A stretch of 64,000 nt of DNA from contig JAPLCJ010000017.1 of assembly GCA_026392255.1 (NCBI GenBank), positions 62,001 to 126,000 of the forward strand, given 5' to 3'. Below the pieces are notes generated by a model. That model ran no database searches, was not told where the DNA came from, and worked only from the letters and a program-made list of their open reading frames with translations. Below are positions 1 to 64,000 of this stretch, one piece after another. The translations under genes and the position numbers were made by a program. This DNA comes from Solirubrobacterales bacterium (lineage in GTDB: Bacteria > Actinomycetota > Thermoleophilia > Solirubrobacterales > Solirubrobacteraceae). Each line of letters starts with the position of its first letter. Positions within the stretch are counted from its first letter, which is position 1.

Positions 1-49
1 GGCTCCTGCGGCCCGGGCGAAAAAGAAAGCAGCCCGAAAAGCTGCTTAA
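1..49 (+). CDS. 3' end of an unidentified gene with a Lys/Ala-rich tail
   Basis: Codons from base 2 read APAARAKKKAARKAA and then TAA at 47-49. Only the last 15 residues lie in the window, so the product cannot be named. Such basic tails occur on nucleoid proteins, ribosome-associated factors and other nucleic-acid binding proteins. The stop overlaps the stop of the convergent hydroxylase gene by four bases, which supports this being a real coding end. The assignment rests on composition and frame alone. Confidence 0.5.
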   Translation, partial: APAARAKKKAARKAA

Positions 50-906
50 AGAGCTGGGGCCTTGGGCTTAGTTGGCTCAACCTCAGCCGGAGCCCAACCT
101 GGTTTGCGGAACAGGTAGCCCAGTTTCGTTCCCCAGTGCTTGGTTGACCTGACGTCTGTGATCAGGTCCGCCCACTCATGCGTGGCCACGCGCAGCGGGT
201 TGAACGAGTCCACGTTCTTGGTCAAGCCGTAGACCACGCGGTCGTCTTCCTCCCGATAAGACCCAAAGAGCCTGTCCCAGATGATCAGCATCCCGCCGTA
301 GTTACGGTCGAGGTAACCCGTATTAGCCCCATGGTGAACCCGATGGTGCGACGGGGTGTTGAACACATACTCAACTGGGGCTGGGAGTTTGCTGATTTTC
401 TCTGTGTGCAGACCAAACTGGAACACCAATGAGATTGCCTGCATCAGGATGATCGCGTAGGGCGGGAAGCCAACAAGCGCAAGTGGAAGCCAGAACGGCA
501 GCGCGTACATCGGCATCCACTCCTGGCGCAGGGCCGTCGACAGGTTGAAGTGCTCACTTGAGTGGTGGATCACATGGCTGGCCCAAATCACACGCACCTC
601 GTGTGCTGTGCGATGCCACCAGTAGAAGCAAAAGTCCTCAGCCCCGAAGAGCACCGCCCATGGCCACACGTCGTCCATCGGCATTCGCATGGGGCTGGCT
701 GAGTACACGGCCGCGAGTGCTGCGACCAGAACCAGCTTCCAGAACAGGTTGATTACGACGTTTCCAAGTCCCATCGAGAGCGAAGTGGCGGTGTCCTTGG
801 GGTCGTAGCCAGGTTCAACTTCGTCGCGATCGAAGTGGTAGGCGATCGCCTCGATCAACACGAGGGCAAAGAAGAATGGAATTGCGGCGCGGACTAGGTC
901 AAGCAT
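46..906 (-). CDS. Sterol desaturase / fatty acid hydroxylase family membrane protein
   Basis: A 286-residue integral membrane protein with the histidine clusters of the fatty acid hydroxylase superfamily: HRTAH (98-102), HVIHHSSEHFN (from 111), H167 and HHRVHH (187-192), followed by NYGGMLIIWDRLFGSY (202-217). These histidines hold a di-iron centre that uses O2 to hydroxylate or desaturate a lipid. Hydrophobic segments lie near 5-22, 45-70 and 135-165. It is the last gene of a minus-strand group behind the methyltransferase (41-base gap) and the glutathionyl-hydroquinone reductase-like gene. The lipid substrate cannot be read from sequence; sterol, carotenoid and fatty-acyl substrates all occur in the family. 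Family call is firm, substrate unknown. Confidence 0.85.
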   Translation of the reverse strand: MLDLVRAAIPFFFALVLIEAIAYHFDRDEVEPGYDPKDTATSLSMGLGNVVINLFWKLVLVAALAAVYSASPMRMPMDDVWPWAVLFGAEDFCFYWWHRTAHEVRVIWASHVIHHSSEHFNLSTALRQEWMPMYALPFWLPLALVGFPPYAIILMQAISLVFQFGLHTEKISKLPAPVEYVFNTPSHHRVHHGANTGYLDRNYGGMLIIWDRLFGSYREEDDRVVYGLTKNVDSFNPLRVATHEWADLITDVRSTKHWGTKLGYLFRKPGWAPAEVEPTKPKAPAL

Positions 907-947
907 CGGGATTTAAGTCTGACACGACAACCAGCCACGCGACGACT

Positions 948-2039
948 TCAGCTGCCGGTCAGCGAGGACACCTGCTCCGGGGCACTGCCCAAGAGCGCTG
1001 TAAGTTCGCGCTCGATGCGCTCAGTCACTGCTCCCTCTGACCCGGCTGGGTGCAGCCAAGCTGTGGCGCCCCCTAGACAAGACATTCTTGCCTCCAGTAC
1101 TTCTCCAGAGTCAAGGGTGACCAGGTCCACCCGTTCATCGCCCTCAGCCCAACCCCACGACGTCGTCTTGCTCAACGGTTCTGAGCAGGCGATCAGCCGC
1201 TCGGCGCTGAAGCCAGTCCATGACCCTGAGCCCTTAGGAACATCTAGGAGGGCTGTGATCAACTCTCTGGCTGTGGGATTTGGGGCGGCGCCATCAAGCA
1301 TGGTGAAAACAAGGCAGGGAAGCTGGAGGTCGGCATCGTTGGGCTCCGGAGCGTCAAACAGCCGCGACCGCGCCGAGTCAAGCTGAAAGCCGTTCTCGGC
1401 TAGAACGCGCGCCCAGCGCAGCGCTCCAGTCGCATCTGTCCGCTCAAGACTCACCAGCACGCCACCGACCCTTGTGGCAGCCGCGATCCGGCCGGCTAGG
1501 GCTCTGGCCTCGCGCAGCCACTCCGCGCTGGGGGCGCCGATCCCCAAGCTGACTTCGCGTGGTAGCTCAGCATCCGGAACAACCACTTCACCGAGCATTG
1601 ATCGTGACGAGTGGACGAAGTCCATCCGTCCTGACGCCCATTCCGCGTGCCATGGGTCCCTTAGGTCCCCGATGTGGAACTTAGGTGCAGGGGAATCCCA
1701 CTTGGTCGCGTCAGCGACTGCGATCGCCACCGCCTCCTCACAACGATCCACTGCCCGCAGTTCTGCTTCAGGGGCTGCCTGCGCAATCGCCCTCGTTACA
1801 AGTCCTTGTTCGCAGCCGAGGTCCAACACTGCTGAGGGGGCCAGCTCCTTGACGAGTGCTCTCAGCCATGGGATCTGCTCGGCTAGCAGCGCGCCGGACC
1901 AGAGCCTTGTGATGTCAGCGCTGAGCTCACCCGTAGCGTTCTTTAGCGCGTAGAGGCGCTGTCTGTCAGTGCCTTGCGCTGCTTCGGTGAGGAACTCCTC
2001 TGCAGCAGCACCGTGCTTCTCAATCAGACGCTTGTCCAC
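948..2039 (-). CDS. Class I SAM-dependent methyltransferase, substrate unknown
   Basis: A 363-residue protein with the SAM-binding motif VLDLGCEQGLVTRAIA near residues 92-107, followed by an acidic strand end (AVDRC) and later strands typical of a Rossmann-like methyltransferase. The C-terminal third (about 250-363) does not match a domain I recognise and may form a substrate lid. The start is GTG at 2039, with a GGCGGAG stretch upstream as ribosome site. It lies 20 bases after the glutathionyl-hydroquinone reductase-like gene and 41 bases before the hydroxylase gene, so the three probably share a transcript. The grouping could point to modification of a quinone, phenol or lipid, but that is inference. 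Confidence 0.7.
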   Translation of the reverse strand: MDKRLIEKHGAAAEEFLTEAAQGTDRQRLYALKNATGELSADITRLWSGALLAEQIPWLRALVKELAPSAVLDLGCEQGLVTRAIAQAAPEAELRAVDRCEEAVAIAVADATKWDSPAPKFHIGDLRDPWHAEWASGRMDFVHSSRSMLGEVVVPDAELPREVSLGIGAPSAEWLREARALAGRIAAATRVGGVLVSLERTDATGALRWARVLAENGFQLDSARSRLFDAPEPNDADLQLPCLVFTMLDGAAPNPTARELITALLDVPKGSGSWTGFSAERLIACSEPLSKTTSWGWAEGDERVDLVTLDSGEVLEARMSCLGGATAWLHPAGSEGAVTERIERELTALLGSAPEQVSSLTGS

Positions 2040-2059
2040 GGGACACTCCGCCTGATCAG

Positions 2060-3019
2060 CTACGCGCCGAGGGACTCACGCCCGTGGGGCGAGTCGAAGT
2101 CCATGATTGGACCCAGAGGGACAATTCCGGTGGGGTTGACCATGAGATGAGTCTTGTAGTAGTGATCCTTCTGCTCCTGGAATCGCACGAGTTCCGCGAT
2201 CCCCGGCTGTTGGTAAAGGTCGCGCAGGTAACCGGAGAGGTTGGGGTAATCCACGATCCGCCTCAGGTTGCACTTGAAGTGCCCGACATAGACGCCGTCG
2301 AAGCGCACAAGGGTTGTGAAGAGCCGCCAGTCCGCCTCGGTGGGGGTGGCATTGGGCACCAGCCAGCGCTGTTGGGCGAGCCGGTCATCAAGAATGTCAA
2401 GAGTCTCAAACAGGGTCGTGACCTCGGCCTCATAGACGGTCTGGCTGGTGGCGAAGCCAGCCTTGTAGACGCCGTTGTTAACCCGTTCGTAGATCAGCTC
2501 GTTGACGGTGTCAATCTCGGTCCTTAGGTTCTCGGGGTAGAGCTCGACTTTGCCCTGGGCCAACTCGCCAAAGCCTGAGTCGAGGATCCGCAAGAACTCA
2601 CTCGACTCATTGTTGACGATCACGCCCGTCTGCTTGTCCCACAGCACCGGAACAGTCACACGCTGGTCGAAGCCAGGCTGGGTGGCCTCATACGCTTCGC
2701 TCAAGAACTTGTAGCCGTTGACCGGGTCGGTGTATTCGCCGCCAGTAAATGCCCACCCGCGCGCATCTCGGAGTGGATCCACAGCTGACATGGAGATAAC
2801 GTCCTGCAAACCTTTGAGGTGGCGCCCAATGGCTGCGCGATGAGCCCAAGGGCAGGCCCATGAGATGTAGAGGTGGTACCTGCCCGCTTCCGCTGGAAAC
2901 TGGGAAGACCCATCCGCGGTTACCGCGTCGCGAAACTGGTTCACCTGCCGCTTGAAAGCGCCGTCCTGGGTTAGCTCTTTGTCCATGTCAAATGGACGGG
3001 GGGGTTCCTCGTGAGTCAT
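2060..3019 (-). CDS. yqjG: Glutathionyl-hydroquinone reductase-like GST (YqjG/ECM4/PcpF type)
   Basis: A 319-residue Omega-like glutathione transferase. The thioredoxin-fold half carries the catalytic C56 in SWACPWAHRA, and the family motif NNESSEFLRI follows; the C-terminal helical half includes a GVYKAGFA stretch typical of these enzymes. Family members reduce S-glutathionyl-hydroquinones to hydroquinones. Length is normal for the group (about 310-330). It is the first gene of a minus-strand trio with a methyltransferase and a membrane hydroxylase. No ribosome site is obvious; a TAGGCT box ends seven bases before the ATG, suggesting a leaderless transcript. Actinobacteria often use mycothiol rather than glutathione, so the real thiol partner is uncertain. 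Confidence 0.85.
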   Translation of the reverse strand: MTHEEPPRPFDMDKELTQDGAFKRQVNQFRDAVTADGSSQFPAEAGRYHLYISWACPWAHRAAIGRHLKGLQDVISMSAVDPLRDARGWAFTGGEYTDPVNGYKFLSEAYEATQPGFDQRVTVPVLWDKQTGVIVNNESSEFLRILDSGFGELAQGKVELYPENLRTEIDTVNELIYERVNNGVYKAGFATSQTVYEAEVTTLFETLDILDDRLAQQRWLVPNATPTEADWRLFTTLVRFDGVYVGHFKCNLRRIVDYPNLSGYLRDLYQQPGIAELVRFQEQKDHYYKTHLMVNPTGIVPLGPIMDFDSPHGRESLGA

Positions 3020-3026
3020 AGACAGC

Positions 3027-3032
3027 AGCCTA
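3027..3032 (-). promoter_or_regulatory. Putative -10 box TAGGCT, leaderless start
   Basis: On the minus strand TAGGCT is followed by seven bases and then the ATG at 3019, with no Shine-Dalgarno sequence. The spacing would put transcription start at or next to the start codon. No clear -35 element is seen. Confidence 0.4.
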
Positions 3033-3084
3033 GTAGGCCACAGCTACTTGACCGGTCGACCCGGTCAGGGCTGCGGCTAAAGCT

Positions 3085-4881
3085 CTACTGGGTGACGCTG
3101 CGACAGCTGGCGCCGACGCAGCCCTGGAGTGCTACAAGCTTGACTCGAAGCGCTTCCCTAGTGACTGCATAGGCAGAGTCAGAAGCCAAGTTGTGGAGCT
3201 CGAATGGATCGTTCTGGAGGTCATAGAGCTCCTCCTCGCCGCTGGCTACGAAGTTGGTCATGTTGCCAGTGCCCCAGACGATGAACTTCCAGCGATCGGT
3301 GCGAACACCACGGTATGGCTGGTCCCACTGCTGCGGCATGGTGGCATCCGCGAACAGCGGTGCGTTTGCCTCAAGCCCAATCGACCGCGGCCCCAGAGTA
3401 GAAGTCCCCTTCGCTGCTCCAAGGAGTGAAGTGCCGTCCTGCGAGCGTCCTGCGGTCGCGCCTGCTGCATCAAGCAGCGTGGCGGCAAAGTCAACATTGG
3501 TAACCAGCGTTGACACCGTGCGGCTGCCATTGCCAGCTGGAATCCCTGGGCCACTCATGACCAGTGGGACGCGGATTGACTCCTCATATGGCAGGTACTT
3601 GTCGCCTGGCACACGGTGCTCGCCCTGCATCCAACCATTGTCTGATGTGAACAGGATGATCGTGTTGGTGAGCTGCTTGGTTGACTTGAGAGTGGCGATC
3701 AGGGTCTTGATCCCATCATCCACTGCCTTGACTGAGCCGAGACGGCCCTTGTAGTCAGCCTCAAGCTGTGCCTTTTTGAACGTACTGAGAGGATTGGCCA
3801 TGATCAGCTGCTGCTTGAGCGGATGCCCAGTCGGTGGGGCATCAAAGTTTGGCTTGCTGGTGATCTGCGTCCAATCCCAGCTGGTGTTCTCATAACGCGG
3901 TGCTGGCCGTGGGTCCTTAACAAGCTTGCTGAGACTGCTTGTATCTTCTGCGTGCTTGTTGGAGGCAAGCGCCTTGTAACGGCCCCCGTCCCGATACCCG
4001 TTACGAATGCCGCCGTCAACGTCCTCACGGTGTGGCGATGCTGGTGACCACCAGAGGAAGAAAGGCTTCTTTGACTTGGCTTGATCCTTGATGATCGTGT
4101 TTGAGATACCCGCTGTTACGTCAGGCGAGTAATTCGTTGAAACCTCAGTGCCGTAAGTGCTTGGGTCTACCGAGCTGTACGCCCCGAAGATTGCGTTTGA
4201 GTTGGCGATCAACTCAGCGCGTGACCAGCCGTTGGATCCGACTCGCGGATTCTGCTTGACCTGAATGTTGGCGAAGTCGATCAGCTTCTTGGCATATGAC
4301 GAGTCGCCCCAGGTCTTTGCCTTGCCGTTCTGGTTGATGGTGAAGTTGAAGTAGTCATAGGCCGAGACGTCGAGTGCGCCGTTCCAGTTGTTGAACCCAG
4401 CTGGGATCTCACCACCCGGAGTGAGCAGATTTCCCTCTCCATCACGGTCCCCTGCCTTGCCTGAGCCGTAGCCGTTGAGCCACTTACCGACGAGTGCTGT
4501 GTAGTAGCCGCTGTTTTGAAGCCACTTGGGAAGCGTGTTAGCGCGGTTGGTCATTCCGTACCAGCCGTATGGCCAAAAGTTGCCGCCAACGCCGTGGTTG
4601 TGTGAGTACTGGCCGGTAATGAAAGTTGCCCGTGATGGGCAGCAGAGTGGGAAGGAGTCAACAGCGTTGGTGAACTTGACGCCCTTTGCCGCAACGAGAG
4701 AGGCGAGGTTTGGCATTGCTTGAAGATCGCTGACCGCTTGGTCATCGGTCATGACAACGAGGATGTTTGGCTTTCCGTCCTTCGTGTTGGTTGTTGTCCG
4801 CGCAAGAACAGGCGAAGCGGCAAACAAGCTCAAACCAACTACTGCGGAAAATACGGTTGTGATCCTCAGCTGCCTGCTCAT
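3085..4881 (-). CDS. Secreted sulfatase (formylglycine type)
   Basis: An extracytoplasmic sulfatase of the alkaline-phosphatase fold that hydrolyses sulfate esters. Using the ATG at 4881 the protein has 598 residues and starts MSRQLRITTVFSAVVGL, a signal peptide ending near ASPVLA. The metal motif NILVVMTDDQ is followed by the formylglycine site CCPSR, where the first cysteine (residue 80 from this start) should be oxidised to formylglycine. A further conserved stretch is FTSDNGWMQGEH. The GGGAGGGG run sits just before the tandem ATGs and decides against the upstream GTG at 4911. Resemblance is to N-acetylglucosamine-6-sulfatase-like enzymes, but the substrate is unknown. Two arylsulfotransferase-like genes lie within 20 kb. 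The formylglycine-generating enzyme is not in the window. Confidence 0.88.
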   Translation of the reverse strand: MSRQLRITTVFSAVVGLSLFAASPVLARTTTNTKDGKPNILVVMTDDQAVSDLQAMPNLASLVAAKGVKFTNAVDSFPLCCPSRATFITGQYSHNHGVGGNFWPYGWYGMTNRANTLPKWLQNSGYYTALVGKWLNGYGSGKAGDRDGEGNLLTPGGEIPAGFNNWNGALDVSAYDYFNFTINQNGKAKTWGDSSYAKKLIDFANIQVKQNPRVGSNGWSRAELIANSNAIFGAYSSVDPSTYGTEVSTNYSPDVTAGISNTIIKDQAKSKKPFFLWWSPASPHREDVDGGIRNGYRDGGRYKALASNKHAEDTSSLSKLVKDPRPAPRYENTSWDWTQITSKPNFDAPPTGHPLKQQLIMANPLSTFKKAQLEADYKGRLGSVKAVDDGIKTLIATLKSTKQLTNTIILFTSDNGWMQGEHRVPGDKYLPYEESIRVPLVMSGPGIPAGNGSRTVSTLVTNVDFAATLLDAAGATAGRSQDGTSLLGAAKGTSTLGPRSIGLEANAPLFADATMPQQWDQPYRGVRTDRWKFIVWGTGNMTNFVASGEEELYDLQNDPFELHNLASDSAYAVTREALRVKLVALQGCVGASCRSVTQ

Positions 4882-4932
4882 CATTCCCCTCCCAGGGTTC
4901 GCGATGCCCACATTCGTGGACCCGTAATCATA

Positions 4933-4962
4933 GTTTTATCAGTCATTGCGACGCCGCGTCAA
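4933..4962 (-). promoter_or_regulatory. Putative sigma70-type promoter of the sulfatase gene
   Basis: On the minus strand TTGACG (4962-4957) is separated by 18 bases from TAAAAC (4938-4933). It lies about 50 bases before the sulfatase ATG and leaves a leader holding the strong GGAGGGG ribosome site. Confidence 0.45.
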
Positions 4963-5037
4963 CTCGGTTCGGGGGTCTCAGCCTTGTTCTGTTGAGATCT
5001 TGTCCGGCGCTTTGTGAGTTCCTTAACTTTTGGTCCG

Positions 5038-5043
5038 TACGCT
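5038..5043 (+). promoter_or_regulatory. Putative -10 box TACGCT, leaderless start
   Basis: TACGCT is followed by seven bases and the ATG at 5051 of the RTX-repeat gene. No Shine-Dalgarno sequence precedes that ATG, so a leaderless transcript is likely. Confidence 0.4.
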
Positions 5044-5050
5044 CCGCCAT

Positions 5051-6088
5051 ATGACTAAAACACGTAGCCAAATCGCCCCTGCCCTCATCCTCGCCCTTGC
5101 GTTTGGATCACAGGCCTCACTCGCAACCGCATCTGGCCCCCGATGCACCATCAAGGGGACCAACGGCAACGATGTCATCCAAGGCACAGCAGGTAGGGAT
5201 GTCATCTGTGGCTATCGCGGCAACGACCGCATCAACGGCCTGGGCGGCAACGACGTGATCCTCGGCGGAGCGGGCAACGACGTCCTCGCGGGCGGCAGCG
5301 GTAATGACCGGATTGTCGGAGGCGCTGGCAACGACAGAGTCCGCGGCGGAGCTGGCTCAGACTCAATCGCTGGAACGGCGGGAAACGACGTTTTGTTCGG
5401 GGGAAGAGGTAACGACCGCCTCGCTGGCGGAGCCGGAAACGACACCCTCGATGGTGACGACGGCAGTGACACAATCAGCTACGCGGACGCCAACTCAGCT
5501 ACCGGTGGGGTTGATGTCGAGCTACCTGTAGGAACCGCTTCGAGCCAAACCGGCACGGGCAACGTTGGCGATGACACTCTCATCCAAGTTGAAGACGTTG
5601 TGGGCTCCTCTCACGACGACGTGATCTACGGCGACTCTTCCGCCAACGTCATTCAGGCCGGCGGTGGGTCCGACGAGGTTCACGCCGGAGATGGCAGTGA
5701 CACCGTCAACGGTGGTGCTGGCAGTGACACAGTCTGGGCCGATGGCGGAGATGACCAGGTCAACGGTGGAACCAGCGGCGACCAGCTTAACGGCGGCGAC
5801 GGGTCCGACACGCTCAACGGCGGAGACGGGTCCGACAGGCTCGATGGCGGTCAGGGCAGCGACACCCTCAACGGTGGTGCTGGCAATGACACCCTTAACG
5901 GTGACGAAGGTGACGACACTGAAGACGGTGGTGCCGATGACGACGTTGTCAACGGTGGCGCAGGCAGCGACGTTCTCCGAGGCGGATTGGGCTCAGACAC
6001 AATGGAAAGCGAGTCCGATGACAGCCTTGTTGACGGCGGCGACGGCGACGACACCTGCACCACAGCCGGGGCCGACTGCGAGGACTAG
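5051..6088 (+). CDS. Secreted calcium-binding RTX-repeat protein
   Basis: A 345-residue protein with a signal peptide (MTKTRSQIAPALILALAFG, cleavage near ATASG) and then almost entirely RTX nonapeptides of the form GGxGNDxhx, about residues 45-135 and 195-330. Between them is a spacer around residues 137-195 (DTISYADANSATGG, then DTLIQVEDVVGSSHDDVIYG) like that of hemolysin-type repeat proteins. RTX repeats fold into a beta-roll on binding Ca2+ outside the cell. No catalytic domain is visible, so it may be structural or adhesive. The final part has a cysteine pair (DDTCTTAGADCED). The stop overlaps the convergent cupin stop by four bases. ATG 5051 is preferred over the TTG at 5030 because it starts the signal peptide cleanly. 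Confidence 0.85.
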   Translation: MTKTRSQIAPALILALAFGSQASLATASGPRCTIKGTNGNDVIQGTAGRDVICGYRGNDRINGLGGNDVILGGAGNDVLAGGSGNDRIVGGAGNDRVRGGAGSDSIAGTAGNDVLFGGRGNDRLAGGAGNDTLDGDDGSDTISYADANSATGGVDVELPVGTASSQTGTGNVGDDTLIQVEDVVGSSHDDVIYGDSSANVIQAGGGSDEVHAGDGSDTVNGGAGSDTVWADGGDDQVNGGTSGDQLNGGDGSDTLNGGDGSDRLDGGQGSDTLNGGAGNDTLNGDEGDDTEDGGADDDVVNGGAGSDVLRGGLGSDTMESESDDSLVDGGDGDDTCTTAGADCED

Positions 6089-6450
6089 CGCCCGGTCAGG
6101 ACCGTGTCGTCATTGCTGTAGGCCGGGGCGCAGCAGCAAATCAAAGTGAGAGCCACTGCCCCGGTGTTCCAGAGCTTGTGGGCCACGCCGGGCGGGATAA
6201 CAACCGCCTGACCCGGTTCAACTAAGAACTCATCTTCGCCGAGCCGCATGCGCCCTGAACCTGCGGTGAAGTGGTAAATCTCCTCGGCAACAGGGTGATA
6301 GTGCTCATCAGTCGCAAGCCCTACAGGCAGTGTCGCGTGGGCCAAAGACTGGTTAACCGCGAGCGTCCACGCCGGATGTGCCAGCTCACGGATTGTCGAG
6401 CCGTCCTTGGTTTGGAACGGCTCGACTGAATCAATACTTGGAATGTCCAT
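6085..6450 (-). CDS. Small cupin-domain protein
   Basis: A 121-residue single-domain cupin. Motif 1 is H50-Y-H52 with E56/E57, and motif 2 is PPGVAHKLWN with H91; these would bind one divalent metal. Such stand-alone cupins act as isomerases, dioxygenases or small-molecule binding proteins, and nothing here selects one. A GGGAG ribosome site stands before the ATG at 6450. It is convergent with the RTX gene (four-base overlap) and has no minus-strand operon partner. Confidence 0.8.
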   Translation of the reverse strand: MDIPSIDSVEPFQTKDGSTIRELAHPAWTLAVNQSLAHATLPVGLATDEHYHPVAEEIYHFTAGSGRMRLGEDEFLVEPGQAVVIPPGVAHKLWNTGAVALTLICCCAPAYSNDDTVLTGR

Positions 6451-6576
6451 CTTGCTGGGCTCCCTTAGCGTGCGGCGCGTCGAGTGAGGTTCATGGCGAA
6501 GAGCCTACGCAGTCAGATCACCATCAGCAACCCACCCCGTGAAGTGGGCGCGGGCCAGCCCGTTGCCTGCCATCCG

Positions 6577-6582
6577 TATTCT
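6577..6582 (+). promoter_or_regulatory. Putative -10 box TATTCT, leaderless start of purT
   Basis: TATTCT is followed by eight bases and the purT ATG at 6591. No ribosome site is visible. The preceding 6451-6576 stretch holds nothing else I can identify. Confidence 0.4.
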
Positions 6583-6590
6583 CCGTCGCG

Positions 6591-7808
6591 ATGACATCCG
6601 CGTCCAAAATTGGCAAGCCGGGCAGCGAGCAGGGAACGCGACTGATCCTGCTGGGCTCAGGTGAGCTCGGACGCGAGGTCGCGATTGAGGCACAGCGCTT
6701 GGGCTGTGAGGTGCTTGCCGTAGACCGCTACGAAGGCGCGCCCGCACATCAAGTGGCAGACCGCCATGCAGTGATCGACATGACGGACCCCGTCCAACTT
6801 CGGGACCTGATTGAGGCCGAACTGCAAAGGCCTTGCGCCAAGCTCCTCGTCGTACCTGAGATTGAAGCCATTGTGACCTCTGAACTTGCCTTGTTAGAAG
6901 CCGAGGGCGTGCGCGTAGTCCCAACTGCCCGAGCGACCGTGCTGACGATGGACAGGGAGGGAATCCGGCGGCTGGCAGCAGAGCAGCTCAGCCTGCCTAC
7001 ATCCCCCTACAGGTTCTGTGACTCAGAGCAGGAGCTTGCCGCAGCAGTGGAAGAGGTCGGCGTCCCCTGTGTTGTCAAACCAGTCATGTCCTCCTCCGGC
7101 AAAGGGCAATCTGTCATTCGTGAGCTCAGCGGCACGCAGGCGGCTTGGACCTACTCCCAGGAGCAGGGACGAACAGGTGCTGGGCGAGTCATCTGCGAGG
7201 GCTTTGTTGACTTTGATTACGAGATCACCCTGCTGACAGTCCGGCACGCAGGCGGAACATCGTTCTGCGCTCCGATCGGTCACATCCAAGTTGATGGCGA
7301 CTATCGAGAGAGCTGGCAGCCCCAGCAGATGACCGACGCGGCACTCGCTCAGGCCAAGCAGGTGGCCCAGGCCGTGACCGACGAACTCGGCGGTTATGGC
7401 CTGTTCGGCGTAGAGCTGTTTGTGCGCGGTGACGAGATCCTCTTCAGTGAGGTCTCCCCTCGCCCACATGACACTGGGATGGTCACCATGGCAACGCAAG
7501 CGCTGTCGGAGTTCGCAATCCACGCAAGGGCAATTCTCGGCCTGCCAGTGCCTGCGGGCGACATCCCGTTTAGCTCCCCCGGCGCGAGCTGTGTTGTCCT
7601 AGCTGAGGCAGACATCTCCAACCCCGTGGTACTGGGTGTTGACGAGGCACTGAACTCTGCTGATGGCCTTGACGTTCGCATCTTCAACAAACCTGACGCG
7701 CGGCCTGGCCGCCGAATGGGCGTGGTCCTCGCAACCGCAGGCGATGCCGATGCGGCCCGTGACATTGCGCGGGCGGCAGCAGCGAAGATCACCGTCAGCG
7801 CTGGCTGA
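6591..7808 (+). CDS. purT: Formate-dependent phosphoribosylglycinamide formyltransferase PurT
   Basis: PurT uses formate and ATP to make formyl-GAR in step three of purine synthesis, replacing folate-dependent PurN. The 405-residue protein matches the family along its length: N-terminal [26 protein letters not shown], the ATP-grasp stretch [42 protein letters not shown], and the metal-binding [13 protein letters not shown]. These are near-identical to the textbook enterobacterial enzyme. The start is ATG 6591, apparently leaderless. The last 14 bases overlap the convergent glycosyltransferase gene. Confidence 0.95.
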
Positions 7809-9297
7809 ACTCCCAGGCCACAGTCTCAACCAGCCCGGGCCACTCCCTTGCCCAAGTGCGGTGGAACCTCGCAGTCCATGGTTTCGGAGGGCCGTAGAAG
7901 AGCGGCGTTGCAGCCCCTGGGAGTCGGTACCCGACTATGAACACGCGACCCTTTGTCTTGAGCGAGGCTGCGTAGGCGCTGTCACCACCCTGACTCAGAA
8001 CGGTGAGTGAATCGCGCGGTCCCTTGGCTAGCTGCAGGGCGAGGGCCTGTCCTAGAGGTCCCTCGCCACCACTCAGGCAGCAGAGATCAATCACCCTGTC
8101 GCCGGGCTTCCAGCGCGAGGCGATCGCATCGGCAGCAGGCCCAGTTGCGGGCCGCTGGATTTGGCGAAGTTCTACCACCGTGCCTAACGCCAGCCCCGCT
8201 GTGACTAGGGCCGTTGATGCAAGAGCTACAGCCCTTCCGCGCGAGGCCATCAGGCTCGCAACGAGCAGTGCCACGGCAGGAACCGCTGTGATCAGATTCC
8301 GTGCGAGCAGCATGCTCTGACCTGGCTGGAGGCTTACCCCCAGCGCGAGCGCGAGCGGAGCGAGCGCAAGGACTACCAGCAGCCAGATGTTGGCCCGGGT
8401 CATCGGTTCCTGCGAAGCACGACCGCGAAGTCGATCGACAACCAGAGCAACAGCTGCAACTGCGAGGCCCGACAGGACTAGGCTAAGACCCCATTGGCCA
8501 GGGAGCCGTGCGACTGAGGTCAGCGGATGTCCCACGAGGGAATGCCCGATGATCGCGCTGACGTTGCCAAAGTCCAGTGGTGAAACCGCAGCAATCCTGT
8601 GGAGCTCATCACTTGAGTTATCCACCTGCTGCTTGAGCCACGGAAGCCAGATAAGGGCCGCCAGCAGCGGGCCAGCTTGGGTAAGCAGGATGGACTTCCT
8701 GTTGCGCGGATAAGCGGCCACTGCCCACAACGTCTGAGCCGCAAGGACAGCGAAGGCTGTGTAGTGGCTCATCAGGGCAAACGCGGCCACCAGCGAGTAG
8801 CCAACCCAATCCGCCCGGCGTCCGTCCTTCAACGCGCGCACCAAGAGCAGAGTGGAGGCGGTACAGAGAGCCACCGTCAATGAGTACGACCTCGCCTCAA
8901 CTGAATAGAAGACAAGGAACGGGCTGGCTGCGACAAGCAGCGCGGCCACCACACCGGTCCGCTGCCCGCCGAGCCTACGGCCGAGCGCCGCGACAAGGGG
9001 AATCAGTGCCACTCCGGCGATCAGCGACGGGATGCGGATCAGGCTGGGGCTCGAACCCATCTGGTCAGAGATCCACGAAAGGACAAATCCAAGCGGGGGT
9101 GTCTTCTCGTGAACAGCGACCAGATGCATCATCTGGCCAAGTCCCTTCCCGTGAACCCACGAGTAGAGATACACCTCATCCCAAGCGATGCTGTCGCGAT
9201 CTCCGACGATGCGAGCGACGGCGCCCGCGAGTGTCACTGCCGCAACCGACAGTCGCCAGTTGCGTGTCCTCCAGCTGGAGACGGGCTGCGTGGTCAC
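7795..9297 (-). CDS. Membrane glycosyltransferase, GT39/ArnT-like (GT-C fold)
   Basis: About 500 residues with 10-12 hydrophobic segments. The acidic [15 protein letters not shown] stretch after the first membrane helix is typical of GT-C polyprenyl-phosphate sugar transferases, where the Asp/Glu is the catalytic base. Such enzymes move a sugar from a lipid-phosphate carrier to a protein or glycan outside the membrane. I take GTG 9297 as start because it avoids overlap with the upstream beta-propeller gene (stop at 9308); an upstream ATG at 9336 is also open. It is probably co-transcribed with that gene. Acceptor and sugar are unknown. Confidence 0.75.
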
Positions 9298-9307
9298 GCC
9301 ACTAAGG

Positions 9308-10717
9308 CTACCTGCCGGGACTTGGGTCAATCCCAACTCGGAAGATGCCGGTGACGGTTGCCATCACCACATCACGGTTCTGCCCCGCGGTTGGAAACAT
9401 CACTGACTGCGCAACGACTGGCATTGCGGCTCTGGCCCGCTCGATCCCTGTCTCAATATCCAAGACAACGACGGCCTCGCCCGCGATCAGCTTTGCCAAC
9501 TTTGGTTCAACCCCAGGGCGATCCTCGCCTGATCTGCGCATCACATCACTGAGGCCCTTTTCCAGCACCCAAGACCCAAGCCGAGTAGCCAGAGGCCAAG
9601 GCGCTTTGTGGTCACAGGCAATGAGCTCGCCGCTACCTGAGTACCGCATCAGGTGCGGGCCAGTGTGGAGCCGTTTGCGCCAGCGCTCGGTTGGTGTGGC
9701 CGCCGGGTCGAGTGGAATGTCAAAGGCTGTAATCCATCCGTTGGCAGTGTCATAGCCGATGGCGATCATCCGGTCAGGATCAATCAACGGCGGGTTGGTA
9801 ATTCCCCCGTGTGAGACTCCGCAGATCACCACCTCCGTGGCCGCCGCAGCATTGTCCAGTGGAACTGCATGGAGGCGCACGGGTCCGGAGTCAAGGCTTG
9901 AGCCACGCATGCTGATTCTAAAACGGTGACGGCCTTGATCAAGAAACCACAGCCGGCCGGCGCTAACCACGGGGTCCCAGCCGTAACCCTGGTTTGGATG
10001 AGTCCTGTACTTGTGGCGCCATTGCGGATCCGCGATGAGCGTGGTGCCGTCCCAGTGGATCCGCATTGCGTGGTCAACGCCAACCGCATAGATGGTGTTG
10101 CCGTCTGCGCTAAGACGGGCGATCACTGTCTCGCCGAGGTTGAGTGGAGCACAGCGGTCTTCGAGCGTCTCTGGATCAATCGCATGAAGCACAGCGGGTA
10201 GGGCCAGCGACCGGTCAATGTCTTTGAGGACGATGGTGCCGTCATCCAGCACCACAAACGAATTGTGTGGCCTACCGGTTGGGAGTTCCCTGGCAGCGAG
10301 CACCTCCAGCGTCTGGGGGTGGAGTCTGTGGATCCAACGGCCCGAAACGGCAACTATGTCGCCACTGGCAAGCACCGCTAGGCCGCCTGCCCACCATGGG
10401 CCAGCCGGCAAGACGGGAGAGGAGCGGATTGTCTCCAGCGTGAGCGGGTCAATTTGCTCGACAACAGCCTGGGCTGGGTCCTTCAGGATCCGATGCCCAA
10501 ACAGGGAACGCAGCAAAAACATTGCGCCATCGGGGGCAATCACGGCCATGTGCGCGCCGGGCGCAGGGCGGCCCGCAAGTAGCTTGAAGCGTTCACTGTC
10601 GGACCCGAGGAGGTAGGTGATCCCGGCCGGAGCCTGTTCCCGGGTCGGTCCACCATCTTCCGCAGGCCAGCAGCTACGGGCGTATCCGGAGTTGAGAGGG
10701 GCGCTCACAGTGGGCAT
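9308..10717 (-). CDS. Predicted beta-propeller protein of unknown function
   Basis: A 469-residue protein without a clear signal peptide. Its sequence alternates short strands with repeated phrases such as IDPLTLETI, LHPQTLEVL and IDPETLEDR, and APDGAMF, LASGDIV, LDDGTIV, LSADGNTIY. This is the rhythm of a WD40/PQQ-like or NHL-like beta-propeller. Several D-G turns recur every 45-55 residues. I do not recognise a named family. It lies directly upstream of the GT-C glycosyltransferase on the same strand, so a scaffold or sensor role beside that enzyme is possible but unproven. Confidence 0.6.
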   Translation of the reverse strand: MPTVSAPLNSGYARSCWPAEDGGPTREQAPAGITYLLGSDSERFKLLAGRPAPGAHMAVIAPDGAMFLLRSLFGHRILKDPAQAVVEQIDPLTLETIRSSPVLPAGPWWAGGLAVLASGDIVAVSGRWIHRLHPQTLEVLAARELPTGRPHNSFVVLDDGTIVLKDIDRSLALPAVLHAIDPETLEDRCAPLNLGETVIARLSADGNTIYAVGVDHAMRIHWDGTTLIADPQWRHKYRTHPNQGYGWDPVVSAGRLWFLDQGRHRFRISMRGSSLDSGPVRLHAVPLDNAAAATEVVICGVSHGGITNPPLIDPDRMIAIGYDTANGWITAFDIPLDPAATPTERWRKRLHTGPHLMRYSGSGELIACDHKAPWPLATRLGSWVLEKGLSDVMRRSGEDRPGVEPKLAKLIAGEAVVVLDIETGIERARAAMPVVAQSVMFPTAGQNRDVVMATVTGIFRVGIDPSPGR

Positions 10718-10794
10718 ATTGGCACCCCGGTCTCTGTCCTCGCCATCAGATGGCTAGATTGGGACACCTGACCCTTACCCGACAGGCGAAAACC

Positions 10795-11289
10795 ATGCTC
10801 AAGAAGCTGTTCGAATTCCCAAATCCAGTCAATGAGATCTCAGCCCGAATTGTGGCGAGTGGGGTAGTGGTGATGGCGCTCCTGACGATCATCCTTGATC
10901 AGCCGTGGATGACCGCTGTGATCGCCTACGGCTTCATCGCACGTGTCCTCACAGGCCCAACCCTTAGCCCACTGGGACAGCTTGCGACGAGAGTGATTAC
11001 CCCTCGCCTTCCTTTTGATCCCCAGTACTGCGCCGGCCCGCCGAAGCGATTTGCCCAGGGAATCGGCGTCGTCTTCTCTCTCACTGCCGCGATCCTCGCC
11101 CTTGGCTTTGATGAGACCACTGCGGCTTACTGGGTACTCGGAGGCCTGATCTTCGCGGCATCACTCGAGGCATACCTGGGAATCTGTCTCGGCTGCAAGG
11201 CCTTCGCTCGTCTAATGAAAGCTGGGCTCATCCCCGAAGAAGTTTGTGAGCGCTGCAACAACATCTCGCTAGCCGGTCCTTCGGCTTGA
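10795..11289 (+). CDS. DUF4395 family membrane protein
   Basis: A 164-residue membrane protein starting MLKKLFEFPNPVNEI, the typical N-terminus of DUF4395 proteins. It has about four hydrophobic segments (25-45, 50-65, 95-112, 117-135), the family stretch QYCAGPPKRFAQGIG, and GICLGCKAF near the third quarter. The two-cysteine CLGC pair followed by CERC near the C-terminus could form disulfides or bind metal. ATG 10795 with the GGCGAAAA region upstream is preferred over an earlier ATG at 10750. Function of the family is not known. The RCC1 gene follows on the same strand after 29 bases. Confidence 0.8.
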   Translation: MLKKLFEFPNPVNEISARIVASGVVVMALLTIILDQPWMTAVIAYGFIARVLTGPTLSPLGQLATRVITPRLPFDPQYCAGPPKRFAQGIGVVFSLTAAILALGFDETTAAYWVLGGLIFAASLEAYLGICLGCKAFARLMKAGLIPEEVCERCNNISLAGPSA

Positions 11290-11306
11290 CCTCCACGGCA
11301 AGAAGG

Positions 11307-11312
11307 TACAGT
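11307..11312 (+). promoter_or_regulatory. Putative -10 box TACAGT, leaderless start
   Basis: TACAGT is followed by six bases and the ATG at 11319. An AAGG stretch at 11303-11306 could alternatively act as a ribosome site if the gene is read from an upstream transcript. Confidence 0.35.
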
Positions 11313-11318
11313 CCTCGC

Positions 11319-12242
11319 ATGACTTCAGTCACGAGATCAGGACGGGCTCTGCTGGCAATCGCTATCGCTTTAGTAGTGACGGCCTCGGCCGCTCCCGCGC
11401 AGGCCTCCGTCGCTGTAAAGCTGACCTCGGGCCTTCCGCACTCCTGCGCGATCACCTCATCGGCCGTAGCTATCTGCTGGGCGTACGATCGTTTTGGCGA
11501 GGCCCATGTCCCAAAGAGCCTCGGGTCAGCGTCAGACATTTCAGCCCGCAACGACCACACCTGCGCTGTCACAACCCTAGGAACAGTGCGCTGCTGGGGT
11601 CTGAACAGCTATGGGCAGACCGCAGTTCCGAGCGATCTGCCTGCGGCGAAGAAGGTTGCGACCGGAGGCTTCCACACTTGTGCACTGTTGGTTGATGAGA
11701 CCGTCCGCTGCTGGGGACGCGATGACTACCACCAGACAGAGCCCCCACTGGACTTAGGTCCTGTCAGCGCGATCTCGGCCGGTTACAGATTCACCTGTGT
11801 GATCCTCGTCTCTGGGACGGTCCGATGCTGGGGTGCCCATACCTACGGAGAAGCAGATGTCCCTCTGGATCTTGGAACGGTCACCCAGATCGACGCCGGG
11901 TATTACCACACGTGTGCTCGCACAACAGCAGGCTACGTCCGTTGTTGGGGACACAATCTCTATGGCAAAAGCACCGTCCCGGCAAGCCTTGGGCAGGTGA
12001 TCTCTGTCGCCGCTGGCGGGCAGCACTCCTGCGCAGTGACCACAGCCCACGCAGTCCGTTGTTGGGGGCCTAAGAGCGGAACGATGTTCTACGGCCAGAC
12101 AGTTGTTCCCAAGACACTTGACCCGGTCACCTCAGTCAGTGCTGGCTGGCAGCACACCTGCGTCATCAAGGTCAACGGGCACGTTCGCTGCTGGGGACGC
12201 AACGTCTCCGGTGTTCTTAACGTTCCGCCCTCCCTGCGCTGA
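11319..12242 (+). CDS. Secreted RCC1-like seven-repeat beta-propeller protein
   Basis: A 307-residue protein with signal peptide (MTSVTRSGRALLAIAIALVV, cleavage near APAQA). The mature part has seven repeats of 38-42 residues, each with a HxCA(V/I) strand, a (V/R)RCWG strand and a YGQxxVPxxL loop, as in HTCAVTTLGTVRCWGLNSYG. Seven repeats are just enough for one closed RCC1-type propeller. Each repeat has two cysteines, suggesting a disulfide-stapled blade in an oxidising compartment. A TTG at 11286 extends the frame but ATG 11319 starts the signal peptide correctly. Bacterial secreted RCC1 proteins have no settled function. A second, broken RCC1 gene lies at 50.5-51.6 kb. Confidence 0.85.
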   Translation: MTSVTRSGRALLAIAIALVVTASAAPAQASVAVKLTSGLPHSCAITSSAVAICWAYDRFGEAHVPKSLGSASDISARNDHTCAVTTLGTVRCWGLNSYGQTAVPSDLPAAKKVATGGFHTCALLVDETVRCWGRDDYHQTEPPLDLGPVSAISAGYRFTCVILVSGTVRCWGAHTYGEADVPLDLGTVTQIDAGYYHTCARTTAGYVRCWGHNLYGKSTVPASLGQVISVAAGGQHSCAVTTAHAVRCWGPKSGTMFYGQTVVPKTLDPVTSVSAGWQHTCVIKVNGHVRCWGRNVSGVLNVPPSLR

Positions 12243-12341
12243 AGTCCTAGGCCGGGATCGGCTTCCCCAGACTCGAGCCGCAGCAGTGCGGTCGGAACGT
12301 CGCAGCGGTGGTTCCGTATAGACGAACCTTCCGTTAAGTAG

Positions 12342-12347
12342 TAGCGT
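12342..12347 (+). promoter_or_regulatory. Putative -10 box TAGCGT, leaderless start
   Basis: TAGCGT is followed by six bases and ATG 12354. A TAGACG at 12319-12324, 17 bases upstream, could be the -35. No Shine-Dalgarno sequence is present. Confidence 0.45.
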
Positions 12348-12353
12348 CAAGCT

Positions 12354-13811
12354 ATGCGCATTCGGATTAAGGGAGGAATCCTCGCGCTGGGCCTCTTAGG
12401 CACAGCTCTCATTGCCCCCGCCTTGGCTCACGCTGCCACCACCCTCGCGGTGACCAGCAGCACTACGTTGACGCCAGCCTTTTCCACGAGCGTCCTCAAC
12501 TACACAACAACCTGCCCTGCCGGCAGCGTTGTCATCACAGCCGTCTCGCCTACAGGCACCGGCGTGTCAATCGACCATCAGACCCGAACCGACGGAACGC
12601 AGGTCAAGACTGTTGCTCTGACCGCAGGACAGAGGTTCATGATCACCGTCAAGAAGGGCAGCAAGACAACAACGCACTCGATCCGTTGTCTCCCAGCAGA
12701 CTTTCCTGGCTTCGAGGTAACGGGCTCCCTGCCAGCCTCATTCCCACTCTTCGGTATGGCAAATATTCGGCCGATGGTCTTCCACCTCTCTCCAATCAAT
12801 GCCTATGCAATCGTCGCCGACCGCAACGGCGTTCCGGTCTGGTGGAAGAAGGCTCCCGACAACCTCTTCAATGTGATGGGAATGAAGGGCAGCCGCATCG
12901 CCACAGGCCTTGCGGATGGTCCAATGACTATCTACCGCCCCAACGGGACGGTTGAGCGGAGGGTTCGGCCAACAATCGGGCAGCCAGACGCACACGAGGC
13001 CATTCCCACCTCACGCGGGACTTACTACCTTGCGGCAACCGAGCAGCGCTACCACGTTGACCTCAGGGCGATCCAAGGAGGGACTGCTGACGGCAGTCCT
13101 CTCGATTCAGTCATCGAAGAGGTTTCAGCCACAGGCAAGTCGCTCTGGTCGTGGAAGTCAGCCGAACACTTCGCCCTCTCAGAAACGATTCTTCCCCAAG
13201 TGTTTATTCCACTAACCGATGTCACTCAGGGCTCAACACCGGTTATGGACATCGCCCACCTCAACTCAGTTGAGGACGATGGACACGGGGGCATGATTGC
13301 CTCTTTCCGTAACACGAGCGCGGTCTATCGGATCAACAAGGCCACACACGCGATTGACTGGAAGTTCGGTGGCACGACCACCTCAAAGAGCCTGACCGTT
13401 CTGGGCGACGACGCCAACCTTGTCCACCTTGGTGGGCAACACGATGCCCGCCTGCTCCCTGATGGCACGCTGAGCATCGCGGACAATGGTTCGGGCACTA
13501 CTCGCCGAGCACGGGTTACCCGTTGGCGTATCAACGCCGCGGCGAAGACCGCCACTCTTGTAGAGGAACTGATTGACCCAACCATCGGCCGCTCAGTCTG
13601 CTGCGGCAGCGCACGTAAGGGGTCCGACGGAAGCTGGCTTGTTGCATGGGGATCACTCTCCTACATCCGTGCTTACAACTCAGCCCAGCGCATGATCTTC
13701 AATCTCCACTTCTTTGATCACGGCCTGACGTACCGTGCTACGCCGATCCCAACGTCGCAGGTAACGAGCGCCACGCTGATAGCTGGCATGGACTCAGCTA
13801 ACCCCCGCTGA
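12354..13811 (+). CDS. Secreted arylsulfotransferase (ASST)-like protein, copy 1
   Basis: A 485-residue protein with signal peptide (MRIRIKGGILALGLLGTALI, cleavage near AHAAT), a beta-sandwich domain of about 90 residues resembling cadherin-like modules (TTLTPAFSTSVLNYTTTC), and an arylsulfotransferase-type propeller. Family landmarks include QPDAHEAIPTSRG, WSWKSAEHFALSE, DIAHLNSVEDDGHGG, IDWKFGGTTTSKSL and GGQHDARLLPDGTLSIADNG. Characterised ASSTs move sulfate from one phenol to another through a histidine; conserved His are present here, but I cannot align them residue by residue. A close paralogue lies at 22.0-23.5 kb on the other strand. Enzymatic activity is inferred only. Confidence 0.8.
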   Translation: MRIRIKGGILALGLLGTALIAPALAHAATTLAVTSSTTLTPAFSTSVLNYTTTCPAGSVVITAVSPTGTGVSIDHQTRTDGTQVKTVALTAGQRFMITVKKGSKTTTHSIRCLPADFPGFEVTGSLPASFPLFGMANIRPMVFHLSPINAYAIVADRNGVPVWWKKAPDNLFNVMGMKGSRIATGLADGPMTIYRPNGTVERRVRPTIGQPDAHEAIPTSRGTYYLAATEQRYHVDLRAIQGGTADGSPLDSVIEEVSATGKSLWSWKSAEHFALSETILPQVFIPLTDVTQGSTPVMDIAHLNSVEDDGHGGMIASFRNTSAVYRINKATHAIDWKFGGTTTSKSLTVLGDDANLVHLGGQHDARLLPDGTLSIADNGSGTTRRARVTRWRINAAAKTATLVEELIDPTIGRSVCCGSARKGSDGSWLVAWGSLSYIRAYNSAQRMIFNLHFFDHGLTYRATPIPTSQVTSATLIAGMDSANPR

Positions 13812-13833
13812 GTAGCGCCTTCTAGAGCTGCTC

Positions 13834-16800
13834 CTAGGTGTTGCGGGCGCTGACGGGGATAACTACCGTCACGACGTGATCCATCGTCTCGACTGTGACC
13901 GTGCCGGTCGCAATTCCAACCGAACCTGAGTTAGCCCGGACTGTCACGGTGCAGGTCGCGTTAGCCGCCACCCATGCCGCCCCGCACGTTGTCCCGGTAA
14001 CCGTGAAGCCGGCGCTTGCCACTGGCGCCAGGAACTTGCGTCGCACGCCTGACTTGTTAGTGACGGTGACTGTCAGTGCTGCGGATTGTTCACCAGCTGC
14101 CTTGGCAGGGAAGTCAACCGCGCCCGGTGCCGAGAGCGTCAGGGTCTTGACTACAGCGGTGGCCGTGGCTTGGAGCGGAAGTGCGAACGTCGAGTCGCCC
14201 AGTGGGAGAGAGAGAGACCCCGTGCGCTTGCCTGCCGTAGCCGACCATGCCCGGATCAGGACACTGCAGGTGGCACCGGAGTCGAGCGTGCTCCCACAAG
14301 TTGTCTGAGCGATGGCGAAGCCGGCCCCGGTGACTACCGGATTGATGGTGGCAGTGGCGAGTGTGGTGTTCGTCAGTACGACTGTCCTGTACAAGGCTGA
14401 CCTGCCGGCCTGCAGCGTGGTGAATGTCGGTGCTGCTGCTGGGGTTGCTGTGCCGACACCGCTGAGGACGCGGCTAACAACTCGGCCTGGGCTGCCGTAG
14501 GACAGGTTGAGGGTCTCCAGACGCAACCCGGTCTTGCTTGGCTTGAAGCGGATTTTGATCAAGCAACTTGCTCCATCAGCAATTGAGGTGCCGCAGGAGT
14601 TCCCGCTGATGACGAAATCTGTCTTGAAGGCGAGTGTGGCCGCAAGCGTCTGCGTCTCCCCGGTGAGATTGGTTACTGACATTGTCTTCTCTGCTCCCAG
14701 CGCTCCAACCGGCGTGGCGCCTAGAACTGGTGCTGCGGCTATCACCAAGGTGGGAGCCGCCCCGATCACATCGAGGCCGATTGGCAAGGTGTATGCGGTT
14801 ACGTCACTTGTCCCCCCGGTGGCAACTTGAAGTGTTGCGTGGAGAGCACCGGTCTTGGCGGGAGCTGCCCTGAGCGTGATCGCGCAGCTATCACCGGCGG
14901 CGATGGACCTGTCGTGGCAGCTGTCGGCCACAACCCGGAAGCCGGCTCCCACAAGCGTCGTCTTACGTATGACGACACTTGCATCGCTTGAGTTAGTGAG
15001 CGTGATGATGTCCACTGGGTCTGACTGATGGCCGGTCATGACAGTTCCAAAATCAACCGCTGTCTCGTCGCTCGTAACCGTCGACTCGATCGTGTCGGCT
15101 GTGATCGGAAGGTCAATCAGGTCTGTGCCGTCAGGGCCCGAGCGGCCGATCCGCAGGCGTGCCGCCATCGGACCGATGTCTGAAGTGCCGCTGTCGTAGA
15201 CAACCTTGACCACGCAGGTGCTTGTTGCGGTCGCGAGGGATTTCCCCTTGCACGTGTCCTCAACAATCTTGAAGTTTGTAGCCCCAAGAATCTCTGTTGA
15301 GGCGATGGTTACTGGGCTGGCGGAGTCGCGTGTAAGGGTGACTGTCCGCGCAGCGCTGCGCAAGCCCGATGGGACATCGCCGATGTTGAGCCCGGCCGTT
15401 GGCGCTGGGTCGATCAGAATCGGCTTGGCCACCCCGTGGACAACGATGCTCGCTGATGTCGTCCAGTCGCCGTGGGTGTCACCCCAGCCGATCGCGATTG
15501 AGCCTGGAGTGTCGCCTAGCGCATTAGCGAGCGGCCTGAAGTGCATTACACAGCTCTGACTCTGGGCAAGTTCAGCACCAAGGCATTCGTTGGCGTAAGT
15601 GCTCGTGTCGTAAATCCTGAAGGAGCCAGAAGTCCTGACAATGCTTGCGATCGTGACTGGTGCCACCGCGGTGTTGGTGAGCGTCATTGTCTTGACGGGC
15701 CCCCAGTAGCCAACCGGCGTTCCAGCCCAGCTGAGGCTGCCGCCGCTGGAGAGGGTGATTGGCGAGCTGACGCCAAGGCCGGTCAGTGTCGTGACTACCG
15801 TCCGGTCTGAGCCGCTGATCTGGAAGGTGATTGACCCGGAGCTCTGCCCAACGCTCTGTGGAACGAAGCGAAGCGTCTGGGTGCAGCTATCGCCGGCGAG
15901 AAGAGTCTGGCCTGCGCATGGCGTGCCGACTGTCTTGTAGTCGCCTGCAACAGTGCTGCTCCCCAATGTGACCGAGTGGTCAGTCCAGTTTGTGAGTGTT
16001 ACAGCCTGGTCATTGTCGGCTGCGCGCGAGCCGACGGGGGCGTCGGCGAAACCGAGTGTTGTCTCGTCGGCATTGAGCGGAGTGAGCTGGATGGTCCAGT
16101 CCTTGGTCTCTGCATCACTGACATTGCCCGCAGCATCCGTTTGGGTCACGGAGACGGAATGTGGTCCATCGGTGAGACCCGAATAGTGCTTCTGATCTGA
16201 ACATGCGCTTGGTGTGCCGCCATCCAAAGTGCAGATGAAGGTCGCGCCCGTCTCGCCGGTGATCCCAAGCGTGACGCTGGTGCTCTCGGTCAGGTCCGTT
16301 GGAACCCCAGTGATCGAGACTGGGTCAGGGGCAGTCGTGTCAACAGTCCATGTGGCGGTGGCTGCGCTTGACGTGTTGCCCGCAAGGTCAGTTTGACGAA
16401 CACCGACTGAGTGGCTGCCGTCAGCAAGGTCTGTCAACACAACCGAGTCAGTGCATGACTCCCAAGCACCAGAGTCAGTCGAGCACTCAAACGTTGCATC
16501 GGCCTCACCACTAAACCCGATCGTCGCACCCGTGTTTTGCGTTGGACTGCTCGGCTCACCCGAAAGAGTTGGAGCCGACGGAGCCGACGTGTCAACAGTC
16601 CACGAAGCAGTCGCCGCAACACCCGTGTTGCCAGCCTGATCAGTGGCCTTAACCGCAAGACTGTGCGCACCCTGAGCCAGACCGCTCAAACTCTTTGGTG
16701 TTGAACAGCTGGAATACGAACCACCATCTACCGAACACGTGAACGTTGCGTCCGCCTCAGCCGTGAAACCAATCGACGCTGACGTTGAGTTCGTACGCGA

Positions 16801-17253
16801 ATCAGGCTCACCCGAAAGCGTTGGCGCATCCGGCGCAGTCGTATCAACAGTCCACGAGGCGGTAGCTGATGCTGAGGTGTGGTTCCAGAGATCGGTCTGA
16901 CGAACGCTGACTGAGTGGCTGCCGTCAGCAAGGTCTGTCAACACAACCGAGTCAGTGCATGACTCCCAAGCACCAGAATCAGTCGAGCACTCAAACGTCG
17001 CACTCGCCTCACCACTAAACCCGATCGTCGCACCCGTAGCCTGTGTCGGGCTACTCGGCTGGCCCGAAAGCGTTGGAGCATCCGGCGCGTCAGTGGCCGT
17101 TGCCAGCGCTGGACGCGCAGTCACAACGCCTGCGGCCACCAAGGCAACCCCCGCGAGGCAAAGTGCGGCCAAGCGCTTCGCGCGTCCGTTCACGTTCACT
17201 GTTGCCGGCCTTGGGTCCACTTTTGACTTTCTGAGGCTTGGGGGAGTGCTCAA
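13834..17253 (-). CDS. Large secreted Ig-like / ASH-repeat surface protein
   Basis: A 1139-residue protein with a long basic N-terminal region, then a signal segment ending near ARPALA. Residues about 55-390 are four Ig-like repeats of 84 residues, each ending TWTVDTTAPDAPTLSGEP or similar and each with a paired cysteine. The remainder holds about six longer modules with the ASH/HYDIN-like pattern of (F)G, V.LTN, then SC..(V/L)RF.P, again with cysteine pairs. No sorting signal or membrane anchor is visible at the C-terminus, so it is probably secreted or bound by another route. Likely start is TTG 17253. It is probably a structural or adhesive surface protein; no catalytic motif is seen. Confidence 0.75.
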   Translation of the reverse strand: MSTPPSLRKSKVDPRPATVNVNGRAKRLAALCLAGVALVAAGVVTARPALATATDAPDAPTLSGQPSSPTQATGATIGFSGEASATFECSTDSGAWESCTDSVVLTDLADGSHSVSVRQTDLWNHTSASATASWTVDTTAPDAPTLSGEPDSRTNSTSASIGFTAEADATFTCSVDGGSYSSCSTPKSLSGLAQGAHSLAVKATDQAGNTGVAATASWTVDTSAPSAPTLSGEPSSPTQNTGATIGFSGEADATFECSTDSGAWESCTDSVVLTDLADGSHSVGVRQTDLAGNTSSAATATWTVDTTAPDPVSITGVPTDLTESTSVTLGITGETGATFICTLDGGTPSACSDQKHYSGLTDGPHSVSVTQTDAAGNVSDAETKDWTIQLTPLNADETTLGFADAPVGSRAADNDQAVTLTNWTDHSVTLGSSTVAGDYKTVGTPCAGQTLLAGDSCTQTLRFVPQSVGQSSGSITFQISGSDRTVVTTLTGLGVSSPITLSSGGSLSWAGTPVGYWGPVKTMTLTNTAVAPVTIASIVRTSGSFRIYDTSTYANECLGAELAQSQSCVMHFRPLANALGDTPGSIAIGWGDTHGDWTTSASIVVHGVAKPILIDPAPTAGLNIGDVPSGLRSAARTVTLTRDSASPVTIASTEILGATNFKIVEDTCKGKSLATATSTCVVKVVYDSGTSDIGPMAARLRIGRSGPDGTDLIDLPITADTIESTVTSDETAVDFGTVMTGHQSDPVDIITLTNSSDASVVIRKTTLVGAGFRVVADSCHDRSIAAGDSCAITLRAAPAKTGALHATLQVATGGTSDVTAYTLPIGLDVIGAAPTLVIAAAPVLGATPVGALGAEKTMSVTNLTGETQTLAATLAFKTDFVISGNSCGTSIADGASCLIKIRFKPSKTGLRLETLNLSYGSPGRVVSRVLSGVGTATPAAAPTFTTLQAGRSALYRTVVLTNTTLATATINPVVTGAGFAIAQTTCGSTLDSGATCSVLIRAWSATAGKRTGSLSLPLGDSTFALPLQATATAVVKTLTLSAPGAVDFPAKAAGEQSAALTVTVTNKSGVRRKFLAPVASAGFTVTGTTCGAAWVAANATCTVTVRANSGSVGIATGTVTVETMDHVVTVVIPVSARNT
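16396..17040 (-). repeat. Near-identical alternate Ig repeats inside the surface protein gene
   Basis: About 140 bases at 16396-16534 recur, with few changes, at about 16900-17038, an offset of 504 bases. The offset equals two 84-codon repeats, so repeats 1 and 3 are almost the same at DNA level while repeat 2 between them differs. This points to recent duplication or gene conversion of repeat units. Confidence 0.7.
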
Positions 17254-17467
17254 AAGAGCCCCACCCAGTCCTCATCTGGATGGCCCTTCTGCCAACTAAT
17301 GCCAGCCGAAGTGCGACTAAGTCAATCAAAGCGCCTGCACTAGCGCAACTGCCAAGAAGGGGAGTCCTTTCAACCTGTCCGGCAGGCAGGAGAAGGTACC
17401 GTGACGCAGAACACAGTAGTGGGTCGAAAGGCCTGCAATATCGGTCATTTCTACCTTGGAGGACGAC

Positions 17468-19003
17468 TTGAGCACGACACCAGACGGTTCAGCACTGCCA
17501 CCCGTTGACCCACAGCTTCTTGAGGCAACAACGGCTCTCGCGCTTGAGGAGAAGGGCAAGCTCGTTAAGTCGTTGCGCAGAGTCGACATGCTCCTCTTCA
17601 CGATCTGCGCTTTTGTTGGTCTCGACACGCTCGGGCTCGTTGCCTCAAACGGCCCGCAGGGATTCGTTTGGCTGATCGTGCTGGCAGTGGTGTTTGTGCT
17701 GCCCTACGCGCTCCTGATGGCAGAAGTTGGCAGTACCTTCACTGAGCAAGGTGGGCCCTACGAATGGGTAAAGCTTGCTTTCGGCCGCTTCCAAGGTGGG
17801 CTGGCAGCAGTGCTCTACTGGGTTACCAACCCATTCTGGGTAGGCGGCTCACTCGCGTTCATCGCAACTGAGGCTTGGAGCAGCAACATCCATGCCATCG
17901 GCGCTGGTACCCCTGAGGATTACGCGTTCAAGCTGATCTTTATCTGGGTCTCGATCGGCGTTGCCATCGCAGCCCTTAAGCGCGGTAAGTGGATTCCCAA
18001 TGTTGGCGCAATCATCCGTGTTCTTGTTCTCGGTTTCTTCTCAATCACAGCAATCATTTACGGCGCCGAACACGGCTTCCACGGCTTTGGGTTCTCCGAC
18101 ATGTCACCGACGCTCTCAGTGTTCTTAGCTCTCGTTCCACTGCTGCTCTTCAACTACGTGGGCTTTGAACTCCAGAACGGTGCTGCCGAGGAAATGCAGG
18201 ACCCAACCAAGGACGTGCCCAAGTCGGTAATTCAGAGTGGCGCGCTCGGCGTGACCATGTACGCCGTGCCGATTCTCTGCATCCTGCTTGTCCTCCCGCT
18301 TGACAAGGTAACGGGCATCGCAGGCTTCCTTGACGCAGTAGCAGCAACCTTCAGCGTCTACGGCGGAGCAGCCCACGTCCTGACTCAGATCACAGCCATT
18401 GGCTTCATCATCACGCTGCTGACCTCAGGGGCGGTATGGATGATCGGCGGGGACAGAATCCTCGCTGTGGCCTCCTACGACGGTGCGTTCTTCCCATTCT
18501 TTGGCCGTTTCAACGCCAGGTTGGGAACACCGGTAAGGGCCAATGTCCTTTCAGGGCTGGTGGCCTCCGTGTTCATGATCGTTGCCGTGGCAGCATTCGA
18601 CAGCGGTGCGAATTCGAAGTTCTACATCGTGCTGACAATCGCGATCTCCACAACGCTGATGTCCTACCTGTGGATCTTCCCCGCCGCATGGCGACTGCGC
18701 AAGACACACGGGCATGTTCCTCGCCCCTACTCCGTTCCCGGAGGCAAAGCTGGGATGGGACTCGTTGCCGCAATCACCACGTTCTGGGTTGCCCTTGGCA
18801 CCTGGGTTGGCCTGTTTCCAGGCACGCTTGAATCCCTGCTGAACGTGTCATATGACTTCCAAGACACGTGGGGAACAAGCCGCGCAACATATGAGTGGCT
18901 GACGCTCGGCACCCTCGGCGTCGTAATCGCAACTGCAGTAATCGGTTACCTAGTCGGTGGCAAGGTCCGTCGCGACCAGGTTGTAGTGCCGATCAAGAAC
19001 TAG
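17468..19003 (+). CDS. APC-superfamily amino acid permease
   Basis: A membrane protein of about 511 residues with 12 predicted helices. The N-terminal stretch FTICAFVGLDTLGLVASNG and MAEVGSTFTEQGGPYEWVKLAFG match APC transporters of the glutamate/GABA antiporter-like group (the GGPYEW motif is diagnostic). LFNYVGFELQNGAAEEMQDP is the conserved helix 6-7 region. Transport of an amino acid or amine by proton symport or exchange is expected; the substrate is unknown. The start is TTG 17468, set by GGAGG at 17458-17462 with five-base spacing, rather than the in-frame TTG at 17456. The 214-base gap upstream holds no other identifiable feature. Confidence 0.85.
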   Translation: MSTTPDGSALPPVDPQLLEATTALALEEKGKLVKSLRRVDMLLFTICAFVGLDTLGLVASNGPQGFVWLIVLAVVFVLPYALLMAEVGSTFTEQGGPYEWVKLAFGRFQGGLAAVLYWVTNPFWVGGSLAFIATEAWSSNIHAIGAGTPEDYAFKLIFIWVSIGVAIAALKRGKWIPNVGAIIRVLVLGFFSITAIIYGAEHGFHGFGFSDMSPTLSVFLALVPLLLFNYVGFELQNGAAEEMQDPTKDVPKSVIQSGALGVTMYAVPILCILLVLPLDKVTGIAGFLDAVAATFSVYGGAAHVLTQITAIGFIITLLTSGAVWMIGGDRILAVASYDGAFFPFFGRFNARLGTPVRANVLSGLVASVFMIVAVAAFDSGANSKFYIVLTIAISTTLMSYLWIFPAAWRLRKTHGHVPRPYSVPGGKAGMGLVAAITTFWVALGTWVGLFPGTLESLLNVSYDFQDTWGTSRATYEWLTLGTLGVVIATAVIGYLVGGKVRRDQVVVPIKN

Positions 19004-19033
19004 GTAAACGAGACCTAAAAATCGCAAAGGAAT

Positions 19034-19058
19034 AGCGGGCCGACGCGTTCGGCTCGCT
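19034..19058. terminator. Hairpin after the APC permease gene
   Basis: AGCGGGCCGA and TCGGCTCGCT form a ten-pair stem with one G-U around the loop CGCGT. The following ACTCTTGTGG is only weakly T-rich, so termination efficiency is uncertain. The 3' foot touches a TACTCT that may serve as a -10 for the next gene. Confidence 0.45.
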
Positions 19059-19074
19059 ACTCTTGTGGTCGAGC

Positions 19075-20271
19075 ATGATCCGCTTTCTTCGAACAGCCTC
19101 ATCCCGCGCTCTCGGCGCAGCGACCCTCGGCCTCACAGGCCTCCTAGTTGGCGGCGCGATGGTCGCAACCGGCGCTCTCAGCAGCGACGCTAAGCCTGCA
19201 CCGAAGTCACTCGCCCGGGCTGTCGCGGACTCCCAAACGACTCAGGGAACATTCAGCGGAGTAACGGCACGCGTCACCTTCAAGAACAGCCTTATTGACT
19301 CATCCGTTGTCGGGCAGGGCAGGGATCCTCTGCTTGGCGGTGGAAGTGGCCGGCTCTGGGCAGACAACAAGGGGAATCTCCGCATTGAGCTTCAGTCAGA
19401 CGGTGGTGGTGGCGACCTCCAGATCCTGGCCAATGACAAGCAGGTGTGGGTCAGCTACGGCACAACCTCAACCGTCTACCGCGCTGCAATGCCAGCCAGG
19501 GCAGACAAGAAGCGCAAAGCTGACACTCGCACACCAATCACCGTGACAACAGTCGAGCAGGCTTTGAAGGCGATCGCCGGTGACGTGACCATCTCGGACC
19601 CAACACCAGACAACGTTGGCGGACAGCCCGCATACACGGTGACGATGGAACCTAAGGACAAATCCGGTCTGCTCGCAGGAGCGCGGGTCTCATGGGATGC
19701 AACCAACGGTGCTCCGCTCGCTGTCGCACTGCTGGCCAAGGGGCAGACCGACCCAGTGCTTGACCTTCGTGCCACAGACGTCCAGTTCGGGCCTGTTGGC
19801 GAGTCAATGTTTGCCATTACTCCACCGGCTGACGCCAAGGTTGAGAACATGTCAGTTGCGGAACTTCTTGCCAAGGGCAAGGCCGGCAAGGCGAAGTCCA
19901 CCAAGCGCGCCAAGCCTGTCACGGGCCTGACCGCAGTCCAAGCGGCCCTTCCATTCACCGTGAACGCTCCCGCATCGCTTGCGGGAATGGATCGCACTGA
20001 GGTGATGTTGCTGGGCAAGGACAAGTCAGCCGTCATCACATACGGGACCGGCCTCGGCGCCATCGCCGTGATCGAGTCGGCTGCAAAGCCTGCCAAGAAG
20101 GCCAACGCAGGTGGCCTCGAGCTGGCAACAAAGACTGTCGGCGGCGTCACTATCACCGAGTTTGGCACCGCCCTTGGATCAATCGCAATGTTCACCCGAG
20201 ACGGGGTCAGCTACACCCTCGTCGGCTCGGTGACCACAGCGACGCTTGAGTCTGCTGTCCGCGGACTCTGA
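19075..20271 (+). CDS. LolA/RseB-like outer-surface lipid-binding fold protein
   Basis: A 398-residue protein with an N-terminal membrane/signal segment (SRALGAATLGLTGLLVGGAM). The following domain (about 40-250) has the order of a LolA-type half-barrel: TFSGVTARVTFKN, GSGRLWADNKGNLRIELQSDGG, ILANDKQVWVSYGTTSTVYRA, and DVTISDPTPDNVGGQPAYTVTMEPKD. Related actinobacterial proteins (DUF2092 and RseB-like) bind lipids or sense envelope stress. A C-terminal region of about 100 residues, LAGMDRTEVMLLGKDKSAVITYG, is unassigned. It is followed after only eight bases by an ABC ATPase and its permease, suggesting an exporter with a surface-exposed partner. ATG 19075 is preferred to TTG 19063. Confidence 0.65.
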   Translation: MIRFLRTASSRALGAATLGLTGLLVGGAMVATGALSSDAKPAPKSLARAVADSQTTQGTFSGVTARVTFKNSLIDSSVVGQGRDPLLGGGSGRLWADNKGNLRIELQSDGGGGDLQILANDKQVWVSYGTTSTVYRAAMPARADKKRKADTRTPITVTTVEQALKAIAGDVTISDPTPDNVGGQPAYTVTMEPKDKSGLLAGARVSWDATNGAPLAVALLAKGQTDPVLDLRATDVQFGPVGESMFAITPPADAKVENMSVAELLAKGKAGKAKSTKRAKPVTGLTAVQAALPFTVNAPASLAGMDRTEVMLLGKDKSAVITYGTGLGAIAVIESAAKPAKKANAGGLELATKTVGGVTITEFGTALGSIAMFTRDGVSYTLVGSVTTATLESAVRGL

Positions 20272-20279
20272 CCCCCAAG

Positions 20280-21197
20280 ATGGCCTCATCTCCACCCGTA
20301 GAGGTCCACGGCCTCACAAAGCAGTACGGGGACATCACCGCCGTAGACGGAGTTGACCTAACAGTTGAGGCCGGCGACGTGTTTGGCTACCTCGGCCCAA
20401 ATGGAGCCGGCAAGACCACCTCGATGCGAATGATGTTGGGTCTGATCCGCCCCACCGCTGGCGAGGTCAAGCTCTTTGGCAAGGATCCACAGGAATCGAT
20501 CGGCGCGCTCGCAGGCGTTGCGGGGTTCGTTGAAGCCCCACGCTTCTACCCATATCTAGACGCCAAAACAAACCTTGAACTCCTGGCCGCGCTTGACGGA
20601 GACGGCGCCAAAGGTCTGATCCCCGAAGTGCTTGACATCGTCGAGTTGACCGATCGCGCCAAGGACAAGGTCGGCGGCTATTCGCATGGCATGCGTCAGC
20701 GGCTCGGTATTGCGGCGTCGCTGCTTCGCAAGCCCAGGCTACTGATGCTTGACGAGCCAGCAACAGGCTTGGACCCAGCTGGCATGCGCGACATGCGACT
20801 GCTGATCAAGCGCCTCGCCAGCGAGGGCATCACCGTGCTGCTGTCAAGCCACCTGCTGGCCGAAGTAGAGGATGTCTGTGACCGTGTCGCGATCATCCGC
20901 AAAGGCAAGATTGCCTACCAAGGGCAGCTTTCCCAACTGCGTAAGGAAGCAGGTCTCTCCTACTCCCTCAGAACAACCGATGACACTGCGGCCCGCAAGG
21001 TCCTCGACTCCTTCTCTGCCATCACAGACGTGGCGGCCACCGACGACGGGACACTGCGATTCCACCCCGCCGACGAGAGCGCGGTCGCTCAACTCTCCGG
21101 CCAGCTGACTGCTGCTGGGGCAATGATCATTGAGCTTGCGCCCAGATCAGCCACGCTAGAGGAGCTCTTCTTCGAGTTGACGGAAGGGGAGTCATGA
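20280..21197 (+). CDS. ABC exporter ATP-binding protein
   Basis: A 305-residue ATPase of the ABC-2 drug/lipid exporter type. Walker A is GPNGAGKTTS, the signature is YSHGMRQRLGIAASLLR (SHGMR in place of SGGQ, normal for this subgroup), Walker B is LLMLDEPATGLDP, and the H-loop is SSHLLAEVE. A C-terminal extension of about 80 residues after 220 is usual in this group. It powers the permease encoded next (four-base ATGA overlap) and probably works with the LolA-like protein upstream. The exported substrate is unknown. Confidence 0.9.
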   Translation: MASSPPVEVHGLTKQYGDITAVDGVDLTVEAGDVFGYLGPNGAGKTTSMRMMLGLIRPTAGEVKLFGKDPQESIGALAGVAGFVEAPRFYPYLDAKTNLELLAALDGDGAKGLIPEVLDIVELTDRAKDKVGGYSHGMRQRLGIAASLLRKPRLLMLDEPATGLDPAGMRDMRLLIKRLASEGITVLLSSHLLAEVEDVCDRVAIIRKGKIAYQGQLSQLRKEAGLSYSLRTTDDTAARKVLDSFSAITDVAATDDGTLRFHPADESAVAQLSGQLTAAGAMIIELAPRSATLEELFFELTEGES

Positions 21198-22015
21198 GGA
21201 GTCCTTCGGTTTTCACCGTCTACCGATGGGAGCTGCGCAAGCTTCGCGCGCAGAAGCGCACCTACTTAGGCATTGGGGCCGCGATCCTCGTGCCAATGGC
21301 ATTCACGATCGCGGTTGCCCTCCGTCCAGGTGAGCCGCGCGACGTTCCGTTTGGCCGGTACATCCACCAGACCGGGCTTTCGATTCCACTGGTCATGCTG
21401 CTGTTTGGGTCAATCTGGTTCTTCCCGCTGATCACAGCCCTGGTAGCCGGAGACATCGTCGCCAACGAGGACCAGAACGGGACGCTCAAGACGATCCTGA
21501 CCCGCTCCGTGGACCGCACACAGGTCTTCTTCGGCAAGGTGCTGGCAGCGTTCACATACGCCTTCATCGCTGTAGTAATCAGCTCGGGCTTTGCCTTAGT
21601 GGCAGGGCTCATTGTCTCGGGCTACAACCCACTCACCAGCCTCTCTGGCCAGCTTGTCTCAGCCAACGAGGGACTCTCCCTGGTGGGAGCAAGCGTGGCC
21701 GTCTACATGATCCCCATCCTCGCGATCGCTTCGATCGCTCTGATGCTCTCGACCGTCACCCGCAATAGCGCTGCTGCAGTTGTCGGAACGCTGATGTTCA
21801 GCTTGATCCTCCAACTGGTTGTGATCATTCCCGGCCTTGGCGGTTTGCAGCCCTACCTCTTAAGCACCCAGTTCAACTCCTGGCAAGGCCTGTTGCGCAC
21901 CCCAATTGACTGGGATCCAATCATCCGCGCTGCCTGGGTCTCCTCCGCTTATGCAATACCAGCACTGCTGATCGCGCTCGTCGTATTCCTGCGGCGAGAC
22001 GTCACCGGCGGCTAG
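21194..22015 (+). CDS. ABC-2 type exporter permease
   Basis: A 273-residue membrane protein with six predicted helices. The first cytoplasmic part (YRWELRKLRAQKRTYLGIG) and the stretch NEDQNGTLKTILTRSVDRTQVFFGKV are typical of ABC-2 permeases, the latter being the coupling region after helix 2. The start overlaps the ATPase stop by four bases, a sign of translational coupling and stoichiometric assembly. Substrate is not predictable from sequence. The gene ends 13 bases before the convergent arylsulfotransferase-like gene. Confidence 0.85.
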   Translation: MRSPSVFTVYRWELRKLRAQKRTYLGIGAAILVPMAFTIAVALRPGEPRDVPFGRYIHQTGLSIPLVMLLFGSIWFFPLITALVAGDIVANEDQNGTLKTILTRSVDRTQVFFGKVLAAFTYAFIAVVISSGFALVAGLIVSGYNPLTSLSGQLVSANEGLSLVGASVAVYMIPILAIASIALMLSTVTRNSAAAVVGTLMFSLILQLVVIIPGLGGLQPYLLSTQFNSWQGLLRTPIDWDPIIRAAWVSSAYAIPALLIALVVFLRRDVTGG

Positions 22016-22027
22016 ACCAAGTCCGAC

Positions 22028-23494
22028 TTAGGGACTGGCCATCTCGTCCATGCCAGCAATCAGTGTTGCCTCGCTGACTTGGGAAGAGGACACCGGGGTC
22101 GCCCGGTAGGTGAAGTCGATCGGGCTGAACTCAAGGGCAAACACCACGGCGTGGGACTTGTTGTAAGCGCGGATGTAGGGCAAACCACCCCACGCGACTA
22201 GCCAGGCGCCATCCGACATGCGTCGCGCACTGCCACAGCAGCTGCCGCTGCCAATCGCTGGATCTTGGAGCTTCTCCGCCACAGCTGCCGTTTTGCGTGA
22301 GCGATTGATCAGGAACCGCAATACCCGCTGCGGGTGGGACGCCGAAACCCCGTTACGAACAATCGTAGACCCGTTGTCGAGCACGCTCAGTGTTCCGTCC
22401 TTGTTGAGCCTGGCGTCGTGCTGACCGAGCAGATGACGGAGTGGATCCACCCCTGCGTCACCAGTGACAGTCAGGCTCTTTGACGTCGTGGTGCCGCCGA
22501 GCTTCCAGTCGATCTGCCCGTCGGTCTTACGGATGCGAAAGACCCCGGAGACATTCCTGAAAGAGGCAACGATGCCCGTGGTCCCGTCCTCGGCAATCGA
22601 GTTGATGTGGGCAATGTCAACCTTTCGCACTGGTGCAGTGGCGCCATCCTCCTCTGTCCTCGAGACCTGCGGCATGATCGTCTCCGTCAGAGCCAGGTGG
22701 GTTGCTGAAGCCCACGACCAGAGCAGGCGTCCGGAGCTTGAGACCTCTTGAATGTTTGAGTCAATCACCGTTGATGATTGGTCCAGCCCGAGGAACCTCA
22801 GGTCCATTCCGGACCGCTCTGTCTTGGTGGCGAGCAGTGTGGTCCCGCGTGCGGTGAGAATTGCCTCGTGCGCGTCCTGTGTGCCTGCGGTCGCACGGCT
22901 GCTGCCAGATTGAGCGCCGTTCGGGTTGCGGAGCACGAGTGGACCCCCAGAATGCCCAAGAGCAATCTTCCCGCGTGATGTCACGAACACATTGACCAGG
23001 CTCAATGCCTCCTCACGCCACCAGATCGGCACACCACGGCGGTCGGTGATGATCGCGAACGAACAGCGCGCCGGCAGGCCCAGCACGCGGGAGCGGATGT
23101 TGTCGAAGGCCATCATTCCGACAGAGGCGGGGAGCGTTCCGGTCACTGTGAACTTGGGAAAGTCATCGGGAACACAGCGGATCGAATGGCTTGACCTGCC
23201 CGCCGCTGACGTGATTGTCACAACTGTCCGCTCACCTGGGACCAAACTGACCGTGACTGACCTGCTGCCGATCTGACCCGGTGCACGGTCAACGCTGACG
23301 GAAGTCTTGTTATCAGCGCTGATCCCAAGGTTGACGGCACCACCTGGGCATGCGGTGATGAGGTTCTTTACATCCGCTGCAAAGACAGGGCTCAACCCGG
23401 TGGTAGTGGTCAAACTCGGCGAGGCGGCACTTGCGGGCTGGGCACCAATTGCCATCAGAACTGTTGCAACCGCTGTAAGCCGGGCGATCTTCAT
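22028..23494 (-). CDS. Secreted arylsulfotransferase (ASST)-like protein, copy 2
   Basis: A protein of 488 residues, paralogous to the one at 12.35-13.81 kb. It shares the signal peptide and beta-sandwich layout (LTTTTGLSPVFAADVKN), then TQDAHEAILTARGTTLL, LLWSWASATHLALTETIMPQ, KVDIAHINSIAEDG, KLGGTTTSKSL, GQHDARLNKDGTLSVLDNG and the shared ending TYRATPVSSSQVSEATLIAG. Both copies also keep SCCGSARR/VCCGSARK, a paired cysteine that probably matters structurally. ATG 23494 is preferred to GTG 23497. The predicted role is sulfate transfer between phenolic compounds outside the cell, by family only. Flanked by the ABC exporter and citrate synthase. Confidence 0.8.
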   Translation of the reverse strand: MKIARLTAVATVLMAIGAQPASAASPSLTTTTGLSPVFAADVKNLITACPGGAVNLGISADNKTSVSVDRAPGQIGSRSVTVSLVPGERTVVTITSAAGRSSHSIRCVPDDFPKFTVTGTLPASVGMMAFDNIRSRVLGLPARCSFAIITDRRGVPIWWREEALSLVNVFVTSRGKIALGHSGGPLVLRNPNGAQSGSSRATAGTQDAHEAILTARGTTLLATKTERSGMDLRFLGLDQSSTVIDSNIQEVSSSGRLLWSWASATHLALTETIMPQVSRTEEDGATAPVRKVDIAHINSIAEDGTTGIVASFRNVSGVFRIRKTDGQIDWKLGGTTTSKSLTVTGDAGVDPLRHLLGQHDARLNKDGTLSVLDNGSTIVRNGVSASHPQRVLRFLINRSRKTAAVAEKLQDPAIGSGSCCGSARRMSDGAWLVAWGGLPYIRAYNKSHAVVFALEFSPIDFTYRATPVSSSQVSEATLIAGMDEMASP

Positions 23495-23500
23495 CACCCG

Positions 23501-23506
23501 AGGCTA
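23501..23506 (-). promoter_or_regulatory. Putative -10 box TAGCCT, leaderless start
   Basis: On the minus strand TAGCCT is followed by six bases and ATG 23494. Its paralogue has TAGCGT at the same distance, so the arrangement seems conserved between the two copies. Confidence 0.45.
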
Positions 23507-23532
23507 TAAGACGGACGGTCAGTCAGTCGCAA

Positions 23533-24612
23533 TCAGCCAACATCGGCAACAGGCCGAGGGCCTGGACCTACGTACTTCGCACTCGGCCTGATCAAGCGGG
23601 CCTCGCGCTTCTGCTCAAGAATGTGGGCTGACCAGCCGGCCACACGGGCACAGGTGAACATGCTGGTGAACATGTCCGCGGGGATCTGGGCGAAGTCAAG
23701 CACAACCGCCGACCAGAACTCCACATTCGTGGCAAGAACGCGGTCGGGCTTGCGGGCCTTCAGCTCAGCAAGAGCAGCTGTCTCAAGTGCCTCAGCAACC
23801 TCAAACCGAGGAGCGTTGAGCTCCTTGGCAGTGCGACGAAGCACACGTGCGCGAGGATCCTCAGCGCGATAGACGCGGTGACCGAAGCCCATCAGGCGTT
23901 CGCCACTATCGAGAGCCTGCTTGACCCACTTGTCAGCGTCACCCATCTCCGCAACGCCGTCAAGCATTGTAAGAACCCGTGACGGCGCTCCGCCGTGCAG
24001 TGGCCCTGAGAGGGCACCTACAGCGCCTGACAGGGCTGCCGCGCAGTCAGCCCCCGTGGAGGCGATGATGCGGGCCGCGAAGGTGGAGGCGTTCATGCCG
24101 TGCTCTGCTGCGCTGACCCAATAGGCGTCGATTGCCTTGGCATGGTCTGGGTTGACTTCGCCACGCCAACGGAGCAGGAAGCGCTCGGCAATTGTCTTGC
24201 CAGCATCAATCTCAGCCTGTGGCACCCATGCGTGACCTAGGCCGCGAGCGGACTGAGCGACAAACGAGAGCGCCATAACTGATGCCCGTGCAAGGTCGTC
24301 CCTTGCCTTCTCGTCAGTGATGTCAAGGATCTGACCCATGCCCCATTCGGGTGCGAGCATTGCCAAGGCTGACTGCACGTCGACGCGAGGGTCGCCCGAA
24401 CGGACAAGCAGAGGGTGTGGCTCGGCTGGAAGCAGGCCAGGTTCGAAGCTGCCGTCAACCAAAAGTCCCCAGACCTTCTCGTAGGGAACAGTCCCAACGA
24501 GGTCCTCAATGTCAACACCGCGATAGCGAAGCGCGCCACCTTCGCGGTCTGGTTCCGCGATCTCAGTAGCAAATGCGACTACGCCTTCAAGGCCTGACTG
24601 GATTTCACTCAC
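23533..24612 (-). CDS. Citrate synthase (or 2-methylcitrate synthase)
   Basis: A 359-residue enzyme condensing oxaloacetate with an acyl-CoA, the entry of the TCA or methylcitrate cycle. The N-terminus SGLEGVVAFATEIAEPD and LRYRGVDIEDL are typical of the short bacterial form. Active-site histidines lie in GPLHGGAPS and GFGHRVYR, and the catalytic aspartate in VVLDFAQIPADMFTSMF. GTG 24612 is taken as the start, because a longer open frame would run into the divergent amidase gene. Whether acetyl-CoA or propionyl-CoA is preferred is unclear; a methylmalonyl-CoA epimerase at 52.9 kb shows propionate is handled by another route as well. Confidence 0.88.
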   Translation of the reverse strand: MSEIQSGLEGVVAFATEIAEPDREGGALRYRGVDIEDLVGTVPYEKVWGLLVDGSFEPGLLPAEPHPLLVRSGDPRVDVQSALAMLAPEWGMGQILDITDEKARDDLARASVMALSFVAQSARGLGHAWVPQAEIDAGKTIAERFLLRWRGEVNPDHAKAIDAYWVSAAEHGMNASTFAARIIASTGADCAAALSGAVGALSGPLHGGAPSRVLTMLDGVAEMGDADKWVKQALDSGERLMGFGHRVYRAEDPRARVLRRTAKELNAPRFEVAEALETAALAELKARKPDRVLATNVEFWSAVVLDFAQIPADMFTSMFTCARVAGWSAHILEQKREARLIRPSAKYVGPGPRPVADVG

Positions 24613-24678
24613 CCCTTGAGGATGACACGAAACGGCCGGAGTCGTAGGCTTCGATAGGTCACTACCTAAGGAGAGATT

Positions 24679-26106
24679 GTGAGCAACGCCGCCGACCTGA
24701 TGTTCCGCCCCATCCATGAGCTTGCCCAAATGGTCAAGAAAGGCGAGCTAACAGCCCGTGAACTGGTGGAAACTTCGCTATCCCAAATCGAATCTCTCAA
24801 CGGGGAAGTCGGAGCTTTCTCCCATGTGGATGCTGAAGGTGCGTTAGCCGCAGCCGACAAGATCAACTCCGAAGACGACCGGCCTTTTGCCGGTGTGCCG
24901 ATTGCGATCAAGGACAACAAGGCCGTCGCCGGCATGCCTTTGAACTTTGGCGCCAACCTGATGGGCGACTTTGTGGCCCCTTCAGACTCAGCCCTTGTTA
25001 CTAAGTTCCGCGAGGCCGGGTTCATCATCGTTGGCAAGACCAAGCTTCCAGAGTTCGGCCTGATGCCAGTCACAGACCCAACCCGTGGTGGGCCAGCCCG
25101 CAACCCGTGGGACCTGACCCGCACACCAGGTGGCTCATCTGGTGGTTCGGCAGCAGCGGTTGCCTCCGGCATGGTGCCAATTGCGCACGCAAACGACGGT
25201 GGTGGCTCAACCCGAATCCCCGCAGCCTGTTGCGGGCTGGTTGGCCTGAAGGCACAGCGTGGCCGTGTTTCAGTCGCCCCAGAGCTTGGTGACTCCTTCC
25301 TGATTGCGGACGGAGTCCTCACGCGCACAACCGCTGAGTCAGCTGCCGTGCTGGACATCCTCGAGGGTTACGTCACCGGTGACGCAACCTGGGCCACTCC
25401 ACCAACCGAGGCTTACGCCAAAGCTGCAGCGCGCGAGCCAGGCACGCTGCGCATCGGTTGGACAACAGAGCCACCGATTGACGCGCCCGTTGACGGTGAG
25501 GCCGCGGCCGCAGTTGAACGCACTGCCAAGTTGCTTGAGGACATGGGCCATCAGGTTGAAATCGCGGAGCCAGCGTGGAAGAACGACATGCTCGTTCCAC
25601 TTTTCAGCGCCGCGTTTGGACCTGCCGTAGCGACAGCGATCATCTTCGCTCAGATGATCGCCCAGAAGGAAGCGACTGCTGACGACATGGAGCCAATGTC
25701 GTGGATGGTCTGGCAGCAGGCCCAAGCGCTCCCGGCGCCCATGTACCTTGCGGCGATGACCCAGCTGAACGCCTTCTGTCGCGGATTCATGGGCTTCTTT
25801 GAGGAGTACGACCTACTCCTCACACCTGGCCTTGCAGAGCGCCCAGTGAAGATTGGCGAGATTGACCCTCGCAGCGATGACCCTGAGGCAATGTTCGTCC
25901 GCGGCGGTCAGTTCACCCCATTCACGGCCGCGGCCAATGTCACCGGCCAGCCAGCCATCAGCGTGCCAATTGAGCAGCGCGAGGACGGACTTCCGCTGGC
26001 AGTTCAGCTGATGGCCGGCCCTGAGCGCGAGGATCTTCTGCTGCAAGTGGCCGCTCAGCTTGAACAGGCGAGCCCATGGGCAGCACGCAGAGCGCCAAAC
26101 AGCTGA
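24679..26106 (+). CDS. Amidase signature family hydrolase
   Basis: A 475-residue amidase. The Ser-cisSer-Lys triad is visible: K78 in VPIAIKDN, the Ser pair of TPGGSSGGSAAAVASG (about 153-154), and S177 in NDGGGSTRIPAACCGLVGLK as nucleophile. Family members hydrolyse amides, including aliphatic, aryl and glutamyl amides; GatA-type tRNA work is unlikely because no GatB or GatC lies nearby. The GTG start is set by AAGGAGAG at 24668-24675. It is divergent from citrate synthase. The substrate is unknown. Confidence 0.88.
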   Translation: MSNAADLMFRPIHELAQMVKKGELTARELVETSLSQIESLNGEVGAFSHVDAEGALAAADKINSEDDRPFAGVPIAIKDNKAVAGMPLNFGANLMGDFVAPSDSALVTKFREAGFIIVGKTKLPEFGLMPVTDPTRGGPARNPWDLTRTPGGSSGGSAAAVASGMVPIAHANDGGGSTRIPAACCGLVGLKAQRGRVSVAPELGDSFLIADGVLTRTTAESAAVLDILEGYVTGDATWATPPTEAYAKAAAREPGTLRIGWTTEPPIDAPVDGEAAAAVERTAKLLEDMGHQVEIAEPAWKNDMLVPLFSAAFGPAVATAIIFAQMIAQKEATADDMEPMSWMVWQQAQALPAPMYLAAMTQLNAFCRGFMGFFEEYDLLLTPGLAERPVKIGEIDPRSDDPEAMFVRGGQFTPFTAAANVTGQPAISVPIEQREDGLPLAVQLMAGPEREDLLLQVAAQLEQASPWAARRAPNS

Positions 26107-26116
26107 ACGCTTTGAG

Positions 26117-26122
26117 TAGGAT
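26117..26122 (+). promoter_or_regulatory. Putative -10 box of fdxA
   Basis: TAGGAT lies 75 bases before the ferredoxin ATG, leaving a leader with an AAGGAA ribosome site at about 26182-26187. No convincing -35 is visible, so this is tentative. Confidence 0.3.
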
Positions 26123-26197
26123 TGACAAGGACTTCACGCCACAGTTGGCGAAGAAACATCAAACCGCCCCCGAAACACAAGGAACTGACAACGCAAA

Positions 26198-26464
26198 ATG
26201 GCTTATGTAATCGCCGAACCGTGCCTTGACACCAAAGACAACTCCTGTGTGGAGGTCTGCCCAGTCGACTGCATCCACCCGACTCCTGACGAGCCGGACT
26301 ACGACACCGTCAAGCAGCTTTACATCGACCCGGAAGAGTGTATTGACTGCGACGCATGCGTCGAAGCTTGCCCCGTGGACGCGTGCTTTGCCGAAGACCA
26401 GTTGCCCGCCGAGTGGTCCGCATTCACGCAGACCAACGCTGACTACTTCGCCAACCGCGGCTAA
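26198..26464 (+). CDS. fdxA: Seven-iron ferredoxin (FdxA type)
   Basis: An 88-residue ferredoxin with one [3Fe-4S] and one [4Fe-4S] cluster by pattern: C9, C17 and C58 for the first, C21, C48, C51 and C54 for the second. Two further cysteines, C25 and C63, follow the CPVDC pattern. It carries electrons for redox enzymes such as cytochromes P450 or 2-oxoacid oxidoreductases. The leader of about 75 bases after a TAGGAT box (26117-26122) has AAGGAA before the ATG. The loop between the clusters (HPTPDEPDYDTVKQLYIDPEE) is typical of actinobacterial FdxA. It ends one base before the convergent Mrp gene. Confidence 0.93.
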   Translation: MAYVIAEPCLDTKDNSCVEVCPVDCIHPTPDEPDYDTVKQLYIDPEECIDCDACVEACPVDACFAEDQLPAEWSAFTQTNADYFANRG

Positions 26465-27628
26465 CTAAGCCATTGGCAGCGACATACCGGAGGCCTTTGG
26501 TGGCTCCGGTGGCGCTGCGGGTACATCGTCAAGCATTGGCAGTGGTGCGATAGGTGCGATGGCAATTAGTCCACGCGCGATCTGCCTGATTGCTTGACTG
26601 GCAGGATCATCCGGGTTGGCAAGCACCAGTGGGGTGCCGGCATCGGAGTTCTCACGCAGCGGCATGGTCAGTGGGACGCGGCCAAGCAGTGGGACATCAA
26701 GCTCGTCTGAGAGCAGGCGTCCGCCTCCCTCGCCGAAGATCTCATACCGCTCACCGTCAGGGGTGACAAAGCCGGACATGTTCTCGATCACGCCTACGAT
26801 TTCTAGGTTGAACTTCTCTGCCATGTCAGCCGAGCGCCGGGCGACCTTCTGCGCAACAGACTGCGGCGTTGTGACCAGAACAAACTGAGAGTCCGGGAGC
26901 AGCTGACCCAAGGTCATTGACACATCGCCCGTTCCTGGTGGGAGGTCAACGAGCAGGTCGTCAAGCTCGCCCCAAGCGACATCTTCAAGGAACTGGGTGA
27001 GGGCCTTGTGGAGCATGGGTCCGCGCCAGACGACCGCGGCATCCTCCTCGAGGAAGAACCCAATCGACATGACCTTCACATCGTGAGCCTCGTGCGGCAG
27101 GATCTTACGCTGGCCGTTGACATCTGGACGGGAAGACCCGAGGCCGAACATGCGGGGCTGTGAGTAGCCCCAGACGTCAGCGTCAAGCACTCCGACACGG
27201 CGGCCCTCTGAAGCGAGTGCGGCTGCGAGGTTGGCGGTCAGCGTGCTCTTGCCTACACCACCCTTGCCTGAGGCAATGCAGATGACGCGACCGACTTGGG
27301 CCAGTGCGCCCTCGGGGAGGCCTGAGCGGCCGAGCTTCTTCTGCAGGCCGGCCTTTTCTTGGTCGGAAAGAACGTCAAAGGAGATGTTGACCGCTGTAAT
27401 CCCTGGCAGTGCGCCGACGTGCTCGCGGACGGTGTTCTCAAAGTGACCGCGAATTGGGCAGCCCGGAGTAGTGAGGGAAACGGTTACGTCCACGACGCCA
27501 TTGGGGTGCACGAGCGCCTCGCGGACCATGCCTAGCTCGACGATGTCCTTGCGCAGCTCCGGGTCAATGACCTTGGAGAGGGCTTCGGTTACCTGCTCAT
27601 CTGTGGGAAGTGATGTGTTTTCGGTCAT
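26465..27628 (-). CDS. mrp: Mrp/ApbC-type P-loop ATPase with N-terminal DUF59 domain
   Basis: A 387-residue protein for Fe-S cluster carriage or assembly. Residues 1-90 are a MIP18/DUF59 domain with its conserved cysteine in LTTPGCPIRGHFENTV. The ATPase begins near 115 with the deviant Walker A SGKGGVGKSTLTANLAAALA, followed by GVLDADVWGYSQPRMFGL and LLVDLPPGTGDVSMTL. The CxxC pair that bridges a cluster in many homologues is absent: the equivalent stretch reads ENMSGFVTPDGERYEIFGEGGG. Other actinobacterial Mrp proteins I recall also lack it. A short C-terminal proline-rich tail follows. The adjacent convergent ferredoxin fits an Fe-S theme. Confidence 0.9.
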   Translation of the reverse strand: MTENTSLPTDEQVTEALSKVIDPELRKDIVELGMVREALVHPNGVVDVTVSLTTPGCPIRGHFENTVREHVGALPGITAVNISFDVLSDQEKAGLQKKLGRSGLPEGALAQVGRVICIASGKGGVGKSTLTANLAAALASEGRRVGVLDADVWGYSQPRMFGLGSSRPDVNGQRKILPHEAHDVKVMSIGFFLEEDAAVVWRGPMLHKALTQFLEDVAWGELDDLLVDLPPGTGDVSMTLGQLLPDSQFVLVTTPQSVAQKVARRSADMAEKFNLEIVGVIENMSGFVTPDGERYEIFGEGGGRLLSDELDVPLLGRVPLTMPLRENSDAGTPLVLANPDDPASQAIRQIARGLIAIAPIAPLPMLDDVPAAPPEPPKASGMSLPMA

Positions 27629-27656
27629 GGCTTGTAGGTGAAGTGTGGCAGAAAGA

Positions 27657-27693
27657 GAATCGACGGCCGGCTCGAAAGCCAGACCGCCGATTC
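27657..27693 (-). terminator. Hairpin between the histone-like gene and mrp
   Basis: GAATCGACGG pairs with CCGCCGATTC (one mismatch) and an inner GGCT-CGAA-AGCC stem fills much of the loop. On the minus strand it is followed by TCTTTCTG. It may end the histone-like transcript before mrp begins at 27628. Confidence 0.45.
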
Positions 27694-27712
27694 AGGGGAG
27701 GAGAGATACTGC

Positions 27713-27745
27713 TACTCGCCAGCGGAGATATGAGGCTGGCGAATA
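27713..27745. terminator. Second hairpin downstream of the histone-like gene
   Basis: TACTCGCCAGC and GCTGGCGAATA form an 11-base stem with one mismatch and an 11-base loop. No T-run follows on either strand. It stands 55 bases after the histone-like stop, in tandem with the hairpin at 27657-27693. Confidence 0.4.
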
Positions 27746-27799
27746 CTTGAGTCGGGGTCGATGCTCTCCGGCACCGTCCGACTTTGCAATTGGTTGCCG

Positions 27800-28381
27800 T
27801 TAGGCAGAGAGCCTCTCGCTTGCGCGACGGACGGCTTCCGTGCCAGCATTGACGCCGGTCTGGACTGCCTGCTCTACCTGACTCTGCAGAAACCCAGTGG
27901 AGTTCGCAAGGTCAATCTGTGTGATTGCTTCGCGGACTGACTCGATACGGGCTGCTGCCTGCTTGGCTTCACGCTCGACGCGGGTGCGCTCCGTGCGTAC
28001 GCGCTTCTCAGCGGTGCGACGGCGAGCCTTCAGCTCACGCTCAACGCGAGTGCGTGTCTTCTTGACACGGCGCTCTGCCTGCTTACGGACCTTTTCACCA
28101 CGGCGCTCGAAACGCTTGAGCTGCTTCTCAGCGGCTTCTGCTGTTCCGTAACGAGCTTGGAGGTCCTCAACTGTTCCGGCGACTGCGTCGCGAGCCTCAA
28201 GGGCTGCGCCGACTGGCACGACTACTGCGCGCTCTGCGGCTTCACGGACGCGCTCGACGCGGGTCAGAGGGGTTGGGGCTGCTGCCTTAGGCTTTGCCTT
28301 GGCTCGGGTTGAAGTCTTTCGCTTTGCTGCCGTTGTCTTGGCTGCGGTTGCGCGCTTCTTTGTGGGGGTTGTTGTGGCCAT
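27800..28381 (-). CDS. Lysine-rich histone H1/phasin/HbhA-like coiled-coil protein
   Basis: A 193-residue, very basic protein. Residues 1-40 are a Lys/Ala/Thr/Pro tail (MATTTPTKKRATAAKTTAAK) like bacterial histone H1-type tails. About 42-75 (RVREAAERAVVVPVGAALEA) resembles phasin or heparin-binding hemagglutinin cores. About 80-165 is a long charged coiled coil rich in Arg, Lys and Glu with repeats of TRVERE and KRVR. A role in nucleoid binding, granule coating or surface adhesion is possible; the tail at the N-terminus, not the C-terminus, differs from HbhA. The ATG is chosen by AAGGAG seven bases upstream. Its promoter carries a LexA-type box (28445-28458), which favours a DNA-related role. 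Confidence 0.65.
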   Translation of the reverse strand: MATTTPTKKRATAAKTTAAKRKTSTRAKAKPKAAAPTPLTRVERVREAAERAVVVPVGAALEARDAVAGTVEDLQARYGTAEAAEKQLKRFERRGEKVRKQAERRVKKTRTRVERELKARRRTAEKRVRTERTRVEREAKQAAARIESVREAITQIDLANSTGFLQSQVEQAVQTGVNAGTEAVRRASERLSA

Positions 28382-28407
28382 CACGCTGCTCCTTGTCTGT
28401 AGAACTG

Positions 28408-28436
28408 ATCTTATTAGTTCTAATGTTGTTCCTCAA
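28408..28436 (-). promoter_or_regulatory. Promoter of the histone-like gene
   Basis: On the minus strand TTGAGG (28436-28431) and TAAGAT (28413-28408) are 17 bases apart. The -10 lies in an inverted repeat AGAACTGAT-CTT-ATTAGTTCT (28401-28421, one mismatch), which could be a second operator. The leader ends with AAGGAG. Confidence 0.55.
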
Positions 28437-28444
28437 GATAGCAC

Positions 28445-28458
28445 CGAACGGGCGTTCG
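28445..28458. promoter_or_regulatory. LexA-type SOS box
   Basis: CGAACGGGCGTTCG is a perfect CGAAC-N4-GTTCG palindrome, the core of the LexA operator in Gram-positive bacteria and actinobacteria. It lies nine bases upstream of the -35 of the histone-like gene, in a 145-base gap insulated from the upstream gene by hairpins. LexA binding here would put the gene under DNA-damage control. The assignment is by motif only. Confidence 0.6.
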
Positions 28459-28475
28459 TACGAGCAAAACAAGGT

Positions 28476-28519
28476 TGTGTGACTAGATTCACACAGAGCG
28501 GGGTTGGCGGTCACCCCGC
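28476..28519 (-). terminator. Two hairpins ending the inositol-phosphatase transcript
   Basis: GCGGGGT/ACCCCGC (28498-28519, seven pairs, eight-base loop) is followed on the minus strand by TGTGTGA/TCACACA (28476-28495, seven pairs, six-base loop) and then ACCTTGTTTTG. The second hairpin with its T-rich tail looks like an intrinsic terminator. Confidence 0.55.
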
Positions 28520-28526
28520 CAGTCGA

Positions 28527-29381
28527 TCAACCCTTGACAGCCCTCGCGGCCACAGAGATCGCGATGTCTAACGACTGCTGGTCACGCCCTGCGGCAATGG
28601 GCGCATGACCGATCAGGTCCAGAGGAGCCGCAAGAGGTGCGTCAAGGCCGGGGAAGCAAACCAACCCACCGGCCTCTCTAACTACAAGCTGGGCGGCGGC
28701 GGCATCAACTGCCCTGCAATCCCGCAGCGAGACCATCGCGTCGTAACGCGTGGCTGCGACCTGGCAGAGGGTTACGGCAATGGCACCCAAAGCCCTCAGC
28801 CGGTAAGCGGCGTTAAGCAACTCGTCCCCAGCGCCAACAACCCAGCGGGGGTCTGCGGACTCAATGCCGAGGATCTCAACCTTGCCGTCCTCCCTAATTC
28901 GGGCCGGCAGCGAGGGGTCAAGCGGAAGACCGTTAAGCGTGGCTCCCTGCCCACTGACAGCGACCCATTCCTCCCCAGCATGGAAGTCATGGACAAAACC
29001 GAACACAACATCCTTCACCGTCCAACCGGTTGCCACCGCGACGGACAGGGCGCACGGACCGCCCACGCGCTTGGCGTTAAGCGAGCCATCAATTGGATCA
29101 ACCAGCACTGCGATATCGCGGGAGCCAAAGTCCACCTCGCCACGCTCCTCGCCAATGGCAGTGAACGCAAGGCCGTCCGCACTCAACTTCGTCAGCTCCG
29201 CGAAAACAGCGTCCTCCGCGAGCTCGTCGATCACAAGCGTCCTGTCGCCTCCCTCACCAAGTCCAACGACAACAGCACGGTCCACAGTGGTCGCATGGTC
29301 TGCGAGTACCTCGTCAATCCCGCTGACCATCCGTCGACACGCGTCGAGCCAAGGGGCTGAATCGAAGTGACTTGAGCTCAT
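28527..29381 (-). CDS. Inositol monophosphatase family phosphatase
   Basis: A 284-residue Mg2+-dependent phosphatase. Metal ligands are in IGEERG (E78/E79) and DPIDGS (D95, D98), and the later stretch RDCRAVDAAAAQLVVREAGG corresponds to the C-terminal metal Asp region. Family members act on inositol phosphate, histidinol phosphate, fructose-1,6-bisphosphate or PAP, and the sequence does not choose. The usual second motif WDxAAG is altered to AVDAAAA, which makes a non-inositol substrate plausible. The ATG at 29381 is only 21 bases from the divergent GTG of the helicase-nuclease gene. Confidence 0.8.
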   Translation of the reverse strand: MSSSHFDSAPWLDACRRMVSGIDEVLADHATTVDRAVVVGLGEGGDRTLVIDELAEDAVFAELTKLSADGLAFTAIGEERGEVDFGSRDIAVLVDPIDGSLNAKRVGGPCALSVAVATGWTVKDVVFGFVHDFHAGEEWVAVSGQGATLNGLPLDPSLPARIREDGKVEILGIESADPRWVVGAGDELLNAAYRLRALGAIAVTLCQVAATRYDAMVSLRDCRAVDAAAAQLVVREAGGLVCFPGLDAPLAAPLDLIGHAPIAAGRDQQSLDIAISVAARAVKG

Positions 29382-29389
29382 TCAATCCC

Positions 29390-29395
29390 TATCCT
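29390..29395 (+). promoter_or_regulatory. Putative -10 box TATCCT, leaderless start
   Basis: TATCCT is followed by seven bases and the GTG at 29403. GTGACT 17 bases upstream (29367-29372) may be the -35 and lies in the start of the divergent phosphatase gene. The 21-base divergent gap leaves no room for a conventional leader. Confidence 0.5.
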
Positions 29396-29402
29396 GCCAG
29401 AG

Positions 29403-32400
29403 GTGGAGCAAACTGCCGCAGAACCAGACGATCTCCAAACCAGCGCGATTGAGTTCCGCGGTCCGCGCCTGATCGTCACAGGGGCCGCTGGAACAGGCCG
29501 CACGACAGTTCTGATCGAGCGCTTTGCCTCGCTGGTTACCTCCGGGACCGCGCCTGAGCGCGTGTTGATCATCACCCGCACTGATGAACAAGCTGACTTG
29601 CTGCGCCCAAGGCTGGAGGAGAAGCTCGCACTCCCATGGGAGGAGCTTGCCGTCCATGGAACTGTTGGTTTGGCGATGCGCCTGCTTGGTCAGGCCGGAC
29701 TGGAAGTTGGTCTAGACCCCCACGTCTCAGTAGTTAGCGCCGCAGACCGCCTTGCTCTCCTTGGGGACTCCCTCGACCGACTCACCCTTGAAGCCCACGA
29801 CCTTGGCCGCGACCCAATGGTCCTACTTGGATCCCTGATTGAACGGATTGACCGGCTTGAAGAGGAGTCAATCGGCGCAGACGCATTCACGGCTTGGGCT
29901 GAGGCACTGCCAACTGGGACAGACGCAGAGCGGGCAACCGCAGACCGTGAACGCGAGTTCGCTGGCGTCTGGCAGGCCCATGAGCGAATCCTCGCCGACC
30001 GGGGCGCGCGCTCGGGGCCAGGCATTGTGCGGGACACGGTCGCGCTCCTAGAGCGCAACCCGCTCGTGCGCGAACGCTTCAGTGAGCGCTTCACCCATGT
30101 GATCGCAGACGGTGTTGAAGATTTCGACCATGCCCACTGGCGGCTAGTTGAACTGCTTGGCCTTGACCACGGCAGTCTGACCGTCATCAGCAACCCAGCC
30201 GAGGGCGTTCGCCGCTTGCGGGCAGCGCTGACAACACACGTTGATCAGTTGATGACACTTGACCCCACTCCAGAGCTGATCGAGCTGACCACCTGCCACC
30301 GCACCGGTGGCGAGATCGAGTTCTGGCGCGCGGCAACCGAGCGTGCGCAGGCGCAGGCCGTCGCCGCCGATATAGAGCGCCTCGTCCTAAAAGAAGGCGT
30401 CCCCCCAAGTCGGATTGCTGTTGTTGTCGACTCCGCCTCACGCGAGGCCCCTGCCATCGAAGTGGCGCTAGAGGAGCGTGGCATGCCAAACCGCGTCAAC
30501 TCCGGTCAGGCGTTCTTCCAGAGGGCGGAGATCCGCGACCTACTCGCTTGGCTGCGGCTGCTGGTTGACCCAGCAGACGGCGCTGCCGTGGCCCGCGCCC
30601 TAGCCCGCGCACCCATCGGCCTTTCCTCAGCCGATATTGCCCGGGCGTCCACCATCGCGCGCAAACGCAAGATCGACCTTGTCCACGGCGTCGCTGCCGC
30701 AACCGAATCGCCTCAGGTTCCACCTGAGGCGCGCGATCGTCTGCATGCCTTCCTCCGGCTACATCGTCTTGCAAGTCAGGCAATTGATGCCCTCCGTCCA
30801 GACCTCTTCGTTCATCGCCTGATCGAACGGCTAGGCCTGCGCGCATCGCTGGTCTATGCAGCGTCACCACAGGCGGCCGAACGGCTTCGTGCTCTTGCTG
30901 TCTTTGGAGAGATTGCTGCTGCCCATGTCCGCCGGGACCCTCAAGCAACCGCCCGCGACTTTGCCAGGCACATCACCTCAATCGCACGGTCCGGGTTCAA
31001 CGACTTAGGCGTGCCTCTGCCCGGAGGGGATTACCCGGCCGTGGAAATCATCGGTGCCGAGTCCCTACGTGACCGCGAATGGGACCACGTCTATGTCATT
31101 GGGCTGCACGCAGGCAACCGGCCTGGTGCCACTCGTCAACCGGCAGAGCCACTGCCAGAGTCAATCCTCCCGGAGCCGCTGCCAGCTGACGACGCCGCCA
31201 ACGCTGCGCTCGTGACGCGCAACCTGCTGGGCACTGCCATCAGCCGTGCTACCACCCGAGTAGTCCTGTCCCACGCTAGGACCGGTACCCGCGGTGACGC
31301 ACTCCACCCGTCCCAATACGTTGAGGAGATCCGGGTTGGCGTAGGCGGTGAATGGGAGGAGCGGGAGACTGAGCTCTTCGCCCCTGGGGAATCCCTCCAA
31401 GCCACTTACCGAATCCTGAAAGACGAGCTGCTCGAAGTAGTCGAGACAACGGGCAGTCAGATGCTCGAACTCCGCCTTGACACCGGGGACGAAGTCGACA
31501 AGGCGGTTGTCCGCTTCCTTGAACTTCTGAAGCTCGCCGCCCTGTCAGGCAAACCGGATGGGCAAGCGGCAGCGGAGTCTCTCGCGGCTGTAAACGACCG
31601 CCTCCGCTCGGTAGCCACAGAGAGTCAGCAAAAGGCGCTCGCCGACTCCGCGCTTGATTCGTGGATCACAGATTCAGAGAACGACGACAGAGACCGTGAC
31701 AAGGTCCTCGCGGCCCGCAGCGAGCCGTCGCTGGAGGCATTCCTGCCTCGCAGAGGGGACGGGGTTGTCCTCTCCGCAGGTGACCTTGAGACCTACAAGA
31801 CCTGTCCTCTGCGCTACAAGTTCTCCCGGGTCATGCGCGTACCCCAAGACCCAACAACAGCTCAGCGCTTTGGCATTGTCATGCACCAAGTTCTGGAACG
31901 CTGGCATCGCGGGGACGGCGGCGGGCAAGCAGAGTTGCTCGACCTGCTCGACCGCAGCTGGCGCCGGTCGGGTCTTGGAGAGGGAGAGCGCGAAAAGCAA
32001 TTGCGTGTGAAGGCTCGTGATGCGCTGATTCGCTACCACTCGCGTGACGGTGAGCGCGACGCGGAAGCCGTCTGGCTTGAGCGGTCCTTCTCCTTCCGAG
32101 TTGGCCCACACCTGGTCCGCGGCAGAGTTGACCGCGTTGATAAGCGCGGTGACGGCGAGTTTGAGCTGATCGACTACAAAACCTCATTCCCCAAAACCGT
32201 TGAGGAACTGCGCGACGACATTCAGCTGACGATCTACGCGATCGGCGCAAGTGACGCCTGGGAGCTTGAGGCCGTCAAGCGGTCCTACTGGTACGTACTT
32301 GACGACGACCGCGTTGAGGTGCCTGGGGAGGTAAACCGCGAGGAGATGGAGTCCACCGTGCACGAGGTTGCCGAGGGCATCATGAGCCAAGGGTTTGAAC

Positions 32401-32468
32401 CCTCTCCCTCTTACAGCGCCTGCTCCACGTGCGACTGGCGGCTGGCCTGCCCAGCCGCCGAACGCTGA
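29403..32468 (+). CDS. UvrD-like protein with degenerate motor and RecB-type Fe-S nuclease
   Basis: A 1021-residue protein laid out like AddB or AdnA: UvrD-type region (about 15-650) then PD-(D/E)XK nuclease (about 785-1021). The motor motifs are damaged: Walker A reads GAAGTGRTT with R33 in place of Lys, motif II reads ADGVEDFD (236-242) in place of DExQD, and motif III (VISNPAEGVRRLRAA) lacks GDxxQ. The nuclease looks intact: GRVDRVDK, then LIDYKT with D924 and K926, plus a cysteine set C801, C1007, C1010 and C1016 expected to hold a [4Fe-4S] cluster. I infer a nuclease or scaffold subunit of a recombination complex whose motor partner lies elsewhere. GTG 29403 appears leaderless. Confidence 0.82.
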   Translation: MEQTAAEPDDLQTSAIEFRGPRLIVTGAAGTGRTTVLIERFASLVTSGTAPERVLIITRTDEQADLLRPRLEEKLALPWEELAVHGTVGLAMRLLGQAGLEVGLDPHVSVVSAADRLALLGDSLDRLTLEAHDLGRDPMVLLGSLIERIDRLEEESIGADAFTAWAEALPTGTDAERATADREREFAGVWQAHERILADRGARSGPGIVRDTVALLERNPLVRERFSERFTHVIADGVEDFDHAHWRLVELLGLDHGSLTVISNPAEGVRRLRAALTTHVDQLMTLDPTPELIELTTCHRTGGEIEFWRAATERAQAQAVAADIERLVLKEGVPPSRIAVVVDSASREAPAIEVALEERGMPNRVNSGQAFFQRAEIRDLLAWLRLLVDPADGAAVARALARAPIGLSSADIARASTIARKRKIDLVHGVAAATESPQVPPEARDRLHAFLRLHRLASQAIDALRPDLFVHRLIERLGLRASLVYAASPQAAERLRALAVFGEIAAAHVRRDPQATARDFARHITSIARSGFNDLGVPLPGGDYPAVEIIGAESLRDREWDHVYVIGLHAGNRPGATRQPAEPLPESILPEPLPADDAANAALVTRNLLGTAISRATTRVVLSHARTGTRGDALHPSQYVEEIRVGVGGEWEERETELFAPGESLQATYRILKDELLEVVETTGSQMLELRLDTGDEVDKAVVRFLELLKLAALSGKPDGQAAAESLAAVNDRLRSVATESQQKALADSALDSWITDSENDDRDRDKVLAARSEPSLEAFLPRRGDGVVLSAGDLETYKTCPLRYKFSRVMRVPQDPTTAQRFGIVMHQVLERWHRGDGGGQAELLDLLDRSWRRSGLGEGEREKQLRVKARDALIRYHSRDGERDAEAVWLERSFSFRVGPHLVRGRVDRVDKRGDGEFELIDYKTSFPKTVEELRDDIQLTIYAIGASDAWELEAVKRSYWYVLDDDRVEVPGEVNREEMESTVHEVAEGIMSQGFEPSPSYSACSTCDWRLACPAAER

Positions 32469-33347
32469 TCAGTCTTTGTCGTCGCTGACGTCGCGCTGCC
32501 GCAGGAAGCGCTGAACGTCGCGCTCAATTGAGTCACCGGAGGGAATGTCCTCGGTCTCCTCAGGTTCCTCCTCCGCGGCTGCCTCTTCCAACTGCTCGAC
32601 AAAGCCCCGCAAGTCGGAATCATGTTGCACGGCCTGCTCGACTTGCCGATCATGCTCAACAGCATCAGCCTCAAGTTCCTCAGCGTCAACAATCACGCCG
32701 GTAAGGGACTCCAGGCGCCGGACAAGCGCCAAAGCGGCCTTAGGGTTGGGCATGGCCGCGATGTAGTGTGGAACCGCAGCCCAGAGCCCCACAGCTGGAA
32801 CACCCGCCTTAGCGAAGGCGTGGTGCAGCGCGGAGGTAACTCCGGAGGGACCCTCGTAGTTGGATGGCACTAGGCCAAGTCGCTCAGAGAGCGCCGGGTC
32901 TGATGCTGTGCCGGCAATCGGAACCGGCCGGGTGTGCGGAAGATCGGCTAGGAAGGCGCCAAGCGTTACGACCATCGAGCACTCAAGTGACTCGGCAAGA
33001 TCAACCAGAACGTCACAGTAAGCCCTCCATGAAAGAGCGGGCTCCGGGCCCGACACAATGATCAGGTCACGGGGTGCACGAGGGGCAAACACCGCTGTCA
33101 GAGTGGTCGCAGGCCAGGTTAGGTCGAGTACCTCACCGTCAACGACACGGATGATCGGCCGGGTTTCGCGAAGGTCCAAAAATGACTCGAGTTCGATACG
33201 AGCGAAGTCATTACCGCCAAAGCTGCTGACCAGTGCGGCGACGGCGAGGCTGGCCGCGTCACCAGCGTCATTCCAACCATCAAACGCACACACCATTGCC
33301 GGCGCTCGTAATCCACTTGGGCGGTGATCCCACGTTACGGAGTCCAT
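32469..33347 (-). CDS. PAC2 family protein (proteasome assembly chaperone-like)
   Basis: A 292-residue protein with the PAC2-type N-terminus RAPAMVCAFDGWNDAGDAA and SSFGGNDFARIELESF, and a conserved middle VTLGAFLADLPHTRPVPI and SNYEGPSGVTSALHHAFA. Archaeal and eukaryotic relatives help 20S proteasome assembly; actinobacterial members are common and mostly uncharacterised. The C-terminal 60 residues are strongly acidic (EEAAAEEEPEETEDIPSGD), probably disordered. The ATG at 33347 follows GAGGGG closely. The stop abuts the helicase-nuclease stop with no gap. No proteasome gene is in the window. Confidence 0.82.
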   Translation of the reverse strand: MDSVTWDHRPSGLRAPAMVCAFDGWNDAGDAASLAVAALVSSFGGNDFARIELESFLDLRETRPIIRVVDGEVLDLTWPATTLTAVFAPRAPRDLIIVSGPEPALSWRAYCDVLVDLAESLECSMVVTLGAFLADLPHTRPVPIAGTASDPALSERLGLVPSNYEGPSGVTSALHHAFAKAGVPAVGLWAAVPHYIAAMPNPKAALALVRRLESLTGVIVDAEELEADAVEHDRQVEQAVQHDSDLRGFVEQLEEAAAEEEPEETEDIPSGDSIERDVQRFLRQRDVSDDKD

Positions 33348-33411
33348 ACCCCTCACCGTAACCGATGCCGATGCTGATACGGCTCACCCGGTTAGCGCAG
33401 CGAGCCTCGAG

Positions 33412-35580
33412 TTACTTCTGCGGCTTGGTCTTCTTGAAGGTGAAGGAGGTTCGTCCGGCCTTATAGAAAGGCCACTGGGCGTTGACGGGGTAGTAACCAG
33501 CCTTGGTGACATACCCAATCCATACCGCAACCCCGTTTGCGTCAGCCATGACGGCCTGTTTAGTCGGGCCGCTGGTGCCATTCTTTGCCACCGCAAGCGG
33601 AGCCTGCCCCCATACCTTTGCGTAAGGAAGAACTACTGGCAACTCGCGGGATCCCTTCGACGGAAGCCCGATTACCTTGAACGCCATTGCCACATAACCC
33701 GCTTTGACTTGGGCCTTTTGTGTGGCGTTAAGCGCTGGCAGCGCAACCTGCTGCAACACCATCCGGCACACGGGACCTACCGCGCGGCCAAGTACCAGTG
33801 TGGGAAACGCGTCTGGGTCCTTGGGGAACGCTGGGTTCCGGATCGTCATCAGCGTGTTTGAGATGAACGGATTCAGTCCACAACCGACTCGCAGCTTGCG
33901 CCCCTCCACAGTTCCGGCTACACGGATGATCGCCTTGACCTTGATGTTGAACGCGCATTTGGCCTGGCTCGTCCACTCCTTGCAGGTGATGCTGAACTTG
34001 AAGGCTGGGGTCTTGAACGCCGCACCCTGACCCTTGGCGTTGACCGCTGTGATGGCGAAGGTGATCGGAAGGTTCTTGGTGATGCCATCGATCTGACAGG
34101 AGAGCGCGGGCGCGGGCGCGGTACACCCAATCCCCGTCCTGCCTGTCTGGGTTCCAACAACGTTATAAGAGGTGATCGGCTTGCCGCCATTCACCTTTGG
34201 TGCCGTCCATGACACGGTGACGGCACCGTTGAGGGGGTAGGAGCCCGTCGAGTCTATCTGAACGACCTTGCCCAACTGGGGTGGTCCCGGAACGGTGATC
34301 TTGGCCGCCTTGGACGAGTGTGCGCGAGCTGGGGCAAGATCTAAAACACGGGCCGCTGACACGAGAGTGTCCATTGCCGTCCGCCACGCCGCACGGGCCT
34401 TCGGAGGCTTCGTTCGACTGCGCGAGATGACCCTCACGGGGGTCACAGCAGGATCGCTTGCATCTGAGAGTGGGCCCCAGCCCACAGAGTTTCTGACACG
34501 CACTCTGAAGAAGTAGGGGGTTCCGGGAACTGCGGGAACACCGGGGCTTGCGGCAGTGCCGGTATTGAGCCCCCTGACGAGGCATCCGGTGAGCCCGGAC
34601 TCAACAGTCGCGGTACATGTAAAGCCACCAGGAATCGACTGTGCCTCGTACTCAAGCAGACGGTCACCACCGTTGTTAGCGACCGTCTGCTCGAGGAGAT
34701 CCCAGTTGACGAGGACGGCGGCGTTCACGGCAGGATCCGGAAGGGCAGCGGTAACGCCCTGCGGTGCGGCGGGCGGTGCTGTGTTTTGAATTGATACGCA
34801 ACCCTGGGCTCCAGAGTCAATGTAGGCGCTGTTGTCGCTTCGTGGGTCATCCAGCCAATAGGCCAGGCCTGTGGTGTTGTCAATGCCGTCTCGTGTAGAC
34901 AGGAAACCGGGAATCGGGACCTCAACATTCGGGTCACCTCTCGGAATCAGAATTGCAGGGAAGTTTGGGTTGAGGACCCAAGCGTCAACCGGTTCAAGCG
35001 GATTTCCATCACCGTCCACGGGCACAACGCTCTGCAGGCTGACTAGATCGTCACCCGTATAAACATGCGGATCGCAGTGGTAGCCAACTGACCCGCCTGG
35101 GGTTGGATTGCCATCGTCCTGAACGGTGATGTCTGGATCGGGGTCAGGCTCTTGGGGCGGGAAGTCGCTTGGATCTGATGGCATCAGGCAGGCAGGATCT
35201 GTCTGGCAGCCATCCAGAATTGGGCCCAGCTCGTATGGCGGAGCACCGTCCGGATCGCTCTCAGGGAGTTTGTCTATCAGGTCCTTGAGCTTGTCCGGGT
35301 CGGTTGGGACCTGTGGCTGCATGCCACGGGGGTCGATGGTGGCGATCTCAGGTGCCTTATCGGGGTCGCCTCCGATCTCAATCCACTTGTCCAAAGAGAT
35401 GCTGCAAACGGCGTCCACTCTGGCAACCGTGTCAGTGATCTGATTCGTGCCAGCAGGGCACTTCACACCGGGAATAGGAACATGAGGATCCACGGCACCA
35501 ACGGAGCTTGACGCCAACAGGCCGCAGGCAACCAAGGCCGAGAGGCCCGCGAACCACCGCTGTGATTTAGCTCTGCTCAC
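33412..35580 (-). CDS. Secreted fibronectin type III repeat protein, function unknown
   Basis: A 722-residue protein with a signal peptide (SRAKSQRWFAGLSALVACG, cleavage near SVGA). Residues about 30-270 are Pro/Asp-rich with several cysteine pairs and no known fold. Two Fn3-like modules follow: about 275-385 (PPAAPQGVTAALPDPAVNA to GWGPLSDASDPAVTPV) and about 425-530 (GPPQLGKVVQIDSTGSYP to ITAVNAKGQGAAF). The C-terminal 190 residues, with cysteines in SITCKEWTSQAKCAFNIKVK, are unassigned. GTG 35580 has GGGAG five bases upstream. Probably a cell-surface or extracellular protein; no catalytic site recognised. Confidence 0.65.
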   Translation of the reverse strand: MSRAKSQRWFAGLSALVACGLLASSSVGAVDPHVPIPGVKCPAGTNQITDTVARVDAVCSISLDKWIEIGGDPDKAPEIATIDPRGMQPQVPTDPDKLKDLIDKLPESDPDGAPPYELGPILDGCQTDPACLMPSDPSDFPPQEPDPDPDITVQDDGNPTPGGSVGYHCDPHVYTGDDLVSLQSVVPVDGDGNPLEPVDAWVLNPNFPAILIPRGDPNVEVPIPGFLSTRDGIDNTTGLAYWLDDPRSDNSAYIDSGAQGCVSIQNTAPPAAPQGVTAALPDPAVNAAVLVNWDLLEQTVANNGGDRLLEYEAQSIPGGFTCTATVESGLTGCLVRGLNTGTAASPGVPAVPGTPYFFRVRVRNSVGWGPLSDASDPAVTPVRVISRSRTKPPKARAAWRTAMDTLVSAARVLDLAPARAHSSKAAKITVPGPPQLGKVVQIDSTGSYPLNGAVTVSWTAPKVNGGKPITSYNVVGTQTGRTGIGCTAPAPALSCQIDGITKNLPITFAITAVNAKGQGAAFKTPAFKFSITCKEWTSQAKCAFNIKVKAIIRVAGTVEGRKLRVGCGLNPFISNTLMTIRNPAFPKDPDAFPTLVLGRAVGPVCRMVLQQVALPALNATQKAQVKAGYVAMAFKVIGLPSKGSRELPVVLPYAKVWGQAPLAVAKNGTSGPTKQAVMADANGVAVWIGYVTKAGYYPVNAQWPFYKAGRTSFTFKKTKPQK

Positions 35581-35719
35581 TCAAGCTCCCTGAACGCATT
35601 GTAAAACCGGGCAGATTGCCACCATCTTTGTACCACTTGTGGAGCCGAAATGCGACAGTCGGCTGCTGGATTCAAGGGCAAGGGCAGCGGCTGACGGCGC
35701 ACGCTCGGGCACGTGGCAA

Positions 35720-37285
35720 CTACCAAGCACTGTTCCACTCCGGACTTGTCCCACCGCAGGTGACTGGCGCCCTAGCCCGCCAACGCCCCACACCCTTGCC
35801 TCTGGCTGACAAGGGAATCTGAAAGACACCGCTCTCAAAGCTGTTTCCGTGCGTGACTGGGCGCCAGCGTCGCTTTATTACTTGGTCAATCAGGATGCGC
35901 TGGCCAGCCAAGCGGCAGGGCACAATTCCCCACGCGTAAGGACGAGCGCCCTTAACCTCACGGAATGGCCACTGAAAAGCCCTAAGGCTGGGCTTAGCCT
36001 TGTCCGCGGCGAGGATCTGGGTGGTCAGGCCTACTCGTGTGGCTGGGTAGGCGCTCGCGTTCCAAAGCCCGCCACTCCAGCTCGCGATGTCCCTCATTCC
36101 GTACCAAAACAGGGTGTCCACTCCCGCAGCCCACGCACGCCACAGGCTGTCCATGGTGAACCGCCCCGCCAGCCCGGGGCTCTTCCCAAACTGAAGGCTC
36201 GGAGGGTTTGTCCACCAATCAAACTCCGTCACCCAGAATCGCTTGGTGACAGCCGGGAGCACTGTCCCTTCCCTTACCCCGGCGGCCACGGCTGCCCGCA
36301 GAGCTGGGATGTCAGCCATCAGTCCATTCTTTCCTTTGGGGTCAGCTGGCCGCATTGGTAGACCCTGAATGTCGTAGGGGTGCTGTGCCCAGATATCAAA
36401 GTGCACTGGCCCGCAGTCAGGAACCTTTGTAAAGGCCCTACCGACCTTCTGCACGCACAGGACACCTTGCGCAAAAATCTGTGGTGAAGTCCCTTGGACC
36501 ACGCCCCGCGGTTGCCCAAATGGCGACATACCAGCCGCAACGGTTTGAGTGTCCGTCCTGCCGCTGTCATGAAGGCCTTGGTCAAAAGCATTGAGTAACT
36601 CCCGATACATCCGTGGCCCGACGAGAGTTCCTCCCGGGCCGGTCTGCGGTGCAAGATGTGTTGAAAGGTTGGGCTCGTTCCAAGCCTGAAACGCAGTGAT
36701 CTTTGGGAGCAGACGGCCATACGTGTTGTGACGATCGTTGCCGTCGTAGCGCGTTGCCAAAGCCTGGGCCAGAGCTTTGACAGCATCTGATCTTGGCTGC
36801 CATGCACCCTTGTAGTTGTTCTGCTCATCGGCGAAGGGACCTATTTCCGGTCTGCCTGTTAGGTCCTCTGCCCAGTAGGGAGCGCTCTCAACCTGCAACA
36901 GGACCTGAAGCCCAAAGCCGGTTGCCGGCCTTGTGTCCGCGGCTGCCCGGACCGCATCATCAAGTTGACTGATCGCCGTCTGATCAAAGTTCGCGTCAGT
37001 CCAACTGGTGGGACTGGGAGGACCGGATGGAAACTTGTCGTCGGGCTGAAGCTCTCGCCATGAGGCTGAGACCCTCTGATACCTAGATCCAGTTTGAGAA
37101 ATCTTCCTCGAGATCTCGAAAGGCACCCCCGCGGTCCCTGGCGACGGGGTTCCGCCTCCAGCGCCCACAGCCCAGATTTCCTCAACACCAAGCCAGAGTG
37201 GATGCGGAATCGAGACAGCCTGCGCAGGGACGGCCGATACAAAGAATGCGGACAAGGCCGCTGCAGTCAAGGCTCTGGTTTTCAT
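35720..37285 (-). CDS. Secreted glycoside hydrolase-like protein, clan GH-A (GH39/GH5-like)
   Basis: A 521-residue protein with signal peptide (MKTRALTAAALSAFFVSAVP, cleavage near AQA). The (beta/alpha)8 pattern of clan GH-A is visible: RYQRVSASWRELQPDD as first strand, FQAWNEPNLS with the likely acid/base Glu near residue 205 after Asn, HFDIWAQHPYDIQG, and RFWVTEFDWWTNPPS with the likely nucleophile Glu near 354. The WNEPN and (V/I)TE pairing is diagnostic for retaining beta-glycosidases. Substrate unknown. An upstream ATG adds 20 residues, but ATG 37285 begins the signal peptide. It lies behind the TauE pair on the same strand. Confidence 0.72.
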   Translation of the reverse strand: MKTRALTAAALSAFFVSAVPAQAVSIPHPLWLGVEEIWAVGAGGGTPSPGTAGVPFEISRKISQTGSRYQRVSASWRELQPDDKFPSGPPSPTSWTDANFDQTAISQLDDAVRAAADTRPATGFGLQVLLQVESAPYWAEDLTGRPEIGPFADEQNNYKGAWQPRSDAVKALAQALATRYDGNDRHNTYGRLLPKITAFQAWNEPNLSTHLAPQTGPGGTLVGPRMYRELLNAFDQGLHDSGRTDTQTVAAGMSPFGQPRGVVQGTSPQIFAQGVLCVQKVGRAFTKVPDCGPVHFDIWAQHPYDIQGLPMRPADPKGKNGLMADIPALRAAVAAGVREGTVLPAVTKRFWVTEFDWWTNPPSLQFGKSPGLAGRFTMDSLWRAWAAGVDTLFWYGMRDIASWSGGLWNASAYPATRVGLTTQILAADKAKPSLRAFQWPFREVKGARPYAWGIVPCRLAGQRILIDQVIKRRWRPVTHGNSFESGVFQIPLSARGKGVGRWRARAPVTCGGTSPEWNSAW

Positions 37286-37369
37286 TCTGTTTGCTGAAAC
37301 ACGCCAAAGCGGCAATGGTTCCGCGCTCCTCCCGCAGCTAGACAACCCCTCAAACGACCGTAGCAGCGG

Positions 37370-37783
37370 TCAGACGGTCCCGTCGCCGCTGGCAGACTCG
37401 GCATTCAGTCTCTCGACGCGCGTTTTGTTCGACCGCAACAGCAGCTGTCCGGCCATGATCACTAGGAAAACAGCGAATATGCGGCGCAGAGTTATCTCCG
37501 GGAGATGGTTGGCCACAACTGCCCCGACAACAACACCGAGACCTGCGACCAAACCCACAGTGGCAGCGCTACGAACCTGCACAAGACCTGACTTGTGTTG
37601 AACCCACGCCCCCAGGCCGGCAACAGGAATCATCGCGAGAAGGGACGTACCTTCGGCAGTCGTCTGCTCAAAACCAAACAGAAGGACTAAGGCTGGGACG
37701 AAGATCGCCCCACCGCCAACACCGAACAGTCCGGACAGGACTCCCGCTGCGCCCCCGGCAAGGATGATCCAAAGAACGTTCAT
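37370..37783 (-). CDS. TauE/SafE-type permease, half-size subunit 2
   Basis: A 137-residue membrane protein with four predicted helices, half the size of a normal TauE/SafE anion exporter (about 250 residues, two homologous halves). It contains the family motif GVLSGLFGVGGGAIFVPALV and TTAEGTSLLA. Its ATG overlaps the stop of the preceding half-size gene by four bases, so the two are translationally coupled and probably form one heterodimeric transporter for sulfite, sulfonates or similar anions. A short charged C-terminal tail (NKTRVERLNAESASGDG) faces the cytoplasm. Confidence 0.8.
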   Translation of the reverse strand: MNVLWIILAGGAAGVLSGLFGVGGGAIFVPALVLLFGFEQTTAEGTSLLAMIPVAGLGAWVQHKSGLVQVRSAATVGLVAGLGVVVGAVVANHLPEITLRRIFAVFLVIMAGQLLLRSNKTRVERLNAESASGDGTV

Positions 37784-38151
37784 CCCGCGAACATCACAAT
37801 CGCAACCGTCACTTGGAAGAGCCCGAAGAGGATGCCCAGCGTGTCGGAGTGAAGCTTCGCCGCAAGCCGCGTTCCGAAGACCACGCCGGCAAGCGCGGGT
37901 AAACCGATCAGAGCGGCGGTAACCGGGCGAACTTCACCGTGCAGACCAAACGCGACGACCCCATAGGAAGCGATGATGAACACGGCGGCAAGCGAGGTGG
38001 CCTGGGCAGAGCGTTGGTTCCAACCGAGCCAAAGCACCAAGAGCGGCACAATGATCACACCACCACCAACGCCCAAAAGCCCGCTAAGTAGGCCCGCACA
38101 AATACCCACTAATGCAAGACGAAGGGTTCCGGGGTCGTTCACTCGGGGCAT
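37780..38151 (-). CDS. TauE/SafE-type permease, half-size subunit 1
   Basis: A 123-residue membrane protein with four predicted helices. It carries its own copy of the family motif, AGLLSGLLGVGGGVIIVPLL, and AQATSLAAVF. With the next gene it equals one full-length TauE/SafE exporter. The start is placed at ATG 38151; a longer open frame upstream would be antisense to the trehalose-phosphatase gene and is not credible. That leaves nine bases between the divergent start codons at 38151 and 38161. Confidence 0.78.
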   Translation of the reverse strand: MPRVNDPGTLRLALVGICAGLLSGLLGVGGGVIIVPLLVLWLGWNQRSAQATSLAAVFIIASYGVVAFGLHGEVRPVTAALIGLPALAGVVFGTRLAAKLHSDTLGILFGLFQVTVAIVMFAG

Positions 38152-38160
38152 ACTAGGCCC

Positions 38161-38967
38161 GTGACGACCGATCCAACAGTGCTCCTGTTCGAAACGCTCT
38201 CGAAGGATCCGGCAACGACCGCGATCCTGCTGGACGTTGACGGGACACTTGCGCCCATCGTCAGGGACTCTCGTGATGCCTCGGTTCCAGTGCCCGTTAG
38301 AACCGCATTGGTCAAGCTGGCAAGACACTTTGGGCTGGTTGCTTGTGTTAGCGGCCGGCAGGCTGAGGACGCGCGCCGCGTTGTAGGGGCGGGCGGCCTG
38401 AGCTACATCGGGGGCCACGGCAGTGAGTTTCTACTGCCCGGGGCTTCCGAGGCAACAGTGGACCCTGAGCTTGAGGCGTGGACAGAGCCAGTCCAGGAAG
38501 CTGCCGCCGAAGCTATTCGGGATCTCTCCAGCCTTGGTATCCGGCGCGAAGACAAGGGTGCGATCTCAGCGCTTCACTGGCGCGGAACCCCCGACGAGAA
38601 CGCTTGCCGGACAGCGCTAGAAGGCGTAGCCGTCCGAGCTGAAGAGGCTGGTCTTGTCGCGCATTGGGGTAAGAAAGTTCTTGAGATCCGACCGCCGGCC
38701 GCATTCAACAAAGGGATGGGAATACGGCACCTCTTGGCAGACTCCCCACTCCAGACTGCGCTTTACATCGGCGATGACGTCACCGACATCGATGCCTTTG
38801 CGGAACTTGGCGCGATGGTCGTGGAAGGTTGGTTGGACTCAGCCACCAAGGTTGCCGTCGAGTCCCCGGAGGCGCCGCCCGAATTGGTCGCTGCCGCTGA
38901 TTTCCTAGTTGAGGGAACCGCTGGCGTCCACGCCCTCCTTGAGCGGCTCGCAGTAGGAAAGACCTAA
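38161..38967 (+). CDS. otsB: Trehalose-6-phosphate phosphatase
   Basis: A 268-residue HAD-superfamily phosphatase that releases trehalose from trehalose-6-phosphate. The nucleophile motif is ILLDVDGTLAPIV (DxDGT), followed by LVACVSGRQAEDARRVV, GGHGSEF, KVLEIRPPAAFNKG and YIGDDVTDIDAF, all classical OtsB landmarks. OtsA is not in the window. The GTG at 38161 has no Shine-Dalgarno sequence; CATACT ends six bases upstream, so it may be leaderless. A membrane-protein gene follows with a one-base TAATG overlap. Confidence 0.9.
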   Translation: MTTDPTVLLFETLSKDPATTAILLDVDGTLAPIVRDSRDASVPVPVRTALVKLARHFGLVACVSGRQAEDARRVVGAGGLSYIGGHGSEFLLPGASEATVDPELEAWTEPVQEAAAEAIRDLSSLGIRREDKGAISALHWRGTPDENACRTALEGVAVRAEEAGLVAHWGKKVLEIRPPAAFNKGMGIRHLLADSPLQTALYIGDDVTDIDAFAELGAMVVEGWLDSATKVAVESPEAPPELVAAADFLVEGTAGVHALLERLAVGKT

Positions 38968-39467
38968 TGGCGTTCGTTGCCTTCCTCAAGGCCACGGTGC
39001 TTGGCTGTGCGGGCTCAGCGACACTGCTCGCGGCCCTCGCGCTCGCCGGTGCGGTCGAGTCCGGTGACGGATTGGTTATCCCGATTGCGGCAGCTTGGTG
39101 GGTGATCGCAGGCCTTACAGGGATTTGGGCTGGTCGCCAAAACGATGCCTCTCCAGCCGTCGCCAAGCTCTTAGCGGCGGCGCCAACCACGCCGTCTCTG
39201 CCCGAGGTTCACCCCACCCGGATGCTCGTCAACCGCCTCTGGCCGCTGCTGATCGCAACCCTCGGCGCCGGGGCGTTCGTGCTGACCACCCCGCAGGTTC
39301 CCGCTATGGCGGCAGGGTTCCCGGTCATCTGGGCGCTGGCATGGCGACGACAAGAGAAAGCTGTGGCAGCGATCGAAGAGCGTGACGGTGTCAAGTTCTT
39401 CCTTGAGAAGACCTCGCCGGTCAAGCCAATCAAGCTTGTCCGGACGCCTTGGTTTCGGACGGGCTGA
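38967..39467 (+). CDS. Small membrane protein of unknown function
   Basis: A 166-residue protein with about four hydrophobic helices (5-30, 35-52, 92-107, 112-125) joined by a short polar loop that holds PEVHPTRMLVNRLWP. The C-terminal 40 residues are charged (RRQEKAVAAIEERDGVKFF). I recognise no family. The start shares one base with the otsB stop, so it is co-translated with otsB. Thioredoxin follows after 64 bases with what looks like its own promoter. No function can be assigned. Confidence 0.6.
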   Translation: MAFVAFLKATVLGCAGSATLLAALALAGAVESGDGLVIPIAAAWWVIAGLTGIWAGRQNDASPAVAKLLAAAPTTPSLPEVHPTRMLVNRLWPLLIATLGAGAFVLTTPQVPAMAAGFPVIWALAWRRQEKAVAAIEERDGVKFFLEKTSPVKPIKLVRTPWFRTG

Positions 39468-39482
39468 CCGCCGGGACCGTCC

Positions 39483-39488
39483 TATACT
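39483..39488 (+). promoter_or_regulatory. Putative -10 box TATACT of the thioredoxin gene
   Basis: TATACT lies 43 bases before the thioredoxin ATG and matches the -10 consensus at five of six positions. A good -35 at 16-18 bases is not visible. Confidence 0.35.
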
Positions 39489-39531
39489 GAGAGTTCAACG
39501 TAAGTCTCCGATCAACGAAGGGTTTGACCAA

Positions 39532-39858
39532 ATGGGCGCCATCACCGAAGTAAGCGATGCCAACTTCCAAGCAGAGGTGATCGATTCCCTGACACCAGTG
39601 ATTGTCGACTTCTGGGCTCCATGGTGTGGCCCGTGCCGTCAGGTAGCCCCAGTTCTTGAACAGATTGCTGATGAACATGGCGACGCACTCAAGATCGTCA
39701 AGGTCAACGTTGATGACAACCAGCAGACCGCTGCTCAGTTTGGCGTGATGTCAATCCCAACGCTGATCATGTTCAAGGGTGGCCAGAAGGTCCACCAGGT
39801 CACAGGCGCGCTGCCAAAGGCCGCCTTGGAGCGAGAGCTTCAGCTCAACGAAGGCTAA
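39532..39858 (+). CDS. trxA: Thioredoxin
   Basis: A 108-residue thioredoxin with the active site FWAPWCGPCRQVAPVLEQIA (WCGPC at about 29-33) and the cis-proline in MSIPTLIMFKGG. It reduces protein disulfides in the cytoplasm with NADPH via thioredoxin reductase, which is not in the window. ATG 39532 is selected by GAAGGG ten bases upstream and gives the usual length; an earlier in-frame start would add 50 residues overlapping the membrane-protein gene. Confidence 0.95.
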   Translation: MGAITEVSDANFQAEVIDSLTPVIVDFWAPWCGPCRQVAPVLEQIADEHGDALKIVKVNVDDNQQTAAQFGVMSIPTLIMFKGGQKVHQVTGALPKAALERELQLNEG

Positions 39859-39866
39859 CGGCCTTA

Positions 39867-39884
39867 AGCGGCTAACCAGCCGCT
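39867..39884. terminator. Bidirectional hairpin between trxA and ileS
   Basis: AGCGGCT-AACC-AGCCGCT is a perfect seven-pair stem with a four-base loop, nine bases after the trxA stop and 18 before the ileS stop. Tails on both sides are not T-rich. Confidence 0.5.
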
Positions 39885-39901
39885 GCAGCGTTCAGAAGAG
39901 G

Positions 39902-42900
39902 TCAGGCTTTGGTGACATTGACGGTCAGCTCGTGACCGTCAATGGTCAGAGTCTCGCCGTCGGCGATGCCTGACTCAAATGCCGTTGCCAGAACCTCACT
40001 GCAGATCCACTCTGAGTGAGCGCTGATGGCGGCGAGGACGCGCTCGTCACCACCGAGCCCAAGGCTGATGCGGTCCTCAACCTCAAGACCAGCGGCCTTT
40101 CTGGCCCCTTGAACAGCGTGGACTACTTCGCGAGCAAGGCCTTCCAGCAGCAGATCTTCGTCAAGATTTAGGTCAAGGGCCACTGCGTGGGAGCCCTCGT
40201 GTTCAAGCTGGTAGCCCTCAATCGGCCGCATCACAACCAGCAGGTCATCTGCGGCAAGCGCGTGTTCAGTGCCACCAACATTGATGTGGATCGGAGTCCC
40301 AGCCTTGAGTGACTGACCGACATGGTCAGGGTCAAGCGCTGCAACCGCTGCCGCGGCCTGTGGCATCTCGGGGCCGAACTTAGGGCCAAGTGTTCTGTAG
40401 TTGGCCTTCACTTCGAGCTCATCAAGCTCATCGGCCGCGCTGGCAAATTCAAGTGTCTTGACGTTGAGTTCCTCGCGGACAATGTCCTCAAGCGATTGGA
40501 TTGCCTCGCGCTCCTCATCAGTGGCGACAATCACCGCGGCACGCAGGGGCTGGCGCACCTTTACCTTGGCCTGCCCGCGGGCGGCAAGCCCCAGGGTGAC
40601 GGCCTCACGAGCTGCTGACATTGCCAACTCAAGACGCTCGTCACGAGGACCAGACTCAGGCCAATCGGTGAGGTGGACCGACGGCTCACCCTTGGGGTCG
40701 AGCGTGGTGTGAATCACATCTGCGATGAACGGGCAGAACGGCGCCAGCAGTCGCGCGGTAACGAGCAGGACGTGGCGCAGCACTGCGAGCGCTTCCTCGT
40801 CGCCATCCCAGAAGCGGCGGCGCGAGCGCCTCACATACCAGTTGGAAATATCTTCAACGAGGTCTTGGATCTCGCGGCCAGCCGTTGTTGCGTCAAAGGC
40901 CTCAAGACGCTCGCCGACGGTCTCAACCGTTCCCGAAAGGCGGCTCAAGATCCAACGGTCAAGGTCATTGGTTGGCTCAGGGACGCCGTCAACTGGCCCA
41001 ACGCCAGCAGCGTTTGCGTAGAGCACGTGGAAGCCGAGGATGTTCCAGAGCGGGAGCAGCAGTCGGCGCGTGGATTCATCAACAGCGTCAGTTGAGAACC
41101 GGTACCCGTCCCACGGCTGCTTGCTGGTGAGGAAGTACCAACGCAGAGCGTCGGCGCCTTGCTGGTCAAGGATTGACCACGGCTCGACAACATTGCCCTT
41201 TGACTTGCTCATCTTCTGCCCATCACCATCGAGGATCAGACCAAGGCAGACAACGCTCTTGTAGGACGCCTTGTCAAAGAGCAGCGTCGAAACAGCAAGA
41301 AGGGAGTAGAACCAGCCGCGGGTTTGGTCGAGCGCCTCGCAGATGAAGTCCGCGGGAAAGCGTTCCTCAAAGTGATCGGCATTCTCCAGCGGAGCGTGAT
41401 GCTGAGCAAACGGCATGGCCCCTGAGTCAAACCAGACGTCAATGACTTCTGGGACGCGCTGCATCCGGTCACCACATTCGATGCATGGGAAGCCAACATC
41501 ATCCACATACGGACGGTGCGGATCCTCAAGGCGAACACCGGAGAGTTCCTCAAGTTCATCGAACGAGCCGATCACATGGATGTGGCCCTTAGCGCACTTC
41601 CACACGGGCAGCGGCGTACCCCAGTAGCGCTCGCGCGAGAGTGCCCAGTCAACGTTGTTCTCCAGCCACTTGCCAAAGCGGCCATCCTTGACGTGCTCTG
41701 GATGCCAGTCAATGCCGGCGTTCTCCTCAAGCATGCGGTCGCGCACCTTGGACGTGGCGATGTACCAAGACGGCTTTGCGTAGTAGAGCAGCGGCGTTGA
41801 ACAGCGCCAGCAGTGTGGATAGGAGTGCTCGTAAGGCTCCGCGCGGAGCAGGCGGCCCTTCGTCTCCAACTCTGCGAGTAGGTCCTCATCACAGTCCTTG
41901 ACCTGGCGGCCGGCGTAGTTGCCAATCCGCTCGTCATAGGTGCCATCGGGCAGGACCGGGTTGATTGCCGCAAGGCCAACCCTTTCCCCAAGGCGGAAGT
42001 CGTCTTCGCCGAAGGCGATCGCCGTGTGGACAAGGCCGGTGCCCTCGTCGGCTGTAACGAAATCCGCTGCGAGCACCGTGTGGCCAGCCGGCCCGTATTC
42101 GCCGCCGGTGATGAAGTCAAAGGGTGGTCGGTAGGCGGCACCAACAAGGTCAGCGCCGGGGAACGTGGTCAGAATCTGAGCGTCCTCCCCAAGGGCTTTT
42201 TCAACCAACGCCTCGGCCACAACAAGCGCCGCCTCTGACCCGGGGACGCGAACGCGCGCGTAGGTCAGCGTTGGGTCAATCGCAACTGCGGCATTCGAGA
42301 CAAGCGTCCAAGGGGTTGTGGTCCAAACGACAAGCTCATCCTCGACCTCAAGTGGGCCATGGGGAACTGCGAGTGGGAGCCGAACGAAGGCAGCGGTATC
42401 AACCACGTCGCGGTAAGCGCCTGGCTGACCGAGCTCGTGTGATGAAAGCGTGGTGCCACAGCGTGGGCAGTACGGGACAACCTTGTGACCCTCGTAGAGC
42501 AGACCCTTACCGGAGATTGTCTTGAGAGCCCACCAGATTGACTCCACATAGGAGGCGTCCAAGGTCCGGTAGGCATCGTCAAGGTCAATCCAGAAACCAA
42601 TCCGCTCGGTCAGGCGATTCCACTCCTCAACATGGCGGAATACCGAATCACGGCAGCGCTGGTTGAACTCCGCGATCCCGAACTTCTCAATGTCGTCCTT
42701 GCTAGTGAACCCAAGTTCAGCCTCAACAGCAAGCTCCACAGGGAGCCCGTGACAGTCCCAACCACCCTTGCGTTCAACCCGGCGGCCGCGCATTGTTTGG
42801 AAGCGTGGAAATACGTCCTTGAACACTCGCGCCAGAACATGGTGAGTACCCGGAATGCCGTTTGCAGTGGGCGGTCCTTCATAGAAAACCCATGGCTTGC

Positions 42901-43024
42901 CGTCGGCCCGTAGCTCGAGGCTGCGCTCGAAAACATTGAGGTCACGCCAGCGGGTGAGGACCTCTTCCTCGACCTGCGCCTGCTTGAACTTCGGTGGCAG
43001 CGGTTTGTACGGACGGTTAGTCAT
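39902..43024 (-). CDS. ileS: Isoleucyl-tRNA synthetase (long, eukaryote-like type)
   Basis: A 1040-residue class Ia synthetase that charges tRNA-Ile and edits valine. The HIGH-type signature reads PPTANGIPGTHHVLAR (51-66), the KMSKS loop is KMSKSKGNVVEPW near 603, and the editing domain holds TTTPWTLVSNAAVA and ADEGTGLVHTA. Two cysteine pairs (CPRCGTTLSSHE and CIECGDRM) suggest internal zinc sites. The HHV form of the signature and the length place it in the IleRS2 group, many members of which resist mupirocin; that is inference. A TAGACT box stands nine bases before the ATG. Confidence 0.95.
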   Translation of the reverse strand: MTNRPYKPLPPKFKQAQVEEEVLTRWRDLNVFERSLELRADGKPWVFYEGPPTANGIPGTHHVLARVFKDVFPRFQTMRGRRVERKGGWDCHGLPVELAVEAELGFTSKDDIEKFGIAEFNQRCRDSVFRHVEEWNRLTERIGFWIDLDDAYRTLDASYVESIWWALKTISGKGLLYEGHKVVPYCPRCGTTLSSHELGQPGAYRDVVDTAAFVRLPLAVPHGPLEVEDELVVWTTTPWTLVSNAAVAIDPTLTYARVRVPGSEAALVVAEALVEKALGEDAQILTTFPGADLVGAAYRPPFDFITGGEYGPAGHTVLAADFVTADEGTGLVHTAIAFGEDDFRLGERVGLAAINPVLPDGTYDERIGNYAGRQVKDCDEDLLAELETKGRLLRAEPYEHSYPHCWRCSTPLLYYAKPSWYIATSKVRDRMLEENAGIDWHPEHVKDGRFGKWLENNVDWALSRERYWGTPLPVWKCAKGHIHVIGSFDELEELSGVRLEDPHRPYVDDVGFPCIECGDRMQRVPEVIDVWFDSGAMPFAQHHAPLENADHFEERFPADFICEALDQTRGWFYSLLAVSTLLFDKASYKSVVCLGLILDGDGQKMSKSKGNVVEPWSILDQQGADALRWYFLTSKQPWDGYRFSTDAVDESTRRLLLPLWNILGFHVLYANAAGVGPVDGVPEPTNDLDRWILSRLSGTVETVGERLEAFDATTAGREIQDLVEDISNWYVRRSRRRFWDGDEEALAVLRHVLLVTARLLAPFCPFIADVIHTTLDPKGEPSVHLTDWPESGPRDERLELAMSAAREAVTLGLAARGQAKVKVRQPLRAAVIVATDEEREAIQSLEDIVREELNVKTLEFASAADELDELEVKANYRTLGPKFGPEMPQAAAAVAALDPDHVGQSLKAGTPIHINVGGTEHALAADDLLVVMRPIEGYQLEHEGSHAVALDLNLDEDLLLEGLAREVVHAVQGARKAAGLEVEDRISLGLGGDERVLAAISAHSEWICSEVLATAFESGIADGETLTIDGHELTVNVTKA

Positions 43025-43033
43025 TGAGGTTGG

Positions 43034-43039
43034 AGTCTA
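43034..43039 (-). promoter_or_regulatory. Putative -10 box TAGACT before ileS
   Basis: On the minus strand TAGACT is followed by nine bases (CCAACCTCA) and the ileS ATG. No Shine-Dalgarno sequence is present and no T-box-like leader is possible in this short space. Confidence 0.38.
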
Positions 43040-43096
43040 GATACCCCCGCGATTGCCGGGGTGGCGCGTTTACCCAACGCGTGGCACGATGAGGAC

Positions 43097-43741
43097 ATGG
43101 GAAGACTCCAGAAGGTTGACCTGAGCCTCCGGCTTTCGCGTGAAGAGGAAACTGTGCGGCTGGCAGTCCTACAGAAACGGATGCTTGAACTTCGGCTCAC
43201 CTGCGGCGGAATGCTCGGAGACGGCACCCTTGGCCCTCCCGTCCTGTTCCTCTTTGAAGGTTGGGATGCCTCAGGCAAAGGTGGTGCGATCAAGCGCCTT
43301 GTCAGTCCAATTGATCCGCGCCATGTCCGCGTGTCTCAGTTCGCTGCGCCAACCCCTGATGAGAAGCGGCACCACTTCCTGATCCGGTTTGCCGACAAGC
43401 TCCCCGGCTGGGGCGGCATGGCTGTTTTCGACAGGTCTTGGTACGGCCGCGTGTTGGTTGAACGGGTTGAGGGATTTGCATCCGAGGAGCAGTGGAGTCG
43501 GTCATATTCAGAGATCGTTGCCTTTGAGGAGAGCCTGGCTGCCGAAGGGGCCGTGATCGTCAAGTTCTGGATCCACATCAGCCCAGAGGAGCAGCTCAAG
43601 CGTTTTGAGCGGCGTGCCGAAGACCCGCTAAGGCAATGGAAGCTGACGGATGAGGACTGGCGCAACCGGGAGAAGCACGAGGATTATCTGATGGCTGTCG
43701 AGGAGATGCTGGAACGCACAGATCACTGTGGCCGCGATTGA
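43097..43741 (+). CDS. PPK2 family polyphosphate kinase with truncated C-terminus
   Basis: Polyphosphate:nucleotide phosphotransferase of PPK2 class I type. Walker A is FEGWDASGKGGAIKRL (K61), the lid/Walker B stretch is VFDRSWYGRVLVERVEG, and HVRVSQFAAPTPDEK and WIHISPEEQLKRF are family landmarks. The frame ends as EEMLERTDHCGRD, 214 residues, where homologues continue for roughly 30-50 residues with an APW...KRYARV segment. Another frame continues from 43722 with a fitting C-terminal end (see the remnant at 43722-43799), so a deletion with frameshift seems to have occurred. GTG 43061 is an alternative start; ATG 43097 gives the usual N-terminus. Confidence 0.82.
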   Translation: MGRLQKVDLSLRLSREEETVRLAVLQKRMLELRLTCGGMLGDGTLGPPVLFLFEGWDASGKGGAIKRLVSPIDPRHVRVSQFAAPTPDEKRHHFLIRFADKLPGWGGMAVFDRSWYGRVLVERVEGFASEEQWSRSYSEIVAFEESLAAEGAVIVKFWIHISPEEQLKRFERRAEDPLRQWKLTDEDWRNREKHEDYLMAVEEMLERTDHCGRD

Positions 43742-43799
43742 AGCGGGCCTGACACGCGCCGGCATCGCACTGCCAGACCTTGCCGGTGGGCAAGGTTGA
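43722..43799 (+). pseudogene. Out-of-frame remnant of the PPK2 C-terminus
   Basis: In the frame one base ahead of PPK2, codons 43722-43799 read ITVAAIEAGLTRAGIALPDL, then AGGQG and TGA. This resembles the last helix of PPK2 proteins. Its TGA (43797-43799) overlaps the TTG start (43796) of the following gene as TTGA, as expected if PPK2 once ended here and was coupled to that gene. Between TDH and this stretch the conserved APW...KRYARV region is missing. Confidence 0.55.
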
Positions 43800-44632
43800 A
43801 GCTCCGGCTTTATCACCACCATGACGGGGCCCGTGTGGCCTATCGCGAGGCTGGGTCCGGCCCGCCGCTGATCCTCCTCCACTCACTCGGGCTCTCCCAC
43901 CGTGAATGGATGCCTGCCGTTGAACCGTTATCCCACCGCTTCCGTCTGATCCTCCCCGACCTGCCACTCCACGGTGACAGTGAGGACCGGCCAACGCACG
44001 CTTACGACAGCGAGTGGATGACTGAAGTGATGGCTGACTTCTGCAGGTCCGTTGGTGGCGACCGCGCAGCTTTGGGCGGACACGGAATTGGCGGGGAGAT
44101 CGCCCTTCGCGCTGTTCTTGATGGAAACCTCAGCCCAGCTGGCCTAGTTCTCTGTTCAACCCGCTTGCACGGGCGCCCAGCACGCCCGGGGCTGGTGACC
44201 GCGTGGCGGACTGCCTCCCGAGCCGCGGCCGTACCAGGCCTTGATCGTCTGCTTGCCCGAGGCGCAAAGGCCAGCGCCGGGCCGCTCCTAGTCCGCCGGC
44301 TAACGGAGACACCGAATCCTGAGGTTGCTGACCTTGTGCGGCACGCCTTTGCTGATGTTGGCGACCCGGGCCGCGCGAGGGCTTGGGCAAGGTTCGCGCG
44401 CAACTGGCCAGTCGGGCCAGACCGGGAGCTGATGGACCGCTACTCCACAATCACCACTCCAGTTCTGCTCCTCTGGGCTGACCGGGATCAAGCGCACCCG
44501 CTTGCGGTTGCCAAGGAAGCTCTGGACCTTCTACCCAATGCGCAGCTGAGGATCCTCGAACGCACCGGATACCTGCCGGCATATGACGATCCCGTCGGAT
44601 TGGCGCGGGAGATAGCGGCCTTCCTGCGCTGA
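43796..44632 (+). CDS. Alpha/beta-hydrolase fold protein lacking the catalytic Ser and His
   Basis: A 278-residue alpha/beta-hydrolase. The oxyanion region LILLHSLGLSHREWMPAVEP and the strand LILPDLPLHGDSEDRP are normal. The nucleophile elbow reads GGHGIGGE (94-101), with Gly97 where GHSMGG-type proteins have Ser. Near the C-terminus ERTGYLPAYDDP has Tyr259 where the catalytic His of GHLP is expected. The acid-loop Asp is kept in LLLWADRDQAHP. This favours a non-hydrolytic role, such as ligand binding, or an enzyme of different chemistry. The TTG start overlaps the ancestral PPK2 stop by four bases. A GTG further in is also possible. Confidence 0.75.
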   Translation: MKLRLYHHHDGARVAYREAGSGPPLILLHSLGLSHREWMPAVEPLSHRFRLILPDLPLHGDSEDRPTHAYDSEWMTEVMADFCRSVGGDRAALGGHGIGGEIALRAVLDGNLSPAGLVLCSTRLHGRPARPGLVTAWRTASRAAAVPGLDRLLARGAKASAGPLLVRRLTETPNPEVADLVRHAFADVGDPGRARAWARFARNWPVGPDRELMDRYSTITTPVLLLWADRDQAHPLAVAKEALDLLPNAQLRILERTGYLPAYDDPVGLAREIAAFLR

Positions 44633-44691
44633 GCGCTAGCTTTATCTAGGCAAGACCCTTTTCTCGCCCCAACGACAGGAGCACTAAGACC

Positions 44692-46023
<1,332 letters not shown>

Positions 46024-46072
46024 CGCTCGCTGACCTCACCTCACCGCGCGGGGCAGTCCCTGCGCGCTGGGG

Positions 46073-47509
46073 TCAAGGCTGGATTGTGACCAGCCGCTCC
46101 TCAGTGAATTCACGGACGGAGTAGTGCGGGCCTTCCTTGGTATTGCCCGAATCCTTGACTCCGCCGTATGGCATCTGGTCGGTCCTAAAGGTTGGGACCT
46201 CGTTGACCAAAACGCCGCCGTACTCAAGCTCACGCGCTGCCCGGAGTGATGTCGCAAGATCAGCCGTGAATACGCCAACCTGGAGGCCGTAGTCACTGCC
46301 ATTGGCAAGCGCGACTGCCTCGCTGAACTCCTTGAAGCGCCTGACAACTGTGACCGGCCCAAATACTTCACCTGACCAGACGGAATCCGTATTTGTGCCG
46401 CCGTCAACAATCGCCGGTTGCAGAGTCCCGTCCGCGTTCAGCTCGCCGCCAATCAGAAGCTTGGCCCCGGCTGCCTTGGCTGCGTCAATCCACTCCTTAA
46501 CGCGGTCGCATTCACCTTGGTCAATCAACGGGCCGACATCTGTCGCAGGGTCAATGGGATCGCCTACTTTGAGTGCGGCCACCTTGGCGGTCATCCGCTC
46601 TAGGAACGCGTCGGCGATGTCCTCGTGGAGGATCAACCGCTGAGTGGAGATGCAGCTCTGCCCCGCGTGCGAATAGCCGTGGATCGAAGCCTTGTCGGCA
46701 GCGGTCTCCCAATCACCATCGGCACAGACAATCAGCGGTGCGTTACTGCCTAGCTCCAGCATCACGCGCTTGCGGGGAGCTCGCGCACGGATACCCCAAC
46801 CGACGGGGACTGAGCCGGTGAAGCTGATGGCTGCGACATCCGGGCTGTCGACCAGAGGGTCACCGGTCTGCGCGCCAGGCCCTGCGACAACATGGAGGTA
46901 ATCGGCTGGCACACCGGCTTCAACCAGCAACTCCACAAGGTCAATCGCTGAGAACGGTGTGGCCGATGCGGGCTTGAGCACAACCGGGCAGCCCGCTGCC
47001 AACGCTGGACCGAGCTTGTGGGCAACAAGGTTGAGTGGGAAGTTAAACGGGCTGATTGCCCCGACCACACCAACCGGAACTCGCAGAACAAAACCTAGCT
47101 TGCCTGCACCGGCCGGACCACCCTCCATGGGCACCATCTCGCCAGCCAATCGGCGGGCCTCGTCAGCGCTGAACTTCAGAGTGCCAACCGCTCGCTCAGC
47201 TTCGACGCTGGCCTGTTTGATTGGCTTGCCGGCCTCAAGCGAAACCGTTTGACCGAAGGCCTCAACCCGTTCACTCAGCAGGACTGCCGCACGGTCAAGG
47301 GCCTCGGCCCGTTCCCACTGCGGCCAGTCAGCCCGCTCAAGGGCGCTCTTGGCGGAGGCGATCGCCTTGTTGACAAGCGCTGCATCAGCAGCCGGGACAC
47401 GCCCGAGCAGGGCGCCCCCGAATGGGTTGTGGACCTCAATCCAATTGCCGGTCTCTACCAGCTCCCCTGCGATCCGCAGTTTGCGGTCACCTGCTGATTC
47501 GTTACTCAC
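46073..47509 (-). CDS. NAD(P)-dependent aldehyde dehydrogenase
   Basis: A 478-residue aldehyde dehydrogenase. The Rossmann loop is AISFTGSVPVGWG, the general-base Glu is in VMLELGSNAPLIVC, and the catalytic Cys in HAGQSCISTQRLIL; NPFGGALLGRVPAADAALV is the N-terminal strand. It oxidises an aldehyde to an acid with NAD(P)+. The sequence is closest in pattern to the lactaldehyde / non-phosphorylating GAPDH-like group (ELGSNAP, GVLVNEVPTFRTDQMPYGG), but the substrate is not settled. GTG start with GGTGAGG upstream. It could be co-regulated with the following MaoC gene only if read in the other order; the MaoC gene is downstream in coordinate, upstream in transcription. Confidence 0.88.
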   Translation of the reverse strand: MSNESAGDRKLRIAGELVETGNWIEVHNPFGGALLGRVPAADAALVNKAIASAKSALERADWPQWERAEALDRAAVLLSERVEAFGQTVSLEAGKPIKQASVEAERAVGTLKFSADEARRLAGEMVPMEGGPAGAGKLGFVLRVPVGVVGAISPFNFPLNLVAHKLGPALAAGCPVVLKPASATPFSAIDLVELLVEAGVPADYLHVVAGPGAQTGDPLVDSPDVAAISFTGSVPVGWGIRARAPRKRVMLELGSNAPLIVCADGDWETAADKASIHGYSHAGQSCISTQRLILHEDIADAFLERMTAKVAALKVGDPIDPATDVGPLIDQGECDRVKEWIDAAKAAGAKLLIGGELNADGTLQPAIVDGGTNTDSVWSGEVFGPVTVVRRFKEFSEAVALANGSDYGLQVGVFTADLATSLRAARELEYGGVLVNEVPTFRTDQMPYGGVKDSGNTKEGPHYSVREFTEERLVTIQP

Positions 47510-47542
47510 GCCTCACCAGTCCTCTCTAAAGGACAGGATAGG

Positions 47543-47995
47543 TCAGCCGAAGACGATCGTCAGGGTCTCTGCGACGCAAGCTGGCTTGTCTGAGCCTTCG
47601 ATCTCAATGGTACAAGTGACCTTCATCAGGACTCCACCGTTGCGATCGTCAGCCGAGGCGAGCGTTGAACGCATCCGCAGGCGGCTGCCGGTTGGGACCG
47701 GTGACAGGAAACGCACCTTGTCTGATCCGTAGTTCATTCCGAAGGTGATGCCCTCAATCGAGTAGGTCTCGTAGGCAAACTTTGGGATCAGCGAGAGCGT
47801 GAAGTAACCGTGGACGATGGTGCCACCGAGCGGTGACTCCTTTGCGCGATCCACATCAACGTGGATCCACTGGTCGTCGCCAGTTACTTCTGCAAATTTG
47901 TTGACAGCGTCCTGATCGATCTGAATCCAGTCGCTGACGCCAAGTTCTTCGCCAACCTTGGACTTAATGTCGTCAATTCCGTTAAGGACAAGCAT
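47543..47995 (-). CDS. MaoC-like hot-dog dehydratase
   Basis: A 150-residue single hot-dog domain protein. The catalytic pattern DxxxxH is present in TGDDQWIHVDVDRAKESP (Asp and His of the R-hydratase motif), followed by GTIVHGYFTLSLIPKF. Such proteins hydrate 2-enoyl-CoA to (R)-3-hydroxyacyl-CoA or act as FAS-II dehydratases. ATG 47995 is set by GGGAG eight bases upstream; a longer frame that overlaps the ABC1 kinase gene is spurious. It lies between the ABC1 kinase and aldehyde dehydrogenase genes on the same strand. Confidence 0.88.
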   Translation of the reverse strand: MLVLNGIDDIKSKVGEELGVSDWIQIDQDAVNKFAEVTGDDQWIHVDVDRAKESPLGGTIVHGYFTLSLIPKFAYETYSIEGITFGMNYGSDKVRFLSPVPTGSRLRMRSTLASADDRNGGVLMKVTCTIEIEGSDKPACVAETLTIVFG

Positions 47996-48062
47996 GTGAC
48001 TCCCTTTGTTTTGAAGCTGATTTCGAGAAACGCCGTGCACGGCAACAGCGTGTCTGGGAAGC

Positions 48063-49493
48063 CTACCTGCGCGCGGTCGAACGCCACTCTGCGTCGATGC
48101 GGCCAAGCTCTGATGTCGGCTCGGCGCCACCCCAGTACTCAGTACCGAGAGCGTTCCAGTCGGCTGCTGCTCGCAGCTCGCCGAGCACACTGAAGACCAG
48201 TGCCTCCATGCGCCTGGCGAGGAGTGCCTCCGCTGGGAGTGTCATTTGGCGCATCTGCTTGAAGTACGGCGAACGCGGGGAGGCGCCGACCTCGGCAAGC
48301 TCAAAGACATACTCGGGGGTGATCCGTCGGTGGCCAGGCTCAAAGGCCCAATCGCCTGCGACGAGCATCTGGTCGAGGAGCATCTGGGGGTCAAAGGCAT
48401 CGGGATCGGGTAGGTATCCAAGTGATCCCAGCTGCGCTTTCACGCCCTCAGCGTCACCAGCCAAAACTGATGCGGCGAGTGCGTGTTCAGCTTTCAGCGT
48501 CTTCTCGCTGATCGTTCGCATTAGTCCAAAGTCAAGGAAGCAAACCTTGCCATCGGGGCAGCGCAGGTAGTTGCCTGGGTGCGGGTCACCTGAGCAGAAG
48601 CGTTCGCGGTGGAGGAGGTGCATGAAGAAGCGAAAGATGATCTCCCCATACTTGTCGCGCTCGGCCTCTGACATCTTCTTGACCGCTTCAAAGCCGGCCC
48701 CCTCTACGTACTCTGAAACCAGCACTCGGCGGCCGGAGAGCTCGGTGTAGACCTTGGGGATCTTCACGAATGGATGGTCGCGGAACGCGCGTTCCACGCG
48801 ACGCTGGTTCTGGGCCTCAAGCTCGTAGTCAAGCTCCTCACCAATCCGCTCGCGCATCTCAGCTGCGAGCGCCTTGCCGTCTAGGCCGGGCGCCAAGCGC
48901 TTAAGCAGCGGCAGGAGGAGATTCATGTTGCGAAGGTCCGTTTCGACCGCCTCGGCCACACCTGGGTATTGGACCTTTACGACGATGTCATCACCCTCGT
49001 GGGTCTTGGCCCGATGGACTTGGCCGATTGACGCGGCGGCGAAGGCCTCCTCATTGAACTCGGCGAAAAGGTCGCTGATCTTCCCGTCGAGGTCTTGCTC
49101 AATTACCTTGCGGACTTTGGGGAAGGGAACGGACGGTGCGGCATCGCGAAGGGAGGCGAGCTTGGCTTTGAAGTTCTCGCGCTCACCCTCGGGGATTGCC
49201 TCGAAGTCAACGGTCGAAAGGACCTGGCCGATCTTCATTGCGGCGCCGCGCATCTTCCCGAGTTGCTCGACCAGTTCCTCGGCGAGAGAGAGTGCCCGCG
49301 CTTCCATCTTGCGCTGGGCTTCCTCATCGTCACGGGTCATGTTGGCGGCGCGTGTTCCAGCCCAGCGAACGCCTTGACCGCCGACCAGCTTGCCAAACCT
49401 GGCGGTTCGCGCAATGCGCCCGGAGGGGAGGGAGTCTTCCTTGGCGGGAGTCATGTCCTTTTGCTTACGGCTGTCATCGTCTTTGGAGACCAC
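48063..49493 (-). CDS. ABC1/UbiB/AarF family atypical kinase
   Basis: A 476-residue ABC1 kinase. The family-specific KxGQ motif is MKIGQVLSTVD, the Ala-rich loop is AAASIGQVHRA, the catalytic Lys is in IVVKVQYPGVAEAVETD, the catalytic loop is CSGDPHPGNYLR and the metal motif VCFLDFGLM. UbiB relatives support ubiquinone or lipid work and show ATPase activity more than protein kinase activity. N-terminal 30 residues are polar. The GTG at 49493 has both an AGGA just upstream and a TAACCT box six bases away. Divergent from the exonuclease gene. Confidence 0.88.
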   Translation of the reverse strand: MVSKDDDSRKQKDMTPAKEDSLPSGRIARTARFGKLVGGQGVRWAGTRAANMTRDDEEAQRKMEARALSLAEELVEQLGKMRGAAMKIGQVLSTVDFEAIPEGERENFKAKLASLRDAAPSVPFPKVRKVIEQDLDGKISDLFAEFNEEAFAAASIGQVHRAKTHEGDDIVVKVQYPGVAEAVETDLRNMNLLLPLLKRLAPGLDGKALAAEMRERIGEELDYELEAQNQRRVERAFRDHPFVKIPKVYTELSGRRVLVSEYVEGAGFEAVKKMSEAERDKYGEIIFRFFMHLLHRERFCSGDPHPGNYLRCPDGKVCFLDFGLMRTISEKTLKAEHALAASVLAGDAEGVKAQLGSLGYLPDPDAFDPQMLLDQMLVAGDWAFEPGHRRITPEYVFELAEVGASPRSPYFKQMRQMTLPAEALLARRMEALVFSVLGELRAAADWNALGTEYWGGAEPTSELGRIDAEWRSTARR

Positions 49494-49499
49494 TCCTGA

Positions 49500-49505
49500 A
49501 GGTTA
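49500..49505 (-). promoter_or_regulatory. Putative -10 box TAACCT before the ABC1 kinase gene
   Basis: On the minus strand TAACCT is followed by six bases and GTG 49493. The divergent exonuclease gene has a similar box 20 bases away, so both genes may start without leaders from one 45-base gap. Confidence 0.4.
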
Positions 49506-49524
49506 GGCCGCTGGGGCGGTCGTC

Positions 49525-49530
49525 TACCCT
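49525..49530 (+). promoter_or_regulatory. Putative -10 box TACCCT before the exonuclease gene
   Basis: TACCCT is followed by eight bases and ATG 49539 (five to the GTG at 49536). No ribosome site is evident other than GCGGG. Confidence 0.35.
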
Positions 49531-49538
49531 CGCGGGTG

Positions 49539-50390
49539 ATGCCCGGCCCCCTTCTTGTCTGCGATCTGCCCCTGTTGATGTACCGCGGCTTCTTTGCGCT
49601 GCCGTCCAAAATCCGTGGTTCGGACGGACGGCCTGTGAACGCTCTGCTTGGCACGGCCAATGCTGTCCTTGCCGCAATTGACGCCTGTGGACCCCGCGCG
49701 GTCGTGCTATGTGACGGCGCCGAGGCAGGCGCTTACCGCGTGAAGGCATTCCCCGGCTACCACGCTGCCCGCGAGCCAATGCCGGACGACCTTGCCCACC
49801 AGTTCGGGCTTGGTGAGGGCTTGTGGAAGGCGCTTGGCTGGAAGCAGGCTGATGCCGGCGACCTTGAGGCGGATGACCTGCTCGCATCACTAGCCCTGTT
49901 GGAGGCCGCAGCCGGCGGCAGCACGCGCATCCTGACCGGGGACCGTGACCTGCTGCAGTGCGCGACAGCGAAGACGAAGGTGATGTTGCTCAAGCCTGGG
50001 CAGGGCACTTTGGACTGTGGACCGGCAGAGGTCCAAGAACTGACTGGGGTGAAGCCAGCACAGATACCTCACCTGATTGCCCTGCGCGGAGATCCAAGCG
50101 ATGGCATTCCCGGTGCACCAGGCATTGGTGCCAAGGGTGCAGCGGACCTGCTTGCGCGCCATCGGTCCGTGGACGGGGCAATCGCCAATGCGGCCGGAGA
50201 GAAGCCCAGAACTTCCTCGTCACTAACTGAGAACGCGGACCTGATTCGGATGTTCCTCGACATTGCGACCATTCGAAAGGTGAAAGCCCGCCGGCCACCT
50301 GACGCGCCCACCAACCACGCCAGGGGCTCCGTGGAAGCGGAGCGGCTGGGAATGGGTCGCCTAGCCGCACGGCTGGCAGCTTTGGCTTGA
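49539..50390 (+). CDS. 5'-3' exonuclease (Pol I N-terminal/FEN-like)
   Basis: A 283-residue stand-alone flap/5'-3' nuclease of the PIN-like FEN group. Metal-site and DNA-contact landmarks are LLVCDLPLLMYRGFFAL, AVVLCDGAEAGAYRVKAFPGYHA, AGDLEADDLLASLAL, ILTGDRDLLQC, and the helix-hairpin-helix region RGDPSDGIPGAPGIGAKGAADLL. It probably removes RNA primers and processes flaps. There is no polymerase domain attached. An RCC1 gene follows on the same strand after 120 bases. Confidence 0.9.
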   Translation: MPGPLLVCDLPLLMYRGFFALPSKIRGSDGRPVNALLGTANAVLAAIDACGPRAVVLCDGAEAGAYRVKAFPGYHAAREPMPDDLAHQFGLGEGLWKALGWKQADAGDLEADDLLASLALLEAAAGGSTRILTGDRDLLQCATAKTKVMLLKPGQGTLDCGPAEVQELTGVKPAQIPHLIALRGDPSDGIPGAPGIGAKGAADLLARHRSVDGAIANAAGEKPRTSSSLTENADLIRMFLDIATIRKVKARRPPDAPTNHARGSVEAERLGMGRLAARLAALA

Positions 50391-50511
50391 GCCCGAGGGT
50401 CCTTGCGGGTTATCACGCCCATTGGTAGTTTCGGCCTACAACTCAACGCCGTTTCGACAGGGGTCACAAGAATGGTCATAGGCACTTCAGGGTGTCGCCG
50501 CTATCGCTTGC

Positions 50512-51577
50512 ATGGTCACCATGACCCTTGGGATGACAACCACTGCACAGGCCGCAGTGCAGCCCCCACAAATCACTGCTGGCGTCGCTCACTCGTGTGT
50601 GGTGATATCTGGGGGCACAATCAAATGCTGGGGTTACAACGGATGGGGCACGTTAGGGAATGGGACGACCACTGACAGCAGTCTGCCGGTGAGTGTCTCA
50701 GGCATCACGACCGCAACTCAGGTCGCTGCTGGCGATTACTATTCCTGTGCGTTGCTCACAGGTGGCACAGTCAAATGCTGGGGTGACAACCAACGGGGGC
50801 AGTTAGGTGATGGCTCGACCACTCGATTACTATTCCTGTGCGTTGCTCACAGGTGGCACAGTCAAATGCTGGGGTGACAACCAACGGGGGCAGTTAGGTG
50901 ATGGCTCGACCACTCGGAGCAGCACGCCGGTGAGTGTTACCGGCATCACGACCGCTACACAGGTCACTGCTGGGGGCGGTCATTCATGTGCGGTCCTAAC
51001 AGGCGGCACAATCAAATGCTGGGGTAACAACGCTATTGGCGAGTTAGGTGATGGCTCGACCACTCGGAGCAGCACGCCGGTGAGTGTTACGGGCATCACG
51101 ACCGCAACACAGGTCACTGCTGGGGACGGTCACTCGTGTGCGTTGCTATCGGGTGGCACAGTCAAATGTTGGGGGTCCAACAACGGTGGCCAGTTAGGTG
51201 ACGGGACAACCGCTGACAGTCATGTGCCGGTGGGTGTTACCGGCATCACCACCCCAACACGGATGACTGTCGCTAAATCTAGGCACAAGATCACCAAGAC
51301 TTTCATCACATTCACAACATCGGTGACCGTTTCAGGTGCTGGCAAGCTCAGTCAGGTAATCACCCACAGGACAGGCCGCAAGACACGCACCTTGTGCACG
51401 GCCAAGGCCACAACCACAACAGCGCACGGCTACACGCTGACCTGCAAGATCACCAAGGCAGGACGCGCAGTACTGCGCAAAACGGCGATGACCTTAACCC
51501 TCACCACCACATTCACCCCAACCGGGGGAACCAAAGTCACAAAGAAGCAAGTAGTCAAACTCCGGCGCACGCGCTAA
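50512..51577 (+). pseudogene. Secreted RCC1-repeat protein gene broken by a 91-bp tandem duplication
   Basis: The gene reads in one frame from 50512 (MVTMTLGMTTTAQAAVQPP) through RCC1 repeats ([20 protein letters not shown]) to about 50825, then hits an exact 91-base duplication and loses frame, stopping at 50877. From the second copy the original frame resumes through more repeats ([17 protein letters not shown]) and a C-terminal Lys/Thr-rich module to 51577. Removing one copy restores a protein of about 324 residues. The signal peptide also looks too short from ATG 50512, hinting at a second lesion upstream. Whether the lesion is real, reversible or a sequencing error is unknown. Function would be as for the intact RCC1 protein near 11.3 kb. 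Confidence 0.75.
50733..50914 (+). repeat. Exact 91-bp tandem duplication
   Basis: Bases 50733-50823 and 50824-50914 are identical by my reading, beginning CGATTACTATTCCTG and ending GGCTCGACCACT. Ninety-one is not a multiple of three, so the duplication shifts the frame by one. It does not match the RCC1 repeat length (about 150 bases). Confidence 0.9.
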
Positions 51578-51603
51578 ATTGCTACGCAAGCGCTAGGCCG
51601 TAA

Positions 51604-52689
51604 CTACGGGGTGAAGCGAACGCTGATTATGTCTCCGTCGGCCATCGTGTAATCCCGGCCTTCGATCCTAAGCAGGCCCTTGTCACGAGCCTGCACATAA
51701 CCACCTGATTCAAGAAGTTCCTTCCAGCCAATGACCTCAGCACGGACAAAGCCCTGTTGAATGTCGGAGTGAATCTGCCCGGCGGCCTCCCAAGCGCTGC
51801 CCCCACGGTGCAAGTGCCATGAGTGAGCTGGCTTGCCTTCACCGGCTGTGAAGAAAGCAATCAGATCTAGTAGGTCAAACGCACCGCGCAAGACACGGGA
51901 CAGCCCTGACTCACCGGCGCCAAGGTCAGCGCGCATCTCCTCAGCCTCCTCATCATCAAGGCCACCCAATTCGGCCTCAAGACGGACACAGACCGCAACT
52001 GCTCCGGCACCCTGCTCATCCGCGTGAGCTTGGATCTCCGGCGGAACGCCTTCCTCACCCTCGCCGATGTTGGCGACAATCAGAACTGGCTTAGCCGTAA
52101 GCGGACCCAGATCCCGCAGGGCATTTGGCGCATCAGCAGGGGCGGGCACAGTGCGGGCAGGCTTGCCAGAGTCGAGCGCTGCGATGACCTCTTCAATCCA
52201 AGCCTGTTCAGCGACGGCAGCCTTGTCGCCAGACCGGGCCTGGCGAATTACGCGCTCAAGCCGACGCTCAGCCTGATCAAGGTCAGCGAGGAGGAGCTCG
52301 GTCTCGATCGTGTTCAAATCCCTGACTGCGTCAACACCACCCTCAGGATGGATCACATTCGAGTCATCATGCGCGCGCACAACATGCAGTAGCGCGTCTG
52401 TCTCGCGGATATTTGCGAGGAACTTGTTACCCAGGCCTTCGCCCTTGTGCGCCCCGGCTACAAGACCTGCGATGTCATGGACTTCCATCGTGTCGTTGAC
52501 AACCTCACTCGCGCCAACAAGCGCCGAGACCTCATCAAGCCGCTCATCTGGAACTGGAACGATCGCGACGTTAGGTTCGATCGTCGTGAACGGATAGTTG
52601 GCTGCCTCAGCGGCAACGCGCGTCAGAGCCGTAAAGAGAGATGACTTGCCCGCGTTGGGCAGGCCGACTATTCCCACCTTCATCGGCAT
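51604..52689 (-). CDS. ychF: YchF/OLA1 family nucleotide-binding protein
   Basis: A 361-residue Obg-related P-loop ATPase. Walker A is GIVGLPNAGKSSLFTAL (G9-S17), followed by the switch regions NYPFTTIEPNVAIVPVPD and VHDIAGLVAGAHKGEGLGNKFLA, and the altered NKxD box KPVLIVANIGEGEE. The C-terminal TGS domain includes SWHLHRGGSAWEAAGQIHSD. It binds ribosomes and affects stress responses. It forms a minus-strand group with the DUF3107-like gene and mce. Start ATG 52689; ATG 52683 is equally possible. Confidence 0.94.
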   Translation of the reverse strand: MPMKVGIVGLPNAGKSSLFTALTRVAAEAANYPFTTIEPNVAIVPVPDERLDEVSALVGASEVVNDTMEVHDIAGLVAGAHKGEGLGNKFLANIRETDALLHVVRAHDDSNVIHPEGGVDAVRDLNTIETELLLADLDQAERRLERVIRQARSGDKAAVAEQAWIEEVIAALDSGKPARTVPAPADAPNALRDLGPLTAKPVLIVANIGEGEEGVPPEIQAHADEQGAGAVAVCVRLEAELGGLDDEEAEEMRADLGAGESGLSRVLRGAFDLLDLIAFFTAGEGKPAHSWHLHRGGSAWEAAGQIHSDIQQGFVRAEVIGWKELLESGGYVQARDKGLLRIEGRDYTMADGDIISVRFTP

Positions 52690-52708
52690 CTGTCAGCGAC
52701 CTTCTTAC

Positions 52709-52915
52709 TCAGACGCCAAAACCAACGCGCGAGGAATCGCCGTCAGTCTGGATGTAGACAATGCGAGCGAGGTCAACACGGACTTCGCCATCGTCGGTCT
52801 TGAGCTCGTGCCAACCGGTCGACCCGAGTGCCTTGCGCAGGGCCTTTTCCGCGTCAGCATCAATGCGAATGGACAACACCTGCCCGCCTTCAAATCCAAT
52901 CGAAACCTTGCTCAT
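52709..52915 (-). CDS. Small DUF3107-like protein
   Basis: A 68-residue protein starting MSKVSIGFEGGQVLSIRID and ending VYIQTDGDSSRVGFGV. The ending RVGFG and the beta-rich layout with a central DDGEVRVDLARIVYIQ match DUF3107, a small family common in actinobacteria. Function is unknown. It sits between ychF (20-base gap) and mce (seven-base gap). Confidence 0.6.
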   Translation of the reverse strand: MSKVSIGFEGGQVLSIRIDADAEKALRKALGSTGWHELKTDDGEVRVDLARIVYIQTDGDSSRVGFGV

Positions 52916-52921
52916 GCTTGC

Positions 52922-53344
52922 TCAGTGTCCTTCCGCTGGGGTGACTAATTCTGTAAGGACGGAACCGCTGCCTGCTGGGTGCAGGAACGCCACAGAAGAG
53001 CCCCGGATACCAACACGCGGGGTCTCATCGATCAGGCGAACGCCTTCGGTTTTGAGTCGGACAAGCTCTGCCGCGACATCGTCAACCCGGTAGGCCACGT
53101 GGTGCAGGCCGGGACCCTTCTTCTCCAAAAACTTGCCGACAGGGGTGTCAGGGCCAAGCGGGCTCAGCAGCTCAATGTGGCTCTCGCCGATATCAAGCAG
53201 AACGGCCTCAACGCCTTGTTCCTCAACCACCTCACGGTGAACGAGTGGGAGCCCGTAAGTCTTTGTGTGCAGGTGGATGGCGGCTTCAAGATCCGCGACT
53301 GCGATTCCAATGTGGTCAATTGCCTCAAACACGACTTTGGACAA
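52922..53344 (-). CDS. mce: Methylmalonyl-CoA epimerase
   Basis: A 140-residue vicinal-oxygen-chelate fold enzyme that interconverts (R)- and (S)-methylmalonyl-CoA in propionyl-CoA use. Metal ligands are visible in AIDHIGIAVADLEAAI, GLHHVAYRVDDV and VLTELVTPAEGH. TTG 53344 (LSKVVFEAIDH) is preferred since a longer frame overlaps the M20 peptidase. A methylmalonyl-CoA mutase is not in the window. Confidence 0.9.
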   Translation of the reverse strand: MSKVVFEAIDHIGIAVADLEAAIHLHTKTYGLPLVHREVVEEQGVEAVLLDIGESHIELLSPLGPDTPVGKFLEKKGPGLHHVAYRVDDVAAELVRLKTEGVRLIDETPRVGIRGSSVAFLHPAGSGSVLTELVTPAEGH

Positions 53345-53366
53345 TAGCCACGACCTGGGCTGAGAG

Positions 53367-54662
53367 TCAGCCGAGCAGTTTGCGGATGACCGAGGTGTAA
53401 CAGCGAGCGGCCACGCCAACGTCGGCAGCGGAGATGCGTTCGTCCGCTCCGTGAATCAGAGGTGCTGTGGCAAAAAGGTCCATTTCAGTCTGCGGGAAGA
53501 AGCCGTAAGCGCTGATGTCGGGGTACGCCTCACGGAATGCCACCGAGTCCGTATAGCCGGCAAGTAGGACTGGGAAGACTTCGCCCTCGCCATCCTCTTC
53601 GCCGATCGATTCTCCGATCGCATCCCACAGTTCGCCCTCTGCTGCAGACCTGTTGCCTGGGATCCGCTCGAGGAACTCCAGCTCGTAACCCTCAGTGCCA
53701 AGGACTTCCTCGGCGGCCGCACGGGCTACTTCCTCACCCATGCCTGGCGGTATTCGGCAGTCAACCTGAATCGTCGTCTTGGCAGGAATCACATTGATCT
53801 TGTCTGACGCCGTAATCCGAGTGGGCGCCAGGGTGACGCCAAGCAAGGGCCCGATGATCGCGGCCAAGCGCGGCTCAGTCGCCGTGATCTGCGCCAGGGC
53901 AGCCACCGGGTCAGCCGGGTCTGCACCAAGGGCGCGCAGCATGGCCTCAGCCTCCGGCACAAGTGTTGGCGAAGGCTGCTTGGCAGCGAACTTCTCCAAA
54001 AGGGGTGCAACCTTGAGGAGCGAGTTGTCACCCAACTGGGGCATTGATGCGTGCCCCGCGGTTCCCGATGTCGTGACTGAGAAACGGAAGACGCCCTTCT
54101 CCCCGCAGCAAACGCCGTACATCCGGCGGCCGCCGTAGTGAATGACAGAGCCCCCGCCCTCGTTGATTAGCCAATCGCAACGTGCAAGCTCAGTGTGTTC
54201 CCTGACCAGCCAGCGGGCGCCCAGCTGGCCGCCAGTCTCCTCATCGGCAACAACAATCACCTTCAGCGCGCCACGCTCGGGCCGCCAACCACCGGCAGCA
54301 AGCTCAACGGCGGCCATCACCTCGGCCGCGGTCTGCGACTTCATGTCAATCGCCCCGCGCCCCCAGACTTGCCCGTCAATCACATCGCCACACCATGGGT
54401 CGTGCGTCCAATCATCTGGATGGGCAAGAACCGTGTCCACATGCGACAGCAGACCCAGGACAGGGCCGGAGGTCGGGTCGCCCAAAGTTGCGACCAGGTT
54501 GGGCCGGTCAGGCTCTGCCCCGTGAAGCTCAACCTCGAAGCCCGCGGCCTCAAGCAAACCCTTCAGGTGCATCTGAATGTGAATCTCGTTGCCGGGCGGG
54601 TTGACCGTGTTGAAACGGATCAGCTCACTCAGCAGCTCAACACTTTTCTGTTCAAGGCTCAT
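53367..54662 (-). CDS. M20 family metallopeptidase / deacylase
   Basis: A 431-residue zinc hydrolase of the ArgE/DapE/CPG2 group. Zn ligands and base are in LLSHVDTVLAH, VWGRGAIDMKSQ and VVADEETGGQ; the dimerisation-domain stretch GTAGHASMPQLGDNSLLKVA follows. It cleaves an amide bond of an N-acyl amino acid or dipeptide; the substrate is not clear. A TAGTCT box stands nine bases upstream of the ATG. Divergent from the APC transporter. Confidence 0.88.
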   Translation of the reverse strand: MSLEQKSVELLSELIRFNTVNPPGNEIHIQMHLKGLLEAAGFEVELHGAEPDRPNLVATLGDPTSGPVLGLLSHVDTVLAHPDDWTHDPWCGDVIDGQVWGRGAIDMKSQTAAEVMAAVELAAGGWRPERGALKVIVVADEETGGQLGARWLVREHTELARCDWLINEGGGSVIHYGGRRMYGVCCGEKGVFRFSVTTSGTAGHASMPQLGDNSLLKVAPLLEKFAAKQPSPTLVPEAEAMLRALGADPADPVAALAQITATEPRLAAIIGPLLGVTLAPTRITASDKINVIPAKTTIQVDCRIPPGMGEEVARAAAEEVLGTEGYELEFLERIPGNRSAAEGELWDAIGESIGEEDGEGEVFPVLLAGYTDSVAFREAYPDISAYGFFPQTEMDLFATAPLIHGADERISAADVGVAARCYTSVIRKLLG

Positions 54663-54671
54663 CCCCCGGAG

Positions 54672-54677
54672 AGACTA
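54672..54677 (-). promoter_or_regulatory. Putative -10 box TAGTCT before the M20 peptidase gene
   Basis: On the minus strand TAGTCT is followed by nine bases (CTCCGGGGG) and ATG 54662. Confidence 0.33.
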
Positions 54678-54749
54678 CGCCGTCGCACGCTGCACGGCAA
54701 CAACTCCATAACCACCACTTGCTTGGATTCTGCGATCTTGCGCGTACCA

Positions 54750-56006
54750 ATGGCCACGTCGCAACCCGAATCCAGACTTGCCCGGCGACTTGGCCTAGGC
54801 GACGCCGTGGGAATCGGCCTCGGAGCAATGCTCGGGGCAGGGGTGTTCGCTGCGCCCGCGCCTGCCGCACGACTGGCTGGAACCGGCGTTCTTGCAGCGC
54901 TGGCGATAGCCGGTCTGGTGGCTTGGGCAAATGCGATTTCCACAGCACGGCTCGCCGCAGTTCAGCCTGAGGCCGGCGGGGTCTACGCGTTCGGGCGCAA
55001 ACGCATCGGACCCACGGCTGGTTTCACAGCCGGATGGGCTTTCACCGCTGGCAAGATCGCGAGCCTGACGGCTATGGCGTTGACCTTTGGCGCCTACGCT
55101 TGGCCGGATCAACCACGCGCAGCTGGGGTAGTGGCGGTTGCAGTTCTGACAGCAGTCAACCTCGCCGGTATCCACCGAACCGCCAAGGCAGCGATCCTCG
55201 GAGCGATCTTCGTTGGTGGAGTGCTGGTGCTTGCCGGTGGAGCGACTATCGGCTCGGCAAGCGCCACAGCAGAGAACCTGAGGCCAATCCTTGGAACCCA
55301 TGGGCTGCACGGGCTGCTGGGCGCAGCTGGAGTGATGTTCTTTGCGTTCGCCGGCTACGCGCGAATCGCGACACTCGGCGAGGAGGTCCGTGACCCTGAG
55401 CGGACGATCCCGCGGGCAGTCCCCATTGCGCTCATAACTGCGTTCATCATCTACGCCCTGACAACGACTGGCTCGCTCCTGGTGCTCGGCTCGGCAGGTC
55501 TCGCGGACTCCAACGCCCCTCTAGTGGATGCCGCGCGCCTAGCGGTTGGACCCTGGCTTGCTATTGCAGTGCGGGCTGGGGCAACCGTGGCCATTTTGGG
55601 GGTCCTGCTCTCACTGCTAGCCGGGGTAGCAAGGACTGCCTTTGCGATGGCAGCAGATGGTGAACTGCCGAAGGTCTTGGCCGCAGTACACGGGAGGACA
55701 CGGGTCCCACATCGGGCACAGATCGCCGTCGGGGTTGTTGTATCTGCCCTCGTTCTAACAGTCCCAACGATGGACGCCATCGCAACCTCGTCGCTACTGA
55801 TCCTCACCTACTACTCAATTGCCCACCTTTCGGCCCTTCGGCTGAGCGTCCAACAAAAACGACCGCGGCTACCTGCCCCATTTGGCCTGATCGGGTGTAT
55901 TGCGCTGGGATTGAACCTGCCAGGCACGGATGTACTCACAGGACTGACGATTCTTTCTGCAGGCCTGCTTGTGCGGGCCGTCGTCAGACAGCTGCGTAAA
56001 GCCTAG
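54750..56006 (+). CDS. APC-superfamily amino acid transporter
   Basis: A 418-residue transporter with 12 predicted helices. The N-terminal ARRLGLGDAVGIGLGAMLGAG and AFAGYARIATLGEEVRDPE are typical of cationic amino acid/APA-type carriers; LSLLAGVARTAFAMAADGEL is the conserved mid-region. Substrate unknown. A longer upstream frame, antisense to the M20 peptidase gene, is spurious; ATG 54750 gives the normal N-terminus. The stop overlaps the DUF2236 gene by four bases. Confidence 0.85.
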   Translation: MATSQPESRLARRLGLGDAVGIGLGAMLGAGVFAAPAPAARLAGTGVLAALAIAGLVAWANAISTARLAAVQPEAGGVYAFGRKRIGPTAGFTAGWAFTAGKIASLTAMALTFGAYAWPDQPRAAGVVAVAVLTAVNLAGIHRTAKAAILGAIFVGGVLVLAGGATIGSASATAENLRPILGTHGLHGLLGAAGVMFFAFAGYARIATLGEEVRDPERTIPRAVPIALITAFIIYALTTTGSLLVLGSAGLADSNAPLVDAARLAVGPWLAIAVRAGATVAILGVLLSLLAGVARTAFAMAADGELPKVLAAVHGRTRVPHRAQIAVGVVVSALVLTVPTMDAIATSSLLILTYYSIAHLSALRLSVQQKRPRLPAPFGLIGCIALGLNLPGTDVLTGLTILSAGLLVRAVVRQLRKA

Positions 56007-56842
56007 GAACTGCTCAGAGCCGATTGGTGCGCGCGCCATTGCGGCGTATGGCGAACGACCGACGGGGCCAGCGGCACGACTAGGCGGCGCAGGTACTCCT
56101 GACCGGCACGGACGGCCAGGCCTCGGACCGGGTCCCAGCTGAAGCCGTAAAGGTCACGCACTGCGGCTGGAAGCAGGCCGACTGAAGTCTGGTTGATGGC
56201 CTCACGCAGCGGGAACAGCGAAGCGGGTATTGGTGGCTTGAAGATCACGTTCTTAGCCGTGTCAAGAGCGTCTGCAGTTACGTGAAGGTCGCCGCTGTCA
56301 ACCATCGCCGCCACATACTCGGGCAGTTCCTCAACCCGCTTGGGCATCGCCTTGAACGGAATGCCGAACTGCTTACCGACGAAGCGTTGGTCCTCCCAGT
56401 ACGCCTGCCGCTCAGCGTCACTCAACGGTGCGACGTAGCGCTCATAGACCAGCAAGCACGAGTCCACCAAGCTGCCCCAAACCCAGAACAGCAGCTCAGG
56501 ATCCGCGGCCGAATAGGGCGTGCCTTTGGGGAATCGCCCAGCCGCCCGCGGCAACGTTCCCTTGGCCGACCTGTGCATGCGCCTCACAAAGGCGGTCGCC
56601 CGGTCTGCGTCAGCCTTATCGCCGTAGGAGATCTTCTCCAACACAACCGCAGTTCGTTCCAGGCGAGCGAACGGGTCGCCCTTGGCCGCCGTCGCTGCGA
56701 AGAACCCCTCAAATACCACTGGGTGGGCTGCCATCAACAGCAACGCCCTTCCCCCGGCGAGCACCATCACCTGCTCGCGGTGGACCCGCCTGAGCATGCT
56801 GGTGTCGTCAAAGTGGCAGTTGGGTGGGGTGGGTTGAGTCAT
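56003..56842 (-). CDS. Oxygenase MpaB family (DUF2236) protein
   Basis: A 279-residue helical protein with the DUF2236 pattern: [49 protein letters not shown] and [15 protein letters not shown]. Relatives include the latex-clearing protein and MpaB, which bind haem b and cleave or oxidise substrates. Histidines H36 and others near AHPVV could be haem ligands. It is divergent from the tetrapyrrole cluster, which suits a haem protein but proves nothing. Substrate unknown. Confidence 0.75.
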
Positions 56843-56896
56843 CTGTTTTGGGTTGACGGCGAATCACGCTCGGTGTCCCTATCCTTATACGGACCA

Positions 56897-57640
56897 ATGC
56901 CAGCTCAGGCTTACAAAGGAAAAGAGTGCGTCTGCGCTCTCCGCAAGGGAATCTGCGACCAAGAGTGTGTCAGCGACATGCTCAGCACCCCTTTCTACAT
57001 TGCCTGCCTGAAGCTCACAGGCCGCTCATCCCTAGTCGTTGGCGGTGGTGATGTTGGCCTTGAGAAGATCGAAGGCCTACTGGCCTGCAGCGCTGAGATC
57101 GTCCTAATCGCGCCAGACGCATGTGACGAGGTCAAGGCACTGGCTGCTGAGGGATCCATCGAATGGATTCAGCGTGAGTACGAGACCTCAGACCTTGAAG
57201 GCCGCTTCATGGTGATTGCCGCAACTAACGACAGCGAAATCAACATCGGGATCTACGAGGACGCTGAGAAGCGCGCGATGCTCGCCAACGTTGTTGACGT
57301 TCCACCACTTTGCAACTTCATTCTTCCCGCCATTGTCCGCACCGGCCCACTGGCGATCGCAATCTCAACCGCTGGTGCCTCACCTGCGCTTGCTAAGCGG
57401 ATGAAGCGCGAGATTTCTGAACTGTTTGGCGAGGACTACGCGCGCCTGGCGATCATGCTCAACGACGCACGTGGCTGGGCCAAGGGCACACTGCCTACCT
57501 ACCAGCACCGCAAAGCGTTCTTCGAGGACATCGTCAACGGAGACCCCGATCCAGTTGCACTCATCCGCAGCAACGATGAGCAAGGCGTACTCGACCTGAT
57601 CGAGCGCGCCAAGGCAGTTCACACACCCGCTGCGGTCTGA
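56897..57640 (+). CDS. Precorrin-2 dehydrogenase / sirohydrochlorin ferrochelatase (Met8-like)
   Basis: A 247-residue NAD-dependent enzyme for sirohaem. From residue 28 it reads like CysG N-terminal or Met8: [54 protein letters not shown] and [35 protein letters not shown]. It has an extra N-terminal segment with C-x-C-x6-C-x3-C ([19 protein letters not shown], about 11-29). ATG 56978 would drop that segment; ATG 56897 is open and near a TATCCTTATAC promoter-like stretch. The SUMT (cobA) begins at the end of the window. Confidence 0.85.
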
Positions 57641-57664
57641 CACCGCGCACCATTGGGTGCCGCA

Positions 57665-57670
57665 TAGACT
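57665..57670 (+). promoter_or_regulatory. Putative -10 box TAGACT before the VIT gene
   Basis: TAGACT is followed by nine bases and ATG 57680. No Shine-Dalgarno sequence is present. Confidence 0.33.
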
Positions 57671-57679
57671 TCCATCACC

Positions 57680-58441
57680 ATGAGCTCCACAGACCCAATC
57701 ACTGAGGACCGCCGTGCAGAGGCACATGAGCACATGGTTCACCACGCGCTGCTTGAGCGTGAACGGATTGAGAAGTCCTCGCGAATCCGCGAATTTGTGC
57801 TCGGCGCGCAGGATGGACTGCTCGTGCCACTTGGCGTTGTCACCGGCATGGCAGCTGCGGACCCTGGCACGAGCGTGATCCTTGTCGCCGGTCTGGCCGA
57901 GGCAGTCGCTGGCTCGATCGCAATGGGTAGCGGGTCTTACCTAGCCAGTGAAGCTGAAGAGAGCCTTTACAAAGCTGAAATCGCTGATGAACGTGACGAG
58001 ATCATCACCGACCCCGAGCGTGAGACGGCTGAACTTGCCCTCGTCCTGGAGGAAGAAGGGCTGCCGCGCGCGGAGGCCGAGACCGTCGCTCGTGGCCTTG
58101 CCGCCAACCCAAATGTCTTCCTGCGCACCAAGGTCCAGAAGGAACTTGGCCTCTCCCCCGACGCTGGTGGAGCAGCCCTTGGCGACGCACTAGTTGTTGG
58201 CATTACCTATCTGATCGCAGCAATCATTCCCCTCTGGCCTTACGCAGTAATGCCAATCAGCGAGGCGCTGCCAGTCAGCATTGTCTGCACGCTGATCGCC
58301 CTGTTCGCGCTTGGTGTCATCAAGGGGACTGTCGCTAGGCAGAAGCGCCGCTGGTCCGGAATCCAGGTCCTGCTGATCGGCGGCCTCTCAGCGGCCATCG
58401 GCTACGGAATTGGGCACCTGGTCACCTCAATCGCCGGCTAA
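57680..58441 (+). CDS. VIT1/CCC1 family iron/manganese transporter
   Basis: A 253-residue membrane protein. The first helix region is REFVLGAQDGLLVPLGVVTG, followed by GLAEAVAGSIAMGSGSYLAS, a cytoplasmic acidic loop (ERETAELALVLEEEGLPRAEAETV) that binds metal in the family, and three further helices from 172. Members export or sequester Fe2+ or Mn2+. The position between sirohaem and molybdopterin genes fits metal supply or iron balance. moaC starts five bases after the stop. Confidence 0.88.
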   Translation: MSSTDPITEDRRAEAHEHMVHHALLERERIEKSSRIREFVLGAQDGLLVPLGVVTGMAAADPGTSVILVAGLAEAVAGSIAMGSGSYLASEAEESLYKAEIADERDEIITDPERETAELALVLEEEGLPRAEAETVARGLAANPNVFLRTKVQKELGLSPDAGGAALGDALVVGITYLIAAIIPLWPYAVMPISEALPVSIVCTLIALFALGVIKGTVARQKRRWSGIQVLLIGGLSAAIGYGIGHLVTSIAG

Positions 58442-58445
58442 CCGG

Positions 58446-58922
58446 ATGTCTGACCTCAGCCACATCGACAGCCAAGGCGACGCACGGATGGTTGATGTAG
58501 GAGACAAGGACGTCACCGACCGCACGGCCGTGGCGCGCGCCACCGTCAGGATGCTCCCCGCCACAGCGGTTCTTGTTCGTGATGGAAGCGCCAAAGGTGA
58601 GGTGATCGCCACTGCACGCATCGCAGGGATCCAAGCTGCCAAGCGGACCGCTGAACTGATCCCGCTCTGCCACCCCCTCGGCCTAGACCATGTTGACGTC
58701 ACCGCTGAGCTGGATGTTGACGCCGGCCTGCTGGTCCTTGAAGCAACCGCCCGAACACGCGGCCGCACCGGCGTCGAAATGGAAGCCATGACCGCTGTGA
58801 GCGTCGCCGCACTAACTGTCTACGACATGGTCAAGGCGGCTCAGCGCGATGTCACAGTTGACCGAGTCGAACTGGTCACCAAGACCGGCGGCAAGTCCGG
58901 CAGTTGGTCCAAGGATGCCTAA
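58446..58922 (+). CDS. moaC: Cyclic pyranopterin monophosphate synthase
   Basis: A 158-residue enzyme for the second half of the first step of molybdopterin synthesis. Landmarks are MVDVGDKDVTDRTAVARA, AGIQAAKRTAELIPLCHPL (active-site H and P) and GRTGVEMEAMTAVSVAALTV. Length is normal. Start ATG 58446 is right after the VIT stop. MoaA, its partner, is not in the window. The mog gene starts inside the last eight bases. Confidence 0.95.
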   Translation: MSDLSHIDSQGDARMVDVGDKDVTDRTAVARATVRMLPATAVLVRDGSAKGEVIATARIAGIQAAKRTAELIPLCHPLGLDHVDVTAELDVDAGLLVLEATARTRGRTGVEMEAMTAVSVAALTVYDMVKAAQRDVTVDRVELVTKTGGKSGSWSKDA

Positions 58923-59403
58923 CCGCGCAACTGTTGTAACCGTCTCAACGTCGGCTGCTGGCGGCACCGCCTCAGACGAATCAGGTCCGCTTCTGCAAGG
59001 GCTCCTCGAAGGGATCGGGTTTACCGACATAAAGGTCGTCGTAATCGCGGATGACAAGGGTGCCATCGAGCGCGTTCTGCGTGAGGAGATCAGCGCAGGG
59101 ACAAACCTTGTAATCACAACTGGGGGAACGGGCCTAAGTCGCGACGACGTCACCCCTGAGGCAACAAGCGCTGTGCTGGACCGTGTGGCCCCCGGCTTCA
59201 GTGAGGCAATCCGAGCAGACTCGATCCGGCAGGTCCCAACGGGAGTCCTGACCCGAGGTGTCTCTGGCAGCGCGGGCTCAACGCTGATCATCAACCTTCC
59301 AGGCCGGCCGAAGGCTGTCGAGGAATCCTTCGCTGTGATCGCCAAAGCACTGCCGCACGCTGTCGAACAGTTGAGAGGCCCCGGTGGACGCGACCGCCAC
59401 TGA
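58915..59403 (+). CDS. Molybdopterin adenylyltransferase (MogA/MoaB)
   Basis: A 162-residue protein that adenylates molybdopterin before molybdenum insertion. The signature is NLVITTGGTGLSRDDVTPEA, and GSAGSTLIINLPGRPKAVEE is the conserved C-terminal loop. ATG 58915 overlaps the moaC stop by eight bases; AAGG stands next to it. The last 20 bases overlap ccmA. MogA and MoaB cannot be told apart from sequence alone. Confidence 0.92.
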   Translation: MPNRATVVTVSTSAAGGTASDESGPLLQGLLEGIGFTDIKVVVIADDKGAIERVLREEISAGTNLVITTGGTGLSRDDVTPEATSAVLDRVAPGFSEAIRADSIRQVPTGVLTRGVSGSAGSTLIINLPGRPKAVEESFAVIAKALPHAVEQLRGPGGRDRH

Positions 59404-60073
59404 CGCGGTCGCCCTTGAGGCGGTCGGACGGACTTACGGCGAGCGCGATGCTCTGCTCGGCGTAACGCTGACATTGCCGCAGGGCCGCAGCCTTGCGGTC
59501 CTTGGCGCCAACGGTGCTGGCAAGACCACACTGCTGCGCTTGCTGGCCGGATTGCTGCGGCCAACCTCGGGCACTGCCAAAGTTTTGGGCTCCACACTCC
59601 CAAAAGAGTCTTGGGCAATCCGTGGGCGGATCGGCCTCCTCGCACACGACCCGATGCTCTACCGCGCGCTGACTGTTCGGGAGAACCTCGCTCACCAAGC
59701 ACGCCTGTTGAGCGCTCCCGCTGAACGGGTTGGCGAACTGATCAACGCAGTCGGCCTGAGTGGCCGCGCAGACGAGCCATTGCGGACCCTGTCCCGTGGG
59801 CTGATCCAACGGGCTGCGGCCGCGCGGGCCCTGCTTGCCGCCCCAGAGTTGATGCTGCTGGACGAGCCCTACGCAAACCTTGACCCAGGCGGACAGTCAC
59901 TGCTGCAACCCCTGCTTGAGGACGACCGCAGCGTCGTAATCACCGGCCACGACCCGGAGTCGCTCCTACGCGGAAGTGACTTTGCGGTGGGCCTGAAGGC
60001 AGGCGAGGCTGCCTTCTACGCGCCAAGTGATCAGGTCAGCTCGGCTGACTGGAAAGCGCTCTACGAGGGCTGA
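59384..60073 (+). CDS. ccmA: Haem exporter ATP-binding protein CcmA
   Basis: A 229-residue ABC ATPase. Walker A is LGANGAGKTTLLRLLAGLL, the signature is LSRGLIQRAAAARALLAA, and Walker B is LMLLDEPYANLDP. LSRGLIQR in place of LSGGQ is a normal CcmA variant. It pairs with CcmB (one-base TGATG overlap) and CcmC to deliver haem to cytochrome c maturation. GTG start overlaps mog by 20 bases, so the whole run is coupled. Confidence 0.9.
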   Translation: MDATATDAVALEAVGRTYGERDALLGVTLTLPQGRSLAVLGANGAGKTTLLRLLAGLLRPTSGTAKVLGSTLPKESWAIRGRIGLLAHDPMLYRALTVRENLAHQARLLSAPAERVGELINAVGLSGRADEPLRTLSRGLIQRAAAARALLAAPELMLLDEPYANLDPGGQSLLQPLLEDDRSVVITGHDPESLLRGSDFAVGLKAGEAAFYAPSDQVSSADWKALYEG

Positions 60074-60747
60074 TGTTCCGCGACACAATCAACCTCCTGC
60101 GCAAAGACCTGCTGCTTGAAGCACGCGGCCGTGAAGTCGTACCCGCAATGGCACTGCTTGCGCTCAGCACCTTGGTGGTCCTTCACTTCGCCCTCGGACA
60201 GCAGTCCCTCGACGGCAAGCTCGCCGCCGGCGCGCTCTGGATTGCCATTCTGTTCAGCGCCACCCTTGGGATCGGCCGACTGTTTGTTGCCGAGAGTGAG
60301 GACGGTGGAATGGACGCTGTTCTCCTTACCCCTGTTGACCGCGTGGCAATCCTGGTCGCGAAGGTAATCGCCCTCTTCACCTTCCTCGTGATGGTCCAAA
60401 TTGTAATCGTCCCCGCCTTTGGCCTGCTCCTACTTGGCCCACACTTGGCACCTGCGCTGCCAAAGCTTGTCGGCATCCTGCTGCTGACCGACGCCGCAAT
60501 AGCAACAGTTGGCGCGCTGGTTGGCGCAATCGCAGTTCAGTCTCGCCTGCGAGACCTGCTGGCACCACTACTTGCCCTCCCACTCTTGATCCCGCCACTG
60601 ATCGCCGCTACCCACGCCACAGCGGGGATCCTTGCCGTCGGTGGCCCGGAGGGCATCCCGGGCAGGTGGCCGTTGATCATTGCCTTGTACGCTCTGGTCT
60701 TCGGGCTGCTTGGTATCGCCCTCTACGACAACGTTCTTGATGACTGA
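60073..60747 (+). CDS. ccmB: Haem exporter membrane protein CcmB
   Basis: A 224-residue protein with six predicted helices. The N-terminal LLRKDLLLEARGREVVPAMA and ATLGIGRLFVAESEDGGMDAVLLTPVD are typical CcmB stretches. It forms the membrane part of CcmAB. Start shares one base with the ccmA stop. The last eight bases overlap ccmC. Confidence 0.9.
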   Translation: MFRDTINLLRKDLLLEARGREVVPAMALLALSTLVVLHFALGQQSLDGKLAAGALWIAILFSATLGIGRLFVAESEDGGMDAVLLTPVDRVAILVAKVIALFTFLVMVQIVIVPAFGLLLLGPHLAPALPKLVGILLLTDAAIATVGALVGAIAVQSRLRDLLAPLLALPLLIPPLIAATHATAGILAVGGPEGIPGRWPLIIALYALVFGLLGIALYDNVLDD

Positions 60748-61459
60748 AAAACGCAAAACTCCAGGCCGTGGCCTTAGGCCACTCGCCATCCTCACCGCGA
60801 TAACGCTCGGTACCGCCTATGGAATGGTCTTCTTCTGGACCCCAAATGAGGCTGACCAAGGCTTCGTTCAGAAGATCTTCTACCTCCATGTGCCGATGGC
60901 GATCGTGACTCTGGGCGGGTTCGTCCTCGGAGGGATATTTGGCTTCATCCAATTGCGCACCGGCGACCGCAAATGGGACCTGCGCTCCTACGTGGCAATC
61001 CACCTGTCTTTGATGCTCGCTTTGGGAACACTGATCACCGGCTCAATTTGGGCGCGCGCATCCTGGGGCCACTGGTGGGTTTGGGAGGAGCCAGTTCTGG
61101 TGTCCTTCCTGATCGTCTTCCTTCTTTACTCCTGTTACCAGCCGCTGCGGTTCTCGATTGAAGACCCCGACAAGCAAGCGCGTTACGCATCCGTCTTTGC
61201 AGTTGTCGCCGGAGCCTTCGTCCCATTGAACTTCGCAGCAGTGAGGCTCGCCCAGGCCTACACCCACCCGCGTGTTCTTGGTGGAGCGCAGAACAGCATG
61301 CCCGGGTCAATGCGAATCACATTCCTGCTTGCCATAGTCGGCATGACACTGCTGTACGCCACGCTTTGGAAGTTCGAAATTACGAGCAAGACCACACGGA
61401 TGCAGCTCGGTTCAATAAAACGGCGCCTTGAGCGCGAGAACACTGGGAGCCCAGCCTGA
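60740..61459 (+). CDS. ccmC: Cytochrome c biogenesis protein CcmC
   Basis: A 239-residue membrane protein with six helices and the haem-handling tryptophan-rich motif ASWGHWWVWEEPVLVSF in an outward loop. Outer histidines include the one in IFYLHVPMAIVTLGG and one in AYTHPRVLGG. CcmC binds haem and passes it to CcmE. ATG 60740 overlaps ccmB by eight bases. CcmE, CcmF and CcmH are not in the window. Confidence 0.9.
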   Translation: MTEKRKTPGRGLRPLAILTAITLGTAYGMVFFWTPNEADQGFVQKIFYLHVPMAIVTLGGFVLGGIFGFIQLRTGDRKWDLRSYVAIHLSLMLALGTLITGSIWARASWGHWWVWEEPVLVSFLIVFLLYSCYQPLRFSIEDPDKQARYASVFAVVAGAFVPLNFAAVRLAQAYTHPRVLGGAQNSMPGSMRITFLLAIVGMTLLYATLWKFEITSKTTRMQLGSIKRRLERENTGSPA

Positions 61460-61677
61460 TGCCAGCACTGCCGCTTGACACCGCAGGACGTTATGTAGCC
61501 GCCGCCTACCTGGTTTTCATGGTGCTGCTGATCGTCTACGTAGCAATCATGGCTTCCCGTCTTTCGCGAATCCAGAAGGACATCGCTGCCATCGACGAAC
61601 TCCTCCAAGCCCGTGGCACGGACGCCACCAAGGCTCAAGCTCCTCCCGTCAGTAACGCTGAGGTTGCGAGTGAGTGA
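61459..61677 (+). CDS. CcmD-like small membrane protein
   Basis: A 72-residue protein with one N-terminal membrane helix (GRYVAAAYLVFMVLLIVYVA) and a charged helix (ASRLSRIQKDIAAIDELLQ), the size and layout of CcmD, which stabilises CcmABC. The start shares one base with the ccmC stop. The assignment rests on position and topology rather than sequence. hemA begins within the last eight bases. Confidence 0.7.
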   Translation: MPALPLDTAGRYVAAAYLVFMVLLIVYVAIMASRLSRIQKDIAAIDELLQARGTDATKAQAPPVSNAEVASE

Positions 61678-63031
61678 AGTCCTTGCCATTGGCGTCTCGC
61701 ACAAGACCGCCCAGGTTGAACTGCGCGAACGCCTTGCGCTGAGCCAATGGCAGGTCGAAGGCTTCCTGCAAGACCTCCTCTCAGAGGACTCGATTGACGA
61801 AGCCGCTGCGATCTCCACCTGCAATCGCACGGAGATCTACCTAGTTACCCGTGACGCAGTCGCGGCTGAAGCTGCAGCACTCAGCCGGCTGGCAACGAGG
61901 GCTGGGATCCGCCCAACTGAGCTGACCCCAATTATTTACGCGCTGCGCAACTGTGACGGCGCCCGCCACCTATTCCGCGTCAGCTCAGGGCTTGAGTCAA
62001 TGGTGATCGGCGAAGCAGAAGTACTCGGCCAGGTCCGCAGCGCCTTTGACGTAGCGCTGGAAGCTGGGACCACAGGACCACTCCTGAACCGCCTCTTCCA
62101 ATCTGCCCTCCGCACCGGCAAGCGCGTCAGAACTGAGACAGCCATTGGCGAACGCTCAATGAGCATCTCCACCGTGGCTGCGTCCCTCGCACGCGAACTA
62201 CTTGGAGACCTTGACGGTTCACGTGTAGTAATCCTCGGAGCCGGCGAAACCGCTGAGCTAGCCGCCAAAGCCCTCAGCGCATATGGCGCCCAGACTGTCT
62301 TCCTTGCCAACCGCCGTCGTAACCGGGCCCTCGCGCTCGCCCAGAAGTTCGAAGGCAAAGCGATCTTCCTTGACGGCCTTCCGGACCAACTCCACAAGGC
62401 GGATGTCGTGATCGGCGCAACATCATCACCGCACCCGATTGTCACCGCTGACGAGCTCGACCAAGTTGTCCGCTTACGCAACGGTCGGCCGCTCGTACTG
62501 ATTGACCTTGCAGTGCCCCGCGACATCGAGGCAGCCTGTGGTGACCTTCCCGGGGTCACAGTGCGGGACATTGACGACCTTCAAGCCGTTGTTGACCGCA
62601 ACAAGTCCGTCCGGGCCGCAGAGGCTGGACTGGCCGAGGACATCGTTGAGGACGAGATCGGAATCTTTGCCCAGTGGCTTGGAACCCTTGACGCAGTGCC
62701 AACCATCCGCGACCTACGGACGCGCGGTGAAGAGGTTGCCGACGCTGTTATCGCTGAGAACTCTGGCCGCTGGGAGTCACTCACCGACGCCGATCGTCAG
62801 CGCGTTGAACTACTCGCCAAGACTGTTGCCCAGCGCCTCCTGCATGAGCCAACAGTTCAGCTCCGCGGTCATGGTAATGACGGTTCACACGGTAGGTTGG
62901 AAACAGTGCGTGAGATCTTTGGCCTCGACAAGGTCAAGCTGAGCCAAGAGCCTTCGGAGTCGCTTGATGGCGGCGGCGAAGTGGTCGAGCTCCCACCGCG
63001 TCGCGGTGCGGACAGCGGCCGTAGCCAGTAG
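61670..63031 (+). CDS. hemA: Glutamyl-tRNA reductase
   Basis: A 453-residue enzyme for the first committed step of C5-pathway haem synthesis, reducing Glu-tRNA to glutamate-1-semialdehyde. The nucleophile is C51 in AAAISTCNRTEIYL; other landmarks are FRVSSGLESMVIGEAEVLGQ, the NADP site VVILGAGETAELAAKAL, and DLAVPRDIEAACGDLPGV. GTG 61670 is preferred (VSEVLAIGVSHKTAQVELRE) and overlaps the CcmD-like gene by eight bases. Confidence 0.95.
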   Translation: MSEVLAIGVSHKTAQVELRERLALSQWQVEGFLQDLLSEDSIDEAAAISTCNRTEIYLVTRDAVAAEAAALSRLATRAGIRPTELTPIIYALRNCDGARHLFRVSSGLESMVIGEAEVLGQVRSAFDVALEAGTTGPLLNRLFQSALRTGKRVRTETAIGERSMSISTVAASLARELLGDLDGSRVVILGAGETAELAAKALSAYGAQTVFLANRRRNRALALAQKFEGKAIFLDGLPDQLHKADVVIGATSSPHPIVTADELDQVVRLRNGRPLVLIDLAVPRDIEAACGDLPGVTVRDIDDLQAVVDRNKSVRAAEAGLAEDIVEDEIGIFAQWLGTLDAVPTIRDLRTRGEEVADAVIAENSGRWESLTDADRQRVELLAKTVAQRLLHEPTVQLRGHGNDGSHGRLETVREIFGLDKVKLSQEPSESLDGGGEVVELPPRRGADSGRSQ

Positions 63032-63041
63032 GAGTAGCGCA

Positions 63042-63911
63042 GTGCTCAAGGTAGGAAGCCGTGGATCCGCCCTCGCCACAGCCCAAGCACGGACTGTTGT
63101 GGCCGAACTTCCTGATGCCGAGCTGGTTGTAGTCGAGTCGAGCGGCTCACCGTCAGAGGACAAATCGCGCTGGACCAGGTCTTTGGACCAAGCCTTGCTG
63201 GACGGCGATATTGACATCGCCATCCACTCAGCCAAGGATGTTCCCGCTGACAGGCCCGAAGGAATAGTTGCCCTCGGCGTTCCCAAGCGGGAGGATCCAC
63301 GCGACGCCATCTGCGGCGCTAAGTCGCTAGAAGCACTGGCTGAGCAAGCCAAAGTCGGAACATCAAGCCCTCGCCGCACAGCGTTGATAGCTGCCTTTGC
63401 TCCTCATGTTCAAACCGTTGACCTGCGTGGCAATGTCGACACGCGCCTGCGCAAGCTCAGAGAGGGCGAGTGTGACGCTGCGATCCTTGCCCTGGCCGGA
63501 CTCCGCCGTCTTGGCCTTGCTGAGCAAGGGACTGCTTTGGACCCAACTGTCTTTACCCCAGCACCTGGGCAAGGCTCCCTCTTGCTTGAGGGCCGCGCTG
63601 GTGACGACAAAGTGAGGGAACTTGGCGAGCTGGTTAACCACCGTGAGTCAGCGCTGGCACTCGCAGCCGAGCGGTCACTCGTAATCGCCCTTGGGGCTGA
63701 CTGCCACACTGCTGTTGGAGCTTTGGCACAAGTGGAAACAGACTTGATCACACTCGACGCAATCTGCCTCGCACCAGACGGCGCGAGTTGGATCCGCGAT
63801 CGGATTACCGGCCCGGTCCGCGACGCGGCCACACTGGGCACCGAACTCGCCAAGAGTCTGCGTGCCGCTGGAGCCGATGAACTGCTGGCCCTGTCCAGAG
63901 GCGAGGCGTAA
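63042..63911 (+). CDS. hemC: Porphobilinogen deaminase (hydroxymethylbilane synthase)
   Basis: A 289-residue enzyme joining four porphobilinogens. The N-terminus LKVGSRGSALATAQARTVV, the DIAIHSAKDVP stretch with the catalytic Asp region, GTSSPRRTALIAAFAP, and the dipyrromethane attachment C221 in ALGADCHTAVGALAQ are all present. The GTG start has AGGAG seven bases upstream (63030-63034). hemA ends 10 bases before. Confidence 0.95.
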   Translation: MLKVGSRGSALATAQARTVVAELPDAELVVVESSGSPSEDKSRWTRSLDQALLDGDIDIAIHSAKDVPADRPEGIVALGVPKREDPRDAICGAKSLEALAEQAKVGTSSPRRTALIAAFAPHVQTVDLRGNVDTRLRKLREGECDAAILALAGLRRLGLAEQGTALDPTVFTPAPGQGSLLLEGRAGDDKVRELGELVNHRESALALAAERSLVIALGADCHTAVGALAQVETDLITLDAICLAPDGASWIRDRITGPVRDAATLGTELAKSLRAAGADELLALSRGEA

Positions 63912-64000
63912 TGACCGCCCTGCCCGGAACCGTCTACTTGGTCGGTGGTGGCCCTGGTGACCCTGGCCTTATGACCGTCCGTGCGGTCGAGTTGTTGGCA
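63911..64000 (+). CDS. 5' end of uroporphyrinogen-III C-methyltransferase (cobA/hemD region)
   Basis: The first 30 codons read MTALPGTVYLVGGGPGDPGL and continue MTVRAVELLA, the SAM-binding N-terminus of SUMT enzymes, which make precorrin-2 for sirohaem and cobalamin. In actinobacteria this is often fused to uroporphyrinogen-III synthase (HemD). The start shares one base with the hemC stop. The gene runs out of the window, so the fusion cannot be checked. Confidence 0.88.
   Translation, partial: MTALPGTVYLVGGGPGDPGLMTVRAVELLA

Follow-up and report, generated by a model that had tools for sequence, protein, structure and literature searches.

A LexA-type box conserved before the gene for a nearly order-restricted basic protein suggests control by the SOS repressor

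The published LexA motif of the actinobacterium Streptomyces venezuelae is tCGAAC-N4-GNNCGa (PMC9380542). Changes in chromosome packing after DNA damage have been described in other lineages: DdrC of Deinococcus radiodurans is a damage-induced, lineage-specific protein that condenses DNA, under DdrO/IrrE (PMC5436757), and DNA supercompaction in damaged Escherichia coli depends on RecN (PMC12462666). Within actinobacteria, HbhA of Mycobacterium tuberculosis has been reported as a nucleoid-associated protein (PMC10665949). Here, we describe a locus that may bring these themes together. In the 64-kb stretch of DNA analyzed (the window), a gene for a 193-aa basic protein lies at 27800-28381 on the minus strand, matching the lysine-rich protein gene that an earlier note on this DNA had placed at 27.8-28.4 kb. 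Upstream of it, at 28445-28458, lies the palindrome CGAACGGGCGTTCG, a putative LexA operator to which no strand is assigned. Judged from sequence comparison, the gene is very probably under LexA control through this box. The argument starts from the presence of the box and its match to the lexA box of the genome and clade. In addition, the box is conserved before orthologues, it overlaps a putative promoter seen in aligned relatives, and on the upstream side it is associated with no other gene.

Apart from CGAACGGGCGTTCG, the window contains no perfect CGAAC-N4-GTTCG, and the earlier claim of a perfect palindrome in the promoter region of the gene thus holds. Shuffled windows contained a mean of 0.08 perfect matches (the earlier estimate was 0.06 per window), and 7 of 100 shuffles held at least one. 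Across the source genome (1.66 Mb in 61 contigs, 93% complete) there are six perfect sites, where about two would be expected by chance if the window shuffle rate is scaled up. One site precedes lexA, one is the window box, and another lies ahead of an imuB-like gene whose product is a Y-family polymerase with an IMS domain; two fall within long open frames, like chance sites. The sixth perfect site, CGAACATATGTTCG, is on contig C50 (L006:1501-1514). It separates a 5S rRNA from a murA-like gene, lies about 180 nt ahead of the murA-like start, and is a possible further LexA target.

The shuffles that hold a match, and the perfect genomic sites inside open frames, would be compatible with the palindrome being a functionless chance match at this locus. 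Conservation before orthologues rules this reading out and leaves it with next to no probability. Searched with the single sequence, the family yielded the protein in 114 of its 146 genomes; searched with alignment A1, the order yielded it in 168 of 201. Only 13 of 296 genomes in a phylum-wide sample matched (nine from the same order and four weak), so the protein appears nearly order-restricted. Upstream regions of 90 family orthologues were then compared, counting as a box any site with at most one mismatch within 350 nt. The box was kept before 85 of the 90 (21 perfect, 64 with one mismatch), compared with 9 of 257 far-upstream control windows, none of them perfect, and 2.1% of shuffles under a dinucleotide model. 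Among the five boxless orthologues, the available upstream sequence is shorter than 130 nt for two, and a third has its box farther out, at -360. All 17 family genera tested carry the box at the same place, and the bases between the elements are not conserved. Two sister families carry it as well (17/22 and 31/32 orthologues, 48/54 together; control windows 0/59), and the frequency before orthologues is at least 25-fold over controls. The box is therefore retained across almost the entire order. The look at orthologues proposed in the earlier note thus came out in favor of the box. Because the left half of most orthologue boxes departs from the motif at one base (CAAAC, AGAAC or GGAAC), affinity at this gene may be below that at lexA.

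The motif is also that of the lexA promoters. A single LexA_DNA_bind protein is encoded in the genome, combining an HTH domain with an S24 peptidase domain, and its own promoter carries the perfect box CGAACATCCGTTCG, the same motif as at this gene. Within the same GTDB family, lexA promoters carry the box with at most one mismatch in 30 of 30 cases (29 perfect and one with a mismatch), and the lineage consensus agrees with the S. venezuelae motif (PMC9380542). The earlier note had suggested inspecting lexA and recA promoters for the motif; lexA fits, and recA does not. No box with at most one mismatch was present within 500 nt upstream of recA in this genome or in the two congeners examined, and by the same measure 10 of 22 recA genes examined were boxed. 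Given this absence in the window's genus and in about half of its relatives (recA loci L008 and L284-L304), recA may be damage-controlled by other means.

Conservation before orthologues and the shared motif at lexA together support a link between LexA and the gene, from which we infer that LexA would bind and repress here and that damage would induce the gene. Alternatively, the box at this gene might be used by another regulator that recognizes the same sequence, such as a second LexA-like protein. Several genomes contain further, weaker LexA_DNA_bind matches, and one family, the fourth considered (a further sister family; 5 genomes), has no box before this gene (0/5) though its lexA keeps one, both of which would suit such a regulator. 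In that family the gene would have left, or never had, LexA control, so the LexA link is not universal. Against a second regulator, the core of the box equals the lexA-promoter box of the same genomes, and the source genome has only one LexA_DNA_bind match. Moreover, in the sole genus whose LexA has a diverged HTH (g26, in a sister family; genomes G146 and G149, LexA loci L258 and L259), neither lexA nor this gene has the box. This joint loss counts for LexA control, and we consider a different regulator highly unlikely. A replacement box common to lexA and this gene in g26 was considered and dropped, as no shared palindrome was seen between the two. With their diverged HTH and own promoters without a recognizable box, L258 and L259 are candidates for a change of LexA specificity.

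The position of the box relative to the promoter suits repression by LexA. In an alignment of 84 family promoters on the box, TTTACA or GTTACA runs into the box itself (positions -4 to +1). On its other side, TAnnnT follows at a distance of 2-12 nt in 52 of 84 loci versus 11% of shuffles, giving the pattern TTTACAAAC-N4-GTTCG...TAnnnT in relatives. With the -35 fused to the box and TAnnnT just beyond it, the box would cover the -35 and spacer, a normal geometry for repression. The CAAAC variant of the left half would then be imposed by the overlapping TTTACA -35. By this alignment, the putative -10 in the window is TATCTT (extended TGC-TATCTT) at 28435-28440 on the minus strand, 4 nt past the box in gene orientation. 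The earlier note had read a different promoter, TTGAGG-17-TAAGAT, nine bases from the box. These letters exist on the minus strand (28436-28431 and 28413-28408), at a counted distance of eight bases from the box rather than nine. As a working promoter the pair is disfavored and is probably not the one used, since the conserved -10 is nearer the box and TAAGAT sits beside a conserved leader palindrome.

The box can be assigned to this gene from the arrangement of its neighbors. An inositol-monophosphatase-family gene lies upstream at 28527-29381 on the minus strand, co-directional and outside the unit. In 85 of 88 loci the upstream neighbor, a Zincin_2 or inositol monophosphatase family gene, is transcribed in the same direction. 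The box is thus ascribed to the gene studied here, and service of a divergent neighbor was rejected. Within one genus the upstream neighbor differs (inositol monophosphatase in G000, L018, versus Zincin_2 in G143, L019), and the downstream proteins are 96% identical. On the 3' side, a 171-nt gap in which no terminator or promoter was recognized precedes an mrp-like gene, and the transcript might continue into it. The earlier statement that the promoter serves only this gene is thus supported on its upstream side and unproven on its 3' side.

Between the upstream gene and the box, the hairpins earlier described as insulating were recovered. A GC-rich hairpin (28498-28519, minus strand) folds at -13.9 kcal/mol 3' of the stop codon of the upstream gene, and the palindrome TGTGTGA-N6-TCACACA with its T-rich tail (28476-28495, minus strand) looks like a terminator of that gene. 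This palindrome suits a CRP/GlxR-type site as well as a terminator stem, and also occurs in G143, where the upstream gene is another. Closer to the box, about 20-25 nt upstream of it, 64 of 84 family promoters contain GTAAC (L026, L035 and L103 are examples), which shuffles show at a rate of 0.4%; the counterpart in the window is GTCAC (28479-28483, minus strand), which differs by one base. GTAAC also persists in the family without a box at this gene; it may be an activator site, or the partner of the -35 GTTACA in an inverted repeat.

The putative 5' leader contains a further conserved element. The palindrome TTAG-AA-CTAA (28414-28423, minus strand) overlaps the second inverted repeat of the earlier note, TAGAACTGAT/ATTAGTTCTA, which was located at 28400-28422 with 9 of 10 pairs. 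The form TTA[GC]-NN-[CG]TAA occurs in the leader of 70 of 147 loci across four families, versus 0.35% in shuffles, with examples of TTAG-NN-CTAA upstream of loci L018, L038, L101 and L192. Its long form, TTAGNNCTAAYANNCTTA, was considered as a regulon motif and rejected: it is present in 11 of 201 genomes, once in each, and all 10 places checked were the promoter of this gene. Occurrence once per genome marks it as a gene-specific element. That it mediates self-regulation is a guess. The leader hairpin in the source genome is no stabler than shuffles (z -0.72), and no Rfam family matched in three orthologue loci scanned.

The nature of the product is less certain than its regulation. The protein has a pI of 11.4, in keeping with the histone-H1-like basic composition reported earlier, and a net charge of +24. 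Residues 1 to about 45 form a Lys/Thr/Ala-rich tail (charge +12 over 45 residues), followed by a conserved hydrophobic patch at about 49-67 (consensus AERAVLVPVGAAL.ARD) and a long, charged, predicted helix. AlphaFold2, run on the single sequence without an alignment, predicts helices at 41-161 and 164-192 (pLDDT 83, pTM 0.41), a model that is informative about little more than the presence of a long helix. The protein has no fitting family in Pfam or NCBIfam, phasin and nucleoid-associated protein families included, and solved structures yielded no convincing relative, with no nucleoid-associated protein among the matches. Its composition and predicted shape suggest a nucleoid protein that probably binds DNA.

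Even with a genuine LexA site, the product could serve elsewhere in the cell, tethering storage or polyphosphate granules as PhaF and AlgP would, or using its hydrophobic patch to act at the membrane or envelope. The architecture does resemble that of the H1-tailed granule proteins AlgP and PhaF (PMC9239181), and a conserved hydrophobic helix precedes the predicted coiled coil. A PHA synthase domain, PhaC_N, is present in 4 of 22 genomes of relatives examined, as a granule role would favor, but it is absent from the other 18 and gave no match in the source genome, 93% complete. For this reason a phasin role is unlikely. The phasin-like label of the earlier note, for which Pfam and NCBIfam also gave no phasin match, is not supported. 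Control by the SOS repressor, in addition, suggests chromosome trouble over storage. Taken together, a granule or membrane protein is the less favored reading, unlikely but well short of negligible.

We hypothesize the following mechanism. LexA, the SOS repressor, would occupy the -35 and spacer of the promoter and block transcription. Upon DNA damage, RecA-stimulated self-cleavage of LexA would free the promoter and allow the protein to be made. With its putatively disordered Lys/Arg-rich tail and predicted long basic coiled coil, the product could then coat, bridge or tether the chromosome during repair, a proposal drawn from composition and predicted shape that we regard as evenly balanced between right and wrong. 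A broader version is more speculative and, in our estimation, somewhat more likely to fail than to hold. In it, the gene would be a lineage-specific core SOS gene, kept silent as long as LexA persists. Its chromatin-like product would afterward reshape the damaged chromosome or protect it, and the leader TTAG-NN-CTAA would add a layer such as self-regulation.

The LexA box consensus was already known; what is new is SOS-regulon membership, as proposed here, for a gene of an uncharacterized protein family. The SOS response of this little-studied actinobacterial order would thereby gain an apparently core gene, one that is boxed there far more regularly than recA. The association suggests damage-controlled chromosome packaging by LexA, and offers a first, easily tested clue to the function of a protein family that neither Pfam nor NCBIfam models. 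Among the titles and abstracts listed, in a search mostly outside subscription journals, papers joining LexA with phasins, nucleoid-associated or histone-like proteins described no LexA-controlled histone-like protein of this type.

Several known systems share features with this locus. As in the actinobacterial LexA/SOS regulon of S. venezuelae, where lexA itself and repair genes are controlled through the box tCGAAC-N4-GNNCGa, the gene described here would respond to LexA; in contrast to that regulon (PMC9380542), most other actinobacteria searched lack the gene family, and recA is often unboxed in this order. The words histone and nucleoid are absent from the main text of that study. AlgP and PhaF of Pseudomonas likewise join a histone-H1-like basic tail to a helical part, but their tail is C-terminal with KPAA repeats, and PhaF acts on PHA granules, the synthase for which is missing here (PMC9239181). 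RecN is a coiled-coil SMC-like protein (PMC12462666), whereas the protein here has no recognized domain. DdrC offers a parallel in regulation, as a lineage-specific gene under a damage-responsive repressor, although that repressor system is DdrO/IrrE and not LexA (PMC5436757), and for the present gene we infer the control. In its predicted architecture, the protein resembles HbhA, itself a small basic protein that combines a hydrophobic segment with an alpha-helical coiled coil and a Lys-rich tail (PMC10665949). The tail of HbhA is C-terminal and the tail here N-terminal, and the passages of that source drawn on here contain no LexA control of HbhA. By analogy, HbhA is a plausible model for how the protein described here might bind DNA independently of sequence.
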